Below are positions 1 to 55,720 of a stretch of DNA of 55,720 bases, one piece after another (the stretch's first letter is position 1; every line of letters starts with the position of its first letter). Under the pieces are notes generated by a model. That model was not told where the DNA came from. It was given only the letters and a program-made list of their open reading frames with translations, and made no database searches. Source of the stretch: Candidatus Eremiobacter antarcticus (lineage in GTDB: Bacteria; Vulcanimicrobiota; Vulcanimicrobiia; Eremiobacterales; Eremiobacteraceae); the NCBI GenBank assembly GCA_003244105.1, contig QHBK01000007.1, positions 1-55,720 on the forward strand, in the 5' to 3' direction. A program made the position numbers and the translations under genes.

Positions 1-512
1 GCTTCATAATGGGTCCCATGCCATTGCAAATATGATGAGATACGCTCAAGGTCGAGGACGGTCAGGTTTTCACAACTTAGTTCTCTAACCTTGGTGTAAA
101 CTTTGTCCGAAATATTATCGGCGGTGATGTAGAAAAGCCTGTAGGAAAGCGGACCTTCTTCTGTCGCGGCCTCCTGCGATTCCAGAAGAGGGGCTAGTCG
201 CCTCTTCTCGTCTGCATTAAGTTCACGTTCTTGAAATCGCCGCGCATCCTGCGTTAATCGGACTATCTGTGACCAGTGCTCCTTATGAGAATACTTCGCC
301 TGAACGATGGTAAAAGTTCCAAAGCGTGCGAAGCCTGCGTCGATTCCCCCATCATCCCCCCCACCGACGCTGGCGACGTCTGCCTCATCGTCCGGGAGAT
401 CAAATAGTTCCTTGATAATGTACCGACAAAAATTCGTGCCGGTCTGCGTTGGATTCCCATCCACCTTACATTCTGCATCAATGTTAGCTTTTAGGGTTGA
501 CGAGTCACTCAT
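1..512 (-). CDS. AIPR-like protein, N-terminal part (runs off window)
   Basis: An open frame of 170 codons runs from an ATG at 512 to the window edge without a stop, so the C-terminus is not visible. The translation begins MSDSSTLKANIDAECKVDG and contains GGGDDGGIDAGF followed about 10 residues later by FTIVQAKYS. A D-GGIDA...QxKY pattern is the signature of the PD-(D/E)XK nuclease-like fold found at the N-terminus of AIPR (abortive infection phage resistance) proteins and related restriction-type enzymes. The later part (RLFYITADNISDK, then VLDLERISSYL) also fits AIPR N-domains, which read out a helper strand and a locked loop after the nuclease core. Family assignment is by remembered motif only. 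It lies beside a toxin-antitoxin pair and a disrupted CD-NTase, consistent with a defence region. Another restriction-like nuclease is possible. Confidence 0.55.
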   Translation of the reverse strand, partial: MSDSSTLKANIDAECKVDGNPTQTGTNFCRYIIKELFDLPDDEADVASVGGGDDGGIDAGFARFGTFTIVQAKYSHKEHWSQIVRLTQDARRFQERELNADEKRRLAPLLESQEAATEEGPLSYRLFYITADNISDKVYTKVRELSCENLTVLDLERISSYLQWHGTHYE

Positions 513-777
513 ATTCCATTGGTACCCCTCTACGTGAAGAACGCGAGGCTCGGAACCAGCGCTCGCTAAGTGCGGACACGACGCCAAAGCGTATCATAGC
601 AATTACTGGTCTGCCAGCAACCTGTCCGTTGCTTATCTGATTGTTGATACCTGAGAGAAGGCCAGCGAATGCCTTTCAAAAAATAGCTTACGCCTGCCTT
701 TATGAGGACCTATGGGGTACCCGCCTTCCGAATAGTTCTTCATTATGAGCTAACCTGCAACAAGATAGCTGACCGCC

Positions 778-1887
778 TTACGATCTTTGAGGTTTAGCAG
801 CCGTGGTTCGATCTGTTGGACCACCCCACGTCAAGCGGGTCCTCAACGAATTGTAAACATGATGTGCTATCGCTCCGTCGTGTTGCAATCGACCCACGAC
901 GATCGCTGGATCAATTGCTTGCTGTTTTGCAAATTGTCTAATAGCTTGAGAACTCAAATTGATGGCGGCGCGGAACTTTTGATACGTCTGCCGTGGAATC
1001 AAGACATTCTTTGCGTACTCGTCCGCTTCAACTTCTTCTTTTGTTTGAGGTTTATTTGGATCCTCAACGAATGTGGCGTTCTTACTGTGTAACAGAATAT
1101 GGCCGATCTCGTGGAAGATGCTAAACCAGAAAATATCGACCCAGGCGCCTCGGATTGTGAGAGCCATTACGGCGTTTTCTTCACTCAACCAAAACGTTGC
1201 GCCGTGAAGGTAAGTTTTCGGGAAATGCGGCAGAGTCAAAAAAATAACCCCGCTTCCACCCAGGGTCTCCTGCAACTTTGAGCATGCCGTCTCAATATTT
1301 TCAGTAGTGAGCCGCCTGATCTTCGGCACCATAGCGTTCAGCTTTGCTTTGTCGAACCGTTCCGTTTTGAAAGCCTTGGCACGCAGTTCTGCCGCTCGCA
1401 ACCATGCTGCCGTCGCCAACCACGAAGCCGCTCTTTTGCGACCAACGCGGAAAGCAGCACTGTATAATTCCAAATTCTTCAGCGAGGCCACACCAAAAAA
1501 GCGACGGATTTCACGGACTCGTTGAATAGGGTCACCCGAGCGTTCAACGAGATCGAGTTTGGCAAGATCGCTATATGGAATGTCTTTCAGCAGACTCACC
1601 TCCTTTTGGAGAGCTTCTATCTCCTGTTTTCTAACGAGCACCAACTGATATTCCGCTTGCAGACCCGTCCACACATGCGCTGGAACAGAGAGTACATGTT
1701 CCAGCTGCAGAGCGGTTTCAGGCGTGATCATCTTTTCAGCTCTAATGATTTCATTAATCGCCTGCGGAGGCCGCCCCATCCGCCGCGCTAACTCAATTTG
1801 AGTCATCGAGATCTCGCCAAGGACCTCAGCTAAATACTCTCCGGGTGGAATCGGAAAATCGGAATGAGGCTGTCGACCGTCAATCAT
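778..1887 (-). CDS. higA: HigA-type antitoxin fused to ImmA/IrrE metallopeptidase
   Basis: 369 residues. Residues ~15-75 form an Xre-family helix-turn-helix of the HigA kind (MTQIELARRMGRPPQAINEI). The C-terminal half is an ImmA/IrrE-like zinc peptidase domain with HEIGH at 259-263 and a downstream acidic helix (EEVEADEYAKNVLIP) that normally supplies the third zinc ligand and a conserved Asn/Pro motif. HigA neutralises the HigB toxin and represses the operon; the extra peptidase domain is seen in long HigA variants and may cleave a partner, which is inference. Its ATG overlaps the end of the toxin gene upstream by 8 bp, so the two are translated from one message. Confidence 0.85.
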   Translation of the reverse strand: MIDGRQPHSDFPIPPGEYLAEVLGEISMTQIELARRMGRPPQAINEIIRAEKMITPETALQLEHVLSVPAHVWTGLQAEYQLVLVRKQEIEALQKEVSLLKDIPYSDLAKLDLVERSGDPIQRVREIRRFFGVASLKNLELYSAAFRVGRKRAASWLATAAWLRAAELRAKAFKTERFDKAKLNAMVPKIRRLTTENIETACSKLQETLGGSGVIFLTLPHFPKTYLHGATFWLSEENAVMALTIRGAWVDIFWFSIFHEIGHILLHSKNATFVEDPNKPQTKEEVEADEYAKNVLIPRQTYQKFRAAINLSSQAIRQFAKQQAIDPAIVVGRLQHDGAIAHHVYNSLRTRLTWGGPTDRTTAAKPQRS

Positions 1888-2170
1888 AGTGCTTACTCAC
1901 CTCTTCAATAGTTGCGAAATCATCCCGAATACTCACGATTAGCCGCACTTGCCCCGTCAGCAAGATAGTGTGACGTCCAGACAGGTTCCCTTTGAGTGCG
2001 TGGCAATGTAGCCCCGGCAACGCGATGAGTTCGGCGGGGCTTTTTACATGCTTGATGATATTAATGCGTTGAATATATCTGCGGCCAACTACCTGGCCGT
2101 ACCGACGTAACGCCAGTGCTGAGCTAACATAACAGCGTTCAAGAGTCCGTGATGCAAATCGGACCGTCAA
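1880..2170 (-). CDS. higB: HigB/RelE-superfamily toxin
   Basis: 96 residues with the HigB pattern: MTVRFASRTLERCYVS near the N-terminus, then PAELIALPGLHCHALKGNLSGRHTI and VRLIVSIRDDFATIEEVSKHYD. HigB toxins are ribosome-dependent mRNA endonucleases. The typical HigB landmarks (R...LERFW, PG..L..LKG...G..S, W+I.F) are mostly kept, although the usual WRI tripeptide reads VRLIV here. The only start in frame is a TTG directly after an in-frame TGA, so initiation at TTG (2168-2170) is likely. It is the first gene of the toxin-first operon with higA, read from the promoter at 2218-2245. Confidence 0.8.
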   Translation of the reverse strand: MTVRFASRTLERCYVSSALALRRYGQVVGRRYIQRINIIKHVKSPAELIALPGLHCHALKGNLSGRHTILLTGQVRLIVSIRDDFATIEEVSKHYD

Positions 2171-2211
2171 GATTCACCGTGCTTGCTTGGAACCTTTCTC
2201 TTTCACCCTAC

Positions 2212-2255
2212 GGGTGTAGTATAGTCAAAAAACGCTTTTTGTCAACTATTCACCC
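2212..2255 (-). promoter_or_regulatory. higBA promoter inside an imperfect palindrome
   Basis: On the minus strand TTGACA (2240-2245), a 16-bp spacer and TATACT (2218-2223) form a near-perfect sigma70 promoter pointing at higB, with a leader of about 40 nt. The whole promoter is enclosed by an imperfect 44-bp inverted repeat whose outer arms are GGGTG / CACCC and whose inner arms both contain a CAAAAA tract beside ATAGT. A HigA dimer bound here would cover both hexamers, the usual autoregulation arrangement. Palindrome and hexamers are seen; binding is inferred. Confidence 0.7.
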
Positions 2256-2418
2256 TTGGGGCGAAGTTTTTCAGGTTGACTGCGCCCGCGGTAGCTGGTA
2301 GGATGGAGGTCCAGTTTATCACGGCACCGCGGAACGGAAAGACGGCAAGACGGTTACTGGCTCCTCGATCCTTACCCGTGCGTCGCTTTTTTTAAGTCTT
2401 CTTTTTGCGGAGGATCTA

Positions 2419-2580
2419 GTGGCTAAAACAGTAGCTGCGGGATTCGTAGCGCTCTCGAGCAACCTTGAGATCACAGACTTACAGGATTACGCTGTAGCAA
2501 CTCGTCAGCGTAAGGTGAGGTCGTCGCTGGAAAATGATCTTGTACTAGCGGATACGTTCCTAACCGGATCTTATCCGGCG
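2419..2580 (+). pseudogene. 5' remnant of a CD-NTase (CBASS-type nucleotide cyclase)
   Basis: Starts at GTG 2419 behind GGAGG with 5-nt spacing. The first ~52 codons (MAKTVAAGFVALSSNLEITD ... RKVRSSLENDLVLADTFLTGSY) look like the N-terminal helix pair and the GS[YF] nucleotide-binding turn of SMODS/CD-NTase oligonucleotide cyclases. In intact enzymes GSY is followed by RGT and within ~10 residues by the metal-binding DxD. Here the resemblance ends just after GSY, exactly where the IS3-family element begins, and no DxD follows. The rest of the gene is not found on the far side of the element, so the downstream part was lost. The open frame continues into the element only by chance. The exact break point is uncertain by about 15 bp. 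Confidence 0.55.
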
Positions 2581-2659
2581 CGGGGGTCTTCTCCCAAGTT
2601 TTTGCTCCACGGATTACTAGAAAAAGCGGCGAACCTCACGCTCAACGGAGGTACGCTTG

Positions 2660-2926
2660 GTGCGCAAATCTCGCTACTCGGCCGAACAGATCGCAGCCGC
2701 CTTGCGGCAGGCCGAACAGGGCACACCCGTCGCCGAAATAACACGCAAGCTCGGCATCGCAGAAGCCACATTTTATCTGTGGAAGAAGCGCTTTGGCCGC
2801 CTGGGAACGCCGGAAATTCGCGAGCTGCGTCAGCTGCGCGAAGAGAACACACGCCTCAAGCACATCGTGGCTGACCTGACGTTGGATCGTCAGGTATTGC
2901 AAGACGTGCTTAAAAAAAAGTGGTAA
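2660..2926 (+). CDS. IS3-family transposase OrfA
   Basis: 88 residues from GTG 2660, eight bases after GGAGG (an alternative TTG lies one codon upstream). It has the IS3 OrfA helix-turn-helix (SRYSAEQIAAALRQAEQGTP ... KLGIAEATFYLWKKRFG) followed by a leucine-zipper-like helix (LRQLREENTRLKHIVADLTL). OrfA binds the element ends and, fused to OrfB by frameshifting, makes the transposase. It ends in KKKW just past a run of eight A residues that carries the frameshift site. Confidence 0.9.
   Translation: MRKSRYSAEQIAAALRQAEQGTPVAEITRKLGIAEATFYLWKKRFGRLGTPEIRELRQLREENTRLKHIVADLTLDRQVLQDVLKKKW
2914..2920 (+). promoter_or_regulatory. -1 ribosomal frameshift heptamer A_AAA_AAG
   Basis: In the orfA frame the codons read CTT AAA AAA AAG TGG TAA. 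Slippage by -1 on A-AAA-AAG moves ribosomes from the orfA frame into the orfB frame, whose reading then continues GTG GTA AGG. This is the classical IS3-family signal producing the OrfAB transposase. A stimulatory hairpin was not searched for in detail. Confidence 0.75.
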
Positions 2927-3786
2927 GGCGGGTGCGCCGCATTGCGGTGCAACCGCAGGTCCGCACCACCTGGCAGTTGAGCGAACGGCGCAGCTGCGCG
3001 ATCCTAGGGGTGAATCGCAAGGCACTGCATTATCAGCCTGTCCGGCGTGATGACCCGGTCTTACGTCGTCGCATCAAGGAGATAGCGACCACGCGTATTC
3101 GCTACGGGTACAAACGCATTACGGTGCTCCTGCGCCGCGAAGGCTGGCTGGTCAACGTGAAGCGTGTGCGCCGCATGTATCGCGAGGAAGGCCTGGCTTT
3201 ACGGGCCCGGGTACCCAAACGCCGACGCGCAGTGATCGTGCGCGAAGCCCGCGTCATCCCGACTGCACCTAACCAGAGTTGGTCGATGGACTTCATGCAC
3301 GATGTGCTGGCAGACGGCACCAAGATCCGGCTGTTAATCATAGTCGATAACTTTAGCCGCGAGAGCCTTGCGCTGGAAGCCGATTATGGGTTTAAATCAA
3401 CGCAGGTGGTAGAGGTCTTACGCCGGCTCATCACTGGGCGCGGCCTGCCCCAACGTATTCAGTGCGATAACGGCCCTGAATTCCAATCCGTGCAGCTCGA
3501 TCAGTGGGCGTATTGGAACCGTGTGAAGCTCGATTTTTCTAGGCCAGGAAGACCGTCCGACAATGCGTTCTGCGAATCGTTCAACAATCGAGTGCGACAA
3601 GAGCTACTCAACCCACACTGGTTTACATCGCTGCTTGACGTTCGCTCTCGTGCCGCAGAATGGCAGCGCGATTACAACACGAATCATCCGCACAGCTCGC
3701 TAGCGAATCTGACTCCCGCAGAGTTTGCGAAGCGCGCAACGAATATGTCCTTGCAAGCCGCTATTTCCGGAGTTGCCGTGGAGTAA
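2920..3786 (+). CDS. IS3-family transposase OrfB (DDE integrase core)
   Basis: 288 residues. The N-terminal part holds the HTH_21 segment (RIRYGYKRITVLLRREGW) and the C-terminal part the rve integrase core with the DDE triad: Asp in SWSMDFMHDVL, Asp in IQCDNGPEF, and Glu in FCESFNNRVRQELL. It is probably made mainly as the C-terminal part of OrfAB after frameshifting at 2914-2920; the annotated GTG is where the frame opens. All catalytic residues are present and the frame is intact, so the enzyme could be active even though the left end of the element is unclear. Confidence 0.92.
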   Translation: MVRRVRRIAVQPQVRTTWQLSERRSCAILGVNRKALHYQPVRRDDPVLRRRIKEIATTRIRYGYKRITVLLRREGWLVNVKRVRRMYREEGLALRARVPKRRRAVIVREARVIPTAPNQSWSMDFMHDVLADGTKIRLLIIVDNFSRESLALEADYGFKSTQVVEVLRRLITGRGLPQRIQCDNGPEFQSVQLDQWAYWNRVKLDFSRPGRPSDNAFCESFNNRVRQELLNPHWFTSLLDVRSRAAEWQRDYNTNHPHSSLANLTPAEFAKRATNMSLQAAISGVAVE

Positions 3787-3851
3787 AGACGGGGAGACCT
3801 CCAAGTACCTCAAACTCTCCACTCATTAGTGGGGACATAATGGGGATACCG

Positions 3852-4247
3852 TCAGATGTCCCCTAGCTCATCCTCGCAACCAGCCGGCAAAATTGCGTGG
3901 AAAAGAACTGGCCCTACGTAGACCCGCGACGTCTGAGGTGGCTTAGTGAAATCAAATAGGGCTAAGCTTTCATTGAAATAGCTGCCCCACGCAGGAGTAC
4001 TTAGGTCTGCCACGCCCAGATTGTTTTTGAATGCGTTCCAAAAGCTTCCATAGTAATCGAAGCGCGCCGTAAAAGTCATGGCCATCAGCGTTATGAAGCG
4101 AAGACCCTCAGGAGGTAGCCGAAGATCACGGCTTTTCTTGAGTTCAACTAGTATTTGACGGAAGCGATCTTCGCTGAGTTCTAACTCGCCAAAAATACGC
4201 TTGGGCCGATTAGCTCGTAGCCATATTTCCCAGCCTTGTAACGTCAT
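3852..4247 (-). pseudogene. Unknown gene, 3' end truncated by the IS element
   Basis: Start at ATG 4247 gives 131 residues (TLQGWEIWLRANRPKRIFGE ... FDYYGSFWNAFKNNLG ... VYVGPVLFHAILPAGCEDEL). Helical, aromatic-rich composition looks coding, and I faintly recognise the YVGPxLFHxxLP block from long uncharacterised proteins in which it sits near the N-terminus. The frame then ends GDI-stop, with the stop codon made of the last three bases of the IS right end (3852-3854). That strongly suggests the original gene was longer and was cut by the insertion. An open frame extends upstream to 4337 but lacks a better start. Function unknown. Confidence 0.45.
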
Positions 4248-4337
4248 GATAAATAACAACCAATTCCTTAGCTGTTCGAGTTGGGCGAATATTATAGCAT
4301 AACAAGGCGCGAAACGGATGAGCGCATCGCTTGACAC

Positions 4338-4721
4338 GCTTCGCTATACAGACAAACAGAGCGCGGCCTCCACGAAGGAGCTTGCTCACTGGAACCGTGG
4401 TTCCGAAGAGCGTCAAGGCTAAGTTATAAATGACGATTTGTTCGTCTCTAGTCCAAAGGTATACGCGGAGAGCGCTAACCGTAGCGCGCATGCGCCCAAA
4501 AGCGGATGTTGTTCCCCAGATTTTTGGCTAGATTCGCGTTCCATGATATCCTCCAAGAAAACAAAAAAGGGCTGGACGCACTGGCTCGGCCCAAAAAATC
4601 TTCATCGATTTCGGAACTCTTCAGGCTTTCACCACAGTTTGTGGCCTTTTGACTGACTCTCTGTTTACTCACGCTGGGAGGCAGGCGGTTTATCTGTCAC
4701 AAAGCGTCGTCTAGGAGCACT
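4338..4721. other. Region without a convincing gene
   Basis: About 380 bp between the truncated minus-strand gene and the next plus-strand gene. Short open frames on both strands here have no recognisable protein features. AT-rich patches occur near 4550-4640. It probably holds the upstream region of the truncated gene and decayed sequence; no RNA gene or repeat was recognised. Confidence 0.4.
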
Positions 4722-4751
4722 TTGTTCGCATCAAAGGAGGGCCGCATATTG

Positions 4752-5081
4752 ATGAGGACTCCCTTCCTTCAACGCAAGACGCAAGTGGGTCATCAGGGAA
4801 GATTCAAAGATCCTCTCGGCAAGCGGCACAAATCTTTTCTTGTAGTTGACGAAGTTGAAATACGCCAGCACAACGCCCCGCACAAGCTGATAGTTATTCA
4901 AAAGTGCCTCATCAATGGCAAGGATCGCGAGTTCCGTCTTGCCTATTGGATAGAAGGTAAGAAGCCGGGCGTTCGTGGGAGACTAGTTTTCGGACAGTAC
5001 GCCCTTCTTATTCCGTCGCGCGATTTGCGAAAGCTTATCAGCAAAGCCCAAAAGAAATGGGGTAAGAACTTTGGCTGGTAA
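4752..5081 (+). CDS. Hypothetical small basic protein
   Basis: 109 residues from ATG 4752 (a TTG one codon earlier is closer to ideal spacing from GGAGG at 4736-4740). The sequence is well behaved: FKDPLGKRHKSFLVVDEVEIRQ, HKLIVIQKCLINGKDREFRLAYWIEGKKPG, LVFGQYALLIPSRDLRKLISKAQ. It has alternating beta-strand-like stretches and a Lys-rich C-terminal helix, no signal peptide and no membrane segment. The strong ribosome-binding site and codon pattern support a real gene. I do not recognise the family; proximity to the IS and toxin-antitoxin genes is only suggestive of a defence or mobile context. Confidence 0.55.
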   Translation: MRTPFLQRKTQVGHQGRFKDPLGKRHKSFLVVDEVEIRQHNAPHKLIVIQKCLINGKDREFRLAYWIEGKKPGVRGRLVFGQYALLIPSRDLRKLISKAQKKWGKNFGW

Positions 5082-5209
5082 AGATGGCTCGCCAGACTGA
5101 TAGTTATCTCAGCACGTGCGCCTTTTTCGAACCTTTCTATTCCGAGTACACGTGCCATCGAGTAAATGCCATGCTGTGGCCACTGAGCGCGTCGACCTAG
5201 GTTCGAGGT

Positions 5210-5464
5210 CTAGCGGCGCTCTTGAGCGTCCGAAGTTGGCTCCGAGTCTGTGTTGCCGTCATTCGAGCCCGGTTGGCCGAGAAAGCCGGGAGCAAATGAT
5301 GCGACTAGCGATCCCAGTCCGGTTGCATTGATCGATTCCGGGCTGATGCCCATCTGTGCTAAACCCGTGTGGTCGCCTTGCAGCAATCTGGCAACGGCTT
5401 GCCGTTCTTGCGGCGATAGGCTTTCAATCGCGCTCAATACGTTTTTCAGTTCTTGGCTGATCAT
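5210..5464 (-). CDS. Hypothetical 84-residue protein
   Basis: Begins MISQELKNVLSAIESLSPQE and continues with a helical segment (RQAVARLLQGDHTGLAQMG), then a Gly/Ser/Asp-rich tail. No signal peptide or membrane segment. It lies divergent from the propeller gene at 5571 with about 100 bp between them, which could hold both promoters. The amphipathic first half looks like a true protein; the tail is low complexity. No clear ribosome-binding site is visible. Function unknown. Confidence 0.45.
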   Translation of the reverse strand: MISQELKNVLSAIESLSPQERQAVARLLQGDHTGLAQMGISPESINATGLGSLVASFAPGFLGQPGSNDGNTDSEPTSDAQERR

Positions 5465-5570
5465 GATGTAGTTGGTAAGTTCGCCGCTGCGCCGCGGGCC
5501 GACCTTTCACTCACCGTCCAGCAATGGTCTTGGAGGCCTTCAACTATTTTGACGCGCAATAAACCCGTCT

Positions 5571-8500
5571 ATGAGCAAACCGTCTTCTGCCGCAGGATTT
5601 TCGCTTGCCATCGTCTTCATCGTCGCCTTTTTTGGAGCAGCTCCTCAGGAAAGCACCCATCCGAAGCCATTCGCCACGGCGACGGCTAAGGCGTCCGCTG
5701 CGCCGAGCAAAAGGAAAGCATCGCCTACGCCAACTCCCGATCCAGTATACGGTCGCTTGCGCTGGCGCGAGGTCGGACCGGCAGGAGCGGGCGGTCGAGT
5801 GGCGGCGGTGGCCGGCACGGCCGCTGATCCAGCGCTTTATTATCTGGGAGCTGCCGGCGGTGGAGTTTGGAAGAGCGAAGACGGCGGCACGAGTTGGGAT
5901 CCGGTCTTCACCAAAGAGCGCGTGGGCGCCATCGGTGCGGTTGAGATCGATCCTAAGAACAAGAACGTCGTGTGGGTCGGCACGGGCGAAGCGAACCCCC
6001 GCAACGACGTCTCGTACGGCGACGGCATCTACAAGTCCACCAACGGCGGCAAGACGTGGCGCAACGTCGGCTTGAAAAACGTGCGCCACATCGCCCGCAT
6101 AGCCATCGATCCTAAGAATCCGAACATCGTCGTGGTGGCCGCGTTCGGCGACTTCTTTGCCGACAGCCCCAACGGCGGCATCTGGCGAACTTCGGACGGC
6201 GGGCGCACGTGGCAGCACACGCTGTATGTCGGTCCGCAAAGCGGCGGTTCCGATCTTGCGATGGATCCGCAGAATCCCAACATCGTCTTCGCCGGCATGT
6301 GGCAGTGCCGGCGCGTGCCGTGGACGCTCACGAGCGGTGGGCCGAACGACGGTCTCTACCGTTCCCAAGACGGCGGCAAATCCTGGACAAAACTGACCGG
6401 ACGCGGCCTGCCCGGCGGCCTCATGGGCCGGATCGGCCTCGCCATTGCGCCGAGCAAGCCGCGACGCGTGTTTGCCCTCATCCAATCCAAAGCAGGCGTG
6501 TTGTGGCGCTCGGACGATAGCGGCGACACGTGGAAGTTGACGAGCTCCGATACGCTCGCGGACCAGCGCCCCTTCTACTTCAGCCACATCGCGGTGGATC
6601 CATCAGACGCCAACCACGTCTTCGCCGTCTCGGAGATGCTGGCCGAAAGCAAAAACGGCGGTAAGAAGTTCAAGGTCATCGCGGATGAGGTTCACGTGGA
6701 CTACCACGCGATTTGGATCGCCCCGAACAATGCCAAGCGCATCATCGTCGGCGAAGACGGCGGCTACGCGCTCAGTCTCAACGGCGGCGACACGTGGTCG
6801 TTCGCCCAGAATATCGCGATCGGCCAAGTCTACCACGTCGCGGCCGACGACCGCAATCCGTACTGGGTTTGCGCCCCGCTGCAAGACAACAATGGCTTTT
6901 GCGGCCCTTCGAACAGTCTCAGCCCCGACGGCATTCTCAATTCGGCCTGGCATAACGTCGTGCCGGGCGACGGCATGTGGATCGTGCCCGATCCGTCCGA
7001 CAACAACCGCGTCTGGGGCGACCTGCAAGACGGAAGCATCTCCATCTTCGACTTTCGTACCGGAGTGAATACGAATATCAGACCGTTCTACGCAAACTCG
7101 GCCGCGGACTTTGCACTCTACGCGCAGCCCTTCCGTTTCAACTGGGACTCTCCCATCGCGTTTGCTCCTTGGGATCCACACACGGCGTGGCTGGGCGCCA
7201 ACGTGGTCTTCCAGACGACCGATGACGGCGTGCATTGGAAGCCCATCAGCCCCGACCTGACCCGGAACATCAAATCGCACCAACAAGCCAGCGGAGGCCC
7301 CATCTCGCTCGACGTCTCGGCCGCGGAGTTCTCAGACAACATCTTGGACATCGAGGGCTCGACCGTGAGCAACGGAGAGATCTGGGTCGGCACCGACGAC
7401 GGTTTGGTGCAGCTGACGCGCGACGGCGGTGATCACTGGACAAATGTCACGCCGCGCGGAGTGCCGCAATTCGCGCGAGTGGAGACCGTCGCACCGTCGC
7501 CCTTCCACGCGGGCACCGCATTCGCCATTTTCGACGACCACCGCTCGGGCAATTACAAACCCTATCTCTACGCCACCACCGACTTCGGCAAGAGCTGGCG
7601 CAAGATCACTAGTGGCCTGCCGGGCGATCAGTACGTGCGGACCGTGCGGCCGGACATCCGCAACGCCAACATGCTGTACGCCGGCACGGAGCAAGGCGTT
7701 TGGGTGTCGTACGACGGCGGCGCTTACTGGCACAGCCTCAAACTCAACCTGCCGGCCGTATCCGTGCGCGACATCCGCATTCAGCCGACGTTCGACGACG
7801 TCATCATCGCGACGCACGGGCGCGCGGTCTGGATTTTGGACGACGCGCACGGCGTCCAAGACTTGACGCAAGCTCGGGCCGCGGGCGCGGAATTGTTCCC
7901 GCTGCGAACCGCCTACGAGTACCATGAGCATCGCGACATCGAAGATGCGTACGAGAACTACCGGGCCTCGAATCCGCCCAACGGCGTCATCATCAACTTC
8001 TACCAGGCTGCGCCGCAAAAGCGCGCGCCTTCCGTTCAAGTGCTCGACGCAAACGGCCGCTTGACCCGTACGATTTCGGGAACCCGCAAGGTGAAGAAGA
8101 AATCCATGCCGTTGGTCAGCAACGATCGAAGCTTGAATCGGGTCGTGTGGGATTTCCGTGAGAATGGCCCCGTGCTATGGACCGGCGCGCCGAACGAGGA
8201 TGCGCGCGGTCCGAGAGCAGGTGCGGTCATGCCGCCCGGCACCTACAGTGTGCGCGTCGCGCTGAACGGGCGTGTGTATAGTCGCACGGTCGACGTACGA
8301 CCCGATCCGCGTTTGTCGTCCAGCCAAGCCGACTATGAGGCGCGCTATCAGTTTCTGCATCGGCACTATGTCGAGTACTCCGACGTCGACGTCGCATTGA
8401 ACGCGCTCGATGCCTTGAAGAAGCAGCTGGACAAAATGCTGCCCTCACTGCGCAAGAGCAACGGCAGGTCTACAGCCGTCCAACAAGCCGAGGCCGTCTT

Positions 8501-8783
8501 ACGCGCCCGGGCGCGACTTTTTTACCGATTCACCGCGAATTTCCACAACGACGAAGACTCGATCGGCCGGCCGGGAGCACTGCGCGAAGATCTCGAGGAC
8601 CTTCAACGAGTCAACGCACCGCCGCTGCCAGCCAGCATTGCTTATGCGGCGACGATTGACCGGCGATATCGCGAAGTGATGCAATCGTATAACGAATTCT
8701 CGACGTCGGTCAAGGCGCTCAACGCGGCGCTGTCGGCGGCCGGCGCGAAGTCAGTTCCCGTTCCTCCCGCTATCGCGCCGTAA
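5571..8783 (+). CDS. Secreted Asp-box (BNR/VPS10-like) beta-propeller protein
   Basis: 1070 residues. Residues 1-26 are a signal peptide (FSLAIVFIVAFFGAAPQ), then a Pro/Ala/Lys-rich linker. Residues ~50-760 contain about ten Asp-box repeats of the form S-x-D-G-G-x-T/S-W (KSEDGGTSWD, KSTNGGKTWRN, RTSDGGRTWQH, RSQDGGKSWTK, VSYDGGAYWHS), the fold of sortilin/VPS10 and sialidase-like propellers. The C-terminal ~300 residues hold a beta domain (VVWDFRENGPV ... YSVRVALNGRVYSRTVDV) and a helical tail, matching the large exported WD40/YVTN/BNR proteins often misnamed glycosyl hydrolases. No glycosidase catalytic residues can be assigned. Probably periplasmic or cell surface. The hydrolase gene follows after 12 bp. 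Confidence 0.85.
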   Translation: MSKPSSAAGFSLAIVFIVAFFGAAPQESTHPKPFATATAKASAAPSKRKASPTPTPDPVYGRLRWREVGPAGAGGRVAAVAGTAADPALYYLGAAGGGVWKSEDGGTSWDPVFTKERVGAIGAVEIDPKNKNVVWVGTGEANPRNDVSYGDGIYKSTNGGKTWRNVGLKNVRHIARIAIDPKNPNIVVVAAFGDFFADSPNGGIWRTSDGGRTWQHTLYVGPQSGGSDLAMDPQNPNIVFAGMWQCRRVPWTLTSGGPNDGLYRSQDGGKSWTKLTGRGLPGGLMGRIGLAIAPSKPRRVFALIQSKAGVLWRSDDSGDTWKLTSSDTLADQRPFYFSHIAVDPSDANHVFAVSEMLAESKNGGKKFKVIADEVHVDYHAIWIAPNNAKRIIVGEDGGYALSLNGGDTWSFAQNIAIGQVYHVAADDRNPYWVCAPLQDNNGFCGPSNSLSPDGILNSAWHNVVPGDGMWIVPDPSDNNRVWGDLQDGSISIFDFRTGVNTNIRPFYANSAADFALYAQPFRFNWDSPIAFAPWDPHTAWLGANVVFQTTDDGVHWKPISPDLTRNIKSHQQASGGPISLDVSAAEFSDNILDIEGSTVSNGEIWVGTDDGLVQLTRDGGDHWTNVTPRGVPQFARVETVAPSPFHAGTAFAIFDDHRSGNYKPYLYATTDFGKSWRKITSGLPGDQYVRTVRPDIRNANMLYAGTEQGVWVSYDGGAYWHSLKLNLPAVSVRDIRIQPTFDDVIIATHGRAVWILDDAHGVQDLTQARAAGAELFPLRTAYEYHEHRDIEDAYENYRASNPPNGVIINFYQAAPQKRAPSVQVLDANGRLTRTISGTRKVKKKSMPLVSNDRSLNRVVWDFRENGPVLWTGAPNEDARGPRAGAVMPPGTYSVRVALNGRVYSRTVDVRPDPRLSSSQADYEARYQFLHRHYVEYSDVDVALNALDALKKQLDKMLPSLRKSNGRSTAVQQAEAVLRARARLFYRFTANFHNDEDSIGRPGALREDLEDLQRVNAPPLPASIAYAATIDRRYREVMQSYNEFSTSVKALNAALSAAGAKSVPVPPAIAP

Positions 8784-8795
8784 CGAGGGTTGTTT

Positions 8796-9611
8796 ATGGC
8801 TGCGAAAACAGGCTTTGCTTCCGTGAACGGCACGCAATTGTACTATGAAGAGGCGGGGGAGGGGACGTCTGTCGTCTTCATCCATGGCCTGGGCCTCGAC
8901 CGACGCATGTGGGACGAGCAATTTCAGGAGTTTGCGGGTCGCTATCGCGTTATTCGCTATGATGTGCGCGGCTTTGGCAAATCCGACGTTCCAAGCGACT
9001 CGCCCTTTCGCCACGTCGACGACCTGCGTGCCCTGCTGGATTACTTGGCCGCGCCGAAGTCGCACATCATCGGCTTCTCCATGGGAGGCATCGTGGCGCT
9101 CCATCATGCTTTACTGCATCCGGATGCGACGCTGAGCTTGGTCCTGGCGGACTCCGCCCTCGACGGGCATCCCTGGAGCGCAGAATGGGATGAGTCTGTT
9201 GACGCGGTCTGGGAGCACGCCGCGAAGGCGGGTGCAAAAGCCGGCAATGATAAGTGGTTGGAACACGACCTTTTCGGTCCTGCACGAGAGCAGCCGCACG
9301 TGAAAGCGAAGCTCGCGCAAATCGTCGGCGAGTCGTCGGGCTGGAACTGGGTGAACGAGAGCCCGGTGCAGGGGATCGACCCGCGATCCATCGATCGGCT
9401 GCACGATATTTCTGCTCCCACTATCGTCATCGTCGGTGAACGGGACCTGGCTGATTTTCGGACCATCGCCACGACGTTGACCCAAGCCATACCGGGAGCG
9501 CGGAAGGTTGTGATTGAAGGCGCCGGACATATGAGCAACATCGAGAAGGCGCCGGAATTCAATTCGATCGTTTCAAGCTTCCTTGAAGAGGTGGAAACCC
9601 GAGCCGCCTAA
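8796..9611 (+). CDS. Alpha/beta-fold hydrolase
   Basis: 271 residues from ATG 8796, chosen because GAGGG at 8785-8789 lies 6 nt upstream; a TTG two codons earlier is less likely. It shows the standard order: oxyanion-loop motif FIHGLGLDRRMWD, strand YRVIRYDVRGFGKSD, nucleophile elbow GFSMGG (Ser), acid near IVIVGERDLAD, and His in GAGHMSNIEKAP. This matches 3-oxoadipate enol-lactonase or general esterase-like alpha/beta hydrolases; the substrate is unknown. It follows the propeller gene by only 12 bp, so the pair is probably one operon. No signal peptide, hence cytoplasmic. Confidence 0.88.
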   Translation: MAAKTGFASVNGTQLYYEEAGEGTSVVFIHGLGLDRRMWDEQFQEFAGRYRVIRYDVRGFGKSDVPSDSPFRHVDDLRALLDYLAAPKSHIIGFSMGGIVALHHALLHPDATLSLVLADSALDGHPWSAEWDESVDAVWEHAAKAGAKAGNDKWLEHDLFGPAREQPHVKAKLAQIVGESSGWNWVNESPVQGIDPRSIDRLHDISAPTIVIVGERDLADFRTIATTLTQAIPGARKVVIEGAGHMSNIEKAPEFNSIVSSFLEEVETRAA

Positions 9612-9709
9612 ATTCTTGCTATGGGTTTTAGTTGATAACTAGTTGCTATCCGATCGCGTCGACTGCTGGAGTTTCGGCGGCGGCTATTCCAGGAGGCAGC
9701 TAGGTAAAA

Positions 9710-10285
9710 GTGACCAAAAATAGCTTACCGATTTACGAGCTGAAGATCAGCCTCGACGATGTGAGTCCGATCGTGTGGCGGCGATTTTGTGCGGACCCCA
9801 AATGCAGCCTTCCATTGCTCCACCTCATACTTCAGCGTGTGATGGGGTGGGAAAATCGCCACTTGCATTACTTCCAAGCGCATGGAGTGAAATATGCGCC
9901 ATCAAGTGCAGAGTTGCAAGACGGCGCCAAGGATGAGCGACGTTACAGGCTGGTCTCGCTTGTCAAATTGCCGGGCGAAAGTTTTACATATACCTATGAC
10001 TTTGGCGATTGGTGGCGACACACGGTCGAGCTCGAAGGGACGCTTGAACGAAGCCGTTCGCTCATACACCCGAAATGCGTGTCCGGCGAGAATGCTTGTC
10101 CCCCTGAAGACGTTGGCGGGCCGCATGGGTACCGCAAGCTGCAGGTCGTGCTCGCGAATCCGACATTAGAAGGGCACATGCCCGCTCGGCAATGGGTAGG
10201 CACGCGTTTCGATCCAAGCGAATTTGATCTCCAATACCAAAACCTTGGGATGTGGCATCTCAGAGGTTCGAAGCTCAGCGAGTAA
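9710..10285 (+). CDS. Plasmid pRiA4b ORF-3-like protein
   Basis: 191 residues from GTG 9710 with AGGAGG about 13 nt upstream. It carries the landmarks of the PRiA4_ORF3 family: YELKISLDDVSPIVWRRF at the N-terminus, the LLHLILQRVMGWENRHLHYF helix, FTYTYDFGDWWRHTVELEG in the middle, and CPPEDVGGPHGYRKL late in the chain. The family is common on plasmids and near mobile DNA; its biochemical role is unknown. The gene is monocistronic in this context. Confidence 0.85.
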   Translation: MTKNSLPIYELKISLDDVSPIVWRRFCADPKCSLPLLHLILQRVMGWENRHLHYFQAHGVKYAPSSAELQDGAKDERRYRLVSLVKLPGESFTYTYDFGDWWRHTVELEGTLERSRSLIHPKCVSGENACPPEDVGGPHGYRKLQVVLANPTLEGHMPARQWVGTRFDPSEFDLQYQNLGMWHLRGSKLSE

Positions 10286-10431
10286 TCGGCTGCCTTCGGA
10301 CACTCCCAAGTCTTGAACCGTCACAACAATCAGCGTCGCTAAAAACATGAGAGTGATGTTTAGAAGCCAATTCCGGGAAGAAAGCAAGTGTCGTGCATCT
10401 AGTAAACCTAGTGTGGTATTATCAATGTGAT

Positions 10432-10653
10432 ATGAAAACTGTAGACGCATTTGAGGCGAAGACAAACTTTTCGTCACTGCTCGGCGAAGCCGAACGCGGC
10501 GAAACGATTGTGGTCACAAAGAAGGGAAGACCCGTTGCTCAGCTTGGGCCGATCGAAACCAAGAATGCTGAAATCAGCCCTGCGGAAGCAATGAAAACGC
10601 TGCTTTCGATGAAGAACCGCTTGCACGGGGATTCCAATACGAAAATTGGTTGA
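10432..10653 (+). CDS. Phd/YefM-type antitoxin, apparently orphan
   Basis: 73 residues from ATG 10432 (MKTVDAFEAKTNFSSLLGEA). The pattern KT-D-F-AK--FS-LL--AE-GE-I-VTKKGRPVAQL is that of Phd/YefM antitoxin dimers, which bind DNA with the N-terminal half and neutralise a toxin with the C-terminal tail (here EAMKTLLSMKNRLHGDSN). No PIN or RelE-like toxin frame follows it; the next gene is an unrelated DUF1905 protein 81 bp on. It is either solitary or its toxin has been lost. A small inverted repeat CTAG-TAAAC-CTAG lies just upstream and could be its operator. Confidence 0.75.
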   Translation: MKTVDAFEAKTNFSSLLGEAERGETIVVTKKGRPVAQLGPIETKNAEISPAEAMKTLLSMKNRLHGDSNTKIG

Positions 10654-10734
10654 CGAGGGACGACACGTCTAGCGGTATTTTCCGTCGACGCATCCACCGT
10701 TCTGTCTCGTCTAACGGTCTGAAACAGAGCAAAA

Positions 10735-11295
10735 ATGGCCAAAACTTCTTCTAGGATCCGTTTTAGAGCGAAACTCTTCTCGCCCGCGGCGCCCGCAAAG
10801 GTTGGCTCCTGGACCTTTCTGACGCTCCCAAAGAGCGCCAGTGCGAAGTTCCCCTCGCGCGGCATGACGTCGGTCGAAGGCACCGTCAATGGGTCCCCCT
10901 TTCGAGCCACGCTCGAACCAGACGGCCAGGGAAGCCACTGGCTTAAAGTGAGCCAGAAGATGCGCGAAGCTGCAGGCGCAGACGCGGGTGACATCGTCAC
11001 GCTGGAGATCGAGCCGGCGCGAGAGGAACCGGAGCCCAGAGTGCCGCCAGATCTGCGCAAGGCTCTCGAGGCCGCCCCGAAAGCCCGGGCGTTGTGGCCG
11101 GAGATCACACCCATCGCGCGCAGAGATTGGATCCACTGGATCACCTCAGCCAAGAGTCCCGAGACTCGCACGCGTCGGATCAAAAACACTTGCGCGATGC
11201 TCGCTGCCGGAAAGCGGCGTGTTTGCTGCTTCGATCGGTCCGGAATCTACAGTAAGAGCTTCAGCTCCCCCCGTAGCAAATTACAAATCAAATAA
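10735..11295 (+). CDS. DUF1905 / YdeI-OmpD-associated protein
   Basis: 186 residues. Residues ~1-95 are a DUF1905 domain (IRFRAKLFSPAAPAKVGSWTFLTLP ... GTVNGSPFRATLEPDGQGSHWLKVS) and the remainder is the YdeI/OmpD-associated helical motif, here PPDLRKALEAAPKARALWPEITPIARRDWIHWITSAKSPETRTRRI. The family is sometimes named bacteriocin-protection protein; molecular function is not established. No ribosome-binding site is visible before the ATG. The last ~25 residues diverge from the family and could reflect a late frameshift. Confidence 0.82.
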   Translation: MAKTSSRIRFRAKLFSPAAPAKVGSWTFLTLPKSASAKFPSRGMTSVEGTVNGSPFRATLEPDGQGSHWLKVSQKMREAAGADAGDIVTLEIEPAREEPEPRVPPDLRKALEAAPKARALWPEITPIARRDWIHWITSAKSPETRTRRIKNTCAMLAAGKRRVCCFDRSGIYSKSFSSPRSKLQIK

Positions 11296-11330
11296 CCAAC
11301 GTCGGAACCGTTGACGCTCAACCCGCATGT

Positions 11331-11765
11331 CTACGCCGCAGCGCGCTTGCGCGGCCTGCCGCCTTTCCGCCCGTTCTTCCGCGCCGCCCGTGTCTTCGCA
11401 GCGCTGCGCACAGCCCCGCCGCGCTTACCGAGCGCGCTCATCCAGCGTCGGTTTCCAAAGACGCCTTCGATGAGGCTCGGAATGTAGTGGTCAACATCGA
11501 GTGACTCCCAATGCAGACTAGAACCCGGCCCCCAAATCTCTACTTGTGCCGCCTGGTCCGTCGTTGCGTTCTCCAAGCCTTGCAAGAGCCGACGAGGAAT
11601 CGCGAGCTCGACACCGGTTGCTAGTTTAATCACGATCACGTCGTCCTCAGGGCGGTATGCGACGGCAACCGCTTTAGGACGATACGGCTCGCGCAGGTTC
11701 GCCAACGAGATCGCCGCGTCGATCTCGGCGTCCGTGGTAAGGATACGTGCCTTGGTTCCCCTCAT
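11331..11765 (-). CDS. DUF2442 domain protein
   Basis: 144 residues from ATG 11765, whose ATGA overlaps the stop of the upstream DUF4160 gene (an in-frame upstream start at 11783 would overlap further). The DUF2442 signature is clear: AVAVAYRPEDDVIVIKLATGVELAIPRRLLQGLENA, then WGPGSSLHWESLDVDHYIPSLIEGVFG. The C-terminus is a basic tail (RAARKNGRKGGRPRKRAAA). DUF2442 genes are usually paired with DUF4160 genes in a toxin-antitoxin-like arrangement, with DUF2442 the likely partner that binds DNA or the other protein; that assignment is by context only. Confidence 0.88.
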   Translation of the reverse strand: MRGTKARILTTDAEIDAAISLANLREPYRPKAVAVAYRPEDDVIVIKLATGVELAIPRRLLQGLENATTDQAAQVEIWGPGSSLHWESLDVDHYIPSLIEGVFGNRRWMSALGKRGGAVRSAAKTRAARKNGRKGGRPRKRAAA

Positions 11766-12016
11766 GGATGCATTCTCTCCCAAGCCGCAACGAGCTCATC
11801 GAAGTGCTCTTGTGCAACCCTCAAAATCTTCTTCACATCGTTCCGCTTGGCATTTGCCGGGGAGATCGCGTCGGCGCGACCGGAGAGCGCCACCGTCCGA
11901 CTGTCCAGCAAATCCACGACGACCTCGATGCCGGCATGGAGCGCGTGAACGTGCCGCGGCTCGTGATCGATTGGGAAAATCTGGAACACGACCCCATCGA
12001 TCCGGACACTGCTCAC
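11762..12016 (-). CDS. DUF4160 domain protein
   Basis: 84 residues from GTG 12016. The core VVFQIFPIDHEPRHVHALHAGIEVVVDLL is the DUF4160 signature (I.IY..DH.PPHFH...G), followed by a helix (NDVKKILRVAQEHFDELVAAWERMHP). It is the first gene of a two-gene unit with the DUF2442 gene (ATGA overlap). The pair is frequently predicted as a toxin-antitoxin-like module; which partner is toxic has not been shown to my knowledge. Confidence 0.88.
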   Translation of the reverse strand: MSSVRIDGVVFQIFPIDHEPRHVHALHAGIEVVVDLLDSRTVALSGRADAISPANAKRNDVKKILRVAQEHFDELVAAWERMHP

Positions 12017-12137
12017 CTCACCATTATAACCTAAACGCCTTTCGGTTTCAAGGGGTCTGAGCCTGTGAGTCGAGTCGGGCGTATGCTGCGGGCGAGGGCT
12101 GGGAAGGGCCGGTTTCGCGCCGAACGATCAGGTCATA

Positions 12138-12533
12138 ATGAAGAAACCTGACATAAATCAAAGCAAATTGCCTTCGCAGCTTATCACGAAGAGAATCGCA
12201 GAGCTAGGCGACTGGCGTGGCGAGACGCTTGCGCGCGTCCGCAAGCTCATCAAAGAGGCGGACCCAAAGATAACGGAAGAATGGAAGTGGAGGGGAGTTC
12301 CAGTCTGGTCTGACGGCGGAATCGTCTGCACGGGCGAGTCTTACAAGGCTCTGGTAAAGCTCACTTTCGCGAAGGGCGCTTCCATCGAAGACCCAAAGGG
12401 GCTCTTCAATTCCAGCCTAGACGGAAACGTAAGGCGCGCAATCGATCTGCATGAGAACGACAAGCTCAATGAATCCGCCTTCAAAGCGATGATCCGCGCT
12501 GCAGTCAAGCTGAACTCCAAAGGAAAGAAATAG
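12138..12533 (+). CDS. DUF1801 (YdhG-like) protein
   Basis: 131 residues. The pattern ITKRIAELGDWRGETLARVRKLIKEADPKITEEWKWRGVPVWSDGGIVCTGESYKALVKLTFAKGASIEDPKGLFNSSLDGNVRRAIDLHEND is that of DUF1801 proteins, small cytoplasmic alpha/beta proteins related to frataxin-like folds and of unknown role. It stands alone, convergent with the hydrolase gene at 12554 with 20 bp between the stops. Confidence 0.85.
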   Translation: MKKPDINQSKLPSQLITKRIAELGDWRGETLARVRKLIKEADPKITEEWKWRGVPVWSDGGIVCTGESYKALVKLTFAKGASIEDPKGLFNSSLDGNVRRAIDLHENDKLNESAFKAMIRAAVKLNSKGKK

Positions 12534-12553
12534 CGACGGCCCGGCAAGGCGGC

Positions 12554-13456
12554 CTAGGGAACGAGGCGCTTTTCGAGCCAACCGATGCGATCGTCGAACG
12601 CAGCCGGCACATGCAAGCTGTGGTCGCTTTCATAGAGGAATAATCCACGCGGCAACGGTGCCGCATTCGTAAATTGCAACGCACGGCTGAGCGGAATGTA
12701 ATCGTCGCGGCGGGAGAATTGGAACAGAAATTCTTCCGCATGCGATTCGGATAGATAGAGAGCAGGATCGAGTGGCGCCATTTGGGCGAGATACGCCGCT
12801 CGGTTTTTCGGCGGGTGCAGCTTTGGGAAAAGCAGATACCATTCGCTGAAGCTTGGGTTCCCCGCCATGAGAACATACCAGCGGGGCCTAGGATCGATCC
12901 CGCTCAGCACCGCGCCATACATCGCGCCGAAATCGTGCCCGACGAAGGCGATCCTACGCGGGTCGACGGCCGGCTGACGAACGAGCAGGTCGAGCGATCG
13001 TCGCAAGTCGATCACCTGCTCTATTGATCTCGCGTAGTCGGTGGCAGGCAGACGGATACGGTCGTACCAGTGCGGTCGCGCCCACATCGCATCGATGAGC
13101 AGCGATACGCAGCCATGCTGCGCCAGCGTGAGCGCATCGCTATGGAATTCGGTGAGGTTCGTTGTCTTGGCATCTCCAAGCCAGTGCACAAAAAGCGCAG
13201 CCCCCCGAGGCCGTCCTGTGTGCGCGGGCGCGATGATCTCCGCGTGAATCTTTCTGCCGTTTGCAGAATCAAACCAGACCTCACGCACGAGTGCTAGACC
13301 ATCGCGATGCTGCGAGACTGTTTTCATATTTAGCGGGGCCCGCGAATCGTACGCAAAAGTGCTTTGAGGCAATGGCGCGACTGCGTGTGCTACGGCCGGC
13401 GACGCGACGGCCGCAATTAACGCCAAGGACAGGGAAAATATCAACTTCAAAGCCAA
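12554..13456 (-). CDS. Exported alpha/beta hydrolase with Asp at the nucleophile position
   Basis: 300 residues with a signal peptide (LKLIFSLSLALIAAVASPAVAHAVA). It has the alpha/beta hydrolase order: ALFVHWLGD, LLIDAMWARP, elbow FVGHDFGAMYG, then SRRDDYIPLSRA and a late His in ESDHSLHVPAAF. The elbow reads GHDFG, placing Asp where Ser is usual; Asp nucleophiles occur in haloalkane dehalogenases and epoxide hydrolases (GHDWG). Sequence otherwise resembles dienelactone-hydrolase/acetyl-xylan-esterase-type secreted hydrolases. Substrate unknown. Confidence 0.8.
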   Translation of the reverse strand: MALKLIFSLSLALIAAVASPAVAHAVAPLPQSTFAYDSRAPLNMKTVSQHRDGLALVREVWFDSANGRKIHAEIIAPAHTGRPRGAALFVHWLGDAKTTNLTEFHSDALTLAQHGCVSLLIDAMWARPHWYDRIRLPATDYARSIEQVIDLRRSLDLLVRQPAVDPRRIAFVGHDFGAMYGAVLSGIDPRPRWYVLMAGNPSFSEWYLLFPKLHPPKNRAAYLAQMAPLDPALYLSESHAEEFLFQFSRRDDYIPLSRALQFTNAAPLPRGLFLYESDHSLHVPAAFDDRIGWLEKRLVP

Positions 13457-13632
13457 CCTCCGGCCTGCTGTGAATGATTCGTCAGCCCCTTCGAAATGTG
13501 GCTTGACTTTCTTCTACCCGTCGATGCCAAATCTGTGGCACCAGTGAATAGGAAATGGCCGGGCGGCCTTGCCGTACTAACCGAACCAAACTCTGGAGCG
13601 AACACCGTGAGCCCTGAGGAGGCGGATACGAC

Positions 13633-13983
13633 GTGATCACCGGCATTCACGCCATACTGTTTAGCAAAGCCGCGGAGCGCGTGCGTGCGTTCTTCGATGA
13701 CGTGCTCGAGCTTAAATCCGTCGACGGCGGCGGCGGACGGCCGATCTTCGCGGCACCGCCGGCCGAATTGGCGGTGCATCCGACCGATGAAAAGGGCCGC
13801 CACGAGCTCTTCCTGACGTGCGATGACATACAGGCGATGGTCGACAAACTGAAGAGCAAAGGCATCGAGTGCTCCCAGCCTATCACAGACCAGGGCTGGG
13901 GTTTGCTCACGCGCGTGAAGCTTCCGGACGGAGAAGAAATCGGGCTCTATCAACCCAAGCACCCGACCGCCTTTGACCGCTGA
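13633..13983 (+). CDS. VOC-family (glyoxalase/bleomycin-resistance-like) protein
   Basis: 116 residues from GTG 13633, 10 nt after GAGGAGG. It starts ITGIHAILFSKAAERVRAFF, continues with VDGGGGRPIFAAPPAELAVHP and RHELFLTCDDIQAMVDKLKSKGIECSQPI, and ends LPDGEEIGLYQPKHP: the beta-alpha-beta-beta-beta units of the vicinal oxygen chelate fold. Potential metal ligands include His5 region and the Glu in DGEEIGLY. Reaction unknown. The phosphoesterase gene follows 49 bp downstream. Confidence 0.85.
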   Translation: MITGIHAILFSKAAERVRAFFDDVLELKSVDGGGGRPIFAAPPAELAVHPTDEKGRHELFLTCDDIQAMVDKLKSKGIECSQPITDQGWGLLTRVKLPDGEEIGLYQPKHPTAFDR

Positions 13984-14016
13984 CGTCGCTAAAAGGAATG
14001 GCCTGAACGAGTTTGC

Positions 14017-14030
14017 GTGGTAATGACCAC
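14017..14030. promoter_or_regulatory. Perfect short inverted repeat before the phosphoesterase start
   Basis: GTGGT-AATG-ACCAC ends two bases before ATG 14033. It could be an operator or a small translational control hairpin that hides the initiation region; no protein is assigned. Seen directly; function inferred. Confidence 0.3.
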
Positions 14031-14032
14031 GA

Positions 14033-15352
14033 ATGACCGGTCCAATCGAGCATCTCATCGTGCTCACCATGGAGAACAGGTCGTTCGATCATTATCTGGG
14101 CGCGCTGTCTCTGCGCGGTCGCACGGATGTCAATGGCTTCCGCCAGCCTTTGCCGACCCAACCGGACGTTCACGACAATCCAGTTCCCGTCTGGCCCATG
14201 GACGGCGTGCCCTCTCCGAACGTCGATGTGCCGCACCGTCTGTCCGACATGGAAGCGGCCTACGATGGCGGCCGCATGGACGGATTTCTCAAGAGCTTCC
14301 AAAGCCAACATCCGGAACTCACGGGCCGCGCGGCGCAGTTTCCGATCGGCTACTACACCGCCGACACGCTGAGCGCGTTGTACGCGCTCGCCGAGACGTT
14401 CTGCGTCTGCGATGCCTGGCACGCATCGATGCTCAGCTCGACGTGGCCGAACCGCAATTACATGCTGGCCGGCGTGCGCGGCGATGCCATCGACACGGGG
14501 GATAACCTTCCGCCCTTCCCCGGCTTCAAGACATCCCCATTCGTCGGCTACTTGGAGACACAGCCCAATCCCCGCGCCGGCACTAACCGGCAGATCTCGT
14601 GGCGCTGCTACTTCGCGGACATCCCATTTCTTGCGTTATGGTATGAGTTCGCCGCTTCGCATCTCAACAATTTCGAATCCATATCGGCTTTCGCGCGCGA
14701 CTGTCGCGACAACACATTGCCGGACGTCTCCATCATCGATCCGCCGTTCTTGACGGCTTCGGATCACGCGCCGCTCGACCCGCGACTCGGCCAGAAGTTC
14801 ATCAGCCTCATAACCGATGCGTTGACCCAAAGCGCGAGCTGGAATACGAGCGCGCTACTTCTTCTCTACGATGAAGCCGGCGGATTCTACGACCACGCTC
14901 GGCCTCCGGATCCTGCTACGGTGGGATTCAGCGACGTCGATCCAATTGGTTTTCGCATTCCCGCCATGTTGATCAGCCCGTGGGTAAAGCGCCAGACTGT
15001 CTGTCACCGATTCTTCGAGCACACAGCGGTTCTCGCGGCGATCAGCTCGCTGTGGAACGTGAGCTTCCCGTCCGAATTCGGCACTCGTTGGAAAGCCTCA
15101 AACGACGTCATCAAAGAGTGCTGCGACTTCAACGCTGCACCCATTCCTCAGGGAACGTACGCAGGCCAGCCGTTTGCGGACCTCGATTGGGCGACCGGCA
15201 TCGACAACATCCTCACCGGCCCCATCGGACGGCTGGAAGCGCTGCTCGAGCGGGTCCTCGTGATACCGCAGCTCAAAGCGCTCGACCGCCGCGCGTCCGT
15301 CTATGATTCTCTGGCAACCCTGCAAAACACGGTCAACGCGATGAAGCGCTGA
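14033..15352 (+). CDS. Phosphoesterase family protein (phospholipase C / acid phosphatase AcpA type)
   Basis: 439 residues. The N-terminal IEHLIVLTMENRSFDHYLG motif is diagnostic of the phosphoesterase (PF04185) family, in which the Glu-Asn coordinates metal. Further motifs are CVCDAWHASMLSSTWPNR, SIIDPPFL, LLLYDEAGGFYDHARPP and FRIPAMLISPWVKRQTVCHRFFEHTAVLAAI. Family enzymes hydrolyse phospholipids or phosphate monoesters and most are exported; here no signal peptide precedes the motif, so the protein appears cytoplasmic or uses another route. No ribosome-binding site of normal strength is seen. Confidence 0.88.
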   Translation: MTGPIEHLIVLTMENRSFDHYLGALSLRGRTDVNGFRQPLPTQPDVHDNPVPVWPMDGVPSPNVDVPHRLSDMEAAYDGGRMDGFLKSFQSQHPELTGRAAQFPIGYYTADTLSALYALAETFCVCDAWHASMLSSTWPNRNYMLAGVRGDAIDTGDNLPPFPGFKTSPFVGYLETQPNPRAGTNRQISWRCYFADIPFLALWYEFAASHLNNFESISAFARDCRDNTLPDVSIIDPPFLTASDHAPLDPRLGQKFISLITDALTQSASWNTSALLLLYDEAGGFYDHARPPDPATVGFSDVDPIGFRIPAMLISPWVKRQTVCHRFFEHTAVLAAISSLWNVSFPSEFGTRWKASNDVIKECCDFNAAPIPQGTYAGQPFADLDWATGIDNILTGPIGRLEALLERVLVIPQLKALDRRASVYDSLATLQNTVNAMKR

Positions 15353-15367
15353 ACAGATTTTTTCTTA

Positions 15368-15826
15368 CTAACTCACAGCCGGCAGATACTGCACCGCATA
15401 CCGCGCCACTCTGCGATCGGCTGATATGAGGGTCATTCCCTCGAATCTCGCTTGCGCTATCATCACGCGATCAAAAGGGTCAGGATGGTGATTTGGCAGG
15501 CTCGCTATGGCCAGAACGTGCTCGTGGGTGATGGGAAGGTGGTAAAATCCGAGCTGCGCGATTGCAGAAGGTACGTAAGTGATCGGGCTTGACGGCAAGC
15601 GCAGTTTGCCGGCAGCATGTTTGATGACGACTTCCCAAACAACGGCGGCAGAAACAAATACTTCATTTTTGGGGTCTTGAATAGCATCACGTGCCGCAGG
15701 CGAAAGCCGTTCAGGAGCGCCCGCCGCCCACAAGAAAATATGAGTGTCGAGCAAAACGCGGCTACGCTCTTCGGATTCTACGGTTAAATCTCGATCAGCG
15801 CTCTTCAAGCGTCTGGCGCCCCTCAT
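15368..15826 (-). CDS. vapC: PIN-domain toxin (VapC type)
   Basis: 152 residues. The PIN acidic residues are visible: Asp in VLLDTHIFLWAAG, Glu in VWEVVIK, Asp in DPFDRVMIAQA and Asp in LISADRRVARY, forming a Mg-dependent RNase site. The subtype (TH-FLWA...DPFDR) typically pairs with Phd-like antitoxins. Its ATG overlaps the antitoxin stop by 4 bp (ATGA). The first ~25 residues precede the core and a shorter start is possible, but the overlap supports the annotated one. Confidence 0.9.
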   Translation of the reverse strand: MRGARRLKSADRDLTVESEERSRVLLDTHIFLWAAGAPERLSPAARDAIQDPKNEVFVSAAVVWEVVIKHAAGKLRLPSSPITYVPSAIAQLGFYHLPITHEHVLAIASLPNHHPDPFDRVMIAQARFEGMTLISADRRVARYAVQYLPAVS

Positions 15827-16083
15827 CTTTTTGCACGTTTTCGAGCGACGTTGCCTTCGAAAAGATCCGCAATCTCTTCGTCAACTGCATCAAAGTCATC
15901 AGCAATCTCGATGAGACCGCGGTCCATTCCTAACACGCGGCGCGCGGAGCTAGAGTACGGCACAAGGCGCGCAGCGGGCGCGCCCCCCACCGCTATAATG
16001 ATTTCGGGCTCTTTGCCTTCTCGTATTTCTTTAACAAAACGCGAAAGATGGGTCTTTGCTTCATGCATGCTGACCGTCTTCAT
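15823..16083 (-). CDS. Phd/YefM-family antitoxin paired with VapC
   Basis: 86 residues starting MKTVSMHEAKTHLSRFVKEI, the Phd/YefM DNA-binding fold, with IIIAVGGAPAARLVPY in the middle and an acidic toxin-binding tail (DFDAVDEEIADLFEGN). First gene of a two-gene operon; the PIN toxin starts within its stop codon. The start codon lies 6 nt after a -10 box, so the message is probably leaderless and the gene is autoregulated through repeats in the promoter. Confidence 0.9.
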   Translation of the reverse strand: MKTVSMHEAKTHLSRFVKEIREGKEPEIIIAVGGAPAARLVPYSSSARRVLGMDRGLIEIADDFDAVDEEIADLFEGNVARKRAKR

Positions 16084-16118
16084 CTACTTAGTTTAGCAAC
16101 TTAGTTCTTGTTAGTCAA
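16084..16118 (-). promoter_or_regulatory. Promoter of the Phd-VapC operon with repeated operator-like motifs
   Basis: Minus strand: TTGACT (16113-16118), 17-bp spacer, TAAACT (16090-16095), then 6 nt to the ATG at 16083, which places transcription initiation at or next to the start codon. The plus strand shows two direct ACTTAGTT repeats (16086-16093 and 16100-16107) inside the promoter, plausible antitoxin half sites. Confidence 0.65.
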
Positions 16119-16241
16119 GTATGTAGACTAATCAGATTCCCTTTGTCACAAATGACCCGTTCGTCGGTCGGCGGATTGACTTCCGCATCGAAGTGGCGTC
16201 GAAGCGGAAGATTAAGAGTATCCAAAAGAAGCGCTCGCCAT

Positions 16242-16734
16242 ATGGATGCCATGAGTGCCGCGCAAAGACCGACGCTCCTGACGCTTGCCGGGAACGAAGC
16301 AGAGATGGAATATGCTGCCGGCAATTCCGATCGGGCGATTGCAGTTGCACGCGAGGCGGTGAAAACCGCTAAGGCCAACGGCATTCAGTTGCACACGGGA
16401 GGTTGCTGCTATTGCAAGCGACGCGCTAATCGAGTACCTGAGGGCGCGCGACGAAGTCATGCTTGCGGCAATGATCGAGCACCTTGGCATGATGATGGGA
16501 CTGCAACAACGGTTTCGCCTCGCGGCGCTGCTCTTAGGCTATGCGAAAGCCGGTTATGAATCGACCGGTTCGTTGATGGAATTCACGGAGCAATCCGAAC
16601 ACGACCGTTTGATGGAATTGCTGCAGCGCGAACTTGATCCTGATCAACTGGCTTCGGCAATCGCTGAGGGCCGTGCGCTTGATGACGAGCAGGCGGTCGC
16701 CGAAGCCCGGGCCGCACTGCATCCCGTCAGTTAA
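16242..16734 (+). pseudogene. 3' remnant of a STAND-TPR (cyclase-type) gene, frameshifted
   Basis: Two open frames join into one homologous stretch: PTLLTLAGNEAEMEYAAGNSDRAIAVAREAV in one frame, then after about 16397 EVAAIASDALIEYLRARDEV and MIEHLGMMMGLQQRFRLAALLLGYAKAGYE in the next. Together they match the C-terminal TPR section of the cyclase-STAND proteins at 18048, 30983 and 35408 (compare LLGFADASFDALDYTREYTEQQEYERV and final EERAVSEA). The cyclase and ATPase parts are absent, so this is the broken tail of a fourth family member. Confidence 0.65.
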
Positions 16735-16809
16735 GCTCGGGGCTTAGGTGCCTCGGAACTAGCTCTCTAACGGCATTGGGACGTTAGGCGAAGAAACTTC
16801 GGCTGGCGC

Positions 16810-18012
16810 ATGACGACGGTATCGTTTTCGGGGCTTTTCGTCATTGCAGCGGTCGCGTTTCTTGCGCCGCTGCTGCTCGGCTTGGCGCCGCGGCTACGGG
16901 TGCCGGCCGTAGTCTTGGAAATCGTCGTTGGAATCGTCATCGGCCCATCGGTATTGGGCTGGGTTCACATCGATCTTCCCATCGCGGTTCTTTCAATGCT
17001 CGGCCTCGCTTTTTTGCTCTTCCTCGCGGGCCTTGAGATCGACGTCGAGTGCTTGCAAGGCGCTGCACTGCGGCTGGCGTCGACCAGTTTGGCGCTGTCC
17101 TTCGCCCTCGGGTTGGCCGTCGGCTACCTAGCTTTTGCTGCCGGGCTCGTAAAGGCGCCGCTCTTTCTCGCGATCGTCTTGCTTGCCACGTCGCTTGGGC
17201 TGCTGGTACCCGTTCTCAAAGATGCCGGGCAGACGCAGACCAAGTTCGGCCAGTTCGTTATCGCTGCCGCATCGCTGGCGGACTTCGCAGCCGTCCTGCT
17301 GCTCTCTTTATTGTTCTCGCGCGAAAGCGGATCGCTGTTCGCCAAGGTTCTTCTTCTGTTTGGTTTCGCGCTCTCGGTAGCGCTGATCGCAGTCACTATC
17401 GCACGAGCCGAACGATTCTCTTGGCTATCGAACGCGCTCAACCGGCTACAAGACACGACGGCGCAGATCCGCGTGCGCGGAGCGGTCGTGCTGCTGATCG
17501 GCCTCGTGGCGCTGGCGGCTCATTTCGGCGTCGAACTGCTTCTGGCGGCTTTCATGGCCGGAACGGTTCTTTCGCTGGTCGACCGTGATGAGATGATGTC
17601 GCATCCGCAGTTTCGCACGAAGCTGCAAGCGATCGGCTACGGTTTCCTGATCCCGATATTTTTCATAGCAAGCGGCGTGCAATTCGACTTGGGCTCGCTG
17701 CTTGCGGCGCCGGCCAGCTTGCTGAAAGTGCCGGTATTCCTCGTCGCAATGCTCGTCGTGCGTGGTTTGCCTGCTATCCTTTACGTCCGGTATCTGGGAG
17801 CGCGCCTTGCATTGGTCGCCGGCATTTTGAAAGCGACATCATTGCCGTTCATCGTCGTGGGCACGCAAATCGGCCTGGCGCTGGGGGTTATTCAGCATTC
17901 GACCGCCGCGGCGTTTGTCGCCGCCGGTCTCATTTCCGTATTGGTATTTCCAGCGGTCGGCTTGGCGTTGAGTCGCGGCCGTACGCCGGCGGTGAGTGCG
18001 GACGCTGCCTAG
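16810..18012 (+). CDS. Cation:proton antiporter (CPA2, KefB/Na+-H+ exchanger type)
   Basis: 400 residues with about 12 hydrophobic segments. Recognisable parts are the N-terminal FLAPLLLGLAPRLRVPAVVLEIVVGIVIGPSVLGW, FLLFLAGLEIDV, the LLATSLGLLVPVLKDAG segment and the GYGFLIPIFFIASGVQFD segment typical of the Na_H_Exchanger domain. No C-terminal TrkA-N or USP domain is attached, unlike KefB/KefC. It moves Na+ or K+ against protons across the inner membrane. The cyclase-STAND gene begins 35 bp downstream and may be cotranscribed. Confidence 0.9.
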   Translation: MTTVSFSGLFVIAAVAFLAPLLLGLAPRLRVPAVVLEIVVGIVIGPSVLGWVHIDLPIAVLSMLGLAFLLFLAGLEIDVECLQGAALRLASTSLALSFALGLAVGYLAFAAGLVKAPLFLAIVLLATSLGLLVPVLKDAGQTQTKFGQFVIAAASLADFAAVLLLSLLFSRESGSLFAKVLLLFGFALSVALIAVTIARAERFSWLSNALNRLQDTTAQIRVRGAVVLLIGLVALAAHFGVELLLAAFMAGTVLSLVDRDEMMSHPQFRTKLQAIGYGFLIPIFFIASGVQFDLGSLLAAPASLLKVPVFLVAMLVVRGLPAILYVRYLGARLALVAGILKATSLPFIVVGTQIGLALGVIQHSTAAAFVAAGLISVLVFPAVGLALSRGRTPAVSADAA

Positions 18013-18047
18013 GGCCTAACAGACGAACGGCCGAAAGTTCAAGTTCA

Positions 18048-20831
18048 ATGCCGCGCGCGATGAAAGTCAAAGACGGGCTGGCCAAGCCCACGTCGATGCC
18101 AACGGGCACCGTGACATTTCTTTTCACCGACATCGAGGGCAGCACCCAGCGTTGGGAAGCGCACAGAGCCGAAATGGAGCAGGCGGTCGCGCACCACGAT
18201 AAGCTCCTGCGCACGGCGATGACCAAGCACAACGGCTTTGTGTTCAAAACCGTCGGCGACGCATTTTGCGTCGCCTTCAACCATCCGCAGGACGCAGTGG
18301 CGGCTGCAATTGGCGTGCAACGCGCCCTACAATCGAAAGATTTTAGTTCTGTCGATGGTTTGCGCGCGCGCATGGCGATCCATACCGGCACGGCACACGA
18401 GCGAGATGCGGACTACTTCGGGCCGACGGTCAATCGCGTCGCGCGCCTGCTTGCGATCGGTCACGGCGGCCAAGTACTCGTTTCAGGCACCGCTACCGAT
18501 TTGTTGCAAGGATCTTTGCCTGAACACACGAGCCTGCGCGACCTTGGGCAGCATCAGTTGCGCGATCTCGCCTTCCCAGAACAAGTCTATCAACTGGTCA
18601 ATCCGGAGTTTGCCGAGATTTTTCCGCCGCTGCGCTCGCTGGACGCGCTGCCCAACAATCTTCCGCGTCAGGCGACGGCCTTCATCGGCCGGGAAGAGGA
18701 ATTGGCCGACATCAAGACACTGCTGGACAAGTCTCAAATTGTGACGCTTCTAGGTACTGGAGGCGTCGGAAAGACTAGAACGGCGCTGCAAGTGGGAGCC
18801 GATCTGCTCGACGGCTCCGGCGACGGAGTCTGGTTTGTCGATCTAGCGCAGGTCACCACGGCGGATTACGTAGTTGCAGCGGTCGCTTCGATCTTCAAAA
18901 TTCAGGCGCAACCAAATCGAGAATTGCTTGACGATCTGTGCGCCCATTTGAAGAATAAACGCTTGTTGCTTATCCTGGATAACTGCGAGCACGTGGTGGC
19001 AGCGGCCGCGCGCGTTGTTACGGCGATCGTCAAAGACTGCCCGCGGGTTGCGGTGCTGGCTACCAGCCGCGAAGGTCTCAACGTCCACGGCGAGCAGGTG
19101 TACCGGATGCCATCCTTGTCCGTGCCTGCTCCAACAAGTGCGTTGTCCGCTACGGAGGCGATCACGCATGGAGCGATTGCGCTGTTCGTCGCTCGCGCCT
19201 CGGCGCTCGACGCGCAATTCAGCTTCACCGATGACAAAGCGCCGATCGTCGCAGATATCTGCAGGCGATTGGATGGCATCGCGCTCGCGATCGAACTGGC
19301 CGCCGCCCGCGTGACGATTCTCAATCTCAAACAGCTGTCGCAACGCCTGGACGAACGATTCCGCCTGCTGACCGGGGGCGATCGCACGGCGCTGCCGCGG
19401 CAGCAGACGATGCGAGCCGCCATCGACTGGAGCTACGAGCTGCTGTCGGACGACGAACGGACAATCTTCCGCCGGCTTTCCATCTTCCAAGGTGGTTGGA
19501 CGCTCGAGGCGTTGGGCGACATCTGCTCCGACGATGTGTTGGATGAATTCGCGATATTTGACATCCTCTCGTCGCTTGTCAACAAATCGCTCGTCACCGT
19601 TGAGTTCGACGCGGAGAAGCAACGCTACCGATTGCTGGAATCTTTGCGACAGTACGGCCTCGAGCGCTTGCGCAAGCAAGGTGAATTTGGCGCGGTAGCG
19701 CGTCGCCATGCGCGATACTACGCAGAGTACTCGCAGCAAGCGGCCGACAAATGGCAAGTGATCCCCGACGTTGCGTGGATCGACTTCATCGAAGACGAAC
19801 TCGAGAACCTGCGCGTCGCTTTGCAATGGTGCTTAGATCAGGGGAATGATCCGCATCTTGGCGCCCAAATCGCTGAACATCTGTGGGCCTATTGGTTTGG
19901 GCGCTCTGTGCAAGAAGGCCGCCGCTGGCTTCAGCTGGCTCGCGCAAGCGTCACACCGGAGGGCGATCCTGCGTTGAGCGTGGCTATTGATCTAGCGCTA
20001 TCGCGTGTGCTGATAAACATCTCATGGTCGGCAACGCAAGCCGCATGTGAACGGGCGCTGGCCGGCGCACGCGCACTCGACGAGCCGCGCCTACTCGCTC
20101 GAGCCCTTTACTATACCGGCGAGGCACACGTTTTTGCAAACCGGCTCGAGGAGGCAGAGGCACCGCTCGTCGAGGCCCGAGATCTGGCGCGGCAGCTGGG
20201 AGACCACTATCGCGAAGCCGCGGCAATGCAAATGCTGGGCAGACTGTATGCGCAACAAAAGCGGTTCGTCGCTGCCCGCGAACACATGGCCGCCTCCATG
20301 CGCTTCTATGAGAAGCGTGGAGCCGATCGCAACCGCGCGATAGCATTGATGAATTTAGCCGGGTTAGAACGGGCGGCCGGCGAGGCTCCACGCGCCATCG
20401 TGCTCGGTCGTGAAGCAGTCGAAATGGCTCGGACCCTGCGCGACGGTACGCTCGAGACGATCGCGTTGTCGTCGATAGCCGTGTGCCTTCTCTTAGCAGG
20501 GCGTTACGAGGAAGCAAGGACGAGTGCTCGCGCCGCGATCGAGTTTATCCGCAATAGCCGAATCGGCTCCGAGTTTTACCCAGCTTTACAGTCGTGCGTT
20601 GCCTTTGCCACCCGCGATCAAAAGTTTGAAACGGCGGCCCGGATTTTCGGATACGCTCAGCAAGCCAGCTCTGACCGATTGCCGGAAAATGCATTCCTTG
20701 GCCTCGATGCTGCCTGGCTGCTTCAGCCGCTGCGTGAAAAGCTCGCTGAGGAACGACTTCAATCTTTAATGGCGGAAGGCGCAGCCTGGTCGGAAGAACA
20801 GGGGCTAGAGGAAGCGTTTTTAGTTTGTTAG
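18048..20831 (+). CDS. Class III nucleotide cyclase - STAND ATPase - TPR protein
   Basis: 927 residues. Residues ~20-185: class III cyclase with metal Asp in FLFTDIEGST and VGDAFC, the Lys of FKTVGD and the DYFGPTVNRVARL segment that supplies Asn and Arg, so it looks active. Residues ~215-480: STAND/NB-ARC-like ATPase with P-loop GTGGVGKTR (~238), Walker B LLLILDNCEH (~306) and LATSREGLNVHGEQVYRMPSL. The rest (~560-927) is helical repeats (TPR). The build resembles mycobacterial Rv0386/Rv1358-type proteins, but I see no C-terminal LuxR helix-turn-helix. Predicted cytoplasmic signalling protein; ligand unknown. It is the one intact family member here without a neighbouring lipoprotein partner. 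Confidence 0.88.
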   Translation: MPRAMKVKDGLAKPTSMPTGTVTFLFTDIEGSTQRWEAHRAEMEQAVAHHDKLLRTAMTKHNGFVFKTVGDAFCVAFNHPQDAVAAAIGVQRALQSKDFSSVDGLRARMAIHTGTAHERDADYFGPTVNRVARLLAIGHGGQVLVSGTATDLLQGSLPEHTSLRDLGQHQLRDLAFPEQVYQLVNPEFAEIFPPLRSLDALPNNLPRQATAFIGREEELADIKTLLDKSQIVTLLGTGGVGKTRTALQVGADLLDGSGDGVWFVDLAQVTTADYVVAAVASIFKIQAQPNRELLDDLCAHLKNKRLLLILDNCEHVVAAAARVVTAIVKDCPRVAVLATSREGLNVHGEQVYRMPSLSVPAPTSALSATEAITHGAIALFVARASALDAQFSFTDDKAPIVADICRRLDGIALAIELAAARVTILNLKQLSQRLDERFRLLTGGDRTALPRQQTMRAAIDWSYELLSDDERTIFRRLSIFQGGWTLEALGDICSDDVLDEFAIFDILSSLVNKSLVTVEFDAEKQRYRLLESLRQYGLERLRKQGEFGAVARRHARYYAEYSQQAADKWQVIPDVAWIDFIEDELENLRVALQWCLDQGNDPHLGAQIAEHLWAYWFGRSVQEGRRWLQLARASVTPEGDPALSVAIDLALSRVLINISWSATQAACERALAGARALDEPRLLARALYYTGEAHVFANRLEEAEAPLVEARDLARQLGDHYREAAAMQMLGRLYAQQKRFVAAREHMAASMRFYEKRGADRNRAIALMNLAGLERAAGEAPRAIVLGREAVEMARTLRDGTLETIALSSIAVCLLLAGRYEEARTSARAAIEFIRNSRIGSEFYPALQSCVAFATRDQKFETAARIFGYAQQASSDRLPENAFLGLDAAWLLQPLREKLAEERLQSLMAEGAAWSEEQGLEEAFLVC

Positions 20832-20877
20832 CCGACCCGGCCGTAACGATAACAAATTGATTCTACAATCAGCCCGT

Positions 20878-21291
20878 TCACGCTAGAGCACTGAGCTGAG
20901 CCTCCAGGTCTTTCGTAGGAGCGTTCGTGCTGGCGGCGATTCTCAGCAGCAGTTGCTCTTGCAGCTCTTGGTGGTGAAGCAGCGCGCGTATCCATTCGTG
21001 GTCTAGTTCTGCCCGGGTCTCCGCATGCTCCCCTGACTGACGTTGGGCAACCGAAATCACGAAGAGCAGCGTCAGTTGAATGACGTTCGAAATCGTCAGC
21101 AGGAAGATAAAAGGGAATGGGTCGCGCCTGGTCAGCTGCCCCGCAGTGATCCAAACCAACTGAGCGACGATGACAATGGCAAGCGCCACCGGCGCGCCGG
21201 TGGAGTCCGCTATTCGCTTGCAAAAGCGTTCCACCGGACTGAGGCTTGCGTCGTGCACCTGATTAGCATTAAGGACTTGGGAATGATGCAT
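20878..21291 (-). CDS. DUF1003-like small membrane protein
   Basis: 137 residues. Two membrane segments (PVALAIVIVAQLVWITAG and FPFIFLLTISNVIQLTLLFVISVAQ) joined by TRRDPF, followed by a charged helical tail (HAETRAELDHEWIRALLHHQELQEQLLLRIA). The W...DPFPF-LL...Q+ layout is that of DUF1003 or the related low-affinity iron permease-like family; function is not known. GGAG lies 9 nt upstream of the ATG. It is convergent with the cyclase gene at 18048. Confidence 0.7.
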   Translation of the reverse strand: MHHSQVLNANQVHDASLSPVERFCKRIADSTGAPVALAIVIVAQLVWITAGQLTRRDPFPFIFLLTISNVIQLTLLFVISVAQRQSGEHAETRAELDHEWIRALLHHQELQEQLLLRIAASTNAPTKDLEAQLSALA

Positions 21292-21733
21292 CGTTGTCTA
21301 CTCCATTATGACAGGTTCGGACCGGCCCATAGCGCGTTGGATCGTCTCGAACATCTTACGAGTTGCGCTTGAAACTCATCCTGCTTGCCCATGGCGTGGG
21401 GACGCCGCCGGTCTTTCCGCGCTGTTGAAACAGCGGTCGCTCACTCATCGCCACCCAACAGGTCAGCGGGCTGCTCGTATTCGGGAAATCTGCGGTTGCG
21501 ATCCACAATCCGGACGGTGCCCATGCTACGTTTTTGTATCAACCAACTTTCGGGTCTGCTTGCCGACGAACTGGGAGCACTATTTGCCAGGGCATTGGGT
21601 CACCGCGCTCGCGGCCAGACGAGCAAAAAGAAGGCCATTTCTTCTCGGTTGAACGGTCAAACGGGCGGCCGTCCTAAGAAAAAAGCGGCAGGTTAGGGCT
21701 GGCCGCCGCAATTCTCGCCCACGGTTTCAGTTG
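21292..21733. other. Gene-poor stretch with a possible decayed small gene
   Basis: About 440 bp with no clear intact gene. A plus-strand frame (21385-21696) ends RGQTSKKKAISSRLNGQTGGRPKKKAAG, a basic tail much like that of the DUF2442 protein at 11331, while its first half looks non-coding; another frame over 21466-21560 reads LLVFGKSAVAIHNPDGAHATF, which looks more like protein. Together this suggests the end of a small gene broken by a frameshift. No RNA gene seen. Confidence 0.35.
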
Positions 21734-24355
21734 TTATTGCTTCACAGGGAAGAGCTGCCGCGCGTCCAGCGGTCGAGACACAACGTCCTGCAAGCTTTCC
21801 AGATGTGCGCGCGTGAGCCGGTCGAGATGCGGACGGCTCAATGCAACCTTGGTATCCTGACGCAAAGACTTGAGCTCCGCGCGTGCGAGCGACTGCGCGT
21901 CGAAGGGCGTATCCGGGGTAGGCGTGAGCCAGAGGCGCGCGAGCATGCGCGCGTACCACTGCTGCAGCGAACGGTGCACTTCGCCTATGCCCGTGAGCTT
22001 TGGATCGCGCAAGTCGCCGTAGACCGATGCCTGCGTCCAGTCGAACAAGTCGGTGAGACTCATGGTGACGCCGGGCTTGGATTTCAAGGATAGATCGTTC
22101 AGGCGCTCCAGCATCAACGGCTGAAACATGCGCGCGAGTTGGCGCCTTTGCGCGGTCTCGGCCATCTCCGCAACCGGAAGATCGTGGCGCGGCTGCTGCT
22201 GGTACGCCCAACTCCCACCTTGCAGCGACTCCCACTCGCTGTAGACGAGACGGTTCAGCGTCTTGGGCGAGAACTGCCAGGCCCGATCCGAGAACACGTA
22301 CTTGTCGAGGATGCCGAACGCGCGCTGCTCGCGCGCCCGCGGCACCGACACAAGCGGCGGGCTCGCTTTCGGATCGCCCGCATGGGAGCGCGACAAGTAC
22401 TCACCACCGATGTAGTGCTCCGGTTGGGTTGCCGCCAGCTGCCATTGGCCGAACACAAAACCGAAGGCCGTGCGTTCGTCATCATAGCTGTGACCCGGTT
22501 TGGGCCAGCGCTTGTCGATGGTCGACATGAGATCGTGCACCAGCTTCAGCTGCGTTTCATCCCATGCCAGCGGATCGTTGGTGAAATCGAATTGCGCCAC
22601 GCGCGGGTCGATGGCGTGCGCGCTCGGGTAGTCGACATCTTCATCGCTTGCAAACCGGTAGAGCGGGTCGGCCCAGTTGCTCGCCCAGCGGGTGAGGGTC
22701 GGGACCTCATCCTGCGGGGTGCGCGCATTGTGGACCGGCGCATAACCCCAGTGGATGGCGTGATAATCATACGGTCCGAGCACCGTCTGCCAGTACGTTC
22801 CTTGCCCGTAGCCCCTCGGCCACAGGTTTAGCCCAGCGTACTCCATGACGGAGGTGGCCACGCCATGCGCAGCCGTGAAGTCTTTGCTCTGAAGCTCTCG
22901 TGCGGTGTACGCGATCGAGCCGATGAAGTTGTGCTGCAGCCCCAAGCCGTGGCCGGCTTCATGCACGATAAACGACTCCATCAGCTGGTCGTTGAATTGC
23001 GCCAAACCTTGGCCCGACAGCGGCCGCCCCATGATGTCCAGCGCGACCTTGCCGAAGCCCGCCTGTTGCTGGCGCATCTCCGCGTAGTGCCGCTCGCGGG
23101 CGACCAGACTGGTTCCCCGTCCGAAGACGGTCGGATCAACTTGATAGATAAATGCCTGATTCGAGTATGCCATGATGTCGGCATCGATGACGACGTTCGT
23201 CCGGAAAATCTGCCCGGTGCGCGGATCGAAGACGGGGTTCTCGGCCGCGTATCCACCGCTGTTCGACTCCGTCAGCCAGACGACGGTGTTGTAACGGATA
23301 TCATCCGCATCCCAGTTCGGGTCGTTAGGCTGATCCTTGACCTGAATCGCGTCGCTGATGCCGATTCTCTCAAAGGCGCGATTCCAGTCCAGTATCCCTC
23401 TGCGCACCGCGTCGCGATATTGCGTCGGAATATTATTCGACAAGTAGTAGACGAGCGGGTGCTTCGCCTGAGACATCGGTTTGGTCGGATCCGACGGCTG
23501 CATGTTCCAGCGCACAACGTAGCGCACGATGCGCGAATCGGCGGGATCCCTCGCGAAGTTGATGTACGCAGCGTCGAAAAAGCCCACGCGGTCGTCTGCC
23601 AGGCGAGGCATGTAGTCGCCGTCGTTCGGCGGCCGAGCGATGTTGTAAGCGACGCGGAATTGGATGCTGCGCGGATCGGGAACGTTGTCCACGACCTTGG
23701 GGTTTTCGTTCGCCCACGTCTGATCCGCGTTGATGATAACGTTGTACGGAAACGCCTTGCTGGGCCCGAACAGCGTGCGATCGGAGTCCAGATGATATGC
23801 TTGGTCCGGGTTGTCCGGCCCCGTGATCTGCTTCAGCTGGTCTTTGAGGTCGTAGATATCGGTGAGCAGAAACGAGGCATCGAAGACGACGCTTGCGGTT
23901 GTCTTGTTCTCCGCGGCGATCGGCGCAACCGCGACCGTGGAGTTTGCAACCGTGCGTTCGATGGCCCGCTGGGCTGCTTCATTCCCAGGGGCGATGAAGT
24001 ACGTGTTCGGCCAGGTGACGACGATCTTGTCGTCGCTTCTCGTGAAGCGGATGATGCGCGCGTAGGAGTTGATGCCGCCCGGTATGCTGTTGTAACCGCC
24101 CAGACCGTTGGTCTGCTCGGCCGTCTGCACGAAGTCTTTGCCCAACTGAGAGGCCGCGATCTCGATGTAGACCTTGCCGTTCTTGCGGATGATGTTGAGC
24201 AAGCCGAACTGCACTTGAGCGTCGTCGATGAACTTGGCGTACGGCGCGGGCCCGGAGTCAGAGTCATCGGCGCGTGCGGCAACCGATGGGAATCCCGCAA
24301 GCCATGCGGCGACGAAGGCCGCGCAGAGCGGCAGAAATGGGCGCAAGCGGTTCAT
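21734..24355 (-). CDS. Secreted zinc-dependent metalloprotease (DUF5117/DUF4953-type)
   Basis: 873 residues from ATG 24355, preceded by GAAGGA at 7-nt spacing; an upstream in-frame extension to 24478 has no good start. Signal peptide: RPFLPLCAAFVAAWLAGFPSVAARA. The N-terminal ~300 residues (LLNIIRKNGKVYIEIAASQLGKDFV ... SIQFRVAYNIA) match the DUF5117/DUF5118 part and the middle holds the zinc site ESFIVHEAGHGLGLQHNF, an extended HExxHxxGxxH motif, within the DUF4953 domain. Catalytic Glu and all three His are present. Works in the periplasm or outside; substrate unknown. Monocistronic and divergent from the CHRD-like gene. Confidence 0.88.
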   Translation of the reverse strand: MNRLRPFLPLCAAFVAAWLAGFPSVAARADDSDSGPAPYAKFIDDAQVQFGLLNIIRKNGKVYIEIAASQLGKDFVQTAEQTNGLGGYNSIPGGINSYARIIRFTRSDDKIVVTWPNTYFIAPGNEAAQRAIERTVANSTVAVAPIAAENKTTASVVFDASFLLTDIYDLKDQLKQITGPDNPDQAYHLDSDRTLFGPSKAFPYNVIINADQTWANENPKVVDNVPDPRSIQFRVAYNIARPPNDGDYMPRLADDRVGFFDAAYINFARDPADSRIVRYVVRWNMQPSDPTKPMSQAKHPLVYYLSNNIPTQYRDAVRRGILDWNRAFERIGISDAIQVKDQPNDPNWDADDIRYNTVVWLTESNSGGYAAENPVFDPRTGQIFRTNVVIDADIMAYSNQAFIYQVDPTVFGRGTSLVARERHYAEMRQQQAGFGKVALDIMGRPLSGQGLAQFNDQLMESFIVHEAGHGLGLQHNFIGSIAYTARELQSKDFTAAHGVATSVMEYAGLNLWPRGYGQGTYWQTVLGPYDYHAIHWGYAPVHNARTPQDEVPTLTRWASNWADPLYRFASDEDVDYPSAHAIDPRVAQFDFTNDPLAWDETQLKLVHDLMSTIDKRWPKPGHSYDDERTAFGFVFGQWQLAATQPEHYIGGEYLSRSHAGDPKASPPLVSVPRAREQRAFGILDKYVFSDRAWQFSPKTLNRLVYSEWESLQGGSWAYQQQPRHDLPVAEMAETAQRRQLARMFQPLMLERLNDLSLKSKPGVTMSLTDLFDWTQASVYGDLRDPKLTGIGEVHRSLQQWYARMLARLWLTPTPDTPFDAQSLARAELKSLRQDTKVALSRPHLDRLTRAHLESLQDVVSRPLDARQLFPVKQ

Positions 24356-24585
24356 CAAAGGTCCTTCATTAGATAGTGGGGACACGAGATCGGCAAGCTG
24401 AAGCCAGCCTCGAAGTTTGGCGACCGCTATGGCTGTGCCTGTGCGGCATGATGCCATCTTGGGCTCTGCAAGCGACAACCTTGCCGCGTGGCAAGCAGAA
24501 ACGGGTTCGAACGCATAGACTATGAAGATTCTGGGAAAGGTCAGATACAGCGGCGGTGCGGCCGCTATCTGGAGGAGGAGTTGTT

Positions 24586-24993
24586 ATGAAATCTGCTTGT
24601 CTTGCGGTGGTCGCCTGCAGCGCTGTCCTTGCATTGACCACCTCGGCGTACGGCTCGCCGCATCGGGATATAACCCTGCGCATGCATTCGCAGCACCGCT
24701 CGGGGGAGTCGGGCACGGCCACGCTCACCGACCTCGGCGGCAATCAGACTCGCGTCGTGATCCACGTGGATAGCGAGAACACCACCGGTGATCAGCCCGC
24801 TCACGTCCACCCGGGTACGTGTAAGCATCTGAATCCCATCCCGCGCTATGTGCTGCACAACGTCGTTCTAGGCCGCTCGAACACCGTCATCGACGCTCCC
24901 ATGAGCAAGCTGCTCGGCGGGCACTGGTCGATCAACGTGCACGAGTCCAAGGACAATCTCAAACGCTACGTCTCCTGCGGCACGATACCATAA
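24586..24993 (+). CDS. Small secreted protein, CHRD/SOD-like beta fold
   Basis: 135 residues from ATG 24586 with a very strong GGAGGAGG site 5 nt upstream. Signal peptide MKSACLAVVACSAVLALTTSAYG. The mature part (RSGESGTATLTDLGGNQTRVVIHV ... QPAHVHPGTCKHLNPIPRYVLHNVVLGRSNTVID ... HWSINVHESKDNLKRYVSCG) has the HVH-G-C layout and two Cys seen in short periplasmic CHRD or Cu/Zn-SOD-like proteins, without the full SOD metal site. Role unknown, perhaps oxidative-stress or metal related. The PatB-type gene follows at once on the same strand. Confidence 0.7.
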   Translation: MKSACLAVVACSAVLALTTSAYGSPHRDITLRMHSQHRSGESGTATLTDLGGNQTRVVIHVDSENTTGDQPAHVHPGTCKHLNPIPRYVLHNVVLGRSNTVIDAPMSKLLGGHWSINVHESKDNLKRYVSCGTIP

Positions 24994-25079
24994 CCGCACG
25001 GAAGACTTCGGCTGCGATCGGCACCGGCGCCCTCACGGACGACGGTGCCTCTTCTTCTCATGAACTTCCGGCGGCGAGC

Positions 25080-26234
25080 GCGTTTGAGAGCGTCTCGCTC
25101 GTAGATCTGCGTAAGCGCAAGAGCGAGAAGTGGGCGAAGTATCCCGCAGACGTGCTGCCGGCGTTTGTGGCGGAAATGGACTTCCCGCTGGCGCCGGTGG
25201 TGCGCGCTGCGCTGCAAAGCGCGATCGACAATGACGATTGCGGCTACGCCGACGATGCGGAACTAACGTCAGCCTTTACGGATTTTGCAAAGCAGCGCTT
25301 CGATTGGACAGTCGACAGCGCTCGCGTGTTTGCCGTGCCCGACGTCATGGCTGGCATGGCCGAGGCGCTGCGCATGACGACCGAGCGCGGCGACGGCGTG
25401 GTGATCAACCCACCGGTCTATCCGCCCTTCTTCGAGGTGATCAACACGGTCGAGCGCAGGGTCGTCGGGGTGCCGCTCCTGCATGACGCTGACAACGGCA
25501 CGTTGGCGCTTGACTTCGCCGGCTTGGAGAAGGCCTTTGCAGCCGGCGCGCGGGCCTATTTTCTGTGCAGCCCGCACAATCCGGTCGGCCGGGTTTGGTC
25601 GCGTGCCGATCTGGAACGCATCGCCGACCTGGTAATGCGATACGACGTGACCGTCATCTCAGACGAGATCCACGGGCCCCTCAGCATGCCGGGCGTTGAC
25701 TTCGTTCCGTTCCTGACAGTGAGCAAAGGCCTGGGCGCCAACGTCGCTGTTACTTCTGCGTCCAAGGCTTGGAACATCGCCGGTCTCAAATGCGGCGTTC
25801 TCATCGCGGGCACGGATGAATTGGCCGAGCGGCTGCACGCGCGGTTCAAGGCGATGCCCACAGAGATCATCACCCGAGTCGGGCATCTAGGGGTCTTCGC
25901 ATCAGTCGCGGCATTCCGCGAAGGCGGACAGTGGCTTGACGAACTGCGTTCGCATTTGGCGCGCAATGCCGCGCTGCTCAAGCAACTCTTAGCAGACCAA
26001 ATACCAGCGGCACGCTACGCACCGCCCGACGCGACGTACCTCGCGTGGATCGACTTCACTGCATTGCATTTAGGCGCGGATCCGGCGCGCCACTTCCTCA
26101 AGAAGGGCAACGTCGCGCTGTTCCGCGGCTTGGATTTCGGCGCTCAAGGCGCGAACTTCGCGCGGCTCAACTTCGCCACGTCGAGCGAGATTCTCAGAGA
26201 AATCGTGCGCCGCATGGCGGCCAGTTTAGGGTAA
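25080..26234 (+). CDS. patB: PatB/MalY-type PLP-dependent C-S lyase
   Basis: Fold-type I PLP enzyme: FLCSPHNPVGRVWSR, ISDEIHGPLSMPG, lysine in TSASKAWNIAGLKCG, substrate Arg in FARLNFA. These are the PatB/MalY cystathionine beta-lyase-like markers; the reaction is cleavage of cysteine conjugates to pyruvate, ammonia and a thiol. The first canonical start in frame is GTG 25152, but the conserved N-terminal segment (LRKRKSEKWAKYPADVLPAFVAEMDF) begins upstream and reads open back through 25080 with no ATG, GTG or TTG. The start is therefore uncertain: either a rare start codon or an upstream frameshift (an out-of-frame ATG lies at 25060). The coordinate 25080 marks the coding signal, not a proven start. 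Confidence 0.85.
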   Translation, partial: AFESVSLVDLRKRKSEKWAKYPADVLPAFVAEMDFPLAPVVRAALQSAIDNDDCGYADDAELTSAFTDFAKQRFDWTVDSARVFAVPDVMAGMAEALRMTTERGDGVVINPPVYPPFFEVINTVERRVVGVPLLHDADNGTLALDFAGLEKAFAAGARAYFLCSPHNPVGRVWSRADLERIADLVMRYDVTVISDEIHGPLSMPGVDFVPFLTVSKGLGANVAVTSASKAWNIAGLKCGVLIAGTDELAERLHARFKAMPTEIITRVGHLGVFASVAAFREGGQWLDELRSHLARNAALLKQLLADQIPAARYAPPDATYLAWIDFTALHLGADPARHFLKKGNVALFRGLDFGAQGANFARLNFATSSEILREIVRRMAASLG

Positions 26235-26259
26235 ATAGCGCTTCACAAAGACGGTCGGC
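26171..26259. repeat. Direct repeat copy A (end of patB and a convergent tail)
   Basis: About 89 bp nearly repeated at 27165-27249. It covers the last ~20 codons of patB and then, on the minus strand, a sequence encoding a degraded version of the final residues of the 27217 gene (RF-VKRYLP-stop). Seen by direct comparison of the two stretches. Confidence 0.75.
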
Positions 26260-26375
26260 TTAGCCGCTACGCTCTGTTGTCAAATTGTGTATCCTCAGCG
26301 CGCGAAAAAGGGTTATCCCCGAGCCGGTCAAGCGCAGCCATGCGGCCACTGTGAGAGCGGCTCAGGGATCCGCGG

Positions 26376-27005
26376 TTAGGGAAGGCAGATTGAGATCTGC
26401 ACTGTTTCGGTCGCGGAGTGACCAAGCGTATCGGTCACCGTGATCGTGGTTCCTGGACCGCCGTTCGTCGTCGTCGTGCTCGTCACCGTGAACAGACTCG
26501 GTGAGTTCGCCGGCGCCACCGTCACAATCGCGGTGTTGTTGCTTACTGCGGTAAAATTGCCGCCGTAGCCGGCTTCCGAGGCCGTAAATGTCGCGCTCAG
26601 CTGGGCACAGCCCGATCCTTGCGCAGCGACATCAACCGACGTTGGAGTCAACACGATGCCCGCCGGGGTCATGGTTGGGCTCGGGGTCGGGGTCGGCACC
26701 GGCGTAGCCGTGGGCGTCGGTGTCGGTGTCGGTACCGGCGTGCGAGTGGGAGTCGGTGTCGGCACAGGGGTGGACGTCGGCGTCGGAGTGGGTGCCGAGG
26801 TTACTGTAGGCGTCGGAGTGGGAGCTGGAGTCGAGGTGGGCCTCGGCGTTGACGTCGGCCCAGGCGAAGATGCTAAGTTCGGAATCGAGCTAAGCGGGAC
26901 TACAGGGACGCTCGTATTGGATCCGCAGCTAGCCATCGCAAAAGCGAGCACAGCAACGGCGGAAAGCGCGATGGCTTTGAATTTGGAAGGTATAATGGCA
27001 CTCAT
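26376..27005 (-). CDS. Lipoprotein with PT-rich linker and Ig-like C-terminal domain
   Basis: 209 residues from ATG 27005, with GGGAG 7 nt upstream. Signal peptide and lipobox: [17 protein letters not shown]. Residues ~45-115 are a Thr-Pro linker built of TPTPTPTxTPVP-like repeats, and the C-terminal ~90 residues are a single beta-rich domain ([25 protein letters not shown] ... [24 protein letters not shown]) with two Cys. Likely exposed on the surface or in the periplasm on a flexible stalk. The gene lies between two direct repeats and may have arrived by insertion. Confidence 0.7.
26660..26870. repeat. GC-rich minisatellite encoding the Thr-Pro stalk
   Basis: Degenerate tandem units of roughly 30 bp built from GTCGGNGT hexamer-like steps; on the minus strand they encode the TP repeats of the lipoprotein at 26376. 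Such tracts vary in length by slippage. Confidence 0.7.
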
Positions 27006-27105
27006 AAAGACTCCCATAGTAAAAAGGGCCCGGACATAGCCCCTACGCTATCACATCGCGGATGAGCTAGAATGGGGAGAACCCCCCAATAGGACTGCGC
27101 CTTTC

Positions 27106-27164
27106 GACCTCAACAGCCCTTTGCCCGATTCCCCACAGCAATGGATTGAGCGGCGCCGCGACCA
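27106..27164 (-). pseudogene. Remnant of the 3' end of a phytanoyl-CoA dioxygenase-like gene
   Basis: The minus strand reads REVVAAPLNPLLWGIGQ, closely like the C-terminus of the gene at 28553 (GQVVATALNPLLWRDRE), and the DNA aligns with 28539-28600 with scattered changes. Only about 20 codons are left and the original stop is lost. It abuts repeat copy B at 27165. Confidence 0.5.
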
Positions 27165-27249
27165 CTTCGCGTCGAGCGAGATCCTCAAACGGAATCGTGC
27201 CCGCGTGGTGGCCAGTTTAGGGTAGATAGCGCTTCACAAAACGGTCGGC
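27165..27249. repeat. Direct repeat copy B (patB 3' remnant plus tail of next gene)
   Basis: Matches 26171-26259 with roughly 10-15 differences. Its left part is a remnant of the patB 3' end including GCCAGTTTAGGGTA; its right part is the genuine 3' end of the minus-strand gene at 27217. In copy A the roles are reversed. Confidence 0.75.
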
Positions 27250-27510
27250 GTACCAAGTTTCCCACTTCGCGCCCGGCGCTTCGCGATTGATATCTTTGTC
27301 TGCACCCACCAGCAGATAAATCAAATCGCTTTTGAGCAGCGTAGCGTTGAGCATCTTCTCGATGCCGCACTCGATCAAATGACCGGCGTACCATATCGAC
27401 CAATCGGGATCGACGCCGTCGGTCTCCTTATACGCGACGTGGTGATCTTCGGATGTTTGATGCAGCAAAGCCGCAAGAGCCTGAGCTACATCAGCATGCT
27501 TTGCTGTCAT
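27217..27510 (-). CDS. Hypothetical 97-residue protein
   Basis: From ATG 27510, with GAGGAGT 8 nt upstream (a longer frame to 27534 lacks a ribosome-binding site). Sequence: KHADVAQALAALLHQTSEDHHVAYKETDGVDPDWSIWYAGHLIECGIEKML ... LIYLLVGADKDINREAPGAKWETWYADRFVKRYLP. It is soluble, helical and aromatic-rich. The repeated WxxWYA/WYAG elements (DPDWSIWYAGHL, KWETWYADRF) are characteristic of a small conserved family of unknown function often found with unrelated neighbours. Its last codons lie in a duplicated segment whose other copy follows patB. Confidence 0.75.
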   Translation of the reverse strand: MTAKHADVAQALAALLHQTSEDHHVAYKETDGVDPDWSIWYAGHLIECGIEKMLNATLLKSDLIYLLVGADKDINREAPGAKWETWYADRFVKRYLP

Positions 27511-27598
27511 ATTGTGACTCCTCGGTGGGCGCAAAAATCTGTTACAACGGGACTACGTATTTTCAATGAGCTATGGATCATTCCGTTCTTCGACTGGC

Positions 27599-28537
27599 TC
27601 ACCTCAAGAACGCCGGCAGCGACGTTGCGAATGCAGGACGCTTCAAACCGCCGGCGCACGTTTCGCCGGCATCAACCTTGCCCGTATCAGCGAACTTGAC
27701 GGCGATAGCGTTGAAACAGACGCCCGCGAGCTCGTGACCGGAATGGGGAAACACGACTTGCCGGCCACGCGCGAAATCCCGCAGCAGCGCCTTCGCGAAC
27801 CAAGGTGGAGTAGCCGGATCGTCCGCTCCCGACAAGAATAGCGCCGGCACGTCGGATTTGAAGCGCTGTAGAAACGACCGCGGGGCGGGCTTCACGTTCC
27901 ATGTGCGGCAGGCGGCTTGCTGCGCGCGAATGCGGGCATCTCCATAAAACGTCCCCCGGGTTTGCTCGCGGATCTCTCGTTCGTCGATGAAGGGTATGTC
28001 CTCAGCGCACGTGACCGACAAGAACATGCCCTGCGCAATCCCGCTTTCCAAGCCGCGTCCCATAAACAGCAAAGTATTTGCAAGCAGACGCGTGTTGCCG
28101 CGATACGCTTCGCGGATCAACAGCGGTACGTAACCAGCGCCCTCGCTCGAATACATCATCTGCCTCAACCGGTCCACGAATACTTGGTGGGTCAGCGTCA
28201 CCGCAAGAGTTTTTCCGCCTGTTCCGGTGACGAACACCCGCAGGGGGCGTTTGTTGATGCGAGCGTTGACCACCTCAAACTCGCGAGCGAAGTTCGGGAA
28301 CGACTGATGGCAGGTTGGGTCGGCCGCACAATCGGCCTCAAGGCTGCGCAGTGCCTTTTGCGCGCCGCGCGCGAATCCGAGCGGAACCTTGTCGTCGATG
28401 GGAGCAACGCCTTCGAGCATGATGCGGGCGACGCTCGACGGATAACGCCGTAGATACACGAGCGCTGCCGTGCTCCCGTAGGACAGCCCGTATGGTACTA
28501 TCTGGCGGTATCGCAAAGCCTTGCGCGCGGCCGGCTC
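27599..28537 (-). pseudogene. Alpha/beta hydrolase (TAP-like, proline iminopeptidase type), N-terminus missing
   Basis: The open frame begins inside the fold: AARKALRYRQIVPYGLSYGSTAALVYLRRYP is the nucleophile elbow (Ser in GLSYGS) that is normally ~150-200 residues into the protein. Downstream parts are complete: cap domain, PALFLSGADDPATPPWF with the acid, and VVFPHSGHELAGVCF with the His, plus the C-terminal Cys pair of the TAP-like domain. Just upstream the frame has two stops and the oxyanion half of the protein is absent. The truncation point (28537) coincides with a short repeated sequence at the end of the dioxygenase gene. A TTG at 28516 is the first possible start, but a folded product is unlikely. 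Confidence 0.75.
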
Positions 28538-28552
28538 ACGCGCTCAACAGTC

Positions 28553-29383
28553 CTATTCGCGATCTCTCCACAACAATGGGTTGAGGGCCGTGGCCACAAC
28601 TTGGCCCACCTTTGCACCGGGCATGAATGCGTCGCGGTCGGCGATGTGCTCAGGCCTCTTGGGCTCGGTCAGCCGGATGCCATCTTCCATATAGATGATG
28701 GTCATCACGGCGCGAGGCTGGTCGGTGACGTTCCCGCCGGTATGGTGAAACGTCCAGCCCGAGTGAAAGCTGACATCCCCCAATTCGAACGCGCCATCTT
28801 CTTCTGCGAAGTTCTGCCGGCGCAACGCTTCCTGCAGCGCCCGCTCGCTTTCGTCGCTGATCTTCAAGTCGCGCCCGAATTCGAAGCGGTGGCTACCGGC
28901 CGCAAACGCGAGCGGTCCCATCTCGCGCGTCGTCGCCTGCAGCGGAATCCAGGCGGTGCACGTGTTCGACGTCGACAGCGGCCAGTAATACTGGTCCGCA
29001 TGCCATGGAGTGATGCCGCCGCCCGGCTCCTTGTACAGGGCCTGATCGTGATACAGTCTCACGCCGCGCACGCCGATGAGTTCCGCCGCCGCTCGCGCAA
29101 GCCGTTCGCCGCGCACGAAGCGTTCGACGACCGGGTCCGTGCGCCACAGATTCGTGACCTGCAAGAACGCGCGCTCGTAGGTCGTGCGCTCCGTCATCGG
29201 TTTCTGCAAGCAATTACGCTCGATCACTTGCCGTGTGATGTGCTCGCCGAAATATCGCAGCGTCTCAGCGGAAAAGACGTGACTGAGCTTTACGAAGCCG
29301 TTCTCGCGAAAAAATGCCTGTTGTTGCGGCGTGATCGCAACGCGCGAATCAACGTCTAAGAGCTGCGTACGAGCGTCAGCCAC
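28553..29383 (-). CDS. Phytanoyl-CoA dioxygenase (PhyH)-like Fe(II)/2-oxoglutarate oxygenase
   Basis: 276 residues from GTG 29383, the only sensible start before the conserved ITPQQQAFFRENGFVKLSHVFSAETL segment. Iron ligands are visible as His-x-Asp in TPWHADQYYW and distal His in FHSGWTFHHTGGN, with Arg in QPRAVMTIIYM for the 2-oxoglutarate carboxylate. Family enzymes hydroxylate lipids or secondary metabolites; the substrate here is unknown. Follows the lipoprotein gene (stop at 29389) on the same strand with only 5 bp, so they are probably cotranscribed. Confidence 0.85.
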   Translation of the reverse strand: MADARTQLLDVDSRVAITPQQQAFFRENGFVKLSHVFSAETLRYFGEHITRQVIERNCLQKPMTERTTYERAFLQVTNLWRTDPVVERFVRGERLARAAAELIGVRGVRLYHDQALYKEPGGGITPWHADQYYWPLSTSNTCTAWIPLQATTREMGPLAFAAGSHRFEFGRDLKISDESERALQEALRRQNFAEEDGAFELGDVSFHSGWTFHHTGGNVTDQPRAVMTIIYMEDGIRLTEPKRPEHIADRDAFMPGAKVGQVVATALNPLLWRDRE

Positions 29384-29388
29384 CCGTC

Positions 29389-30864
29389 TTACTGGATCTT
29401 GCCGCTCACCGCAAAGCCGGCCGGCGCATTGACCGGCGGTCGCAATGCGAACGGCACAGCCGCGCTGCTCGCGCTCGCCGCGCTTCCCACGGTGATTTGC
29501 GTCTGCGCGACCGGACTGCCGTTGTAGCTCGCCGTGATGGTGCACGTGCCGGCGGAGGCGCCGCTCAACAGCGTGAACTCGGCATTGGGGCCCGTCGGAT
29601 TGTCGTTATAACCTGACGGAGCGTCCCCATCGTTGTCGTTTTGATTGATGTCGGCGGCCGAACACGGTGCTGTCACCGCGATGCTATAGGCCGCGGTCAG
29701 CAACCCGGAAAAGTCCCCAACCAGAACGTGGAACTGCGTGTTGGTGGGAACGGAGGTCAACACGTTGGTGCTGCCGGGAAGGCCGCAGGGCTGGTGCACA
29801 TCCTTTGGCACGCACGCCGTGACGGCAATGGTGCCGAAATCCCACGCCTTATGCGCCTCGACCGCAAGGCCCGACGAGGAAACCACCGTAAACGCAGCTC
29901 GCTTGTGCGACAGCGTCGCGGGGAATGGGCCCAACACAATCGGGGTCGCATCAGGAACGAAGGTTCCCGGGCCGCCACGCGCCTTTGACTTCTTGCGCGT
30001 GCCCTTATTGGAGAAATCGCTCGTGACGGTGACGCTGGTCAGCGTGACCGGTCCTGTCCCCGACACGACAACCGACTCCGATGGCTTGTTGCCGTGAGTC
30101 AACTGCTGCACGCCCGCCGGCGATCCGCTGATCGTCTGCCATTGCAAGAACCCGGAGCCTCTGGCTTGGTATTTCACGTCAGCGCCAAGCGGGCCGACAT
30201 CCGCAAGCGACTGCTGAGTGTTGGATTGCACCGGGAACAGAACGCTCGCCGCAGCTTCTGGATACGCGTCGCTGATGTCGCGCGAAAAGATGAACGTGTA
30301 TTGCACTCCGCCGACAAATTTGAGCGTCGCGCCCGCCGGCGGCCTGAAAGTCAGGACGCTGCCGTTCAGCATCGCCAGACCGAGCGGACGCGGATTGGTC
30401 AACGCGTCCGGCGCCTTCGTCGGATCGAAGAACGTGACATCGAACGTTCCCGGACCGCACGCAGCTTGCGCGAGATCGATCACACACGTCGGCTCGGAGA
30501 TCGTGATGGTGACCGGAACTTCGAAGGTGATGAGCAGCGGAAACGGATCACCGGTGGTCGCAGGCGCACCAGCCGTCAAGCCGGCTTCGGCGATGTTAAG
30601 CGTCAGCTTCGCGCCCGCCGGCGCACCGTTCGCTCCCAGTGTCGTCGTGCCGTCATACCCTCGCGGAAACGGCAACTCGTAGCTCGCAGCCGACGGCGAG
30701 AGGCCGTACACCGCCGTCAGCCCCGACGGACCGGGCCCGAGACCGGTGTTTTGGCCGGCCGGCTGATCCTTGGGTGCAACACCGGCGGAACCGCCGCCGC
30801 ATCCGCTGAGGGCGAGCACTGACAGCGCGACGGCCAAGAAGGCTCGTGGATTGGAAACACCCAT
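29389..30864 (-). CDS. Secreted lipoprotein, module copy 1
   Basis: 491 residues from ATG 30864 with AGGAG 8 nt upstream. Lipobox in LAVALSVLALSGCGGGS. Paralogous along its whole length to the gene at 33811: shared blocks are GLSPSAASYELPFPRGYDG, DPFPLLITF, FDVTFFDPTKAPDALTNP, YTFIFSRDI, GFLQWQTISGSP, TFVPDATPIVLGPFPATL, SGLLTAAYSIAVTAPC, NDNDGDAPSGYNDN and the C-terminal RPPVNAPAGFAVSGKIQ. All-beta in character, several Ig-like domains likely, cell-surface or periplasmic. Divergent from the cyclase-STAND gene at 30983 with 118 bp between starts. I do not recognise a named family. Confidence 0.8.
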   Translation of the reverse strand: MGVSNPRAFLAVALSVLALSGCGGGSAGVAPKDQPAGQNTGLGPGPSGLTAVYGLSPSAASYELPFPRGYDGTTTLGANGAPAGAKLTLNIAEAGLTAGAPATTGDPFPLLITFEVPVTITISEPTCVIDLAQAACGPGTFDVTFFDPTKAPDALTNPRPLGLAMLNGSVLTFRPPAGATLKFVGGVQYTFIFSRDISDAYPEAAASVLFPVQSNTQQSLADVGPLGADVKYQARGSGFLQWQTISGSPAGVQQLTHGNKPSESVVVSGTGPVTLTSVTVTSDFSNKGTRKKSKARGGPGTFVPDATPIVLGPFPATLSHKRAAFTVVSSSGLAVEAHKAWDFGTIAVTACVPKDVHQPCGLPGSTNVLTSVPTNTQFHVLVGDFSGLLTAAYSIAVTAPCSAADINQNDNDGDAPSGYNDNPTGPNAEFTLLSGASAGTCTITASYNGSPVAQTQITVGSAASASSAAVPFALRPPVNAPAGFAVSGKIQ

Positions 30865-30982
30865 CACCGCAACTCCTGCGCCAACCGCTGAAATAACCTT
30901 GAGGCTTACGAGCAGCAAAGCCCTAAACCCCCTCCAGCAAGCGTCCGCGTTCCCAGCGCATGCCGGACTGTCCACCGCGACA

Positions 30983-33808
30983 ATGGAACAGAAAAGCATG
31001 GAGTCTCCCGGAGTCTCCGCTGGGTCCGTCGGATCGATCGCAATGCCCGAGAGCGAGCAAACGCTTCCCTCAGGCATTCTCACCTTTTTATTCACCGACA
31101 TCGAAGGCAGCACGGTGCGCTGGGACCGCGACCCGCGCGCCATGCAAGCGGTGGTGCGCCGCCACGACGACATCATGCGGTCGGCGATCGCCTCGCATCA
31201 CGGCCGCGTCTTCAAGACGGTCGGCGACGCCTTTTGCTCGGTCTTTCCACGAATCAATGATGCGCTCGACGCTGCCGTGCAAGCGCAGCGCGCGTTGGCC
31301 AATGAGGATTTCTCACAGGTCGACGGAGTGCGGGCGCGCATGGCGATCCACGTCGGCGCCGCGGACGAACGCGACGGTGACTACTTCGGCCGCACGCCGA
31401 ACCGCGTCGCGCGGCTGCTGTCCGTGGGCCACGGCGGACAGGTGCTGCTCTCAGGCGTGGCCGCCGAAGTAGCGGCGGACGCCGCGCCGCAGACAGAACT
31501 GCGAGATCTCGGAGAGCACCGCCTCAAGGATCTCACGGTGCCCGAGCACATCTTCCAACTGCTGGCACCCGATCTTGAAACCGAATTCCCGACGCTCAAA
31601 TCGCTGAGCGTGCTCGACAACAATCTGCCGGTCCAACTGACGAGCTTGATCGGCCGCGAGCAGGAGCTCGCCGATATCAGAGCCTTGCTGGACAGATCTC
31701 GCCTGGTCACGTTATGCGGAGCCGGCGGCGTCGGTAAGACTCGCTGCGCGCTGCAAGCCGGCGCTGAGGTTCTCGACGCTTTCAAAGAGGGTGTCTGGTT
31801 CGTCGATCTCGCGCCGTTGAGCGACGGGACCTTGGTGGTCAACGCCATCGCCTCAGTCTTCGACGTGCGGGAGCCGCCGAACCAGCGGCTGTTGGACGAA
31901 GTGCTCTCGTACCTCAAGAAGAAGCAGTTGCTGCTGATCCTCGACAACTGCGAACATCTCGTGGCAGAGGTCTCCAAGACGGCGGATTCGATCTTGCGCG
32001 CCTGCCCGACCGTGCGTATCCTCGCGACCAGCCGCGAGAGCTTGAGCATCGACGGCGAAGCGGTTTATCGCATGCCCTCGCTCGCAGTGCCCGAACGAGT
32101 CAAGGGTCTGAGCGCCGCCGACGCGCTCTCGTACGGCGCCGTCGCGCTTTTCGAGGCTCGCGGCCGATCTGCCAACCCGAAGTTCAAGCTTGATAATTCC
32201 AATGCGGCGACCGTTGCAGATGTCTGCCGCCGGCTCGACGGCATTCCGCTCGCCATCGAGCTTGCGACTGCGCGCCTCAACGTCCTAAGCCCGAGCCAGC
32301 TGGCGCAGAAGTTGGACGAGCGGTTCCGCTTGCTCACCGGCGGCAACCGCGCCGCGCTGCCGCGCCAGCATACGATGCGCGCGCTCATCGACTGGAGCTA
32401 CGATCACCTCTCGGCGCAGGAGCAACGCCTGTTCCGGTATTTCTCGATTTTTTCCGGCAGCTTCACGCTCGACATGGCCACCGCCGTCTGCGCCGACGAC
32501 CACATCGCCGGGTTCGAAGTGCTCGATCTGCTCACGTCGCTCGTCGACAAGTCGCTCGTGCAGCCGGAGCATTCCAGCGACGAGAGCCGCTACCGCTTGC
32601 AGGAGTCAACGCGGCAATACGCGCGCGAGCGGCTCGTGGAGTGCGCTGAGATGGAGCGCATCGCACGGCGTCACGCGGATGCGTATGTGAGGCTCGCAGA
32701 GCAGCTCGACAACTCGTGGGATTCGAAACCCGACAGCCAGTGGGTTTGCCAAGCCGAGCCGGATATGGATAACTGGCGCGCGGCGCTGACGTGGGCCTTC
32801 TCAGCGCACGGCGACCCTTTGATCGCGCAGCGGCTGGCGAGCGCAAAGATCTGGCTGGAGCTTGCTCCCGGTGAGGGACGAAGATACCTGCTCACCGCTT
32901 TGACGTCAGCCGACGAGCGGACTCCGCCCGAACTGATAGCGCAACTCGAGCTGGCCGCGTCAAAGATCGACACGGTCTTCGGACAGTTCAAAGCAGCACT
33001 CGCATCGGCGGAACGCGCCCGCGCGATCTTCGAAACTCTCGGCGATGAGCTCTGCTTGGCCAACGCGCGCTTGTGCGCCGGCCGGGCTCTCCTCTTTCTC
33101 AAGCACGTGCAGGAAGGCGAGGTGATGCTGCAAGCGGCGCTGGATGTGTTCCGTCGCAGCGGCAGCAAGAAGACCATGGGATCTGCCTTATCCGCCCTCG
33201 GCGCGGCACGGATCATTCAAGGAGACGTGCCCGAAGCGCGTTCGTTTCTGACGGCGGCCGGCACCCTATACAAGCGATCAGGAGCCGATGGGCGTGTGCC
33301 CGCAGTGTTGAGCATGCTGGCCGAAGCGGAGTTTCGCGCCGGCGACGCGGGGACGGCCCTAGAGGTGGCGAGCCAGGCTCTCACCGCTCATCGGGGCGTC
33401 AAGAGCGGACCCAACGTCGTGAACATCCTGTACAACATGGCCGCCTACTTCACGGTCTTGGGCCGCTATGATGAAGCGCGGGCGCACGCGCGCGAGGCGC
33501 TCGAACTGGCGCGCGACGAACAGGCCGATGCGGAGGTCACGATAGCCTTGCAGCATCTCGCTGCAGTCGCAGCGTTGGGCGCGCCGGGCGATCAAGAAGC
33601 TCAAGAGCGCGCGGCGCGTTTGCTGGGATTCGCCGATGCGAGTTTCGATGCGCTCGATTACACCCGCGAATACACGGAACAGCAAGAATACGAGAGAGTA
33701 CGGACCGCATTGCACCATGCGCTCGGCGACGCGCGGCTCGCCGAACTCGCCCAAGAAGGGCAATCGTGGACCGAGGAGCGCGCCGTCAGCGAGGCGCTGG
33801 AAATCTAG
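30983..33808 (+). CDS. Class III nucleotide cyclase - STAND ATPase - TPR protein, module copy 1
   Basis: 941 residues from ATG 30983; ATG 31043 is an alternative that gives the same N-terminal length as its paralogs. Cyclase: LTFLFTDIEGSTVRWD, FKTVGDAFCSVF and DYFGRTPNRVARLL keep both metal Asp, the Lys and the Asn/Arg. ATPase: CGAGGVGKTRCALQ (about residue 246), LLLILDNCEHLV, LATSRESLSIDGEAVYRMPSL, then PRQHTMRALIDWSYDHLSAQEQRLFRYFSIF of the winged-helix-like arm. C-terminal TPR array ends SWTEERAVSEALEI. No transmembrane or helix-turn-helix output domain is seen. Its stop is 2 bp from the stop of the next lipoprotein gene. Probably senses an intracellular cue and makes cAMP or cGMP; inference. 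Confidence 0.88.
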   Translation: MEQKSMESPGVSAGSVGSIAMPESEQTLPSGILTFLFTDIEGSTVRWDRDPRAMQAVVRRHDDIMRSAIASHHGRVFKTVGDAFCSVFPRINDALDAAVQAQRALANEDFSQVDGVRARMAIHVGAADERDGDYFGRTPNRVARLLSVGHGGQVLLSGVAAEVAADAAPQTELRDLGEHRLKDLTVPEHIFQLLAPDLETEFPTLKSLSVLDNNLPVQLTSLIGREQELADIRALLDRSRLVTLCGAGGVGKTRCALQAGAEVLDAFKEGVWFVDLAPLSDGTLVVNAIASVFDVREPPNQRLLDEVLSYLKKKQLLLILDNCEHLVAEVSKTADSILRACPTVRILATSRESLSIDGEAVYRMPSLAVPERVKGLSAADALSYGAVALFEARGRSANPKFKLDNSNAATVADVCRRLDGIPLAIELATARLNVLSPSQLAQKLDERFRLLTGGNRAALPRQHTMRALIDWSYDHLSAQEQRLFRYFSIFSGSFTLDMATAVCADDHIAGFEVLDLLTSLVDKSLVQPEHSSDESRYRLQESTRQYARERLVECAEMERIARRHADAYVRLAEQLDNSWDSKPDSQWVCQAEPDMDNWRAALTWAFSAHGDPLIAQRLASAKIWLELAPGEGRRYLLTALTSADERTPPELIAQLELAASKIDTVFGQFKAALASAERARAIFETLGDELCLANARLCAGRALLFLKHVQEGEVMLQAALDVFRRSGSKKTMGSALSALGAARIIQGDVPEARSFLTAAGTLYKRSGADGRVPAVLSMLAEAEFRAGDAGTALEVASQALTAHRGVKSGPNVVNILYNMAAYFTVLGRYDEARAHAREALELARDEQADAEVTIALQHLAAVAALGAPGDQEAQERAARLLGFADASFDALDYTREYTEQQEYERVRTALHHALGDARLAELAQEGQSWTEERAVSEALEI

Positions 33809-33810
33809 CC

Positions 33811-35280
33811 CTACTGGATCTTGCCGCTGACCGCAAAGCCGGCCGGGGCGTTCACCGGAGGCCGAAGCGTGAACGGCACCGCCGAGGTGCTTGCGCCCGG
33901 CGCGTTGACCACCATGCTCGTCTGCGCCACCTGAACGCCGTTATATGTCGCCGTGATCGTGCACGTGCCAGGCGACGCGCCGCTTGAGACGTCGAACTCG
34001 GCGTTAGGTCCGCTTGTGTTGTCGTTGTAGCCGGACGGAACGTCACCGTTGTTGTCGTTCTCGTTGATGCCGGCGATCGTGCACGGAGCCGTGACGACCA
34101 AGCTGTATGGTTGCGTGAGCAGCCCGGACGAGTCTGACACGAGCACGTTGAAATGCTGGTGCGTCAAAACTGAAGTCTTGAGATTGGTCGTCGTGCCGTC
34201 GTTGCAAACGCTTAGGTTGTGCAAAGGCGCGCACGCGGTAACGGTGACAAGGCTGAAATCCCACGCCTGGTTGCCGCCCAGCGCAAGGCCCGGCGGAACC
34301 GTGAAGCTCGTCTTATTGCCGTAGACGGTCGCCGGGAATGGACCGAATATGGTGGGGTTGGCATCCGGCACAAACGTTCCAGGCTTGGGAGAAAGCAACG
34401 TTCCCGAGGTCGCTTGGCTCCCGGAACCGTTGGCGAAGACGCCCGTGATGGTCGTGTTGGTAAGCGTAAGCGCTTGGCTAGCGGAGACGACGATCGACTC
34501 GATCGGCTGATCGCCGAAGATGATCTGTGGCACCAGCGGGGGCGAACCGCTGATCGTCTGCCACTCCAAGAAACCCGTGTTGACCGACGCTTGGTAGTTC
34601 GCGAGCGCGCCGAGCGGCCCGACGCTTGCGAGCGTTTGCGTGACGCCCGATTGGACCGGCAAGATGACGCTATTCGTGCCCGCGTTGTCGATGTTGCGCG
34701 CGATGATGAACGTGTAGCGCACTCCGGCCAGGAGCGTGACGCTCGCGTTCGGTTGCGCCGTAAACGTCAAGGTGTGGCCGCTGACCACTGCCTGACCTAA
34801 CAGAGATGGGTTGGTCTGCGCGTTCGCCGGCTTCGTCGGATCGTAGAACAAGAGGTCGAACGTTCCCGCCATGTTCACGTTATGCGGAAACGTGATCGAG
34901 AATCCGGGCACCGGCAACGTAATCGTGAACGGCAACGCGATGCCGATGAAGATCGGGAACGGGTCGGCGCTTGTCGTCGACAGCGCGGCAGCGCCGCCGG
35001 CCAAGCCGTTGCCCGAAAGATCCAGCCGCATCTGAGCGCCTTGAGGGGCGCGGCTCGCGCCAAGGGACATCGAACCGCTGTAGCCTTGCGGGAGCGGCAG
35101 CGAATAGCGACCCCCCGAAGGCGAAAGGGAATAGACTGCGCTTAACCCGCCACTTGGGGCGTTCGGCTGCGCGTGCGCGCGTGTGACGGCGTCGGGAGAG
35201 ACCCCGCCTCCGCTGCAGGCGGCGAGCGAAACGGCGAAAAGCGCGGCGGCCATGACGGCCCGTGCCTGGAAGACCTTCAT
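33811..35280 (-). CDS. Secreted lipoprotein, module copy 2
   Basis: 489 residues from ATG 35280, AGGAG 8 nt upstream. Lipobox LFAVSLAACSGGG. Colinear paralog of the gene at 29389, with the same block order: YSLSPSGGRYSLPLPQGYSG, DPFPIFIGIALPFTITL, FDLLFYDPTKPANAQTNP, GFLEWQTISGSP, TFVPDANPTIFGPFPATV, SGLLTQPYSLVVTAPC, NDNNGDVPSGYNDN, ending RPPVNAPAGFAVSGKIQ. The last 17 residues are identical in the two proteins while the middle has diverged, so that tail is under strong constraint or has been converted. Divergent from the cyclase gene at 35408 with 127 bp between the starts. Confidence 0.8.
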   Translation of the reverse strand: MKVFQARAVMAAALFAVSLAACSGGGVSPDAVTRAHAQPNAPSGGLSAVYSLSPSGGRYSLPLPQGYSGSMSLGASRAPQGAQMRLDLSGNGLAGGAAALSTTSADPFPIFIGIALPFTITLPVPGFSITFPHNVNMAGTFDLLFYDPTKPANAQTNPSLLGQAVVSGHTLTFTAQPNASVTLLAGVRYTFIIARNIDNAGTNSVILPVQSGVTQTLASVGPLGALANYQASVNTGFLEWQTISGSPPLVPQIIFGDQPIESIVVSASQALTLTNTTITGVFANGSGSQATSGTLLSPKPGTFVPDANPTIFGPFPATVYGNKTSFTVPPGLALGGNQAWDFSLVTVTACAPLHNLSVCNDGTTTNLKTSVLTHQHFNVLVSDSSGLLTQPYSLVVTAPCTIAGINENDNNGDVPSGYNDNTSGPNAEFDVSSGASPGTCTITATYNGVQVAQTSMVVNAPGASTSAVPFTLRPPVNAPAGFAVSGKIQ

Positions 35281-35407
35281 CAAGTAGCTCCTGTGCGGTG
35301 CTGCAAACGTTGCTGGACGGCGCCTAGCTTTGCCTCAGGCTCGGAAAAGGCCTTGAGACTTCATTTCCGGGGCCGGACTGCGCTTCCAGGAAATCGAAGA
35401 ACGGCGC

Positions 35408-38203
35408 ATGGGAGCGGTCCAGGCATCTTCGGGCTCAACTGTGCGCGCAAGCGGCCAACCGTCCGGCGATGTTTCGTTCCTCTTCACCGACATCGAAGGC
35501 AGCACCGTGCGCTGGGACCGTGACGCAGCTGCCATGCAGCAGGCGGTGCGACGGCACGACCACATCATGCGTTCCGTCATCGCCGCTCATCACGGCCACG
35601 TCTTCAAGACGATAGGCGATGCGTTTTGCGCCGTCTTTTGGCATGCTGCGGATGGGTTGCACGCAGCGCTGGAAGCGCAGCGCGCACTGGCGATCGAGGA
35701 CTTCTCTTCCGTCGAAGGCGTGCGCGTCCGGATGGCGCTGCACGTGGGCGCGTCTGATGAACGAGACGGAGATTATTTCGGTCCGACGCTGAACCGTGTG
35801 GCGCGGCTGCTGGCGATCGGGCACGGCGGTCAGGTGCTCCTTTCCGCGGCCGCAGCCGCCAAGGCGTCAGATGCCTTGCCCGGCACGACGCTGCGCGATC
35901 TGGGCGAGCACCGCCTCAAAGACCTCAGCTCACCGGAGCACGTCTTCCAACTCGTCGCTCCCGACCTCACCGCGGAGTTCCCAAAGCTGCGGTCGCTGAG
36001 CATCCTCGACAACAATCTGCCCATTCAGTTGTCAAGCCTGGTCGGCCGCGAGCAAGACGTCGCGGAGATCAAAGCGCTGGTCGAGCATTCTCGGCTGGTC
36101 ACGCTCTGCGGAGCAGGCGGCATCGGCAAGACTCGCTGCGCCATGCAAGTCGGCGCCGATCTGCTCGACGGTTACAGCGACGGCGTCTGGTTCGTCGATC
36201 TCGCGTCGCTCGGCAATGCGTCGCTTGTGCCCAACGTCGTCGCTGCGGTCTTCGACGTGCAAGAACCGTCGAACCAGCAAATGCTCGACGCGCTGATCGC
36301 ATTTTTCAAGAACAAAGAACTGCTTGTGATCCTCGACAACTGCGAGCACGTGATCGCCGACGTCTCGAAGACCGCAGACGCTCTCCTCAAAGCGTGTCCA
36401 AAGCTGCGGATACTCGCGACCAGCCGCGAGAGCTTGGCGATCGGCGGCGAGAGCGTCTACCGCATGCCGTCGCTCGCCGTGCCTGCCGACTCCCATGGTC
36501 TCACGGCGGCAGCGGCGCTTGCATACGGCGCAATCGCGTTGTTCGACGTGCGCGCGCGCGCGGCGAACGCGCGCTTCCAGCTTAGTGACGACAACGCGCC
36601 CGTGATCGCCGAGATCTGCCGCCGTCTGGACGGCATAGCGCTCGCCATCGAGCTTGCCGCAGCACGCATCAAGGTGCTGTCGCCCAGGCAGCTGTCTGAA
36701 AAGCTCGACGAGCGTTTTCGGCTTCTGACCGGCGGCAACCGCGCCGCACTGCCGCGCCAGCAGACGATGCGGGCGCTGATCGACTGGAGCTACGACTTGC
36801 TTTCGGAATCGGAACAACGCCTTTTCCGGTACTTTTCGATTTTCGCCGGCGCCTTTACGCTGGAGCTTGCAACCGCAGTTTGCGCCGACGACTCTATCGC
36901 CGACTTCGAGATGCTCGACCTGCTCTCGTCGCTCGTGGACAAGTCGCTGCTCCATCCGGAATATGCAGCCGATGAGACGCGCTACCGGCTGTTGGAGTCA
37001 ACGCGCCAGTATGCGCGCGAGAAACTGCTCGAACGGGGCGAATACGAGAGCATCGTGCGGCGCCACGCAGATGTTTATGTCGCGTTTGCCGACAAGCTCG
37101 ACGACTCGTGGGACTCCACGCCTGACCGTGAATGGATCTGCAAAGCAGAACCGGAGATGGACAACTGGCGGGCAGCCATCGCGTGGGCCGTCTCCGCCAA
37201 CGGCGACACGCGCGTCGTGCAGGAGCTCGCGCTCGCGAAGGTATGGCAAGAACTGGCGCATGCCGAGGGCCGGCGGTACGTGCGGATGGCGCTCGACGCG
37301 GTCGCCGCCGATACGCCGCCCTTGTTGGTCGCCGAACTCGAGCTGTCAGCGTCCAAAATCGACTCGATTTTCGGACAGTTCAAGAGCGCGCTTGCTTCGG
37401 CCGAACGGGCGCTCGCGATCTTCCAACAATTGCCCGACCCGGAATTGTGTGTCGCCAACGCTCAATTGTGCGCCGGCCGCGCGCTGCTCTTCCTCTCTCG
37501 CATCGAAGAGGGCGAAGCATTGCTGCAGGCTGCGCTGGATGTCTTTCGCAAGACGCACAGCCAGAAGACCATGGGGTCCGCGTTGTCCGCGCTCGGTGCG
37601 GCTCGCATCATGCAGGACGACATCCCGGAAGCACGTTCGCTTTTGATGGCGGCGGGCGCGATTTACAAGTCGACAGGAGCCGATGGGCGCCTTCCCGCTG
37701 TTTTGAGCTTGCTGGCGGAGGCAGAATTCCGCGCCGGTGATGTCGAGGCTGCGCTGCGCGTGGCCGGGGAAGCATTGGAAGCGCATCGCGCTATTAAAAG
37801 CGGCCCAAACGTTCTCAACGTCTTGTACAACATGGCTGCCTATCTGACCGCGCTTGCGCGCTTTGAAGAGGCGCGCAGCCACGCCCATCAGGCTCTCAAG
37901 CTGGCGCGCGAAGAGCAGGCTGAGGCAGACGTGGCCTTCACGTTGCAGCATTTGGCCGCGATCGATGCGCTGAAGCCCGACAATGGTGCAGACGGCCGAA
38001 TGCGGGCGGCGCGTTTGATAGGCTTCGTCGATGCGCGACTCGCGTCGCTCGACTCCGCGCGCGAGTACACGGAGCAAGTCGAGTACGACCGCGTGCAAGC
38101 CGCGTTGCGAGATACGCTCCAGCCGGATCAGCTCGATACGTTGATCGACGAAGGACGGCATTGGAACGAGGAGCGAGCCGTCAGCGAAGCCATGGCGATC
38201 TGA
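35408..38203 (+). CDS. Class III nucleotide cyclase - STAND ATPase - TPR protein, module copy 2
   Basis: 931 residues. Domain order as in its paralog at 30983: cyclase (VSFLFTDIEGSTVRWD, FKTIGDAFCAVF, DYFGPTLNRVARLL), STAND ATPase with P-loop CGAGGIGKTRCAMQ (about residue 235) and LLVILDNCEHVI, then PRQQTMRALIDWSYDLLSESEQRLFRYFSIF and TPR repeats ending HWNEERAVSEAMAI. It is closer to the 30983 protein than to the 18048 one, judged by shared stretches such as the YRYVRMA/RRYL and LCAGRALLFL blocks. Catalytic and ATP-binding residues are intact. The gene pairs divergently with the lipoprotein gene at 33811. Confidence 0.88.
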   Translation: MGAVQASSGSTVRASGQPSGDVSFLFTDIEGSTVRWDRDAAAMQQAVRRHDHIMRSVIAAHHGHVFKTIGDAFCAVFWHAADGLHAALEAQRALAIEDFSSVEGVRVRMALHVGASDERDGDYFGPTLNRVARLLAIGHGGQVLLSAAAAAKASDALPGTTLRDLGEHRLKDLSSPEHVFQLVAPDLTAEFPKLRSLSILDNNLPIQLSSLVGREQDVAEIKALVEHSRLVTLCGAGGIGKTRCAMQVGADLLDGYSDGVWFVDLASLGNASLVPNVVAAVFDVQEPSNQQMLDALIAFFKNKELLVILDNCEHVIADVSKTADALLKACPKLRILATSRESLAIGGESVYRMPSLAVPADSHGLTAAAALAYGAIALFDVRARAANARFQLSDDNAPVIAEICRRLDGIALAIELAAARIKVLSPRQLSEKLDERFRLLTGGNRAALPRQQTMRALIDWSYDLLSESEQRLFRYFSIFAGAFTLELATAVCADDSIADFEMLDLLSSLVDKSLLHPEYAADETRYRLLESTRQYAREKLLERGEYESIVRRHADVYVAFADKLDDSWDSTPDREWICKAEPEMDNWRAAIAWAVSANGDTRVVQELALAKVWQELAHAEGRRYVRMALDAVAADTPPLLVAELELSASKIDSIFGQFKSALASAERALAIFQQLPDPELCVANAQLCAGRALLFLSRIEEGEALLQAALDVFRKTHSQKTMGSALSALGAARIMQDDIPEARSLLMAAGAIYKSTGADGRLPAVLSLLAEAEFRAGDVEAALRVAGEALEAHRAIKSGPNVLNVLYNMAAYLTALARFEEARSHAHQALKLAREEQAEADVAFTLQHLAAIDALKPDNGADGRMRAARLIGFVDARLASLDSAREYTEQVEYDRVQAALRDTLQPDQLDTLIDEGRHWNEERAVSEAMAI

Positions 38204-38216
38204 CGACGGCCTCTTT

Positions 38217-39050
38217 TCACGCCCGCAATCGCTTCTCGAATTTGATGCGCGTGTATGCAGGTGTGAAGCCTTGGCGTTCGAGGTTCCGATGCGACGCGCT
38301 GCCCGGCGCGGCGACGCACAGAGCCAGGTCGCAGCCTGCTTCTAAGCCGCGCGCTAAGCGTGCCTGAATAAGCGCTGTTTGAATTCCAAGACCTCGGTAT
38401 GCCGCAAGCGTGCTAGCCCCGAAGAGAGCGGCCAAACGGTTGTCGACGCTCATGGATGCGCCAGCCACAGGCTTGCCGCCGACACGCGCCAGATAGCTCT
38501 CCACTCCCCGCGTGTGCTTTGCGACCAACATGACCTCCAACAGCTCAGGCGACACCGGGTCGGTTTCCGCGAAGCCCTCTGCCACCGTCCGGTTCAAGAG
38601 GTCAAGCTCGTCTGCGCCAGCCTGCTCAATAACAAACGCTTGAGACGCGGAGCGCCATGAATCCGCCGGCTGGAAAACGCGCGTCATGACGTTTGTATAG
38701 TCGATGGGATAAAAGCCGCGTCGGGCGAGCAGTTTTGTGAACGATGGGTCCGCCAGGGGACAAAGTTCAACCAGCACTGCGGAGCCGCGCTCGAGGTAAA
38801 AGCGTTCGAGCCGCTCGATGTCTGCTTCGCTTACGGCGCCGTGCAACCCCAGCCCGATTGCTTGCGAGAACGGGGACTCGATGCCCGTGAAGCAAGCCAC
38901 GCCGCCCGCGATTTCTTCACTCACAGCGGGGATGTGCGGCATGAGCCGCCGCACGTTCTCGACGACTTCCGCGCTGTCGTATGCGATCTCACCTTCTAGG
39001 CGGCGCGCCAACGCCAACGTCAGCACGGTGTGGGGGGCCTCAGCTCTCAT
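38217..39050 (-). CDS. GNAT-family acetyltransferase
   Basis: 277 residues from ATG 39050. The C-terminal half has the acetyl-CoA binding pattern: VGGKPVAGASMSVDNRLAALFGASTLAAYRGLGIQTALIQARL followed by ASHRNLERQGFTPAYTRIKFEK, where R-GLG-Q-AL is the pyrophosphate loop. The N-terminal ~150 residues (PHIPAVSEEIAGGVACFTG ... ERFYLERGSAVLVELCPLADPSFTKLLARRGFYP) form a degenerate GNAT-like half seen in two-lobed members. Substrate unknown. Divergent from arsR; they share 99 bp of upstream DNA. Confidence 0.85.
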   Translation of the reverse strand: MRAEAPHTVLTLALARRLEGEIAYDSAEVVENVRRLMPHIPAVSEEIAGGVACFTGIESPFSQAIGLGLHGAVSEADIERLERFYLERGSAVLVELCPLADPSFTKLLARRGFYPIDYTNVMTRVFQPADSWRSASQAFVIEQAGADELDLLNRTVAEGFAETDPVSPELLEVMLVAKHTRGVESYLARVGGKPVAGASMSVDNRLAALFGASTLAAYRGLGIQTALIQARLARGLEAGCDLALCVAAPGSASHRNLERQGFTPAYTRIKFEKRLRA

Positions 39051-39113
39051 AGGCACGGCTTTCGCTTGCTCGCTATCTTTTTGCTTTCGCAATCCGGCGT
39101 CTCGAACATCCGG

Positions 39114-39157
39114 TTGACAGGCTCGCAAGCGCCAATTATACTTAACCAAATGGTTAA
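39114..39157 (+). promoter_or_regulatory. arsR promoter with a palindromic operator over the start codon
   Basis: TTGACA (39114-39119), 17-bp spacer, TATACT (39137-39142), then 7 nt to ATG 39150. A perfect 16-bp palindrome TTAACCA-AA-TGGTTAA occupies 39142-39157 and includes the last base of the -10 box and the start codon. This is where an ArsR-family dimer would block initiation, and the spacing predicts a leaderless transcript. Hexamers and palindrome are seen; binding is inferred. Confidence 0.8.
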
Positions 39158-39509
39158 TGATACTCGACCGTTGGATCTCGTGTTTTCCGCCCTCTCCGAC
39201 CCCACGAGGCGGGCGATGCTAGAACGGCTTCGTAAAGGCGAACTGACGGTGGGCTCCCTAGCGACCCCTTTCAACATGTCGCTGCCGGCGGTGTCGAAAC
39301 ACGTCAAGATCCTCGAAAACGCCGGGCTTGTCTCGCGCGCGGTCGAGGGCCGGGAGCACTACTGCCGGCTTACCCCCAAGGCGCTGCAAACGGCTGCCGC
39401 ATACCTGGATCATTACCGCACGTTCTGGAACCAGCGGCTCGACTCGCTGGCTCGCTTTCTCGAACCATCCACACGCCGCTCTCGCTCAAGGAGAAAACGC
39501 AATGGCTAA
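39150..39509 (+). CDS. ArsR-family winged-helix repressor
   Basis: 119 residues from ATG 39150, the start that sits inside the operator palindrome. Pattern: VFSALSDPTRRAMLERLRKGELTVGSLATPFNMSLPAVSKHVKILENAGLVSRAVEGREHYCRLTP, the ArsR DNA-binding fold with no Cys metal site, followed by a C-terminal helix that contacts the SRPBCC partner in similar operons (YLDHYRTFWNQRLDSLARFLE). It overlaps the SRPBCC gene by 8 bp. Likely represses its own operon; the inducer is unknown. Confidence 0.92.
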   Translation: MVNDTRPLDLVFSALSDPTRRAMLERLRKGELTVGSLATPFNMSLPAVSKHVKILENAGLVSRAVEGREHYCRLTPKALQTAAAYLDHYRTFWNQRLDSLARFLEPSTRRSRSRRKRNG

Positions 39510-39957
39510 CCCGCAGACTCAACAAGCAATTTCTTTGGAAGTACGCCGCACGATTGATGCACCGCGCTCGAAAGTCTACGCCGCCTGGACCGACCCCAAG
39601 CAATTCGAGCAGTGGTTCCCGCCGGAAGGCTTCGAGTGCAAGGTCGCTGACATGGATTTGCGCCCCGGCGGTTCGTACCGCGTTGGCGTCAAGCCGGCCG
39701 ACGACGACATGTTCTATGCCTTCGGCACCTACAAGGAGGTCCGGCCCCCCGAGCGTTTAGCATTCACGTGGGGATGGACTGACAGCGATCACGACTGGAA
39801 CAACTCCCTCGTGACCATCGATTTCCACGACGCCGGCGGCAAAACGGAAATCGTCATCAAGCATGAGGGATTCTCATCGGAGGCACCTCGCGACGAGCAC
39901 ACGATCGGCTGGAACAAGTGCATCGATCGCGTTGCCCAGCTCGTCTCGAAATCGTAA
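39502..39957 (+). CDS. SRPBCC / AHSA1-domain protein
   Basis: 151 residues from ATG 39502, AAGGAG 7-8 nt upstream. AHSA1-type signature: RRTIDAPRSKVYAAWTDPKQFEQWFPPEGF, GSYRVGVKP, FGTYKEVRPPERLAFTWGW, VTIDFHDAGGKTEIVIKHEGF and a C-terminal GWNKCIDRVAQL helix. The fold makes a deep hydrophobic ligand cavity. ArsR-SRPBCC pairs are very common and the SRPBCC protein is thought to bind or process a small lipophilic compound that the regulator controls. Confidence 0.92.
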   Translation: MANPQTQQAISLEVRRTIDAPRSKVYAAWTDPKQFEQWFPPEGFECKVADMDLRPGGSYRVGVKPADDDMFYAFGTYKEVRPPERLAFTWGWTDSDHDWNNSLVTIDFHDAGGKTEIVIKHEGFSSEAPRDEHTIGWNKCIDRVAQLVSKS

Positions 39958-39967
39958 GAGGCCGAGC

Positions 39968-40669
39968 ATGACGACCGCAACCAAAACTGATGGGATGACG
40001 TCCTCCAAGCCAAGCGCTCAATACGAGCAGGCGCGCACCGAACTGCTCAAGGCGGAGATCGCGCTCAAGGAACAAGTGGAACGAGTCGCGGCCATGCGCC
40101 GGTCGCTGCCGCTTGGACGGCGCGTAAAGGACTACGTCTTTCGGGAAGGAGCGCCCGACCTCACCGTTAACTCGCCAAGCAGCTTTTTCGAAACCCGTCT
40201 ATCCGAGCTGTTCCGGCCCGGCAACGACACTCTGATCGTAGACTATCTCATGTTCGCACCGGATGCCGACCGCGCGTGCCCGATGTGCAGCATGTGGGCC
40301 GACGGCTACAATGCGGTGGCGCAGCACGTCAACGACAAGACCAACTTCGTGCTGGTCGCGCGCGCGGAGATCGGCAAGCTGCGCGACTGGGCCCGCGCAC
40401 GCGGCTGGACCAAACTTCGGCTGCTGTCAAGCCACAACAACACGTTCAACCGCGACATGGACGTCGAGGAGGATGCTTCCTCGCAGAAGCCGGGCGTCAG
40501 CGTCTTCGTGCGCAAGGGTGAGGACGAGATCTACCACAGCTACACGATCACCGCGGAGCCGGCGCCCGATCAGAACCGGGGAATCGATCCGTATTCGCCG
40601 GTTTGGAATCTGTTCGACTTGTTGCCCGAAGGGCGCGAAGACTGGTTCCCACAGCACTTCTATCACTGA
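39968..40669 (+). CDS. DUF899 thioredoxin-like protein
   Basis: 233 residues from ATG 39968, just 10 bp after the SRPBCC stop with GAGG upstream. DUF899 pattern: LLKAEIALKEQVERVAAMRRSLPLG, KDYVFREG, LFRPGNDTLIVDYLMFAPDADRACPMCSMWADGYN, NFVLVARAEIGKLRDWARARGW, SSHNNTFNRDM, and GREDWFPQHFYH near the end. The CPMC motif is thioredoxin-like in position. DUF899 proteins regularly accompany ArsR-SRPBCC operons; the reaction is not known. Third gene of the operon, closed by the hairpin at 40688. Confidence 0.9.
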   Translation: MTTATKTDGMTSSKPSAQYEQARTELLKAEIALKEQVERVAAMRRSLPLGRRVKDYVFREGAPDLTVNSPSSFFETRLSELFRPGNDTLIVDYLMFAPDADRACPMCSMWADGYNAVAQHVNDKTNFVLVARAEIGKLRDWARARGWTKLRLLSSHNNTFNRDMDVEEDASSQKPGVSVFVRKGEDEIYHSYTITAEPAPDQNRGIDPYSPVWNLFDLLPEGREDWFPQHFYH

Positions 40670-40687
40670 CGAACGCAGGGTAGGAAA

Positions 40688-40721
40688 ACAAGCCGGCCGC
40701 CTCATGGGTGGCCGGCCTTGT
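40688..40721 (+). terminator. GC-rich hairpin after the ArsR operon
   Basis: Inverted arms ACAAGCCGGCC and GGCCGGCCTTGT around a short loop. The stem is strong but followed by TCATCATCGT rather than a T-run, so it is either a weak intrinsic terminator or a barrier hairpin. Confidence 0.5.
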
Positions 40722-40792
40722 CATCATCGTGGCAGAGCTGCCGAAGGCCGGTTCACCGCTTCGCCGCAAACTGCATGGCTGGGAGGTGGTCT

Positions 40793-41713
40793 ATGCTCAA
40801 GTTGAAGGCTTTCAGTGCGGCGATCATCTGCTTGCTCGTGCTTTGTACTGGCATCGGGATGGCGGACGCGCCTGCCGCGATGAGTGCTGCGGAAGCGCTC
40901 TACGCCGTGAAGGATTACGCGCGCGCCGTTCCCGCGTATCAAGCGATCGTGGCTCAAGACCCAAAGAACGGTTTAGCCTGGTATCACCTGGCTGTATCTT
41001 TGCAAAACCTGCATCGTTTCGATGAAGCCGAAAAGGATTACAACGAGTCCTTGAGCGCCGGCTTTCAACCGTATTCCGTGTTTTACCGTTTGGCGCAGCT
41101 GGAAGCGCAGAACAATCGCGCCGATAAGGCGCTGGACTATCTGAGCAAGGCGAATGACTTGAGTTCGCTGCCTCCGGCTCAGATAGAAGGCGATTCGAAC
41201 TTCGCTTCACTGCATGGCAACGCAAAATATGCGGCGCTCGTCGACAAGCAGCAGCGCGCGTTTCATCCCTGCATGTACGACCCAGCCTACCGAGCGCTGG
41301 ACTTTTGGGTCGGCGATTGGAACGTCAAAGCTCAGGCCAACACGCAGGTCGGGCAAAGCCATGTCGACCTTATTTTGGACAAGTGCGTTGTGTTCGAGAA
41401 CTGGACCGATGCATACGGCGGAACGGGCAAGAGCTTCACGTTCTACGATGCGACCGCCAAGCAATGGGTGCAGCACTGGGTTGATGGGATGGGAAGCGCC
41501 AACGACTACCTAGGCGGCAGGGATGGCAACTCGATTTTGATGATCGCCAAAACGGTCGGTCCCAAAGGCGAGCCGGTGCTGCGGCGCATGCGCTTCACGC
41601 CGCTTGACGGCGGCCGCGTTCGTCAGTACATGGATCAGTCGTCTGACGGCGGAAAGACATGGGCGGCATCCTTCGACGGAATCTACGAGCCGAAAGCAAA
41701 GACCCCCATGTAG
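40793..41713 (+). CDS. Exported TPR protein with SnoaL/DUF1579-like domain
   Basis: 306 residues from ATG 40793, GGGAGG 6 nt upstream. Signal peptide LKLKAFSAAIICLLVLCTGIGMADA. Residues ~30-140 are two or three TPR units (ALYAVKDYARAVPAYQAIVAQDPKNGLAWYHLAVSL). The C-terminal ~150 residues (YRALDFWVGDWNVKAQAN ... WTDAYGGTGKSFTFYDATAKQWVQHWVDGMG ... YMDQSSDGGKTWAASFDGIYEP) resemble the DUF1579/heme-binding-lipocalin-like beta barrel found in many secreted proteins. Periplasmic; ligand unknown. Stands alone after the ArsR operon. Confidence 0.8.
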   Translation: MLKLKAFSAAIICLLVLCTGIGMADAPAAMSAAEALYAVKDYARAVPAYQAIVAQDPKNGLAWYHLAVSLQNLHRFDEAEKDYNESLSAGFQPYSVFYRLAQLEAQNNRADKALDYLSKANDLSSLPPAQIEGDSNFASLHGNAKYAALVDKQQRAFHPCMYDPAYRALDFWVGDWNVKAQANTQVGQSHVDLILDKCVVFENWTDAYGGTGKSFTFYDATAKQWVQHWVDGMGSANDYLGGRDGNSILMIAKTVGPKGEPVLRRMRFTPLDGGRVRQYMDQSSDGGKTWAASFDGIYEPKAKTPM

Positions 41714-41738
41714 CAGCCGGTTTCCGCCGTTTACCTGA

Positions 41739-42125
41739 TTAACGAGTTAGAGCTTGCGTGACAGCTTTCGAAATGTCTTCGTTTGTGTTTCCGGCCTTAC
41801 GCATGCGCTCCGTGAAGGCCCTTGCAGCTTCTCGAAGGTCATTGGTTCGTGACTTCACATTAAGTAACGGCGGATTATTTGCTACTTGGGTCCCACGTCT
41901 GCCGCTGGCGACCAGCCATCCCTCTTCTTGGAGCTGTTGATACGCCCGCGCTACCGTATTAGGAGCGATACCTAAGTCGCCAGCTAACTGCCGGACGGTG
42001 GGCAATGCATCTCCCGGATGCAAGCGAGACGTCCGGATGGCGTCACAGATCTGGGAAACGATTTGTTCAAACGGCGGAATCCGAGAATCGCTTTTCACCA
42101 CGATCGACGGCCCATAGTCAATCAT
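41739..42125 (-). CDS. GntR-family regulator, YtrA subgroup
   Basis: 128 residues. N-terminal winged helix: PPFEQIVSQICDAIRTSRLHPGDALPTVRQLAGDLGIAPNTVARAYQQLQEEGWLVASGRRGTQV, then a short C-terminal dimer helix, the length expected of YtrA-type GntR proteins. These usually repress an ABC transporter or membrane-protein operon. It is the second gene after the membrane protein at 42144 with 18 bp between them, so it probably controls that operon. Confidence 0.9.
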   Translation of the reverse strand: MIDYGPSIVVKSDSRIPPFEQIVSQICDAIRTSRLHPGDALPTVRQLAGDLGIAPNTVARAYQQLQEEGWLVASGRRGTQVANNPPLLNVKSRTNDLREAARAFTERMRKAGNTNEDISKAVTQALTR

Positions 42126-42143
42126 GCAAAAACGATCAACAAA

Positions 42144-42929
42144 TTACGCGCGTAAATGGCCGGTGAACCGCGACTTCAGCGCAAAAGAAAGCGATGCGAA
42201 GATGACTACGACCGGAGCCGCGATAGCGACCATGTGGGCTATGAACCTGATTGAATCGCCGTTCCGCGAAATCGGAACGCTGCTAACGCTGAAATTGACG
42301 AGCAGTGCAGCAAAGACAAGCACCTGCATTGTCTCCTGCCTTCTCGCCGTTGCGTCTACAAGACTCTCCACCTCCGGATCAACAACCGTCACCATCGCAG
42401 GTCGCGAAGCCATCCCCCAGGCAACTGCGATCAAAAAGAACGGGACTATCGACAGCGCGATGTGCTCCGGAAACATGGCCAAAGCACCTGCGCACGCGGT
42501 AGCGAACACGGCGCCGAACCACCATATGCTGACCACGTCGGATACTTTGCGCCTTGAAAGTGCGGCTGCGCGGCTGACCGGGGTCCGAGGCCTTCGGTAA
42601 GCGAGATATACGACTGCCACCCCCAGCAATACATAAAGACATTCGACCACCGTTGCATAGTGTTCTCTAAAAAAAGCGACCGTCAAACCTATGCCGGCAA
42701 GCATGACAGCCATCAGAGCCAGTCTCGCGGTCACGGACCGTAACGGCCCTTTCTCACTGAGCCGAACGCGGCGGTCCAGCGCTGCCGAAATCCGTTTCGC
42801 GAGTTCCGGCGATTCTCTAACAAGCGCTGCGTCCTTGGCGCGCATGACCCGTCCGACGGATCCGACGGCAACCAAGGTTAGAATGATAAGAGCGGCAGAA
42901 CCGATGAGCATGAAGTTGAGAAAATCCAT
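42144..42929 (-). CDS. Polytopic membrane protein of unknown function
   Basis: 261 residues from ATG 42929, fixed by a promoter whose -10 box ends 7 nt upstream. About seven hydrophobic segments: FMLIGSAALIILTLVAVGSV, LALMAVMLAGIGLTVAFF, VVECLYVLLGVAVVYLAY, VSIWWFGAVFATACAGALAMF, IALSIVPFFLIAVAWGMA, VLVFAALLVNFSV and AIAAPVVVIFASLSFAL. Basic loops. No known transporter motif. The GntR gene follows in the same operon. Confidence 0.75.
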   Translation of the reverse strand: MDFLNFMLIGSAALIILTLVAVGSVGRVMRAKDAALVRESPELAKRISAALDRRVRLSEKGPLRSVTARLALMAVMLAGIGLTVAFFREHYATVVECLYVLLGVAVVYLAYRRPRTPVSRAAALSRRKVSDVVSIWWFGAVFATACAGALAMFPEHIALSIVPFFLIAVAWGMASRPAMVTVVDPEVESLVDATARRQETMQVLVFAALLVNFSVSSVPISRNGDSIRFIAHMVAIAAPVVVIFASLSFALKSRFTGHLRA

Positions 42930-42936
42930 TGGCGTA

Positions 42937-42965
42937 AGTATACTAAGGGCAGGGTTTTGTGTCAA
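42937..42965 (-). promoter_or_regulatory. Consensus promoter of the membrane protein-GntR operon
   Basis: Minus strand TTGACA (42960-42965), exactly 17 bp, TATACT (42937-42942), 7 nt to ATG 42929. All twelve hexamer bases but one match the sigma70 consensus. The start codon coincides with the expected transcription start, so the message should be leaderless. Confidence 0.8.
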
Positions 42966-43025
42966 GTGCTTGGTACAAAGGCTCTAACGAAAGAGTGGTG
43001 AACGGGCTCATGCGCTACGACAATC

Positions 43026-44759
43026 ATGAGTAATTTTTGCTCGAACCGTGAGCTCACCGATCTGGTCGCCCAGGGGCTACCGAAGCACGAGGCGGCCGCA
43101 GGCGAATCAGGGGTTGAGGTGCCTCGGGCAGCTGCCTCCCCTGCTCCCGTCGTCAGGCGCATCGCTGTCGTCGGTGTGCACGGCATCAGCCCGATCCAGC
43201 GCTATGCCTTCCAAGACGAGCTCGCAGAGCGTCTCCTGTGCTATCTCAACGCGGTGAAGATCGCTGCCGGAAGCGCCGACCGGTGGCAGATGACGTCATA
43301 CCGGCCGCAAGTCGCAAAGAACTCTGATTCACCCCGGCCCAATCCGAGCGCCTTGCGGATCTACTCGACGCTGAAGGCCCGGTTAGAGCCTCCGGCACGA
43401 TTTTCGATGTTTATGAAGGCTATTGGAGCCCGTACAGCAAGAGGAAAACGAACGTCGCCTCCCTGCTGTCATGGCTCTTACGCTGCATTTTTCTTTCGAG
43501 CAGCTCCACTGCGCAAGTGCCGCCGGCTGGAAAAAGATCGGCTGGGATGTCGGCTATCTCGTCGTCGCGCTGACCGCCGCACTGCTGCTGTTGACCGGCG
43601 CTTTGGTGGTCGGAGCCTTAGCTTGGGGTCAATTCACGGCGGTTTTCTTACCGACGACGCCGACGGTCAATCTCCGACAGCTCATGACACAGCCGCTGTC
43701 TGCGCTGGCATCGCTCCCCTGCCGGCCTACGTGCACCTGGCGATCACGATCGTCATAGGATACTTCGTCGTGCAGCTTGTTGTCATCGGCTTCAATTTGT
43801 GGAAGACGTCGACGCGTGCGAAGATACTGTCGCAAGATGCCGTCAGGGCCCGCGGGCATTTCGACCAGGTCACCGTGTCTGCCCGCAAGTTTCACATCAT
43901 CGCGGCTGTGCTCTCCGTGCTGGTGGTCGCATCGCTGACAGCGCTCGACAAATGGGTGCTCTTGCGATTTGGCATCGAGAACTGGCCGGCCGTCTGGCGG
44001 TATGGAGGCCTGGTCGCGGTAGCCGTTGGTTTCGTTCAGTTCGCCAAATACATCGGCAACTTTATCGTGAAAAGCGTGCTGGGGGACATTCAGGTGTTCA
44101 CGACGCACGACTGCAACGCCGAGTTCAGCGCGATACGGGCCGCGATCATCGACGCAGTCAGCGACGCGCTCGTGGGACCGCTCAATGCGGTCGACACGGA
44201 GAGGATGATAGACGATCAACATCCGGCGCCGCTGTACGAGAAGATACACGTCGTGGGGCACAGCCTTGGATCGACCATCGCTCTGGACGTCCTCATCAGG
44301 CTTCGGCAACTGGTGGAGCAGGGCTCATTAGCGCTCAGCGCGTGGAGGCGGATCCGCTCGCTCACAACGTTTGGTACGGCGCTCGAGAAGACCAAGTATT
44401 TCTTCGACGTGCGACAGCCAACCGTGAGCGCCGCGCAAGACCAATGGGCCAACAACTTCTACGGCAAGTTCTTCAGCGCCGACAAGAACGTTCTCGCTGA
44501 ACCTGAGAACAAGCTCGGTGTCTTATACTGGTCGAACCACTGGTACTTTCTGGATTTCGTCGCTAACAAGATCGTGGCGTACGATTCGGATGTCGCCGTC
44601 AGCGCGGAGCCTATTCCGGAGCGCAGTGCTTCAGGTCCGCGCCCGATTTGCGACAATCACGAGATGCCGCACCCTGAGCGGATATGGGCGTGGGTCCACA
44701 GCTATTACCTGCGGGACCCACTTTTCTGGCGTGAATTCGGACCGATAGTCATTGGTTAG
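43026..44759 (+). pseudogene. Membrane-associated alpha/beta hydrolase-like gene broken by three frameshifts
   Basis: The annotated frame (0) is open throughout, but protein-like sequence jumps between frames: frame 0 to about 43390 (RRIAVVGVHGISPIQRYAFQDEL ... ALRIYSTLKARLEPP), frame +2 from 43394 to ~43480 (GTIFDVYEGYWSPYSKRKTN, SLLSWLLRCIF), frame +1 from ~43485 to ~43700 (GWKKIGWDVGYLVVALTAALLLLTGALVVGA, a membrane segment), then frame 0 again (VHLAITIVIGYFVVQLVVIGFNLW ... VVGHSLGSTIALDVLIRL with Ser elbow). Three single-base losses restore the frame. The intact protein would be a several-TM lipase-like hydrolase with the nucleophile in GHSLGS. Either a pseudogene or assembly errors; the frame-0 product across 43394-43700 is nonsense. 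Confidence 0.7.
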
Positions 44760-45275
44760 CTACGTCGCAAGTTGTGACTTCTCGGCCGGCCGTCTGAGGG
44801 CGATGTTGCCGAGCGCGCCGACGACGGCGAGAGCCAATCCGAGCCAGGCGATGCCCGGCGAGTCCAAGGCGGTCCAACCCGCGGCATGGTCGAGCGACAG
44901 CGAACCGGGTCCGGCGAAAGCCAACCCGAAGGCCGCAGCCGCGTAGATCAACGGAAGCTCGACGCCGTTGCTGCCGGCGAAAAAGCCGTTCTTCAGGTGC
45001 ACGGTGATGATCGCCACCAACATCGTGGCGCCGACCAGCACTGCGCCGAGCGGTCCGCCGAGACCCAGCACGATGAGCAGTCCGCCGAAGAACTCCGCGC
45101 CGCCCGCCGCGGTTGCGAACAACGTGCCGGGGTGAAACCCAAGGCCCTCGAAAAATCCGCCGGTTCCTTTGATGCCGTGGCCGCCGAACCAGCCGAAAAG
45201 CTTTTGAGCACCGTGCGATGCGAGCGCGGCCCCCACGATAACCCGTATCAGTAAAATTCCTACATCATGTGCCAT
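44760..45275 (-). CDS. DoxX-family membrane protein
   Basis: 171 residues from ATG 45275, GGAG 9 nt upstream. DoxX pattern: VGILLIRVIVGAALASHGAQKLFGWFGGHGIKGTGGFFEGLGFHPG, then AAGGAEFFGGLLIVLGLGGPLGAVLVGATMLVAIITVHLKNGFF, with four membrane segments and a fifth near the C-terminus. DoxX proteins affect thiosulfate or redox-stress metabolism or serve as membrane oxidoreductase partners. Divergent from the HxlR regulator, which probably controls it. Confidence 0.9.
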   Translation of the reverse strand: MAHDVGILLIRVIVGAALASHGAQKLFGWFGGHGIKGTGGFFEGLGFHPGTLFATAAGGAEFFGGLLIVLGLGGPLGAVLVGATMLVAIITVHLKNGFFAGSNGVELPLIYAAAAFGLAFAGPGSLSLDHAAGWTALDSPGIAWLGLALAVVGALGNIALRRPAEKSQLAT

Positions 45276-45347
45276 TAGTGGTTTCTCCAATCGAGGTGGT
45301 TGATCAAAATTTCGTACGCTACTTACTTATAGTAGCCTACATCCCGA

Positions 45348-45376
45348 AGTATAGCTACCATACTTACTTTTGTCAA
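45348..45376 (-). promoter_or_regulatory. doxX promoter with HxlR operator-like dyad
   Basis: Minus strand TTGACA (45371-45376), 17-bp spacer, TATACT (45348-45353) and a 66-nt leader to doxX. The spacer and -10 box contain a dyad GTATAGCTACCATAC (45349-45363), with further TACTTA repeats to either side, a typical HxlR-type target. An HxlR dimer there would repress doxX. Confidence 0.7.
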
Positions 45377-45415
45377 GCAGGCAACTAATAGTATGTCTCG
45401 AAGGATTACGGCCAC

Positions 45416-45787
45416 ATGCCGTCTTTGAAAGCCACTAGGAAACCCAGGAGCTCTAAGAAACCAGCAGCTCGCGTCCCGCTGTCGGGCTTCTGCCCTCGCT
45501 TCCATCACGCCGTCGAGCTCATCGGCCGCCGCTGGACGGGCGCCATCGTGCGGGCCTTGATCGGGGGGCCTAGGCGTTTCAATGAATTGCTCGGCACGAT
45601 TCCCGGCCTGTCGGATCGATTGCTTACCGAGCGCCTGCGCGAACTCGAGGCCGAGGGCTTGGTGCGACGAGACGTCGAGCCCGGGCCGCCGGTATCCGTG
45701 AGCTATGAACTCACAGAGTCGGGGCTCAAGTTGGAGCCGGTCATGCAAACGTTGGCGGCCTGGGCGGAACGGTGGGTTTCCGTTTAA
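45416..45787 (+). CDS. HxlR-family winged-helix regulator
   Basis: 123 residues. After a basic start (KATRKPRSSKKPAARVP) the HxlR pattern follows: GFCPRFHHAVELIGRRWTGAIVRALIGGPRRFNELLGTIPGLSDRLLTERLRELEAEGLVRRDVEPGPPVSVSYELTESG. Family members sense quinones, aldehydes or oxidants through a Cys near the N-terminus; here C in GFCPRF is in that place. Divergent from doxX. Confidence 0.92.
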   Translation: MPSLKATRKPRSSKKPAARVPLSGFCPRFHHAVELIGRRWTGAIVRALIGGPRRFNELLGTIPGLSDRLLTERLRELEAEGLVRRDVEPGPPVSVSYELTESGLKLEPVMQTLAAWAERWVSV

Positions 45788-45843
45788 CTCCTCACGGCAT
45801 CTGACAGCATACTTCGGCCCGTTGAAGCTCTAGGAGCCATTTT

Positions 45844-47295
45844 ATCAACATACTCGTAAGCGGATGTACGGGATACATCGGCGGCCGGCTTGTGCCAAGA
45901 TTGTTGGCTGCGGGGCACTCGGTGCGCTGCATGGCGAGAGATGCGCGAAGGCTCGAGGGCCGTTTCACGGGCGCGCACACGGTCGCTGCCGATGCGCTCG
46001 TCCCCGAAAGCCTTCCGGCCGCCTTGCAAGGCATGGATGTCGCCTACTACCTGATCCATTCGATGGGCGGCCGCGGCAAAGACTTTGCTGCTCGCGACCT
46101 GCAGGCGGCGGCGAACTTTGCGACCGCTGCTCGGGCAGCAGGTGTCCAGAGAATCATCTATCTCGGCGGACTGGGGAACTCGGACGATCGTCTCTCCAAA
46201 CATCTGCGCAGCCGTCAAGACGTGGGCGAGCAACTGCGCAAGCATGGTCCGGCCGTGACCGAGTTTCGCGCCGCCATGATCATCGGCTCGGGCAGCGCTT
46301 CCTTTGAGATGACGCGGTATCTGACGGAGCGTTTGCCCGTCATGATCGCGCCCAAGTGGGTTTCGACGCGCAGTCAGCCCATCGCCATCGGCGACGTGCT
46401 CGATTATCTCATTCAGGCGCTCGACCGTCCCGAGACCCGCGGCCGCATCTACGAGATCGGCGGCGCGGATGTGCTCAGCTATCGCGAGGTGATGTTGCGC
46501 TACGCGCGGCTGCGCGGACTGAAACGCCGGATCATCATGGTGCCATTCTTCACGCCGCAGCTGTCATCGTATTGGGTGCATTTGGTGACGCCTATTCCCG
46601 CTGGCATCGCGCGGCCACTCATCGATGGCTTGCATAGCGAAGTCGTGGTCCGCGATGATGGGGCGCAGCGCGATTTCGACGTGCAGTCGATGCCGTTTAA
46701 TGAGGCGATCCTGCGCGCTTTCGATAGATCGCAGAGCCCGGGACCGGAGAGCGCCTGGTTCGACGCCGACGACGTGCGCGCGCTGCCGGGCGATTTTCAC
46801 GGCGTCACGCAAGGCATGCTCGTCGACCGGAGGGAGCGCAAATGCTTTGCGTCGCCGGCGGACGTCTTCAAGATCCTGTCGGGTTTGGGCGGCAACCGCG
46901 GGTGGCTGTACGCGGACTGGCTGTGGAGCGTGCGCGGCATCATGGACGTAGTGATCGGCGGCGTTGGGCTGCGGCGGGGGCGCCGCTCGCCGCTCGATCT
47001 GAGGGTCGGTGACGCGGTCGATTTCTGGCGAGTCGACGCCTTAGAGCCCAACCGCTTGCTGCGCTTGCGCGCGGAGATGAAGTTGCCGGGGCGCGCGTGG
47101 CTGGAATTCATCGTCGAGCCCGATGAGGCGGGATCGACCTTGCAGATGACGGCCTACTTCGAACCGCGCGGACTGCTGGGCCAGCTCTATTGGTACGCGG
47201 TGATGCCGTTTCACAACATGATCTTCGGTGGCCTGGCGAATGCGATCGCACACCGAGCAGCGGGGACGAGGGCTGAGCTTCCGGTCGCATCGTAA
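45844..47295 (+). CDS. NAD(P)-binding (SDR-like) protein with C-terminal DUF2867 domain
   Basis: 483 residues if initiated at ATC 45844. The Rossmann start reads INILVSGCTGYIGGRLVPRLLAAGHSV with the TGxxGxxG-type loop, and nothing upstream before the in-frame TGA (45823) offers ATG, GTG or TTG; GGAG (45833-45836) lies 7 nt before the ATC. The next canonical start, GTG 45892, would remove the first strand and glycine loop. Later parts: MDVAYYLIHSMGGRGKDFAARDLQAA (active-site-like Tyr region), then from ~300 the DUF2867 SRPBCC-like domain (RRERKCFASPADVFKILSGLGGNRGWLYADWLWSVRG ... VDALEPNRLLRLRAEMKLPGRAWLEFIVEPDEAGSTLQMTAYF). Function unknown; probably a short-chain reductase. Confidence 0.85.
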   Translation: MNILVSGCTGYIGGRLVPRLLAAGHSVRCMARDARRLEGRFTGAHTVAADALVPESLPAALQGMDVAYYLIHSMGGRGKDFAARDLQAAANFATAARAAGVQRIIYLGGLGNSDDRLSKHLRSRQDVGEQLRKHGPAVTEFRAAMIIGSGSASFEMTRYLTERLPVMIAPKWVSTRSQPIAIGDVLDYLIQALDRPETRGRIYEIGGADVLSYREVMLRYARLRGLKRRIIMVPFFTPQLSSYWVHLVTPIPAGIARPLIDGLHSEVVVRDDGAQRDFDVQSMPFNEAILRAFDRSQSPGPESAWFDADDVRALPGDFHGVTQGMLVDRRERKCFASPADVFKILSGLGGNRGWLYADWLWSVRGIMDVVIGGVGLRRGRRSPLDLRVGDAVDFWRVDALEPNRLLRLRAEMKLPGRAWLEFIVEPDEAGSTLQMTAYFEPRGLLGQLYWYAVMPFHNMIFGGLANAIAHRAAGTRAELPVAS

Positions 47296-47339
47296 GGCTC
47301 ATAACCTGTGCTGCCGCAACACTTTTCGTTGCGTTAATC

Positions 47340-47374
47340 TTGACCGGGTCCATTGGGCCTGGTACACTCGAAAC
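47340..47374 (+). promoter_or_regulatory. Promoter of the Xre-RES operon
   Basis: TTGACC (47340-47345), 17-bp spacer, TACACT (47363-47368), then 6 nt to GTG 47375. The spacing again predicts a leaderless message beginning at or next to the start codon, as in the other regulator genes in this window. Confidence 0.6.
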
Positions 47375-47809
47375 GTGAAGCGAAAAAAAGTCAAAACGCC
47401 GCAACGCCGGTCGGTGGCGCGGCCTTGGCGCACCGGAGTCCGTCACCTCAAAATTAAGCGCGTCAGCCCGCTGCTGCTTGGAGACGAGCCGGTGCAGGAC
47501 TCGTTGAAGCGCGTCATCCGGCTGTTGGGCAGCAATCAGACGGCAGACCTTTTAGGTGTTTCTAAGTCTCAAACATCGCGTTGGTTGCACGGCGAACCCA
47601 TTGGAGCGATTAGCGCCAGACGTATTGCGGATTTTGATTACGTTTTGGCGAGGGCTCTGCGCGTGTTTCATCCCGATGAGGCGGCGGCGTTCTTCACCTT
47701 CCCGCAACCTTTTCTGAATGGGGCGCGTCCCATCGACGTCTTGGTGATGCGCGGGGCAGCACCAGTTATAGTCGCGCTGGATCAGATCGACGAAGGGGCC
47801 TTTATCTAG
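47375..47809 (+). CDS. Xre/MbcA/ParS-type antitoxin of a RES system
   Basis: 144 residues from GTG 47375, fixed by the promoter 6 nt upstream. A basic N-terminus is followed by the MbcA/ParS toxin-binding fold with a central helix-turn-helix: LKRVIRLLGSNQTADLLGVSKSQTSRWLHGEPIGAISARRIADFDYVLARALRVFHPDEAAAFFTFPQPFLNGARPIDVLVMRGAAPVIVALDQI. The GARP-IDVL section is the antitoxin's RES-contacting domain. Three bp before the RES gene; same operon. Confidence 0.88.
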   Translation: MKRKKVKTPQRRSVARPWRTGVRHLKIKRVSPLLLGDEPVQDSLKRVIRLLGSNQTADLLGVSKSQTSRWLHGEPIGAISARRIADFDYVLARALRVFHPDEAAAFFTFPQPFLNGARPIDVLVMRGAAPVIVALDQIDEGAFI

Positions 47810-47812
47810 TTC

Positions 47813-48376
47813 GTGGCGGTCGATCTCTACCGCGTATTTAGCCACCGACTTGGTGCCGCTAACCATGAACCCGGTGGCGCTCTCTTCATCCCACCGCAAG
47901 GCTTGGGTCGGATCGACAACCCCCAGCACTATCAGGTGCTATATGTTTCGACCGAACCCGAAGCTGCGGTCGCCGAATCGTTTGGAGCTAGGCCATCCCA
48001 AACGTGGACAGCGAAGATGCTCCGCGGGCATCCCCTAATCCCCGGCAGTGTTCGCGCTTTGGCCCACTACGAGCTGGCTGACTGGTCTGAGGTTTGCGAC
48101 TTAGATGATCCCCGGCGATTACTCGAGCAAAAACTTCGGCCATCGCAAGTGATCACGCGCGATTACTGGCTCACTCAAGAGTGGGCGCTTAGGATATACC
48201 AGCAAAGGGCACGATGGGTCGGCCTTCGATGGTGGTCCTTTTATGAAGGGCGTTGGTCGAGTCTAGGGTTATGGGATCGTGCAAGACTCGTACTTCGTAA
48301 CGTCGTTCCATTGGATCTGCGCCACCCGGCGTTGCTTGGAGCGGCGGCTAGAATCGGGCGCCAAGTCGCCGAGTAA
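47813..48376 (+). CDS. RES-domain NAD+ phosphorylase toxin
   Basis: 187 residues from GTG 47813. RES landmarks: Arg in LYRVFSHR, GGALFIPPQGLGRIDNP, LYVSTEPEAAVAE with the Tyr, and the C-terminal VGLRWWSFYEG with the Ser. RES toxins remove NAD+ from the cell by phosphorolysis or hydrolysis and are kept off by their Xre antitoxin. It directly follows the antitoxin gene, as is usual. Confidence 0.9.
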   Translation: MAVDLYRVFSHRLGAANHEPGGALFIPPQGLGRIDNPQHYQVLYVSTEPEAAVAESFGARPSQTWTAKMLRGHPLIPGSVRALAHYELADWSEVCDLDDPRRLLEQKLRPSQVITRDYWLTQEWALRIYQQRARWVGLRWWSFYEGRWSSLGLWDRARLVLRNVVPLDLRHPALLGAAARIGRQVAE

Positions 48377-48411
48377 CGGCGCGCGCAACTTCCGGTTTAG
48401 GCGCTCAGTTA

Positions 48412-50829
48412 TCACCAGCGCTGGGCGATCGTGAGGTTGACGGTGCGGCCTTGCAGTGAATATGCATTGGGAGGGACCAGTTCAGACGGACCGGGATAGG
48501 GCACGCCGGCACGTAGCAGCGTGAACTTATCGTCATAAACATTCGTCAGGTTCGATCCCGCTATCGTCATGTCGGTGTGACCCCTTCTGTAGGTCAGATT
48601 GGCCTGAACGGTCGCAAAGGCCGGCCTATGGAGGTCGTTGTTCAAGCCCTCATACGCGAGGCCGATCAGCCACGACACGTTCGCGCGGTGTTCGAAGCTG
48701 AGCGTCGCGCGGTGCATGGGCACTCCCTCGAATTGCTGGCCGCCGACGAGCACGCCCTCGTCAGAAGAGAACAGAGCGGATGGCGACGTCAGCGGATACG
48801 CCTGGTTGATGTCGTACGAGACGCGCGCAGTCGTGCTCGCAGTGAGTGGCTGCTCGACGCGCAAAACCGCACCTTGCCAAACCGAGCTGCTTAGGTTGAC
48901 GGGGAAACTCAACTTCGGCGAGGTCGGCGACACACCAGGCGGAACGAAGACGATCTCATCTCCGCGCACATTGACCCGATAAAAGTCAACTGCGGCTTGA
49001 GCGCTGCGCGCCTCATCTTCTCCAAAGCGGTGTTCCGCATCAATCTCATACTCGGTCGTGCGATCCGCCGTGAGATTGGGATTTCCCACGTGGATGAGCC
49101 CCTCGTCGTCCGGGGGCGGCAACGGCGACGGCACAAACCTATCGGTCAGCAGCGGCGCCTGAAACCCGGTTCCCAGGGAGGCCCGGACCACGGTCCCGTC
49201 GCTCGGCGTCCACACAGCGGCAAAGCGCGGATCGAAACTTTTCCCGAACGTGTCGAACGAGCTGAACACGCCGGAAGCGGTGTACTCAAGACGAGCGCGG
49301 CCTCTCCAAATGTAACGAACTGTGATCGATCGCTCGGTTTGCGCTTGCAAGGGCGAATCGTCCCCGAACTCATCCGGGAGCGAAAGCCGCTCGGCGCGCA
49401 CGTGCATCATCAACGTGAAGTCAGAATTCGGCTGCAGCCTGTCGTAGGTCACGCTGTCGTCCTCGACGGCATCGGCGCCGTCAAGAAGGTACTCGCTGAG
49501 GTCGTCGGCCGGACCGGACACGCCTTGTCGTGCCGAACTGGATTGATGCCGCACCGTGACCGATGCGGGCCTGGTGCCGTCCGCTGCCTGCGGTCCGAGC
49601 GGCAGGTGCACGTCGGCGTCGTAAAAACCGTTGGTGTTGAAGCGCACGGATCCGGCGAAGCTCGTGAAAACGGAGCCCTGCCCAGCGTGCGACGGATCGA
49701 CTGGCGCGCTCAGCGCGGCGGAGAGGTCTCGCGTCGTGCTCAAGCTCAGGGTCGAAAGCTCCGCGTATCCGTCTCGGCCGATCGCATAGCGCAATTTGGC
49801 AAGCGTGCTGGAGCCGTTGAGCCAGCTGTTGAGCGATGCGCTTTGGCCGGTTTGTGAATCGATCACCCGATAATCGGCGATCTCGCCGGTCTCGTTGAAG
49901 CGATGGAACTGCAACGCGTAACCCATCGAACCCGAGCTGCCGGTGCTTGCGAACGCCAGTCCGTCGCTTCGAAAGTTGCCCGTTGAAAGGCGCAAGAAGC
50001 CATGCGGCGCCGCCGTCGGCTCAAGCGTGTGGAAATTGACGGTGCCGCCTTCCGTGTTGCCCCCCAGGAGCGACGCCGGAGCGAGACCATAGACGATCTG
50101 CACGGTTGCGAACGCAGACGGGTCGAGCAGCGAGAGATCAAAATCACCGGTGTTCGAGTTGTTGACCGGATGGCCGTCGATGTCGACGATGGCCTCGCGC
50201 GGATCATTGCCGCGCAGCATGAGCGCGACCGGAGAGCCCGCAGCGCCTCCGTGCGGACGAGCCACCGTCACGCCGGCCTGTTGAGCGAGCGAATCCGTGA
50301 GGCTCAAGCCGCCAACGGCAGCAACTTGCTGCGCGTCGATCAACGCGCTCGGCGCTGAACCCGTGGAAAGCAAGCCCGGGGAAGCGACGCGGATGGTGCC
50401 GAGCGTTCTGAGCGAGCCGCGTCCGCCTTCGATGCGTACGGTGATGCGAGATTCGTTTCGAGATGTCAGCGCGATGGGCGCTCTCACCGTCTTCACGCCT
50501 GCCCCGGTGCGGACTGTGATGAAGTAAGTAGCCGGCGGTATCGTGTTGCTGACACATTCTCCGTCATGGTCGCAGCGGACAGTGAAGACCTGAGTCGCCC
50601 GGCCGGCAAGGGATATGACTGTGGGCGTGAGCACGATCTGCGCGCCCGCGATCGGATTGCCGTGTTCGTCAGTTACGTGCGCGACGAAGGTCGCTGGCGG
50701 CTCGGGCGCAGCAAACGCAAAATCCGACGGCCCCAGCACCGAGGCAAAGGCTGCGAAGACGGCCCAAAGGCCGTTCATTCCGGCAGCAATACGACTTGGC
50801 GGTCGACGGCGCCTCGCGGGTGCGATCAC
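48412..50829 (-). CDS. TonB-dependent outer-membrane receptor with carboxypeptidase-like N-domain
   Basis: 805 residues from GTG 50829, whose GTGA overlaps the stop of the upstream gene (an internal ATG 50778 lacks a ribosome-binding site). Signal peptide region GLWAVFAAFASVLGPSDFAFA. Residues ~40-120 are a CarboxypepD_reg-like domain (VTDEHGNPIAGAQIVLTP ... ATYFITVRTG), then the plug (SLTDSLAQQAGVTVARPHGG ... ALMLRGNDPREAIVDIDGHPVNNSNTGDFDLSLLDPSAFATVQIVYG) and a 22-strand-type barrel ending ...GRTVNLTIAQRW. The plug is complete. It imports a siderophore, vitamin or glycan with TonB energy; substrate unknown. Implies an outer membrane. Confidence 0.92.
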   Translation of the reverse strand: MIAPARRRRPPSRIAAGMNGLWAVFAAFASVLGPSDFAFAAPEPPATFVAHVTDEHGNPIAGAQIVLTPTVISLAGRATQVFTVRCDHDGECVSNTIPPATYFITVRTGAGVKTVRAPIALTSRNESRITVRIEGGRGSLRTLGTIRVASPGLLSTGSAPSALIDAQQVAAVGGLSLTDSLAQQAGVTVARPHGGAAGSPVALMLRGNDPREAIVDIDGHPVNNSNTGDFDLSLLDPSAFATVQIVYGLAPASLLGGNTEGGTVNFHTLEPTAAPHGFLRLSTGNFRSDGLAFASTGSSGSMGYALQFHRFNETGEIADYRVIDSQTGQSASLNSWLNGSSTLAKLRYAIGRDGYAELSTLSLSTTRDLSAALSAPVDPSHAGQGSVFTSFAGSVRFNTNGFYDADVHLPLGPQAADGTRPASVTVRHQSSSARQGVSGPADDLSEYLLDGADAVEDDSVTYDRLQPNSDFTLMMHVRAERLSLPDEFGDDSPLQAQTERSITVRYIWRGRARLEYTASGVFSSFDTFGKSFDPRFAAVWTPSDGTVVRASLGTGFQAPLLTDRFVPSPLPPPDDEGLIHVGNPNLTADRTTEYEIDAEHRFGEDEARSAQAAVDFYRVNVRGDEIVFVPPGVSPTSPKLSFPVNLSSSVWQGAVLRVEQPLTASTTARVSYDINQAYPLTSPSALFSSDEGVLVGGQQFEGVPMHRATLSFEHRANVSWLIGLAYEGLNNDLHRPAFATVQANLTYRRGHTDMTIAGSNLTNVYDDKFTLLRAGVPYPGPSELVPPNAYSLQGRTVNLTIAQRW

Positions 50830-51785
50830 TGATACGTGATCAGGTCCGGCGGCGGACGCAATCCCATCACTTCGCGCGCGCTGAACATGTTGATATCCTG
50901 ATCGAAGAACAGCTTGATGCCGTTGAAAAAATGGCCGTCACGATCGCTGAGCTGGCGGTAGGTCTTCACCTTGAGCGCGCGGCCCCCGAACCCATCGATG
51001 TGAAACGTGATGGCCAGCCCAGCGCGCTTTGCGACCGTCCGTTTATCCTCCACCATGTACCCGGCGAACTGATGAACCACCAAAAACTTCTGAGGCAGCT
51101 GTTTGCGCTTGACGATGCCTGCCAGATACTCTGAGACGGCATTGATCTCTGCAGCGTTCACGTGCCCGATGGTCGCGCCCGGAACTTCTTGGGCTCCCAT
51201 GCGCCACTCGGAGTCCATCGCAAGCTCGACATCAGGTTGCTCCAAAAAGCGCTGGTAGCGTTTGGCCTCAGGCAAGAATCGCGAGCGCCCGGGTTGGATA
51301 TCGAGAATCAGCAGGCCGTGCAGCCGGCGCGCCATGTCCAGGTAACGGCGAACCGTTTCGTCGTCCATGCGGCCGCAATAGCAACCCGACGCCCCGGGTG
51401 ACGCTTGCGCGACCGTCGCGATCAACTCGAATGCCGGCATCACCGGCCGGCCAAACGGGGTGAAGAGCGCTGCACGCTTGGCGAGAAGCGCTCCCTGGCG
51501 CTCGGGCGTGCCTTGTCCAAGGATGCCCATGTTCGGCACTCCGGCCTCGCCGTAAAACGCTACCACCCGAAACTCGGGGAAGATGGCTCGTCCGCCGCGC
51601 GGTAATTGCGACGCTGCCTTTGCCTCGTTAGAACCAGCAACGGAGGCGGCAGGTGTTGGACTGACGCCGGCGGGTTGCGACTGCTGCGGCACGGGGCCGC
51701 TGCTAATGCCGGTTCCCGTGCCGCATCCGCCTGCGGCGATCGAGAAAAGGGCCAGCAGCAGCCATACCTCCGACTTGCGAATCAC
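50826..51785 (-). CDS. Hypothetical lipoprotein, TIM-barrel-like, coupled to the TonB receptor
   Basis: 319 residues from GTG 51785, chosen because the lipobox (VWLLLALFSIAAGGC) follows at a signal-peptide distance; the longer frame to 51998 runs over the promoter of the divergent peptidase. After a Gly/Ser/Pro linker the body reads VVAFYGEAGVPNMGILG, FELIATVAQASPGASGCY, LHGLLILDIQPGRSRFLPEAKRYQRFLEQPDVELAMDSEWRM and FLVVHQFAGYM, an alternating beta/alpha pattern as in GH-like barrels. No catalytic pair can be assigned. Translationally coupled to the receptor. Confidence 0.75.
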   Translation of the reverse strand: MIRKSEVWLLLALFSIAAGGCGTGTGISSGPVPQQSQPAGVSPTPAASVAGSNEAKAASQLPRGGRAIFPEFRVVAFYGEAGVPNMGILGQGTPERQGALLAKRAALFTPFGRPVMPAFELIATVAQASPGASGCYCGRMDDETVRRYLDMARRLHGLLILDIQPGRSRFLPEAKRYQRFLEQPDVELAMDSEWRMGAQEVPGATIGHVNAAEINAVSEYLAGIVKRKQLPQKFLVVHQFAGYMVEDKRTVAKRAGLAITFHIDGFGGRALKVKTYRQLSDRDGHFFNGIKLFFDQDINMFSAREVMGLRPPPDLITYQ

Positions 51786-51986
51786 GCGCGATTGGTTACG
51801 CGCAGTTCGCCGAATCAACCTTCGATGAAAATTGTGACGGCCGACAGTCTTGCTCGCCTGAACGAGTAGGTGCGTGCGTGGTTGCGTCGGCTGTTGCGAT
51901 ATATCTAAGAGACTACGTTTGAGTTTGGCCGCGACGCGCTCTTCGATCGGCTGGACCATGTCCGCTTGTGAAGGGACCTCCAACCG

Positions 51987-53378
51987 ATGCGCCATCAACT
52001 TTTAGAACAGCTTCTCGCACCGGCAGCGCTTAGTGCCTTCGTCCTCATGGCTGCGTGCAGCAGCGGAGGCAACGGCACTGCCTTCCCATCTCAACCAAAC
52101 GCAGCGGGAGCGCAGACGCAAGCTCCGGCGCAGATCGCCGCAAAGATCCGCTCGCACAAGTTCACCGTCGTCCGCGAAGGACCGGCGGCACGCGTCTGCC
52201 CCGATGTGCCCGCGGGCTTCGCGCACTGCCACGCTTGGCGGCGCTTAGACGTCGGACAAGTCGGACCGGATGTGCGGCCCGAGCATGGCCAGCCGCTGCG
52301 CAAACCTTCGCCAGGAGCTTCGCAGCCGCCGCCGACGACGCCCGCGCCGCTTCCCTCCGCTCCCGCCAGCAGCTGCACGAATCCGGGCAGCGGATACACG
52401 CCGTGCGATCTGCAGGCCGCTTACAACGTCGCAAACTCAGTCGGCGGGTCGCGCCAAACCGTCGGCATCGTCGACGCCTACGACGATCCCAACGCAGAGT
52501 CTGACCTCGCGGTCTATCGCAGCCAGTTCGCATTGCCGGCCTGCACGACGTCCAGCGGCTGCTTCCGGAAGCTGAATCAAAGCAGTGTGAAGGGCAACTA
52601 TCCGAACGCGAATGCCGGCTGGGCGCAAGAGATCTCGCTCGACCTTGACATGGTGTCCGCCATCTGCCCCAACTGCAAGATACTCTTAGTCGAAGCGAAC
52701 AGCAGCAGCTTCGGGGACCTCGCGGCCGCCGTCAACACGGCGGTCTCATCCGGCGCCACCGTCGTCAGCAACAGCTACAGCGGCGGCGAATCGCAGTCGA
52801 CTGTCACGAGCTTCGGTCCGGCATACAGCCATGCAGGCGTGACGATCACGGCGAGCGCGGGCGACAACGGTTACAGCTCGACCGCTCAGTTCCCGGACGA
52901 TCTCAACACCGTCGTCAGCGTCGGAGGCACGACGCTCAGCAGCATTGATCCGCGGGTTGAGTCTGCTTGGAACAACGCAGGCAGCGGTTGCAGCTCGCTC
53001 GCTTCTGCATCCACGTCGCGGCCCAATTGGCAAACCGCGCTCGCGAACGTCACCGGAGTCTGCCCGCGGCGGGCATACACGGACGTGTCGGCAGTTGGCG
53101 ATCCCAACACGGGCGTCGACGCCTACGACAGCTATCAGTCCAGCGGATGGCTGCTGTTCGGGGGCACAAGCGTCTCATCGCCGATCATCGCGTCGATCTT
53201 CGCGCTGGCGGGCAACGCTGCATCGGCCGGCCCCGCGTATCCATACGCCCATTCAGTCTCGCTCAACGACATCACGAGCGGGAGCAACGGACACTGCCAC
53301 TCAGGCCTGTGCAACGCGACCGACGGTTGGGATGGGCCTACGGGTCTCGGCTCGCCGAATGGCACGAGCGCCTTCTAG
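51987..53378 (+). CDS. Secreted sedolisin-like serine peptidase (S53), tandem copy 1
   Basis: 463 residues, lipobox LMAACSSGG. An N-terminal ~110-residue region (FTVVREGPAARVCPDV ... HAWRRLDVG) and a Pro-rich linker precede the peptidase: TVGIVDAYDDPNAESDLAVYRSQF, catalytic Glu and Asp in WAQEISLDLDM, oxyanion Asp in ITASAGDNG and Ser in FGGTSVSSPI. The C-terminal WDGPTGLGSPNG is a calcium-site remnant. The Glu-Asp-Ser arrangement is that of sedolisins. Lipid-anchored outside the cell. Closed by the terminator at 53404. Confidence 0.85.
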   Translation: MRHQLLEQLLAPAALSAFVLMAACSSGGNGTAFPSQPNAAGAQTQAPAQIAAKIRSHKFTVVREGPAARVCPDVPAGFAHCHAWRRLDVGQVGPDVRPEHGQPLRKPSPGASQPPPTTPAPLPSAPASSCTNPGSGYTPCDLQAAYNVANSVGGSRQTVGIVDAYDDPNAESDLAVYRSQFALPACTTSSGCFRKLNQSSVKGNYPNANAGWAQEISLDLDMVSAICPNCKILLVEANSSSFGDLAAAVNTAVSSGATVVSNSYSGGESQSTVTSFGPAYSHAGVTITASAGDNGYSSTAQFPDDLNTVVSVGGTTLSSIDPRVESAWNNAGSGCSSLASASTSRPNWQTALANVTGVCPRRAYTDVSAVGDPNTGVDAYDSYQSSGWLLFGGTSVSSPIIASIFALAGNAASAGPAYPYAHSVSLNDITSGSNGHCHSGLCNATDGWDGPTGLGSPNGTSAF

Positions 53379-53403
53379 CGACGAACAGACCAATTGTGGC
53401 CAT

Positions 53404-53434
53404 GGCCGTCCATAGCAGACGGCCTTTTCTTTTT
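53404..53434 (+). terminator. Rho-independent terminator after the first sedolisin gene
   Basis: Perfect stem GGCCGTC / GACGGCC with a 7-nt loop at 53404-53424, directly followed by a T-rich tract (TTTTCTTTTT). It lies 26 bp after the stop codon. A clear intrinsic terminator. Confidence 0.9.
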
Positions 53435-53629
53435 GGCTGGAACATCAAATCCACCCAGGTCTCATTTGAATAGGGCTGGCGCCCTGCCGAGCGGGCAGTC
53501 GCCAGGCAGAGATAAGGCGTTTCGATATTGAACCAAGTGACAGCGATCACTGCGACATTTTCGCCTTTCAATCGCCGATCATCGCCCATCGCGCGCGTTG
53601 GTGACACCACGAACGGATAGGATACTGAA

Positions 53630-54940
53630 ATGAAGGTTCGTCCTTTTCCCCATGCACGCGCGCTCTCTGCGTTGGCCGTCATGCTCTTGCTAGCCGCTTG
53701 CAGCGGCGGGGGCAACGCCGTTCCCGGCCATCCCACGTCCGCCGGTCTGGGTCCTACCCAGTCTCAGACGTTCACAGTTGCGCGCGCCGGCCCGGCCGCC
53801 CGAGTGTGCTCGGAAGCTTCCGTCGGTTATGCGACGTGCGACGCTTGGCGCCGGCTGGACGTCGGGCAGGCCGGACTCATGAGGCACGATCAGCCGCATA
53901 CCACGCCGTCGCCTTTGGCGTCTGCCGCTTCGGGCGGGTGCGTCAACCCGAGCAGCGGTTACACGCCCTGCGATTTATGGGCTGCATACAACTTGAATCC
54001 GGCAGGCGGAGGCTTTGGCCAGACGATAGCGGTCGTCGACGCGTTTGACGATCCGAACGCCGAGTCAGACCTCGCTGTCTATCGAAATCAGTTCGGCCTG
54101 CCTGCGTGCACGACCGCGAACGGATGCTTTCGCAAGCTCAACCAAAACGGCGTGCAAGGGAACTACGCCGGTGCCGACACTGGTTGGTCGCAAGAGATCT
54201 CGCTCGACCTCGATATGGCGTCTGCGATCTGCCCGAACTGCCGCCTGTTGTTGGTCGAAGGCAACAGCAACGCATTCAGCGATTTGGCGGCAGCGGTGAA
54301 TGCCGCAGTCGCCGCGGGCGCCGCGATCGTCAGCAACAGCTACAGCGGCACGGAGACGGCCGGGCTCGTGGCCGCATACGGCCCGGCGTACGACCATCCG
54401 GGCGTCCTCATGACGGTCGCGTCGGGCGACGGCGGTTTCGGCGGCCCACGTTTCCCCGACGACCTCAACACCGTCGTCAGCGTGGGAGGCACAACGCTGC
54501 ACAGCATACGGCCTCGGTCGGAATCTGCATGGAGCGGTGCGGGCAGCGGTTGCTCCGCGGTTGCCTCTTCACTCACCGCCCAGCCCTCTTGGCAACGCGC
54601 GGACAATCGCATACGGCATGCCTGCTCGAATCGCGCTTACGCTGACGTGTCGGCGGATGCGGATCCCAACACTGGGGTCGACGCCTATGACAGCTTCAAC
54701 ATGGGTGGGTGGCTCGTCTTCGGCGGAACCAGCGTCGGGTCGCCGCTGATCGCCGGCGTGTTTGCGCTCGCTGGCAATGCCTCATCTGCCGGACCCTCAT
54801 ATCCGTACGCTCACAGCCAGGCGCTCAACGACGTGAGCGGCGGCAGCAACGGAAACTGCGGCTCCGACTTGTGCGTATCCAAGAAACGTTGGGATGGCCC
54901 AACGGGGCTCGGCTCGCCGAACGGAACCGGCGCTTTCTGA
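53630..54940 (+). CDS. Secreted sedolisin-like serine peptidase (S53), tandem copy 2
   Basis: 436 residues, lipobox LAVMLLLAACSGGG. Paralog of the gene at 51987 with the same N-terminal block (FTVARAGPAARVCSEASVGYATCDAWRRLDVGQ), a shorter linker and the peptidase core: WSQEISLDLDM, TVASGDGG and FGGTSVGSPL, keeping Glu, Asp, Asp and Ser. Ends WDGPTGLGSPNG. A 250-bp spacer with its own upstream region separates it from the first copy, so it is expressed independently. The shared AARVCxxxxxxxATCDAWRR block suggests a common processing or anchoring signal. Confidence 0.85.
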   Translation: MKVRPFPHARALSALAVMLLLAACSGGGNAVPGHPTSAGLGPTQSQTFTVARAGPAARVCSEASVGYATCDAWRRLDVGQAGLMRHDQPHTTPSPLASAASGGCVNPSSGYTPCDLWAAYNLNPAGGGFGQTIAVVDAFDDPNAESDLAVYRNQFGLPACTTANGCFRKLNQNGVQGNYAGADTGWSQEISLDLDMASAICPNCRLLLVEGNSNAFSDLAAAVNAAVAAGAAIVSNSYSGTETAGLVAAYGPAYDHPGVLMTVASGDGGFGGPRFPDDLNTVVSVGGTTLHSIRPRSESAWSGAGSGCSAVASSLTAQPSWQRADNRIRHACSNRAYADVSADADPNTGVDAYDSFNMGGWLVFGGTSVGSPLIAGVFALAGNASSAGPSYPYAHSQALNDVSGGSNGNCGSDLCVSKKRWDGPTGLGSPNGTGAF

Positions 54941-54975
54941 GCGGCAACGAGTCCTATCTGAGCGGTTGACTTGCC

Positions 54976-55003
54976 GGGGCGGACAGATTCCGCCCCATAT
55001 TTT
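54976..55003 (+). terminator. Rho-independent terminator after the second sedolisin gene
   Basis: Stem GGGGCGGA / TCCGCCCC with a 5-nt loop (54976-54996) followed by ATATTTT, 36 bp after the stop. Strong hairpin, shorter T-tract. Confidence 0.8.
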
Positions 55004-55229
55004 CGGGCCGATGCCTGTACGCAGATGCTACCTGTTCGTTATAAGAGCTTAGAAGCCCGAGGATGCTCGCTTTGTCACTCAAACAAGCAGGCAGGCGCTA
55101 GCAGACATATGCCAACTACATCGCGAAGAAGTCTGTAATGTCGTTCACGGCGATATTGTTTCTCCTTATCGCCGATCATCGCTCAACTGCGCCCACCCGG
55201 CGATAGCAGCTAACGACAGGACACTCACC

Positions 55230-55720
55230 ATGAAGGTCTCTTTTTCCGTAGCAGCGCGCGCCGTCGCGGCGCTCGCAATAGTTGCATTGTCGACTGGATG
55301 CGGTGGCGGAGGGGGCGCGATACCCGGGCAGGGTCAGATTTCGGTTCCCAAACCTCAGCTCCGAACTTTCACGATTCCACGCTCGGGCCCGGCTGCGCAA
55401 GTGTGCTCCCAAGCCTCATTAGGATATGCCACCTGCGACGCATGGCGGCGCGTGGACGTCGGCAAGGTCGCGTCTCCGAACAAGATCGTTCAACCCGGAC
55501 CGTCACCGTCGCCCGGCGCACCCGGCTTTTGCCTCAATCCCACCGTCGGCTATACTCCCTGCGACTTGCGTGCGGCGTATAATCTCGTGAACTGCCCTCA
55601 GGGCTCCGGCCAGACGATCGCAGTGATCAACGCGTACGACGATCCCAATGCGGAGTCCGACCTCGCGATCTACCGGAATCAGTTCGGACTCCCTGCGTGC
55701 ACGACGGCCAACGGCTGCTT
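55230..55720 (+). CDS. Secreted sedolisin-like serine peptidase (S53), tandem copy 3 (partial)
   Basis: ATG 55230 opens a frame that runs off the window: 163 codons visible. Lipobox IVALSTGCGGGG, then the same N-terminal block as its neighbours (FTIPRSGPAAQVCSQASLGYATCDAWRRVDVG), a Pro-rich linker, and the start of the peptidase (GQTIAVINAYDDPNAESDLAIYRNQFGLPACTTANGC). The active-site residues lie beyond the edge. Third copy in the tandem array. Confidence 0.85.
   Translation, partial: MKVSFSVAARAVAALAIVALSTGCGGGGGAIPGQGQISVPKPQLRTFTIPRSGPAAQVCSQASLGYATCDAWRRVDVGKVASPNKIVQPGPSPSPGAPGFCLNPTVGYTPCDLRAAYNLVNCPQGSGQTIAVINAYDDPNAESDLAIYRNQFGLPACTTANGC

Follow-up and report, generated by a model that had tools for sequence, protein, structure and literature searches.

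Organization of the locus

The window analyzed here is a stretch of 55,720 nucleotides (contig QHBK01000007.1) from the 2.64-Mb genome of Candidatus Eremiobacter antarcticus (G000 in what follows), a member of the Eremiobacterota (Vulcanimicrobiota). Positions 29389–38203 hold two tandem units, in each of which a minus-strand lipoprotein gene stands head to head with a plus-strand class III cyclase-STAND-TPR gene. In the first unit, lipoprotein A (29389..30864, minus strand) is an exported protein of 491 residues, counted from the ATG that precedes the signal peptide, with the lipobox LSGC; its mechanical open reading frame extends to 31176. The divergent intergenic region A (30865..30982) contains GCCGGACTG upstream of the start of cyclase-STAND-TPR A (30983..33808, plus strand). 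The latter has 941 residues (ATG 30983) or 936 residues (ATG 30998), within a frame that opens at 30770, and its catalytic and Walker A/B residues are intact. Lipoprotein B (33811..35280, minus strand; 489 residues, lipobox LAAC) is separated from cyclase-STAND-TPR B (35408..38203, plus strand) by the intergenic region B (35281..35407), with GGCCGGACTG upstream of the ATG. Along the 931 residues of cyclase-STAND-TPR B, the cyclase occupies about 18–185, the NTPase and winged helix about 206–560, and the TPRs about 641–860. Where the two units join, the genes of cyclase A and lipoprotein B run tail to tail into each other, their stops (33808 and 33811) separated by 2 bp. In both cyclase proteins, the cyclase (Guanylate_cyc), NTPase, and TPR stretches score above the Pfam cut-offs; domains and gene coordinates together confirm the two units and the 2-bp gap described in a first-pass annotation of the window.

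The same annotation took the two lipoproteins, like the two cyclase proteins, for colinear paralogs, and this holds: the lipoproteins share 52% of their residues over the full length (67% for the DNA over the gene) and the cyclase proteins 67% (72% for the DNA). The lipoproteins were also said to end in the same 17 residues; they do share a C-terminal tail, of 18 residues (LRPPVNAPAGFAVSGKIQ). Since the DNA encoding this tail differs between the copies at synonymous sites, it is not a fresh DNA copy. The tail was considered as a genome-wide sorting signal and rejected, as it is found in these two genes only and nowhere else in the genome. A string of 10 residues, HRLFVNPPVK, that resembles the LRPPVN tail of the window lipoproteins is present in two lipoproteins of another genome, G001 (L173, G001:C10:2645-2673; L174, G001:C51:1708-1736); both adjoin cyclase-STAND genes and nearly all codons of the string differ.

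A third cyclase-STAND-TPR gene lies at 18048-20831, preceded on its strand by a Na/H exchanger gene. Its product is 46% identical and no lipoprotein of the family adjoins it.

Conservation of the pairing

A lipoprotein profile, grown stepwise, was searched against 149 genomes of the phylum, 117 of them of the class. Nine full-length homologues are found among these genomes. They occupy eight loci, and the seven carrier genomes all belong to one class: two homologues are in G000, two in tandem in G014, and one each in G001, G113, G075, G054, and G059. The family is cleanly set apart by score, as no member falls below 248 bits and no other hit exceeds 62 bits, with the next hit covering the N-terminal part only. 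All nine full-length lipoproteins (9/9) adjoin a STAND-TPR gene, which lies divergently on the opposite strand across a short intergenic region, so that the neighbor that the first-pass annotation had proposed to look for beside homologues is present every time. In G014:C1 (L142:8936-11963), the two tandem lipoproteins, 38% identical, share one divergent cyclase-STAND-TPR gene.

None of the 51 related STAND-TPR genes outside the clade with a readable upstream gene carries a lipoprotein of the family. The linkage is thus 8/8 in the clade versus 0/51 outside (Fisher p ~5e-10, a value that overstates the independent events, the loci being related by descent). The genes flanking the pair show no match between the seven genomes, and the linkage has therefore been kept through changing surroundings. 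A lipobox neighbor of any kind is no commoner upstream of STAND genes than in the background (3/51 versus 5/98).

The trees of the lipoproteins and of the STAND proteins, the comparison of which had also been proposed, agree where resolved, and their groups match taxonomic groups where resolved. In a careful tree of the cores only, built without the fragmentary G001 protein, the linked STAND-TPR cores and one G098 protein form a single clade (support 99/98). The G098 gene is itself cut off by the end of its contig, which breaks where the cyclase domain begins, and the rest of that assembly yields no member of the lipoprotein family; this protein is not among the scored loci. A profile search with the clade's own core finds no unsampled close member. 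All these statements concern eight loci in one bacterial class.

Beyond the paired clade, cyclase-STAND-TPR genes occur in 82 of the 117 genomes of the class, and a single genome has as many as 53 candidate places; the expansion is large and uncharacterized. Other, unrelated lipoproteins (phosphoesterase-like or NHL-like) are found divergent to STAND-TPR genes (L086 in G032:C1; L149 in G009:C13).

Duplication of the unit

Between the two copies in the window, the lipoproteins differ by a dS of 1.04 and the cyclase proteins by one of 1.21; with dS about equal, both pairs split at about the same time. The near-equal values fit a single duplication of the whole unit, as the first reading of the locus had it, and on sequence grounds the lipoprotein and cyclase pair was probably duplicated once. 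The values of dN are 0.39 for the lipoproteins versus 0.235 for the cyclase proteins. A higher dN is seen in many surface proteins.

The window copies group as sisters in the lipoprotein tree as well as in the STAND tree, and next to them comes the G001 homologue, with starred support in each (the G001 STAND protein entering as a fragment of 345 residues). The duplication therefore postdates the split from the genus of G001 and took both genes.

The lipoprotein

A lipobox is present in 9/9 lipoproteins, with its Cys at residue 19–24 preceded by Ala or Gly. Beyond that Cys, cysteines occur in even numbers in all nine mature proteins and two pairs of them are invariant, the pattern expected in an oxidizing compartment. 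The wall of Vulcanimicrobium alpinum is gram-negative, its outer membrane covered with LPS (PMC9758169), and for this reason an outer-membrane lipoprotein is possible in that species. The C-terminal region of most members has an Asp/Asn-rich stretch, for example NDNNGDVPSGYND, the likeness of which to calcium loops is a resemblance only.

By its sequence, the lipoprotein matches no known family. There is no Pfam match over the cut-off (one lies below, E 0.045), no match of note in NCBIfam or PADLOC, and no significant sequence match in the PDB. Structural modeling had been put forward as a way to find the fold. The full-length AlphaFold model (pLDDT 43) is too poor for use and a fold search with it returns nothing significant. 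Modeled alone, the N-terminal domain is all beta (pLDDT 78, pTM 0.79), and at least this part of the protein is predicted to be a beta sandwich. It has no significant fold match in the PDB; no hit has an E better than 0.056, and we place no weight on the weak CBM32/lectin-like ones.

The N-terminal part (about residues 10–217) recurs in other lipoproteins of the class (L032, L031, L143). The N-terminal-only matches that were checked have no STAND gene nearby, except one in G001:C51.

The STAND-TPR partner and its output domain

Within the clade, the N-terminal domain of the partner changes. It is a class III cyclase in G000, G001, G113, G075, and G014; the G059 partner is a TIR-STAND-TPR protein (Pfam TIR_2, 1e-21) and the G054 partner a 2TM-GAF-STAND-TPR protein, with two hydrophobic segments and GAF_2 (1e-6). 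Because of this change, the constant partner of the lipoprotein is the STAND-TPR core and not the cyclase. The partnership between lipoprotein and cyclase proposed at first thus stands as a conserved pair with the STAND-TPR protein, the cyclase itself being absent from G059 and G054. Likewise, cAMP from the cyclase as the essential link to the lipoprotein fails for these two genomes. Most partners have no clear membrane segment; only that of G054 has two, at its N-terminus.

In the cyclase members, D28, K67, D71, D122, N129, and R133 are intact (6/6), with D28 and D71 the metal-binding aspartates, N129 and R133 the transition-state residues, and K67 and D122 the adenine-selecting pair; these proteins are predicted to use ATP. 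The Walker A (GxGGxGKT) and Walker B (LxxDNCEH) motifs occur in all readable cyclase members, and the G054 and G059 proteins have NB-ARC or nSTAND matches in Pfam. A C-terminal TPR sensor (Pfam TPR_12) is present in all members scanned.

In the wider STAND-TPR family, outside the clade with the lipoprotein, exchange of the N-terminal domain is common too, and XRE-type HTH, TIR, and alpha/beta hydrolase kinds are seen (L146-L156, L162; assigned by eye).

Comparison with known systems

The order of the core (NTPase, winged helix, TPR sensor) is that of the STAND proteins with a TPR sensor such as MalT, PH0952, and AfsR, and the core has sequence matches to the AfsR structures 8k60 and 8jke as well as to Pfam NB-ARC, AAA_22, and TPR_12. 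Unlike those proteins, the clade has an exchangeable output at the N-terminus and a fixed, exported lipoprotein partner, and no DNA-binding domain is found in it with Pfam. In mycobacterial-type proteins of the Rv0386/Rv1358 kind, an N-terminal class III cyclase precedes a STAND-type ATPase. The window proteins have these two parts as well; they differ in that they show no C-terminal LuxR-type HTH, with a TPR sensor instead, and in the lipoprotein partner.

STAND cores with exchangeable effectors, cNMP cyclase and TIR among them, are an already known theme, described in antiviral and conflict systems of multicellular bacteria (PMC7159879; PMC10907252). In contrast to those systems, no vWA-MoxR, EAD, or protease partners are seen here, the partner being the lipoprotein. 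No PADLOC STAND model (Avs or other) matched, and the hits are weak and at the level of domains only (PycC, TPR, SAVED_TIR, mad8). The match of the cyclase domain to PycC of Pycsar is weak (E 6e-5). The window cyclase differs from Pycsar in being fused to STAND-TPR and in having the canonical adenine-selecting Lys and Asp; no Pycsar effector is found adjoining it, the neighbors being the lipoprotein, PhyH, and GNAT genes.

A weak similarity of the core extends to the STAND-TPR proteins of the FxSxx-COOH/HaaT RiPP systems (NCBIfam NF041717, NF040586), with scores far below the cut-offs (at best 75 bits vs. 1125 for HaaT and 43 vs. 300 for FxSxx_TPR). Unlike in those systems, the partner in the window is a lipoprotein of 490 residues and not a short precursor peptide, and there is no conserved radical SAM neighbor. 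The radical SAM gene that adjoins the G001 lipoprotein is not conserved elsewhere, which led us to reject a RiPP system.

In a literature text search, with most subscription papers outside its scope, we found no account of a lipoprotein paired with such a STAND protein, nor of this lipoprotein family in Eremiobacterota.

A possible two-gene module at the envelope

The reading that we favor, tentatively, is that lipoprotein and STAND-TPR protein form one two-gene module, with an envelope lipoprotein and a cytoplasmic NLR-like switch of exchangeable output. The conserved divergent pairing, the co-inheritance, the joint duplication, the intact catalytic residues, the export signals, and the replacement of the output domain all point this way, and we infer a direct physical or functional interaction between the two proteins. 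STAND proteins with a TPR sensor, such as MalT and PH0952, are autoinhibited monomers at rest that multimerize on binding an inducer (PMC6468293). A switch mechanism of this sort is likely by analogy, an ATP-driven assembly that activates the N-terminal domain, because the paired clade keeps the MalT/PH0952 layout. The lipoprotein would be exported and lipidated, and disulfides would probably hold it together in the envelope. In the cytoplasm, the ATP-driven STAND core and the TPR sensor would keep the N-terminal output silent until triggered, whereupon the protein would multimerize and switch it on. Six of the eight units would respond with cAMP synthesis, the G059 unit with TIR chemistry, and the G054 unit through a membrane-tethered GAF region. 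The best candidate on the input side is the lipoprotein, since it stays while the output changes. The TPR sensor would read the state of its own lipoprotein, its ligand, or its export, and an envelope event would so become an intracellular signal; the actual input could be the precursor before its export, a ligand that the lipoprotein brings in, or a signal that comes from the envelope indirectly. Several points count against such a module: the lipoprotein is outside the cytoplasm, with most partners devoid of a clear membrane segment; divergent pairing is also typical of a regulator and its target gene; the clade member of G098, on its broken contig, comes from an assembly in which no such lipoprotein is found; and eight loci from one class are a small sample.

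A regulator-target pair with a bidirectional promoter is the main rival, which we regard as possible if rather unlikely. As with MalT or AfsR, the STAND protein would control transcription of the divergent lipoprotein gene, acting by way of cAMP with a CRP-like factor or by another output, and the lipoprotein would be no more than what is regulated, such as a binding protein of the cell surface. The head-to-head genes do have a short intergenic region in common, the closest solved matches to the STAND core are those to AfsR, a transcription regulator, and related STAND proteins outside the clade have DNA-binding domains of the XRE type; the two cNMP-binding proteins of the G000 genome could be cAMP receptors. 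In four of the eight paired loci, a GSCGGACTG element lies about 27–30 nt upstream of the STAND start (30960-30980 and 35370-35400 in the window, and the upstream regions of L011 and L141). The other STAND genes inspected do not show the element at this position, and it may be part of a promoter. Against this reading, however, no intergenic motif is common to all eight loci, the paired clade lacks a detected DNA-binding domain, and the cyclase, TIR, and GAF outputs have no obvious messenger in common that would act on one promoter.

The pair could also guard the envelope in the manner of an NLR, which we consider doubtful. The lipoprotein would then be a surface guardee or bait, touched for example by phage, predator, or toxin, and the STAND-TPR protein would detect its loss, damage, or failed export and fire an interchangeable effector (cAMP, TIR, or membrane).

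That the link between the two genes is one of inheritance only, with the genes kept or moved as a cassette and no action on each other, seems to us improbable. The patchy distribution (7/117 genomes of the class) and the differing flanks fit a mobile cassette, but searches of phage, plasmid, and viral collections returned nothing at the sensitivity applied, the tree groups follow taxonomy where resolved, and the association survives the replacement of the output domain. Finally, the local chance that a lipoprotein gene happened to adjoin a cyclase-STAND gene before both were duplicated, though STAND-TPR genes are abundant enough in the class for chance neighbors now and then, is refuted by the 149-genome survey, barring misassembly of most carriers, as the same divergent neighbor accompanies nine of nine homologues, across seven genomes whose flanking genes are unrelated (rough chance estimate < 1e-11 even at 50 STANDs per genome).

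For the favored module of lipoprotein and STAND-TPR switch, the wider setting is a class with a strong expansion of STAND-TPR proteins, the outputs of which are cyclase, TIR, or HTH domains. The carrier genome G014 is very probably that of the cultured Vulcanimicrobium alpinum WC8-2, with the module at about 630.0–636.0 kb of the chromosome; with a cultured host that very probably carries the module, the link between lipoprotein and STAND protein is open to direct testing by gene deletion. The paired clade is the first that we came upon in this survey to have a fixed partner inherited along with it, and this partner provides a concrete candidate for the sensed input, and the swapping of the output domain with the lipoprotein kept shows with which half of the STAND-TPR protein the lipoprotein goes.
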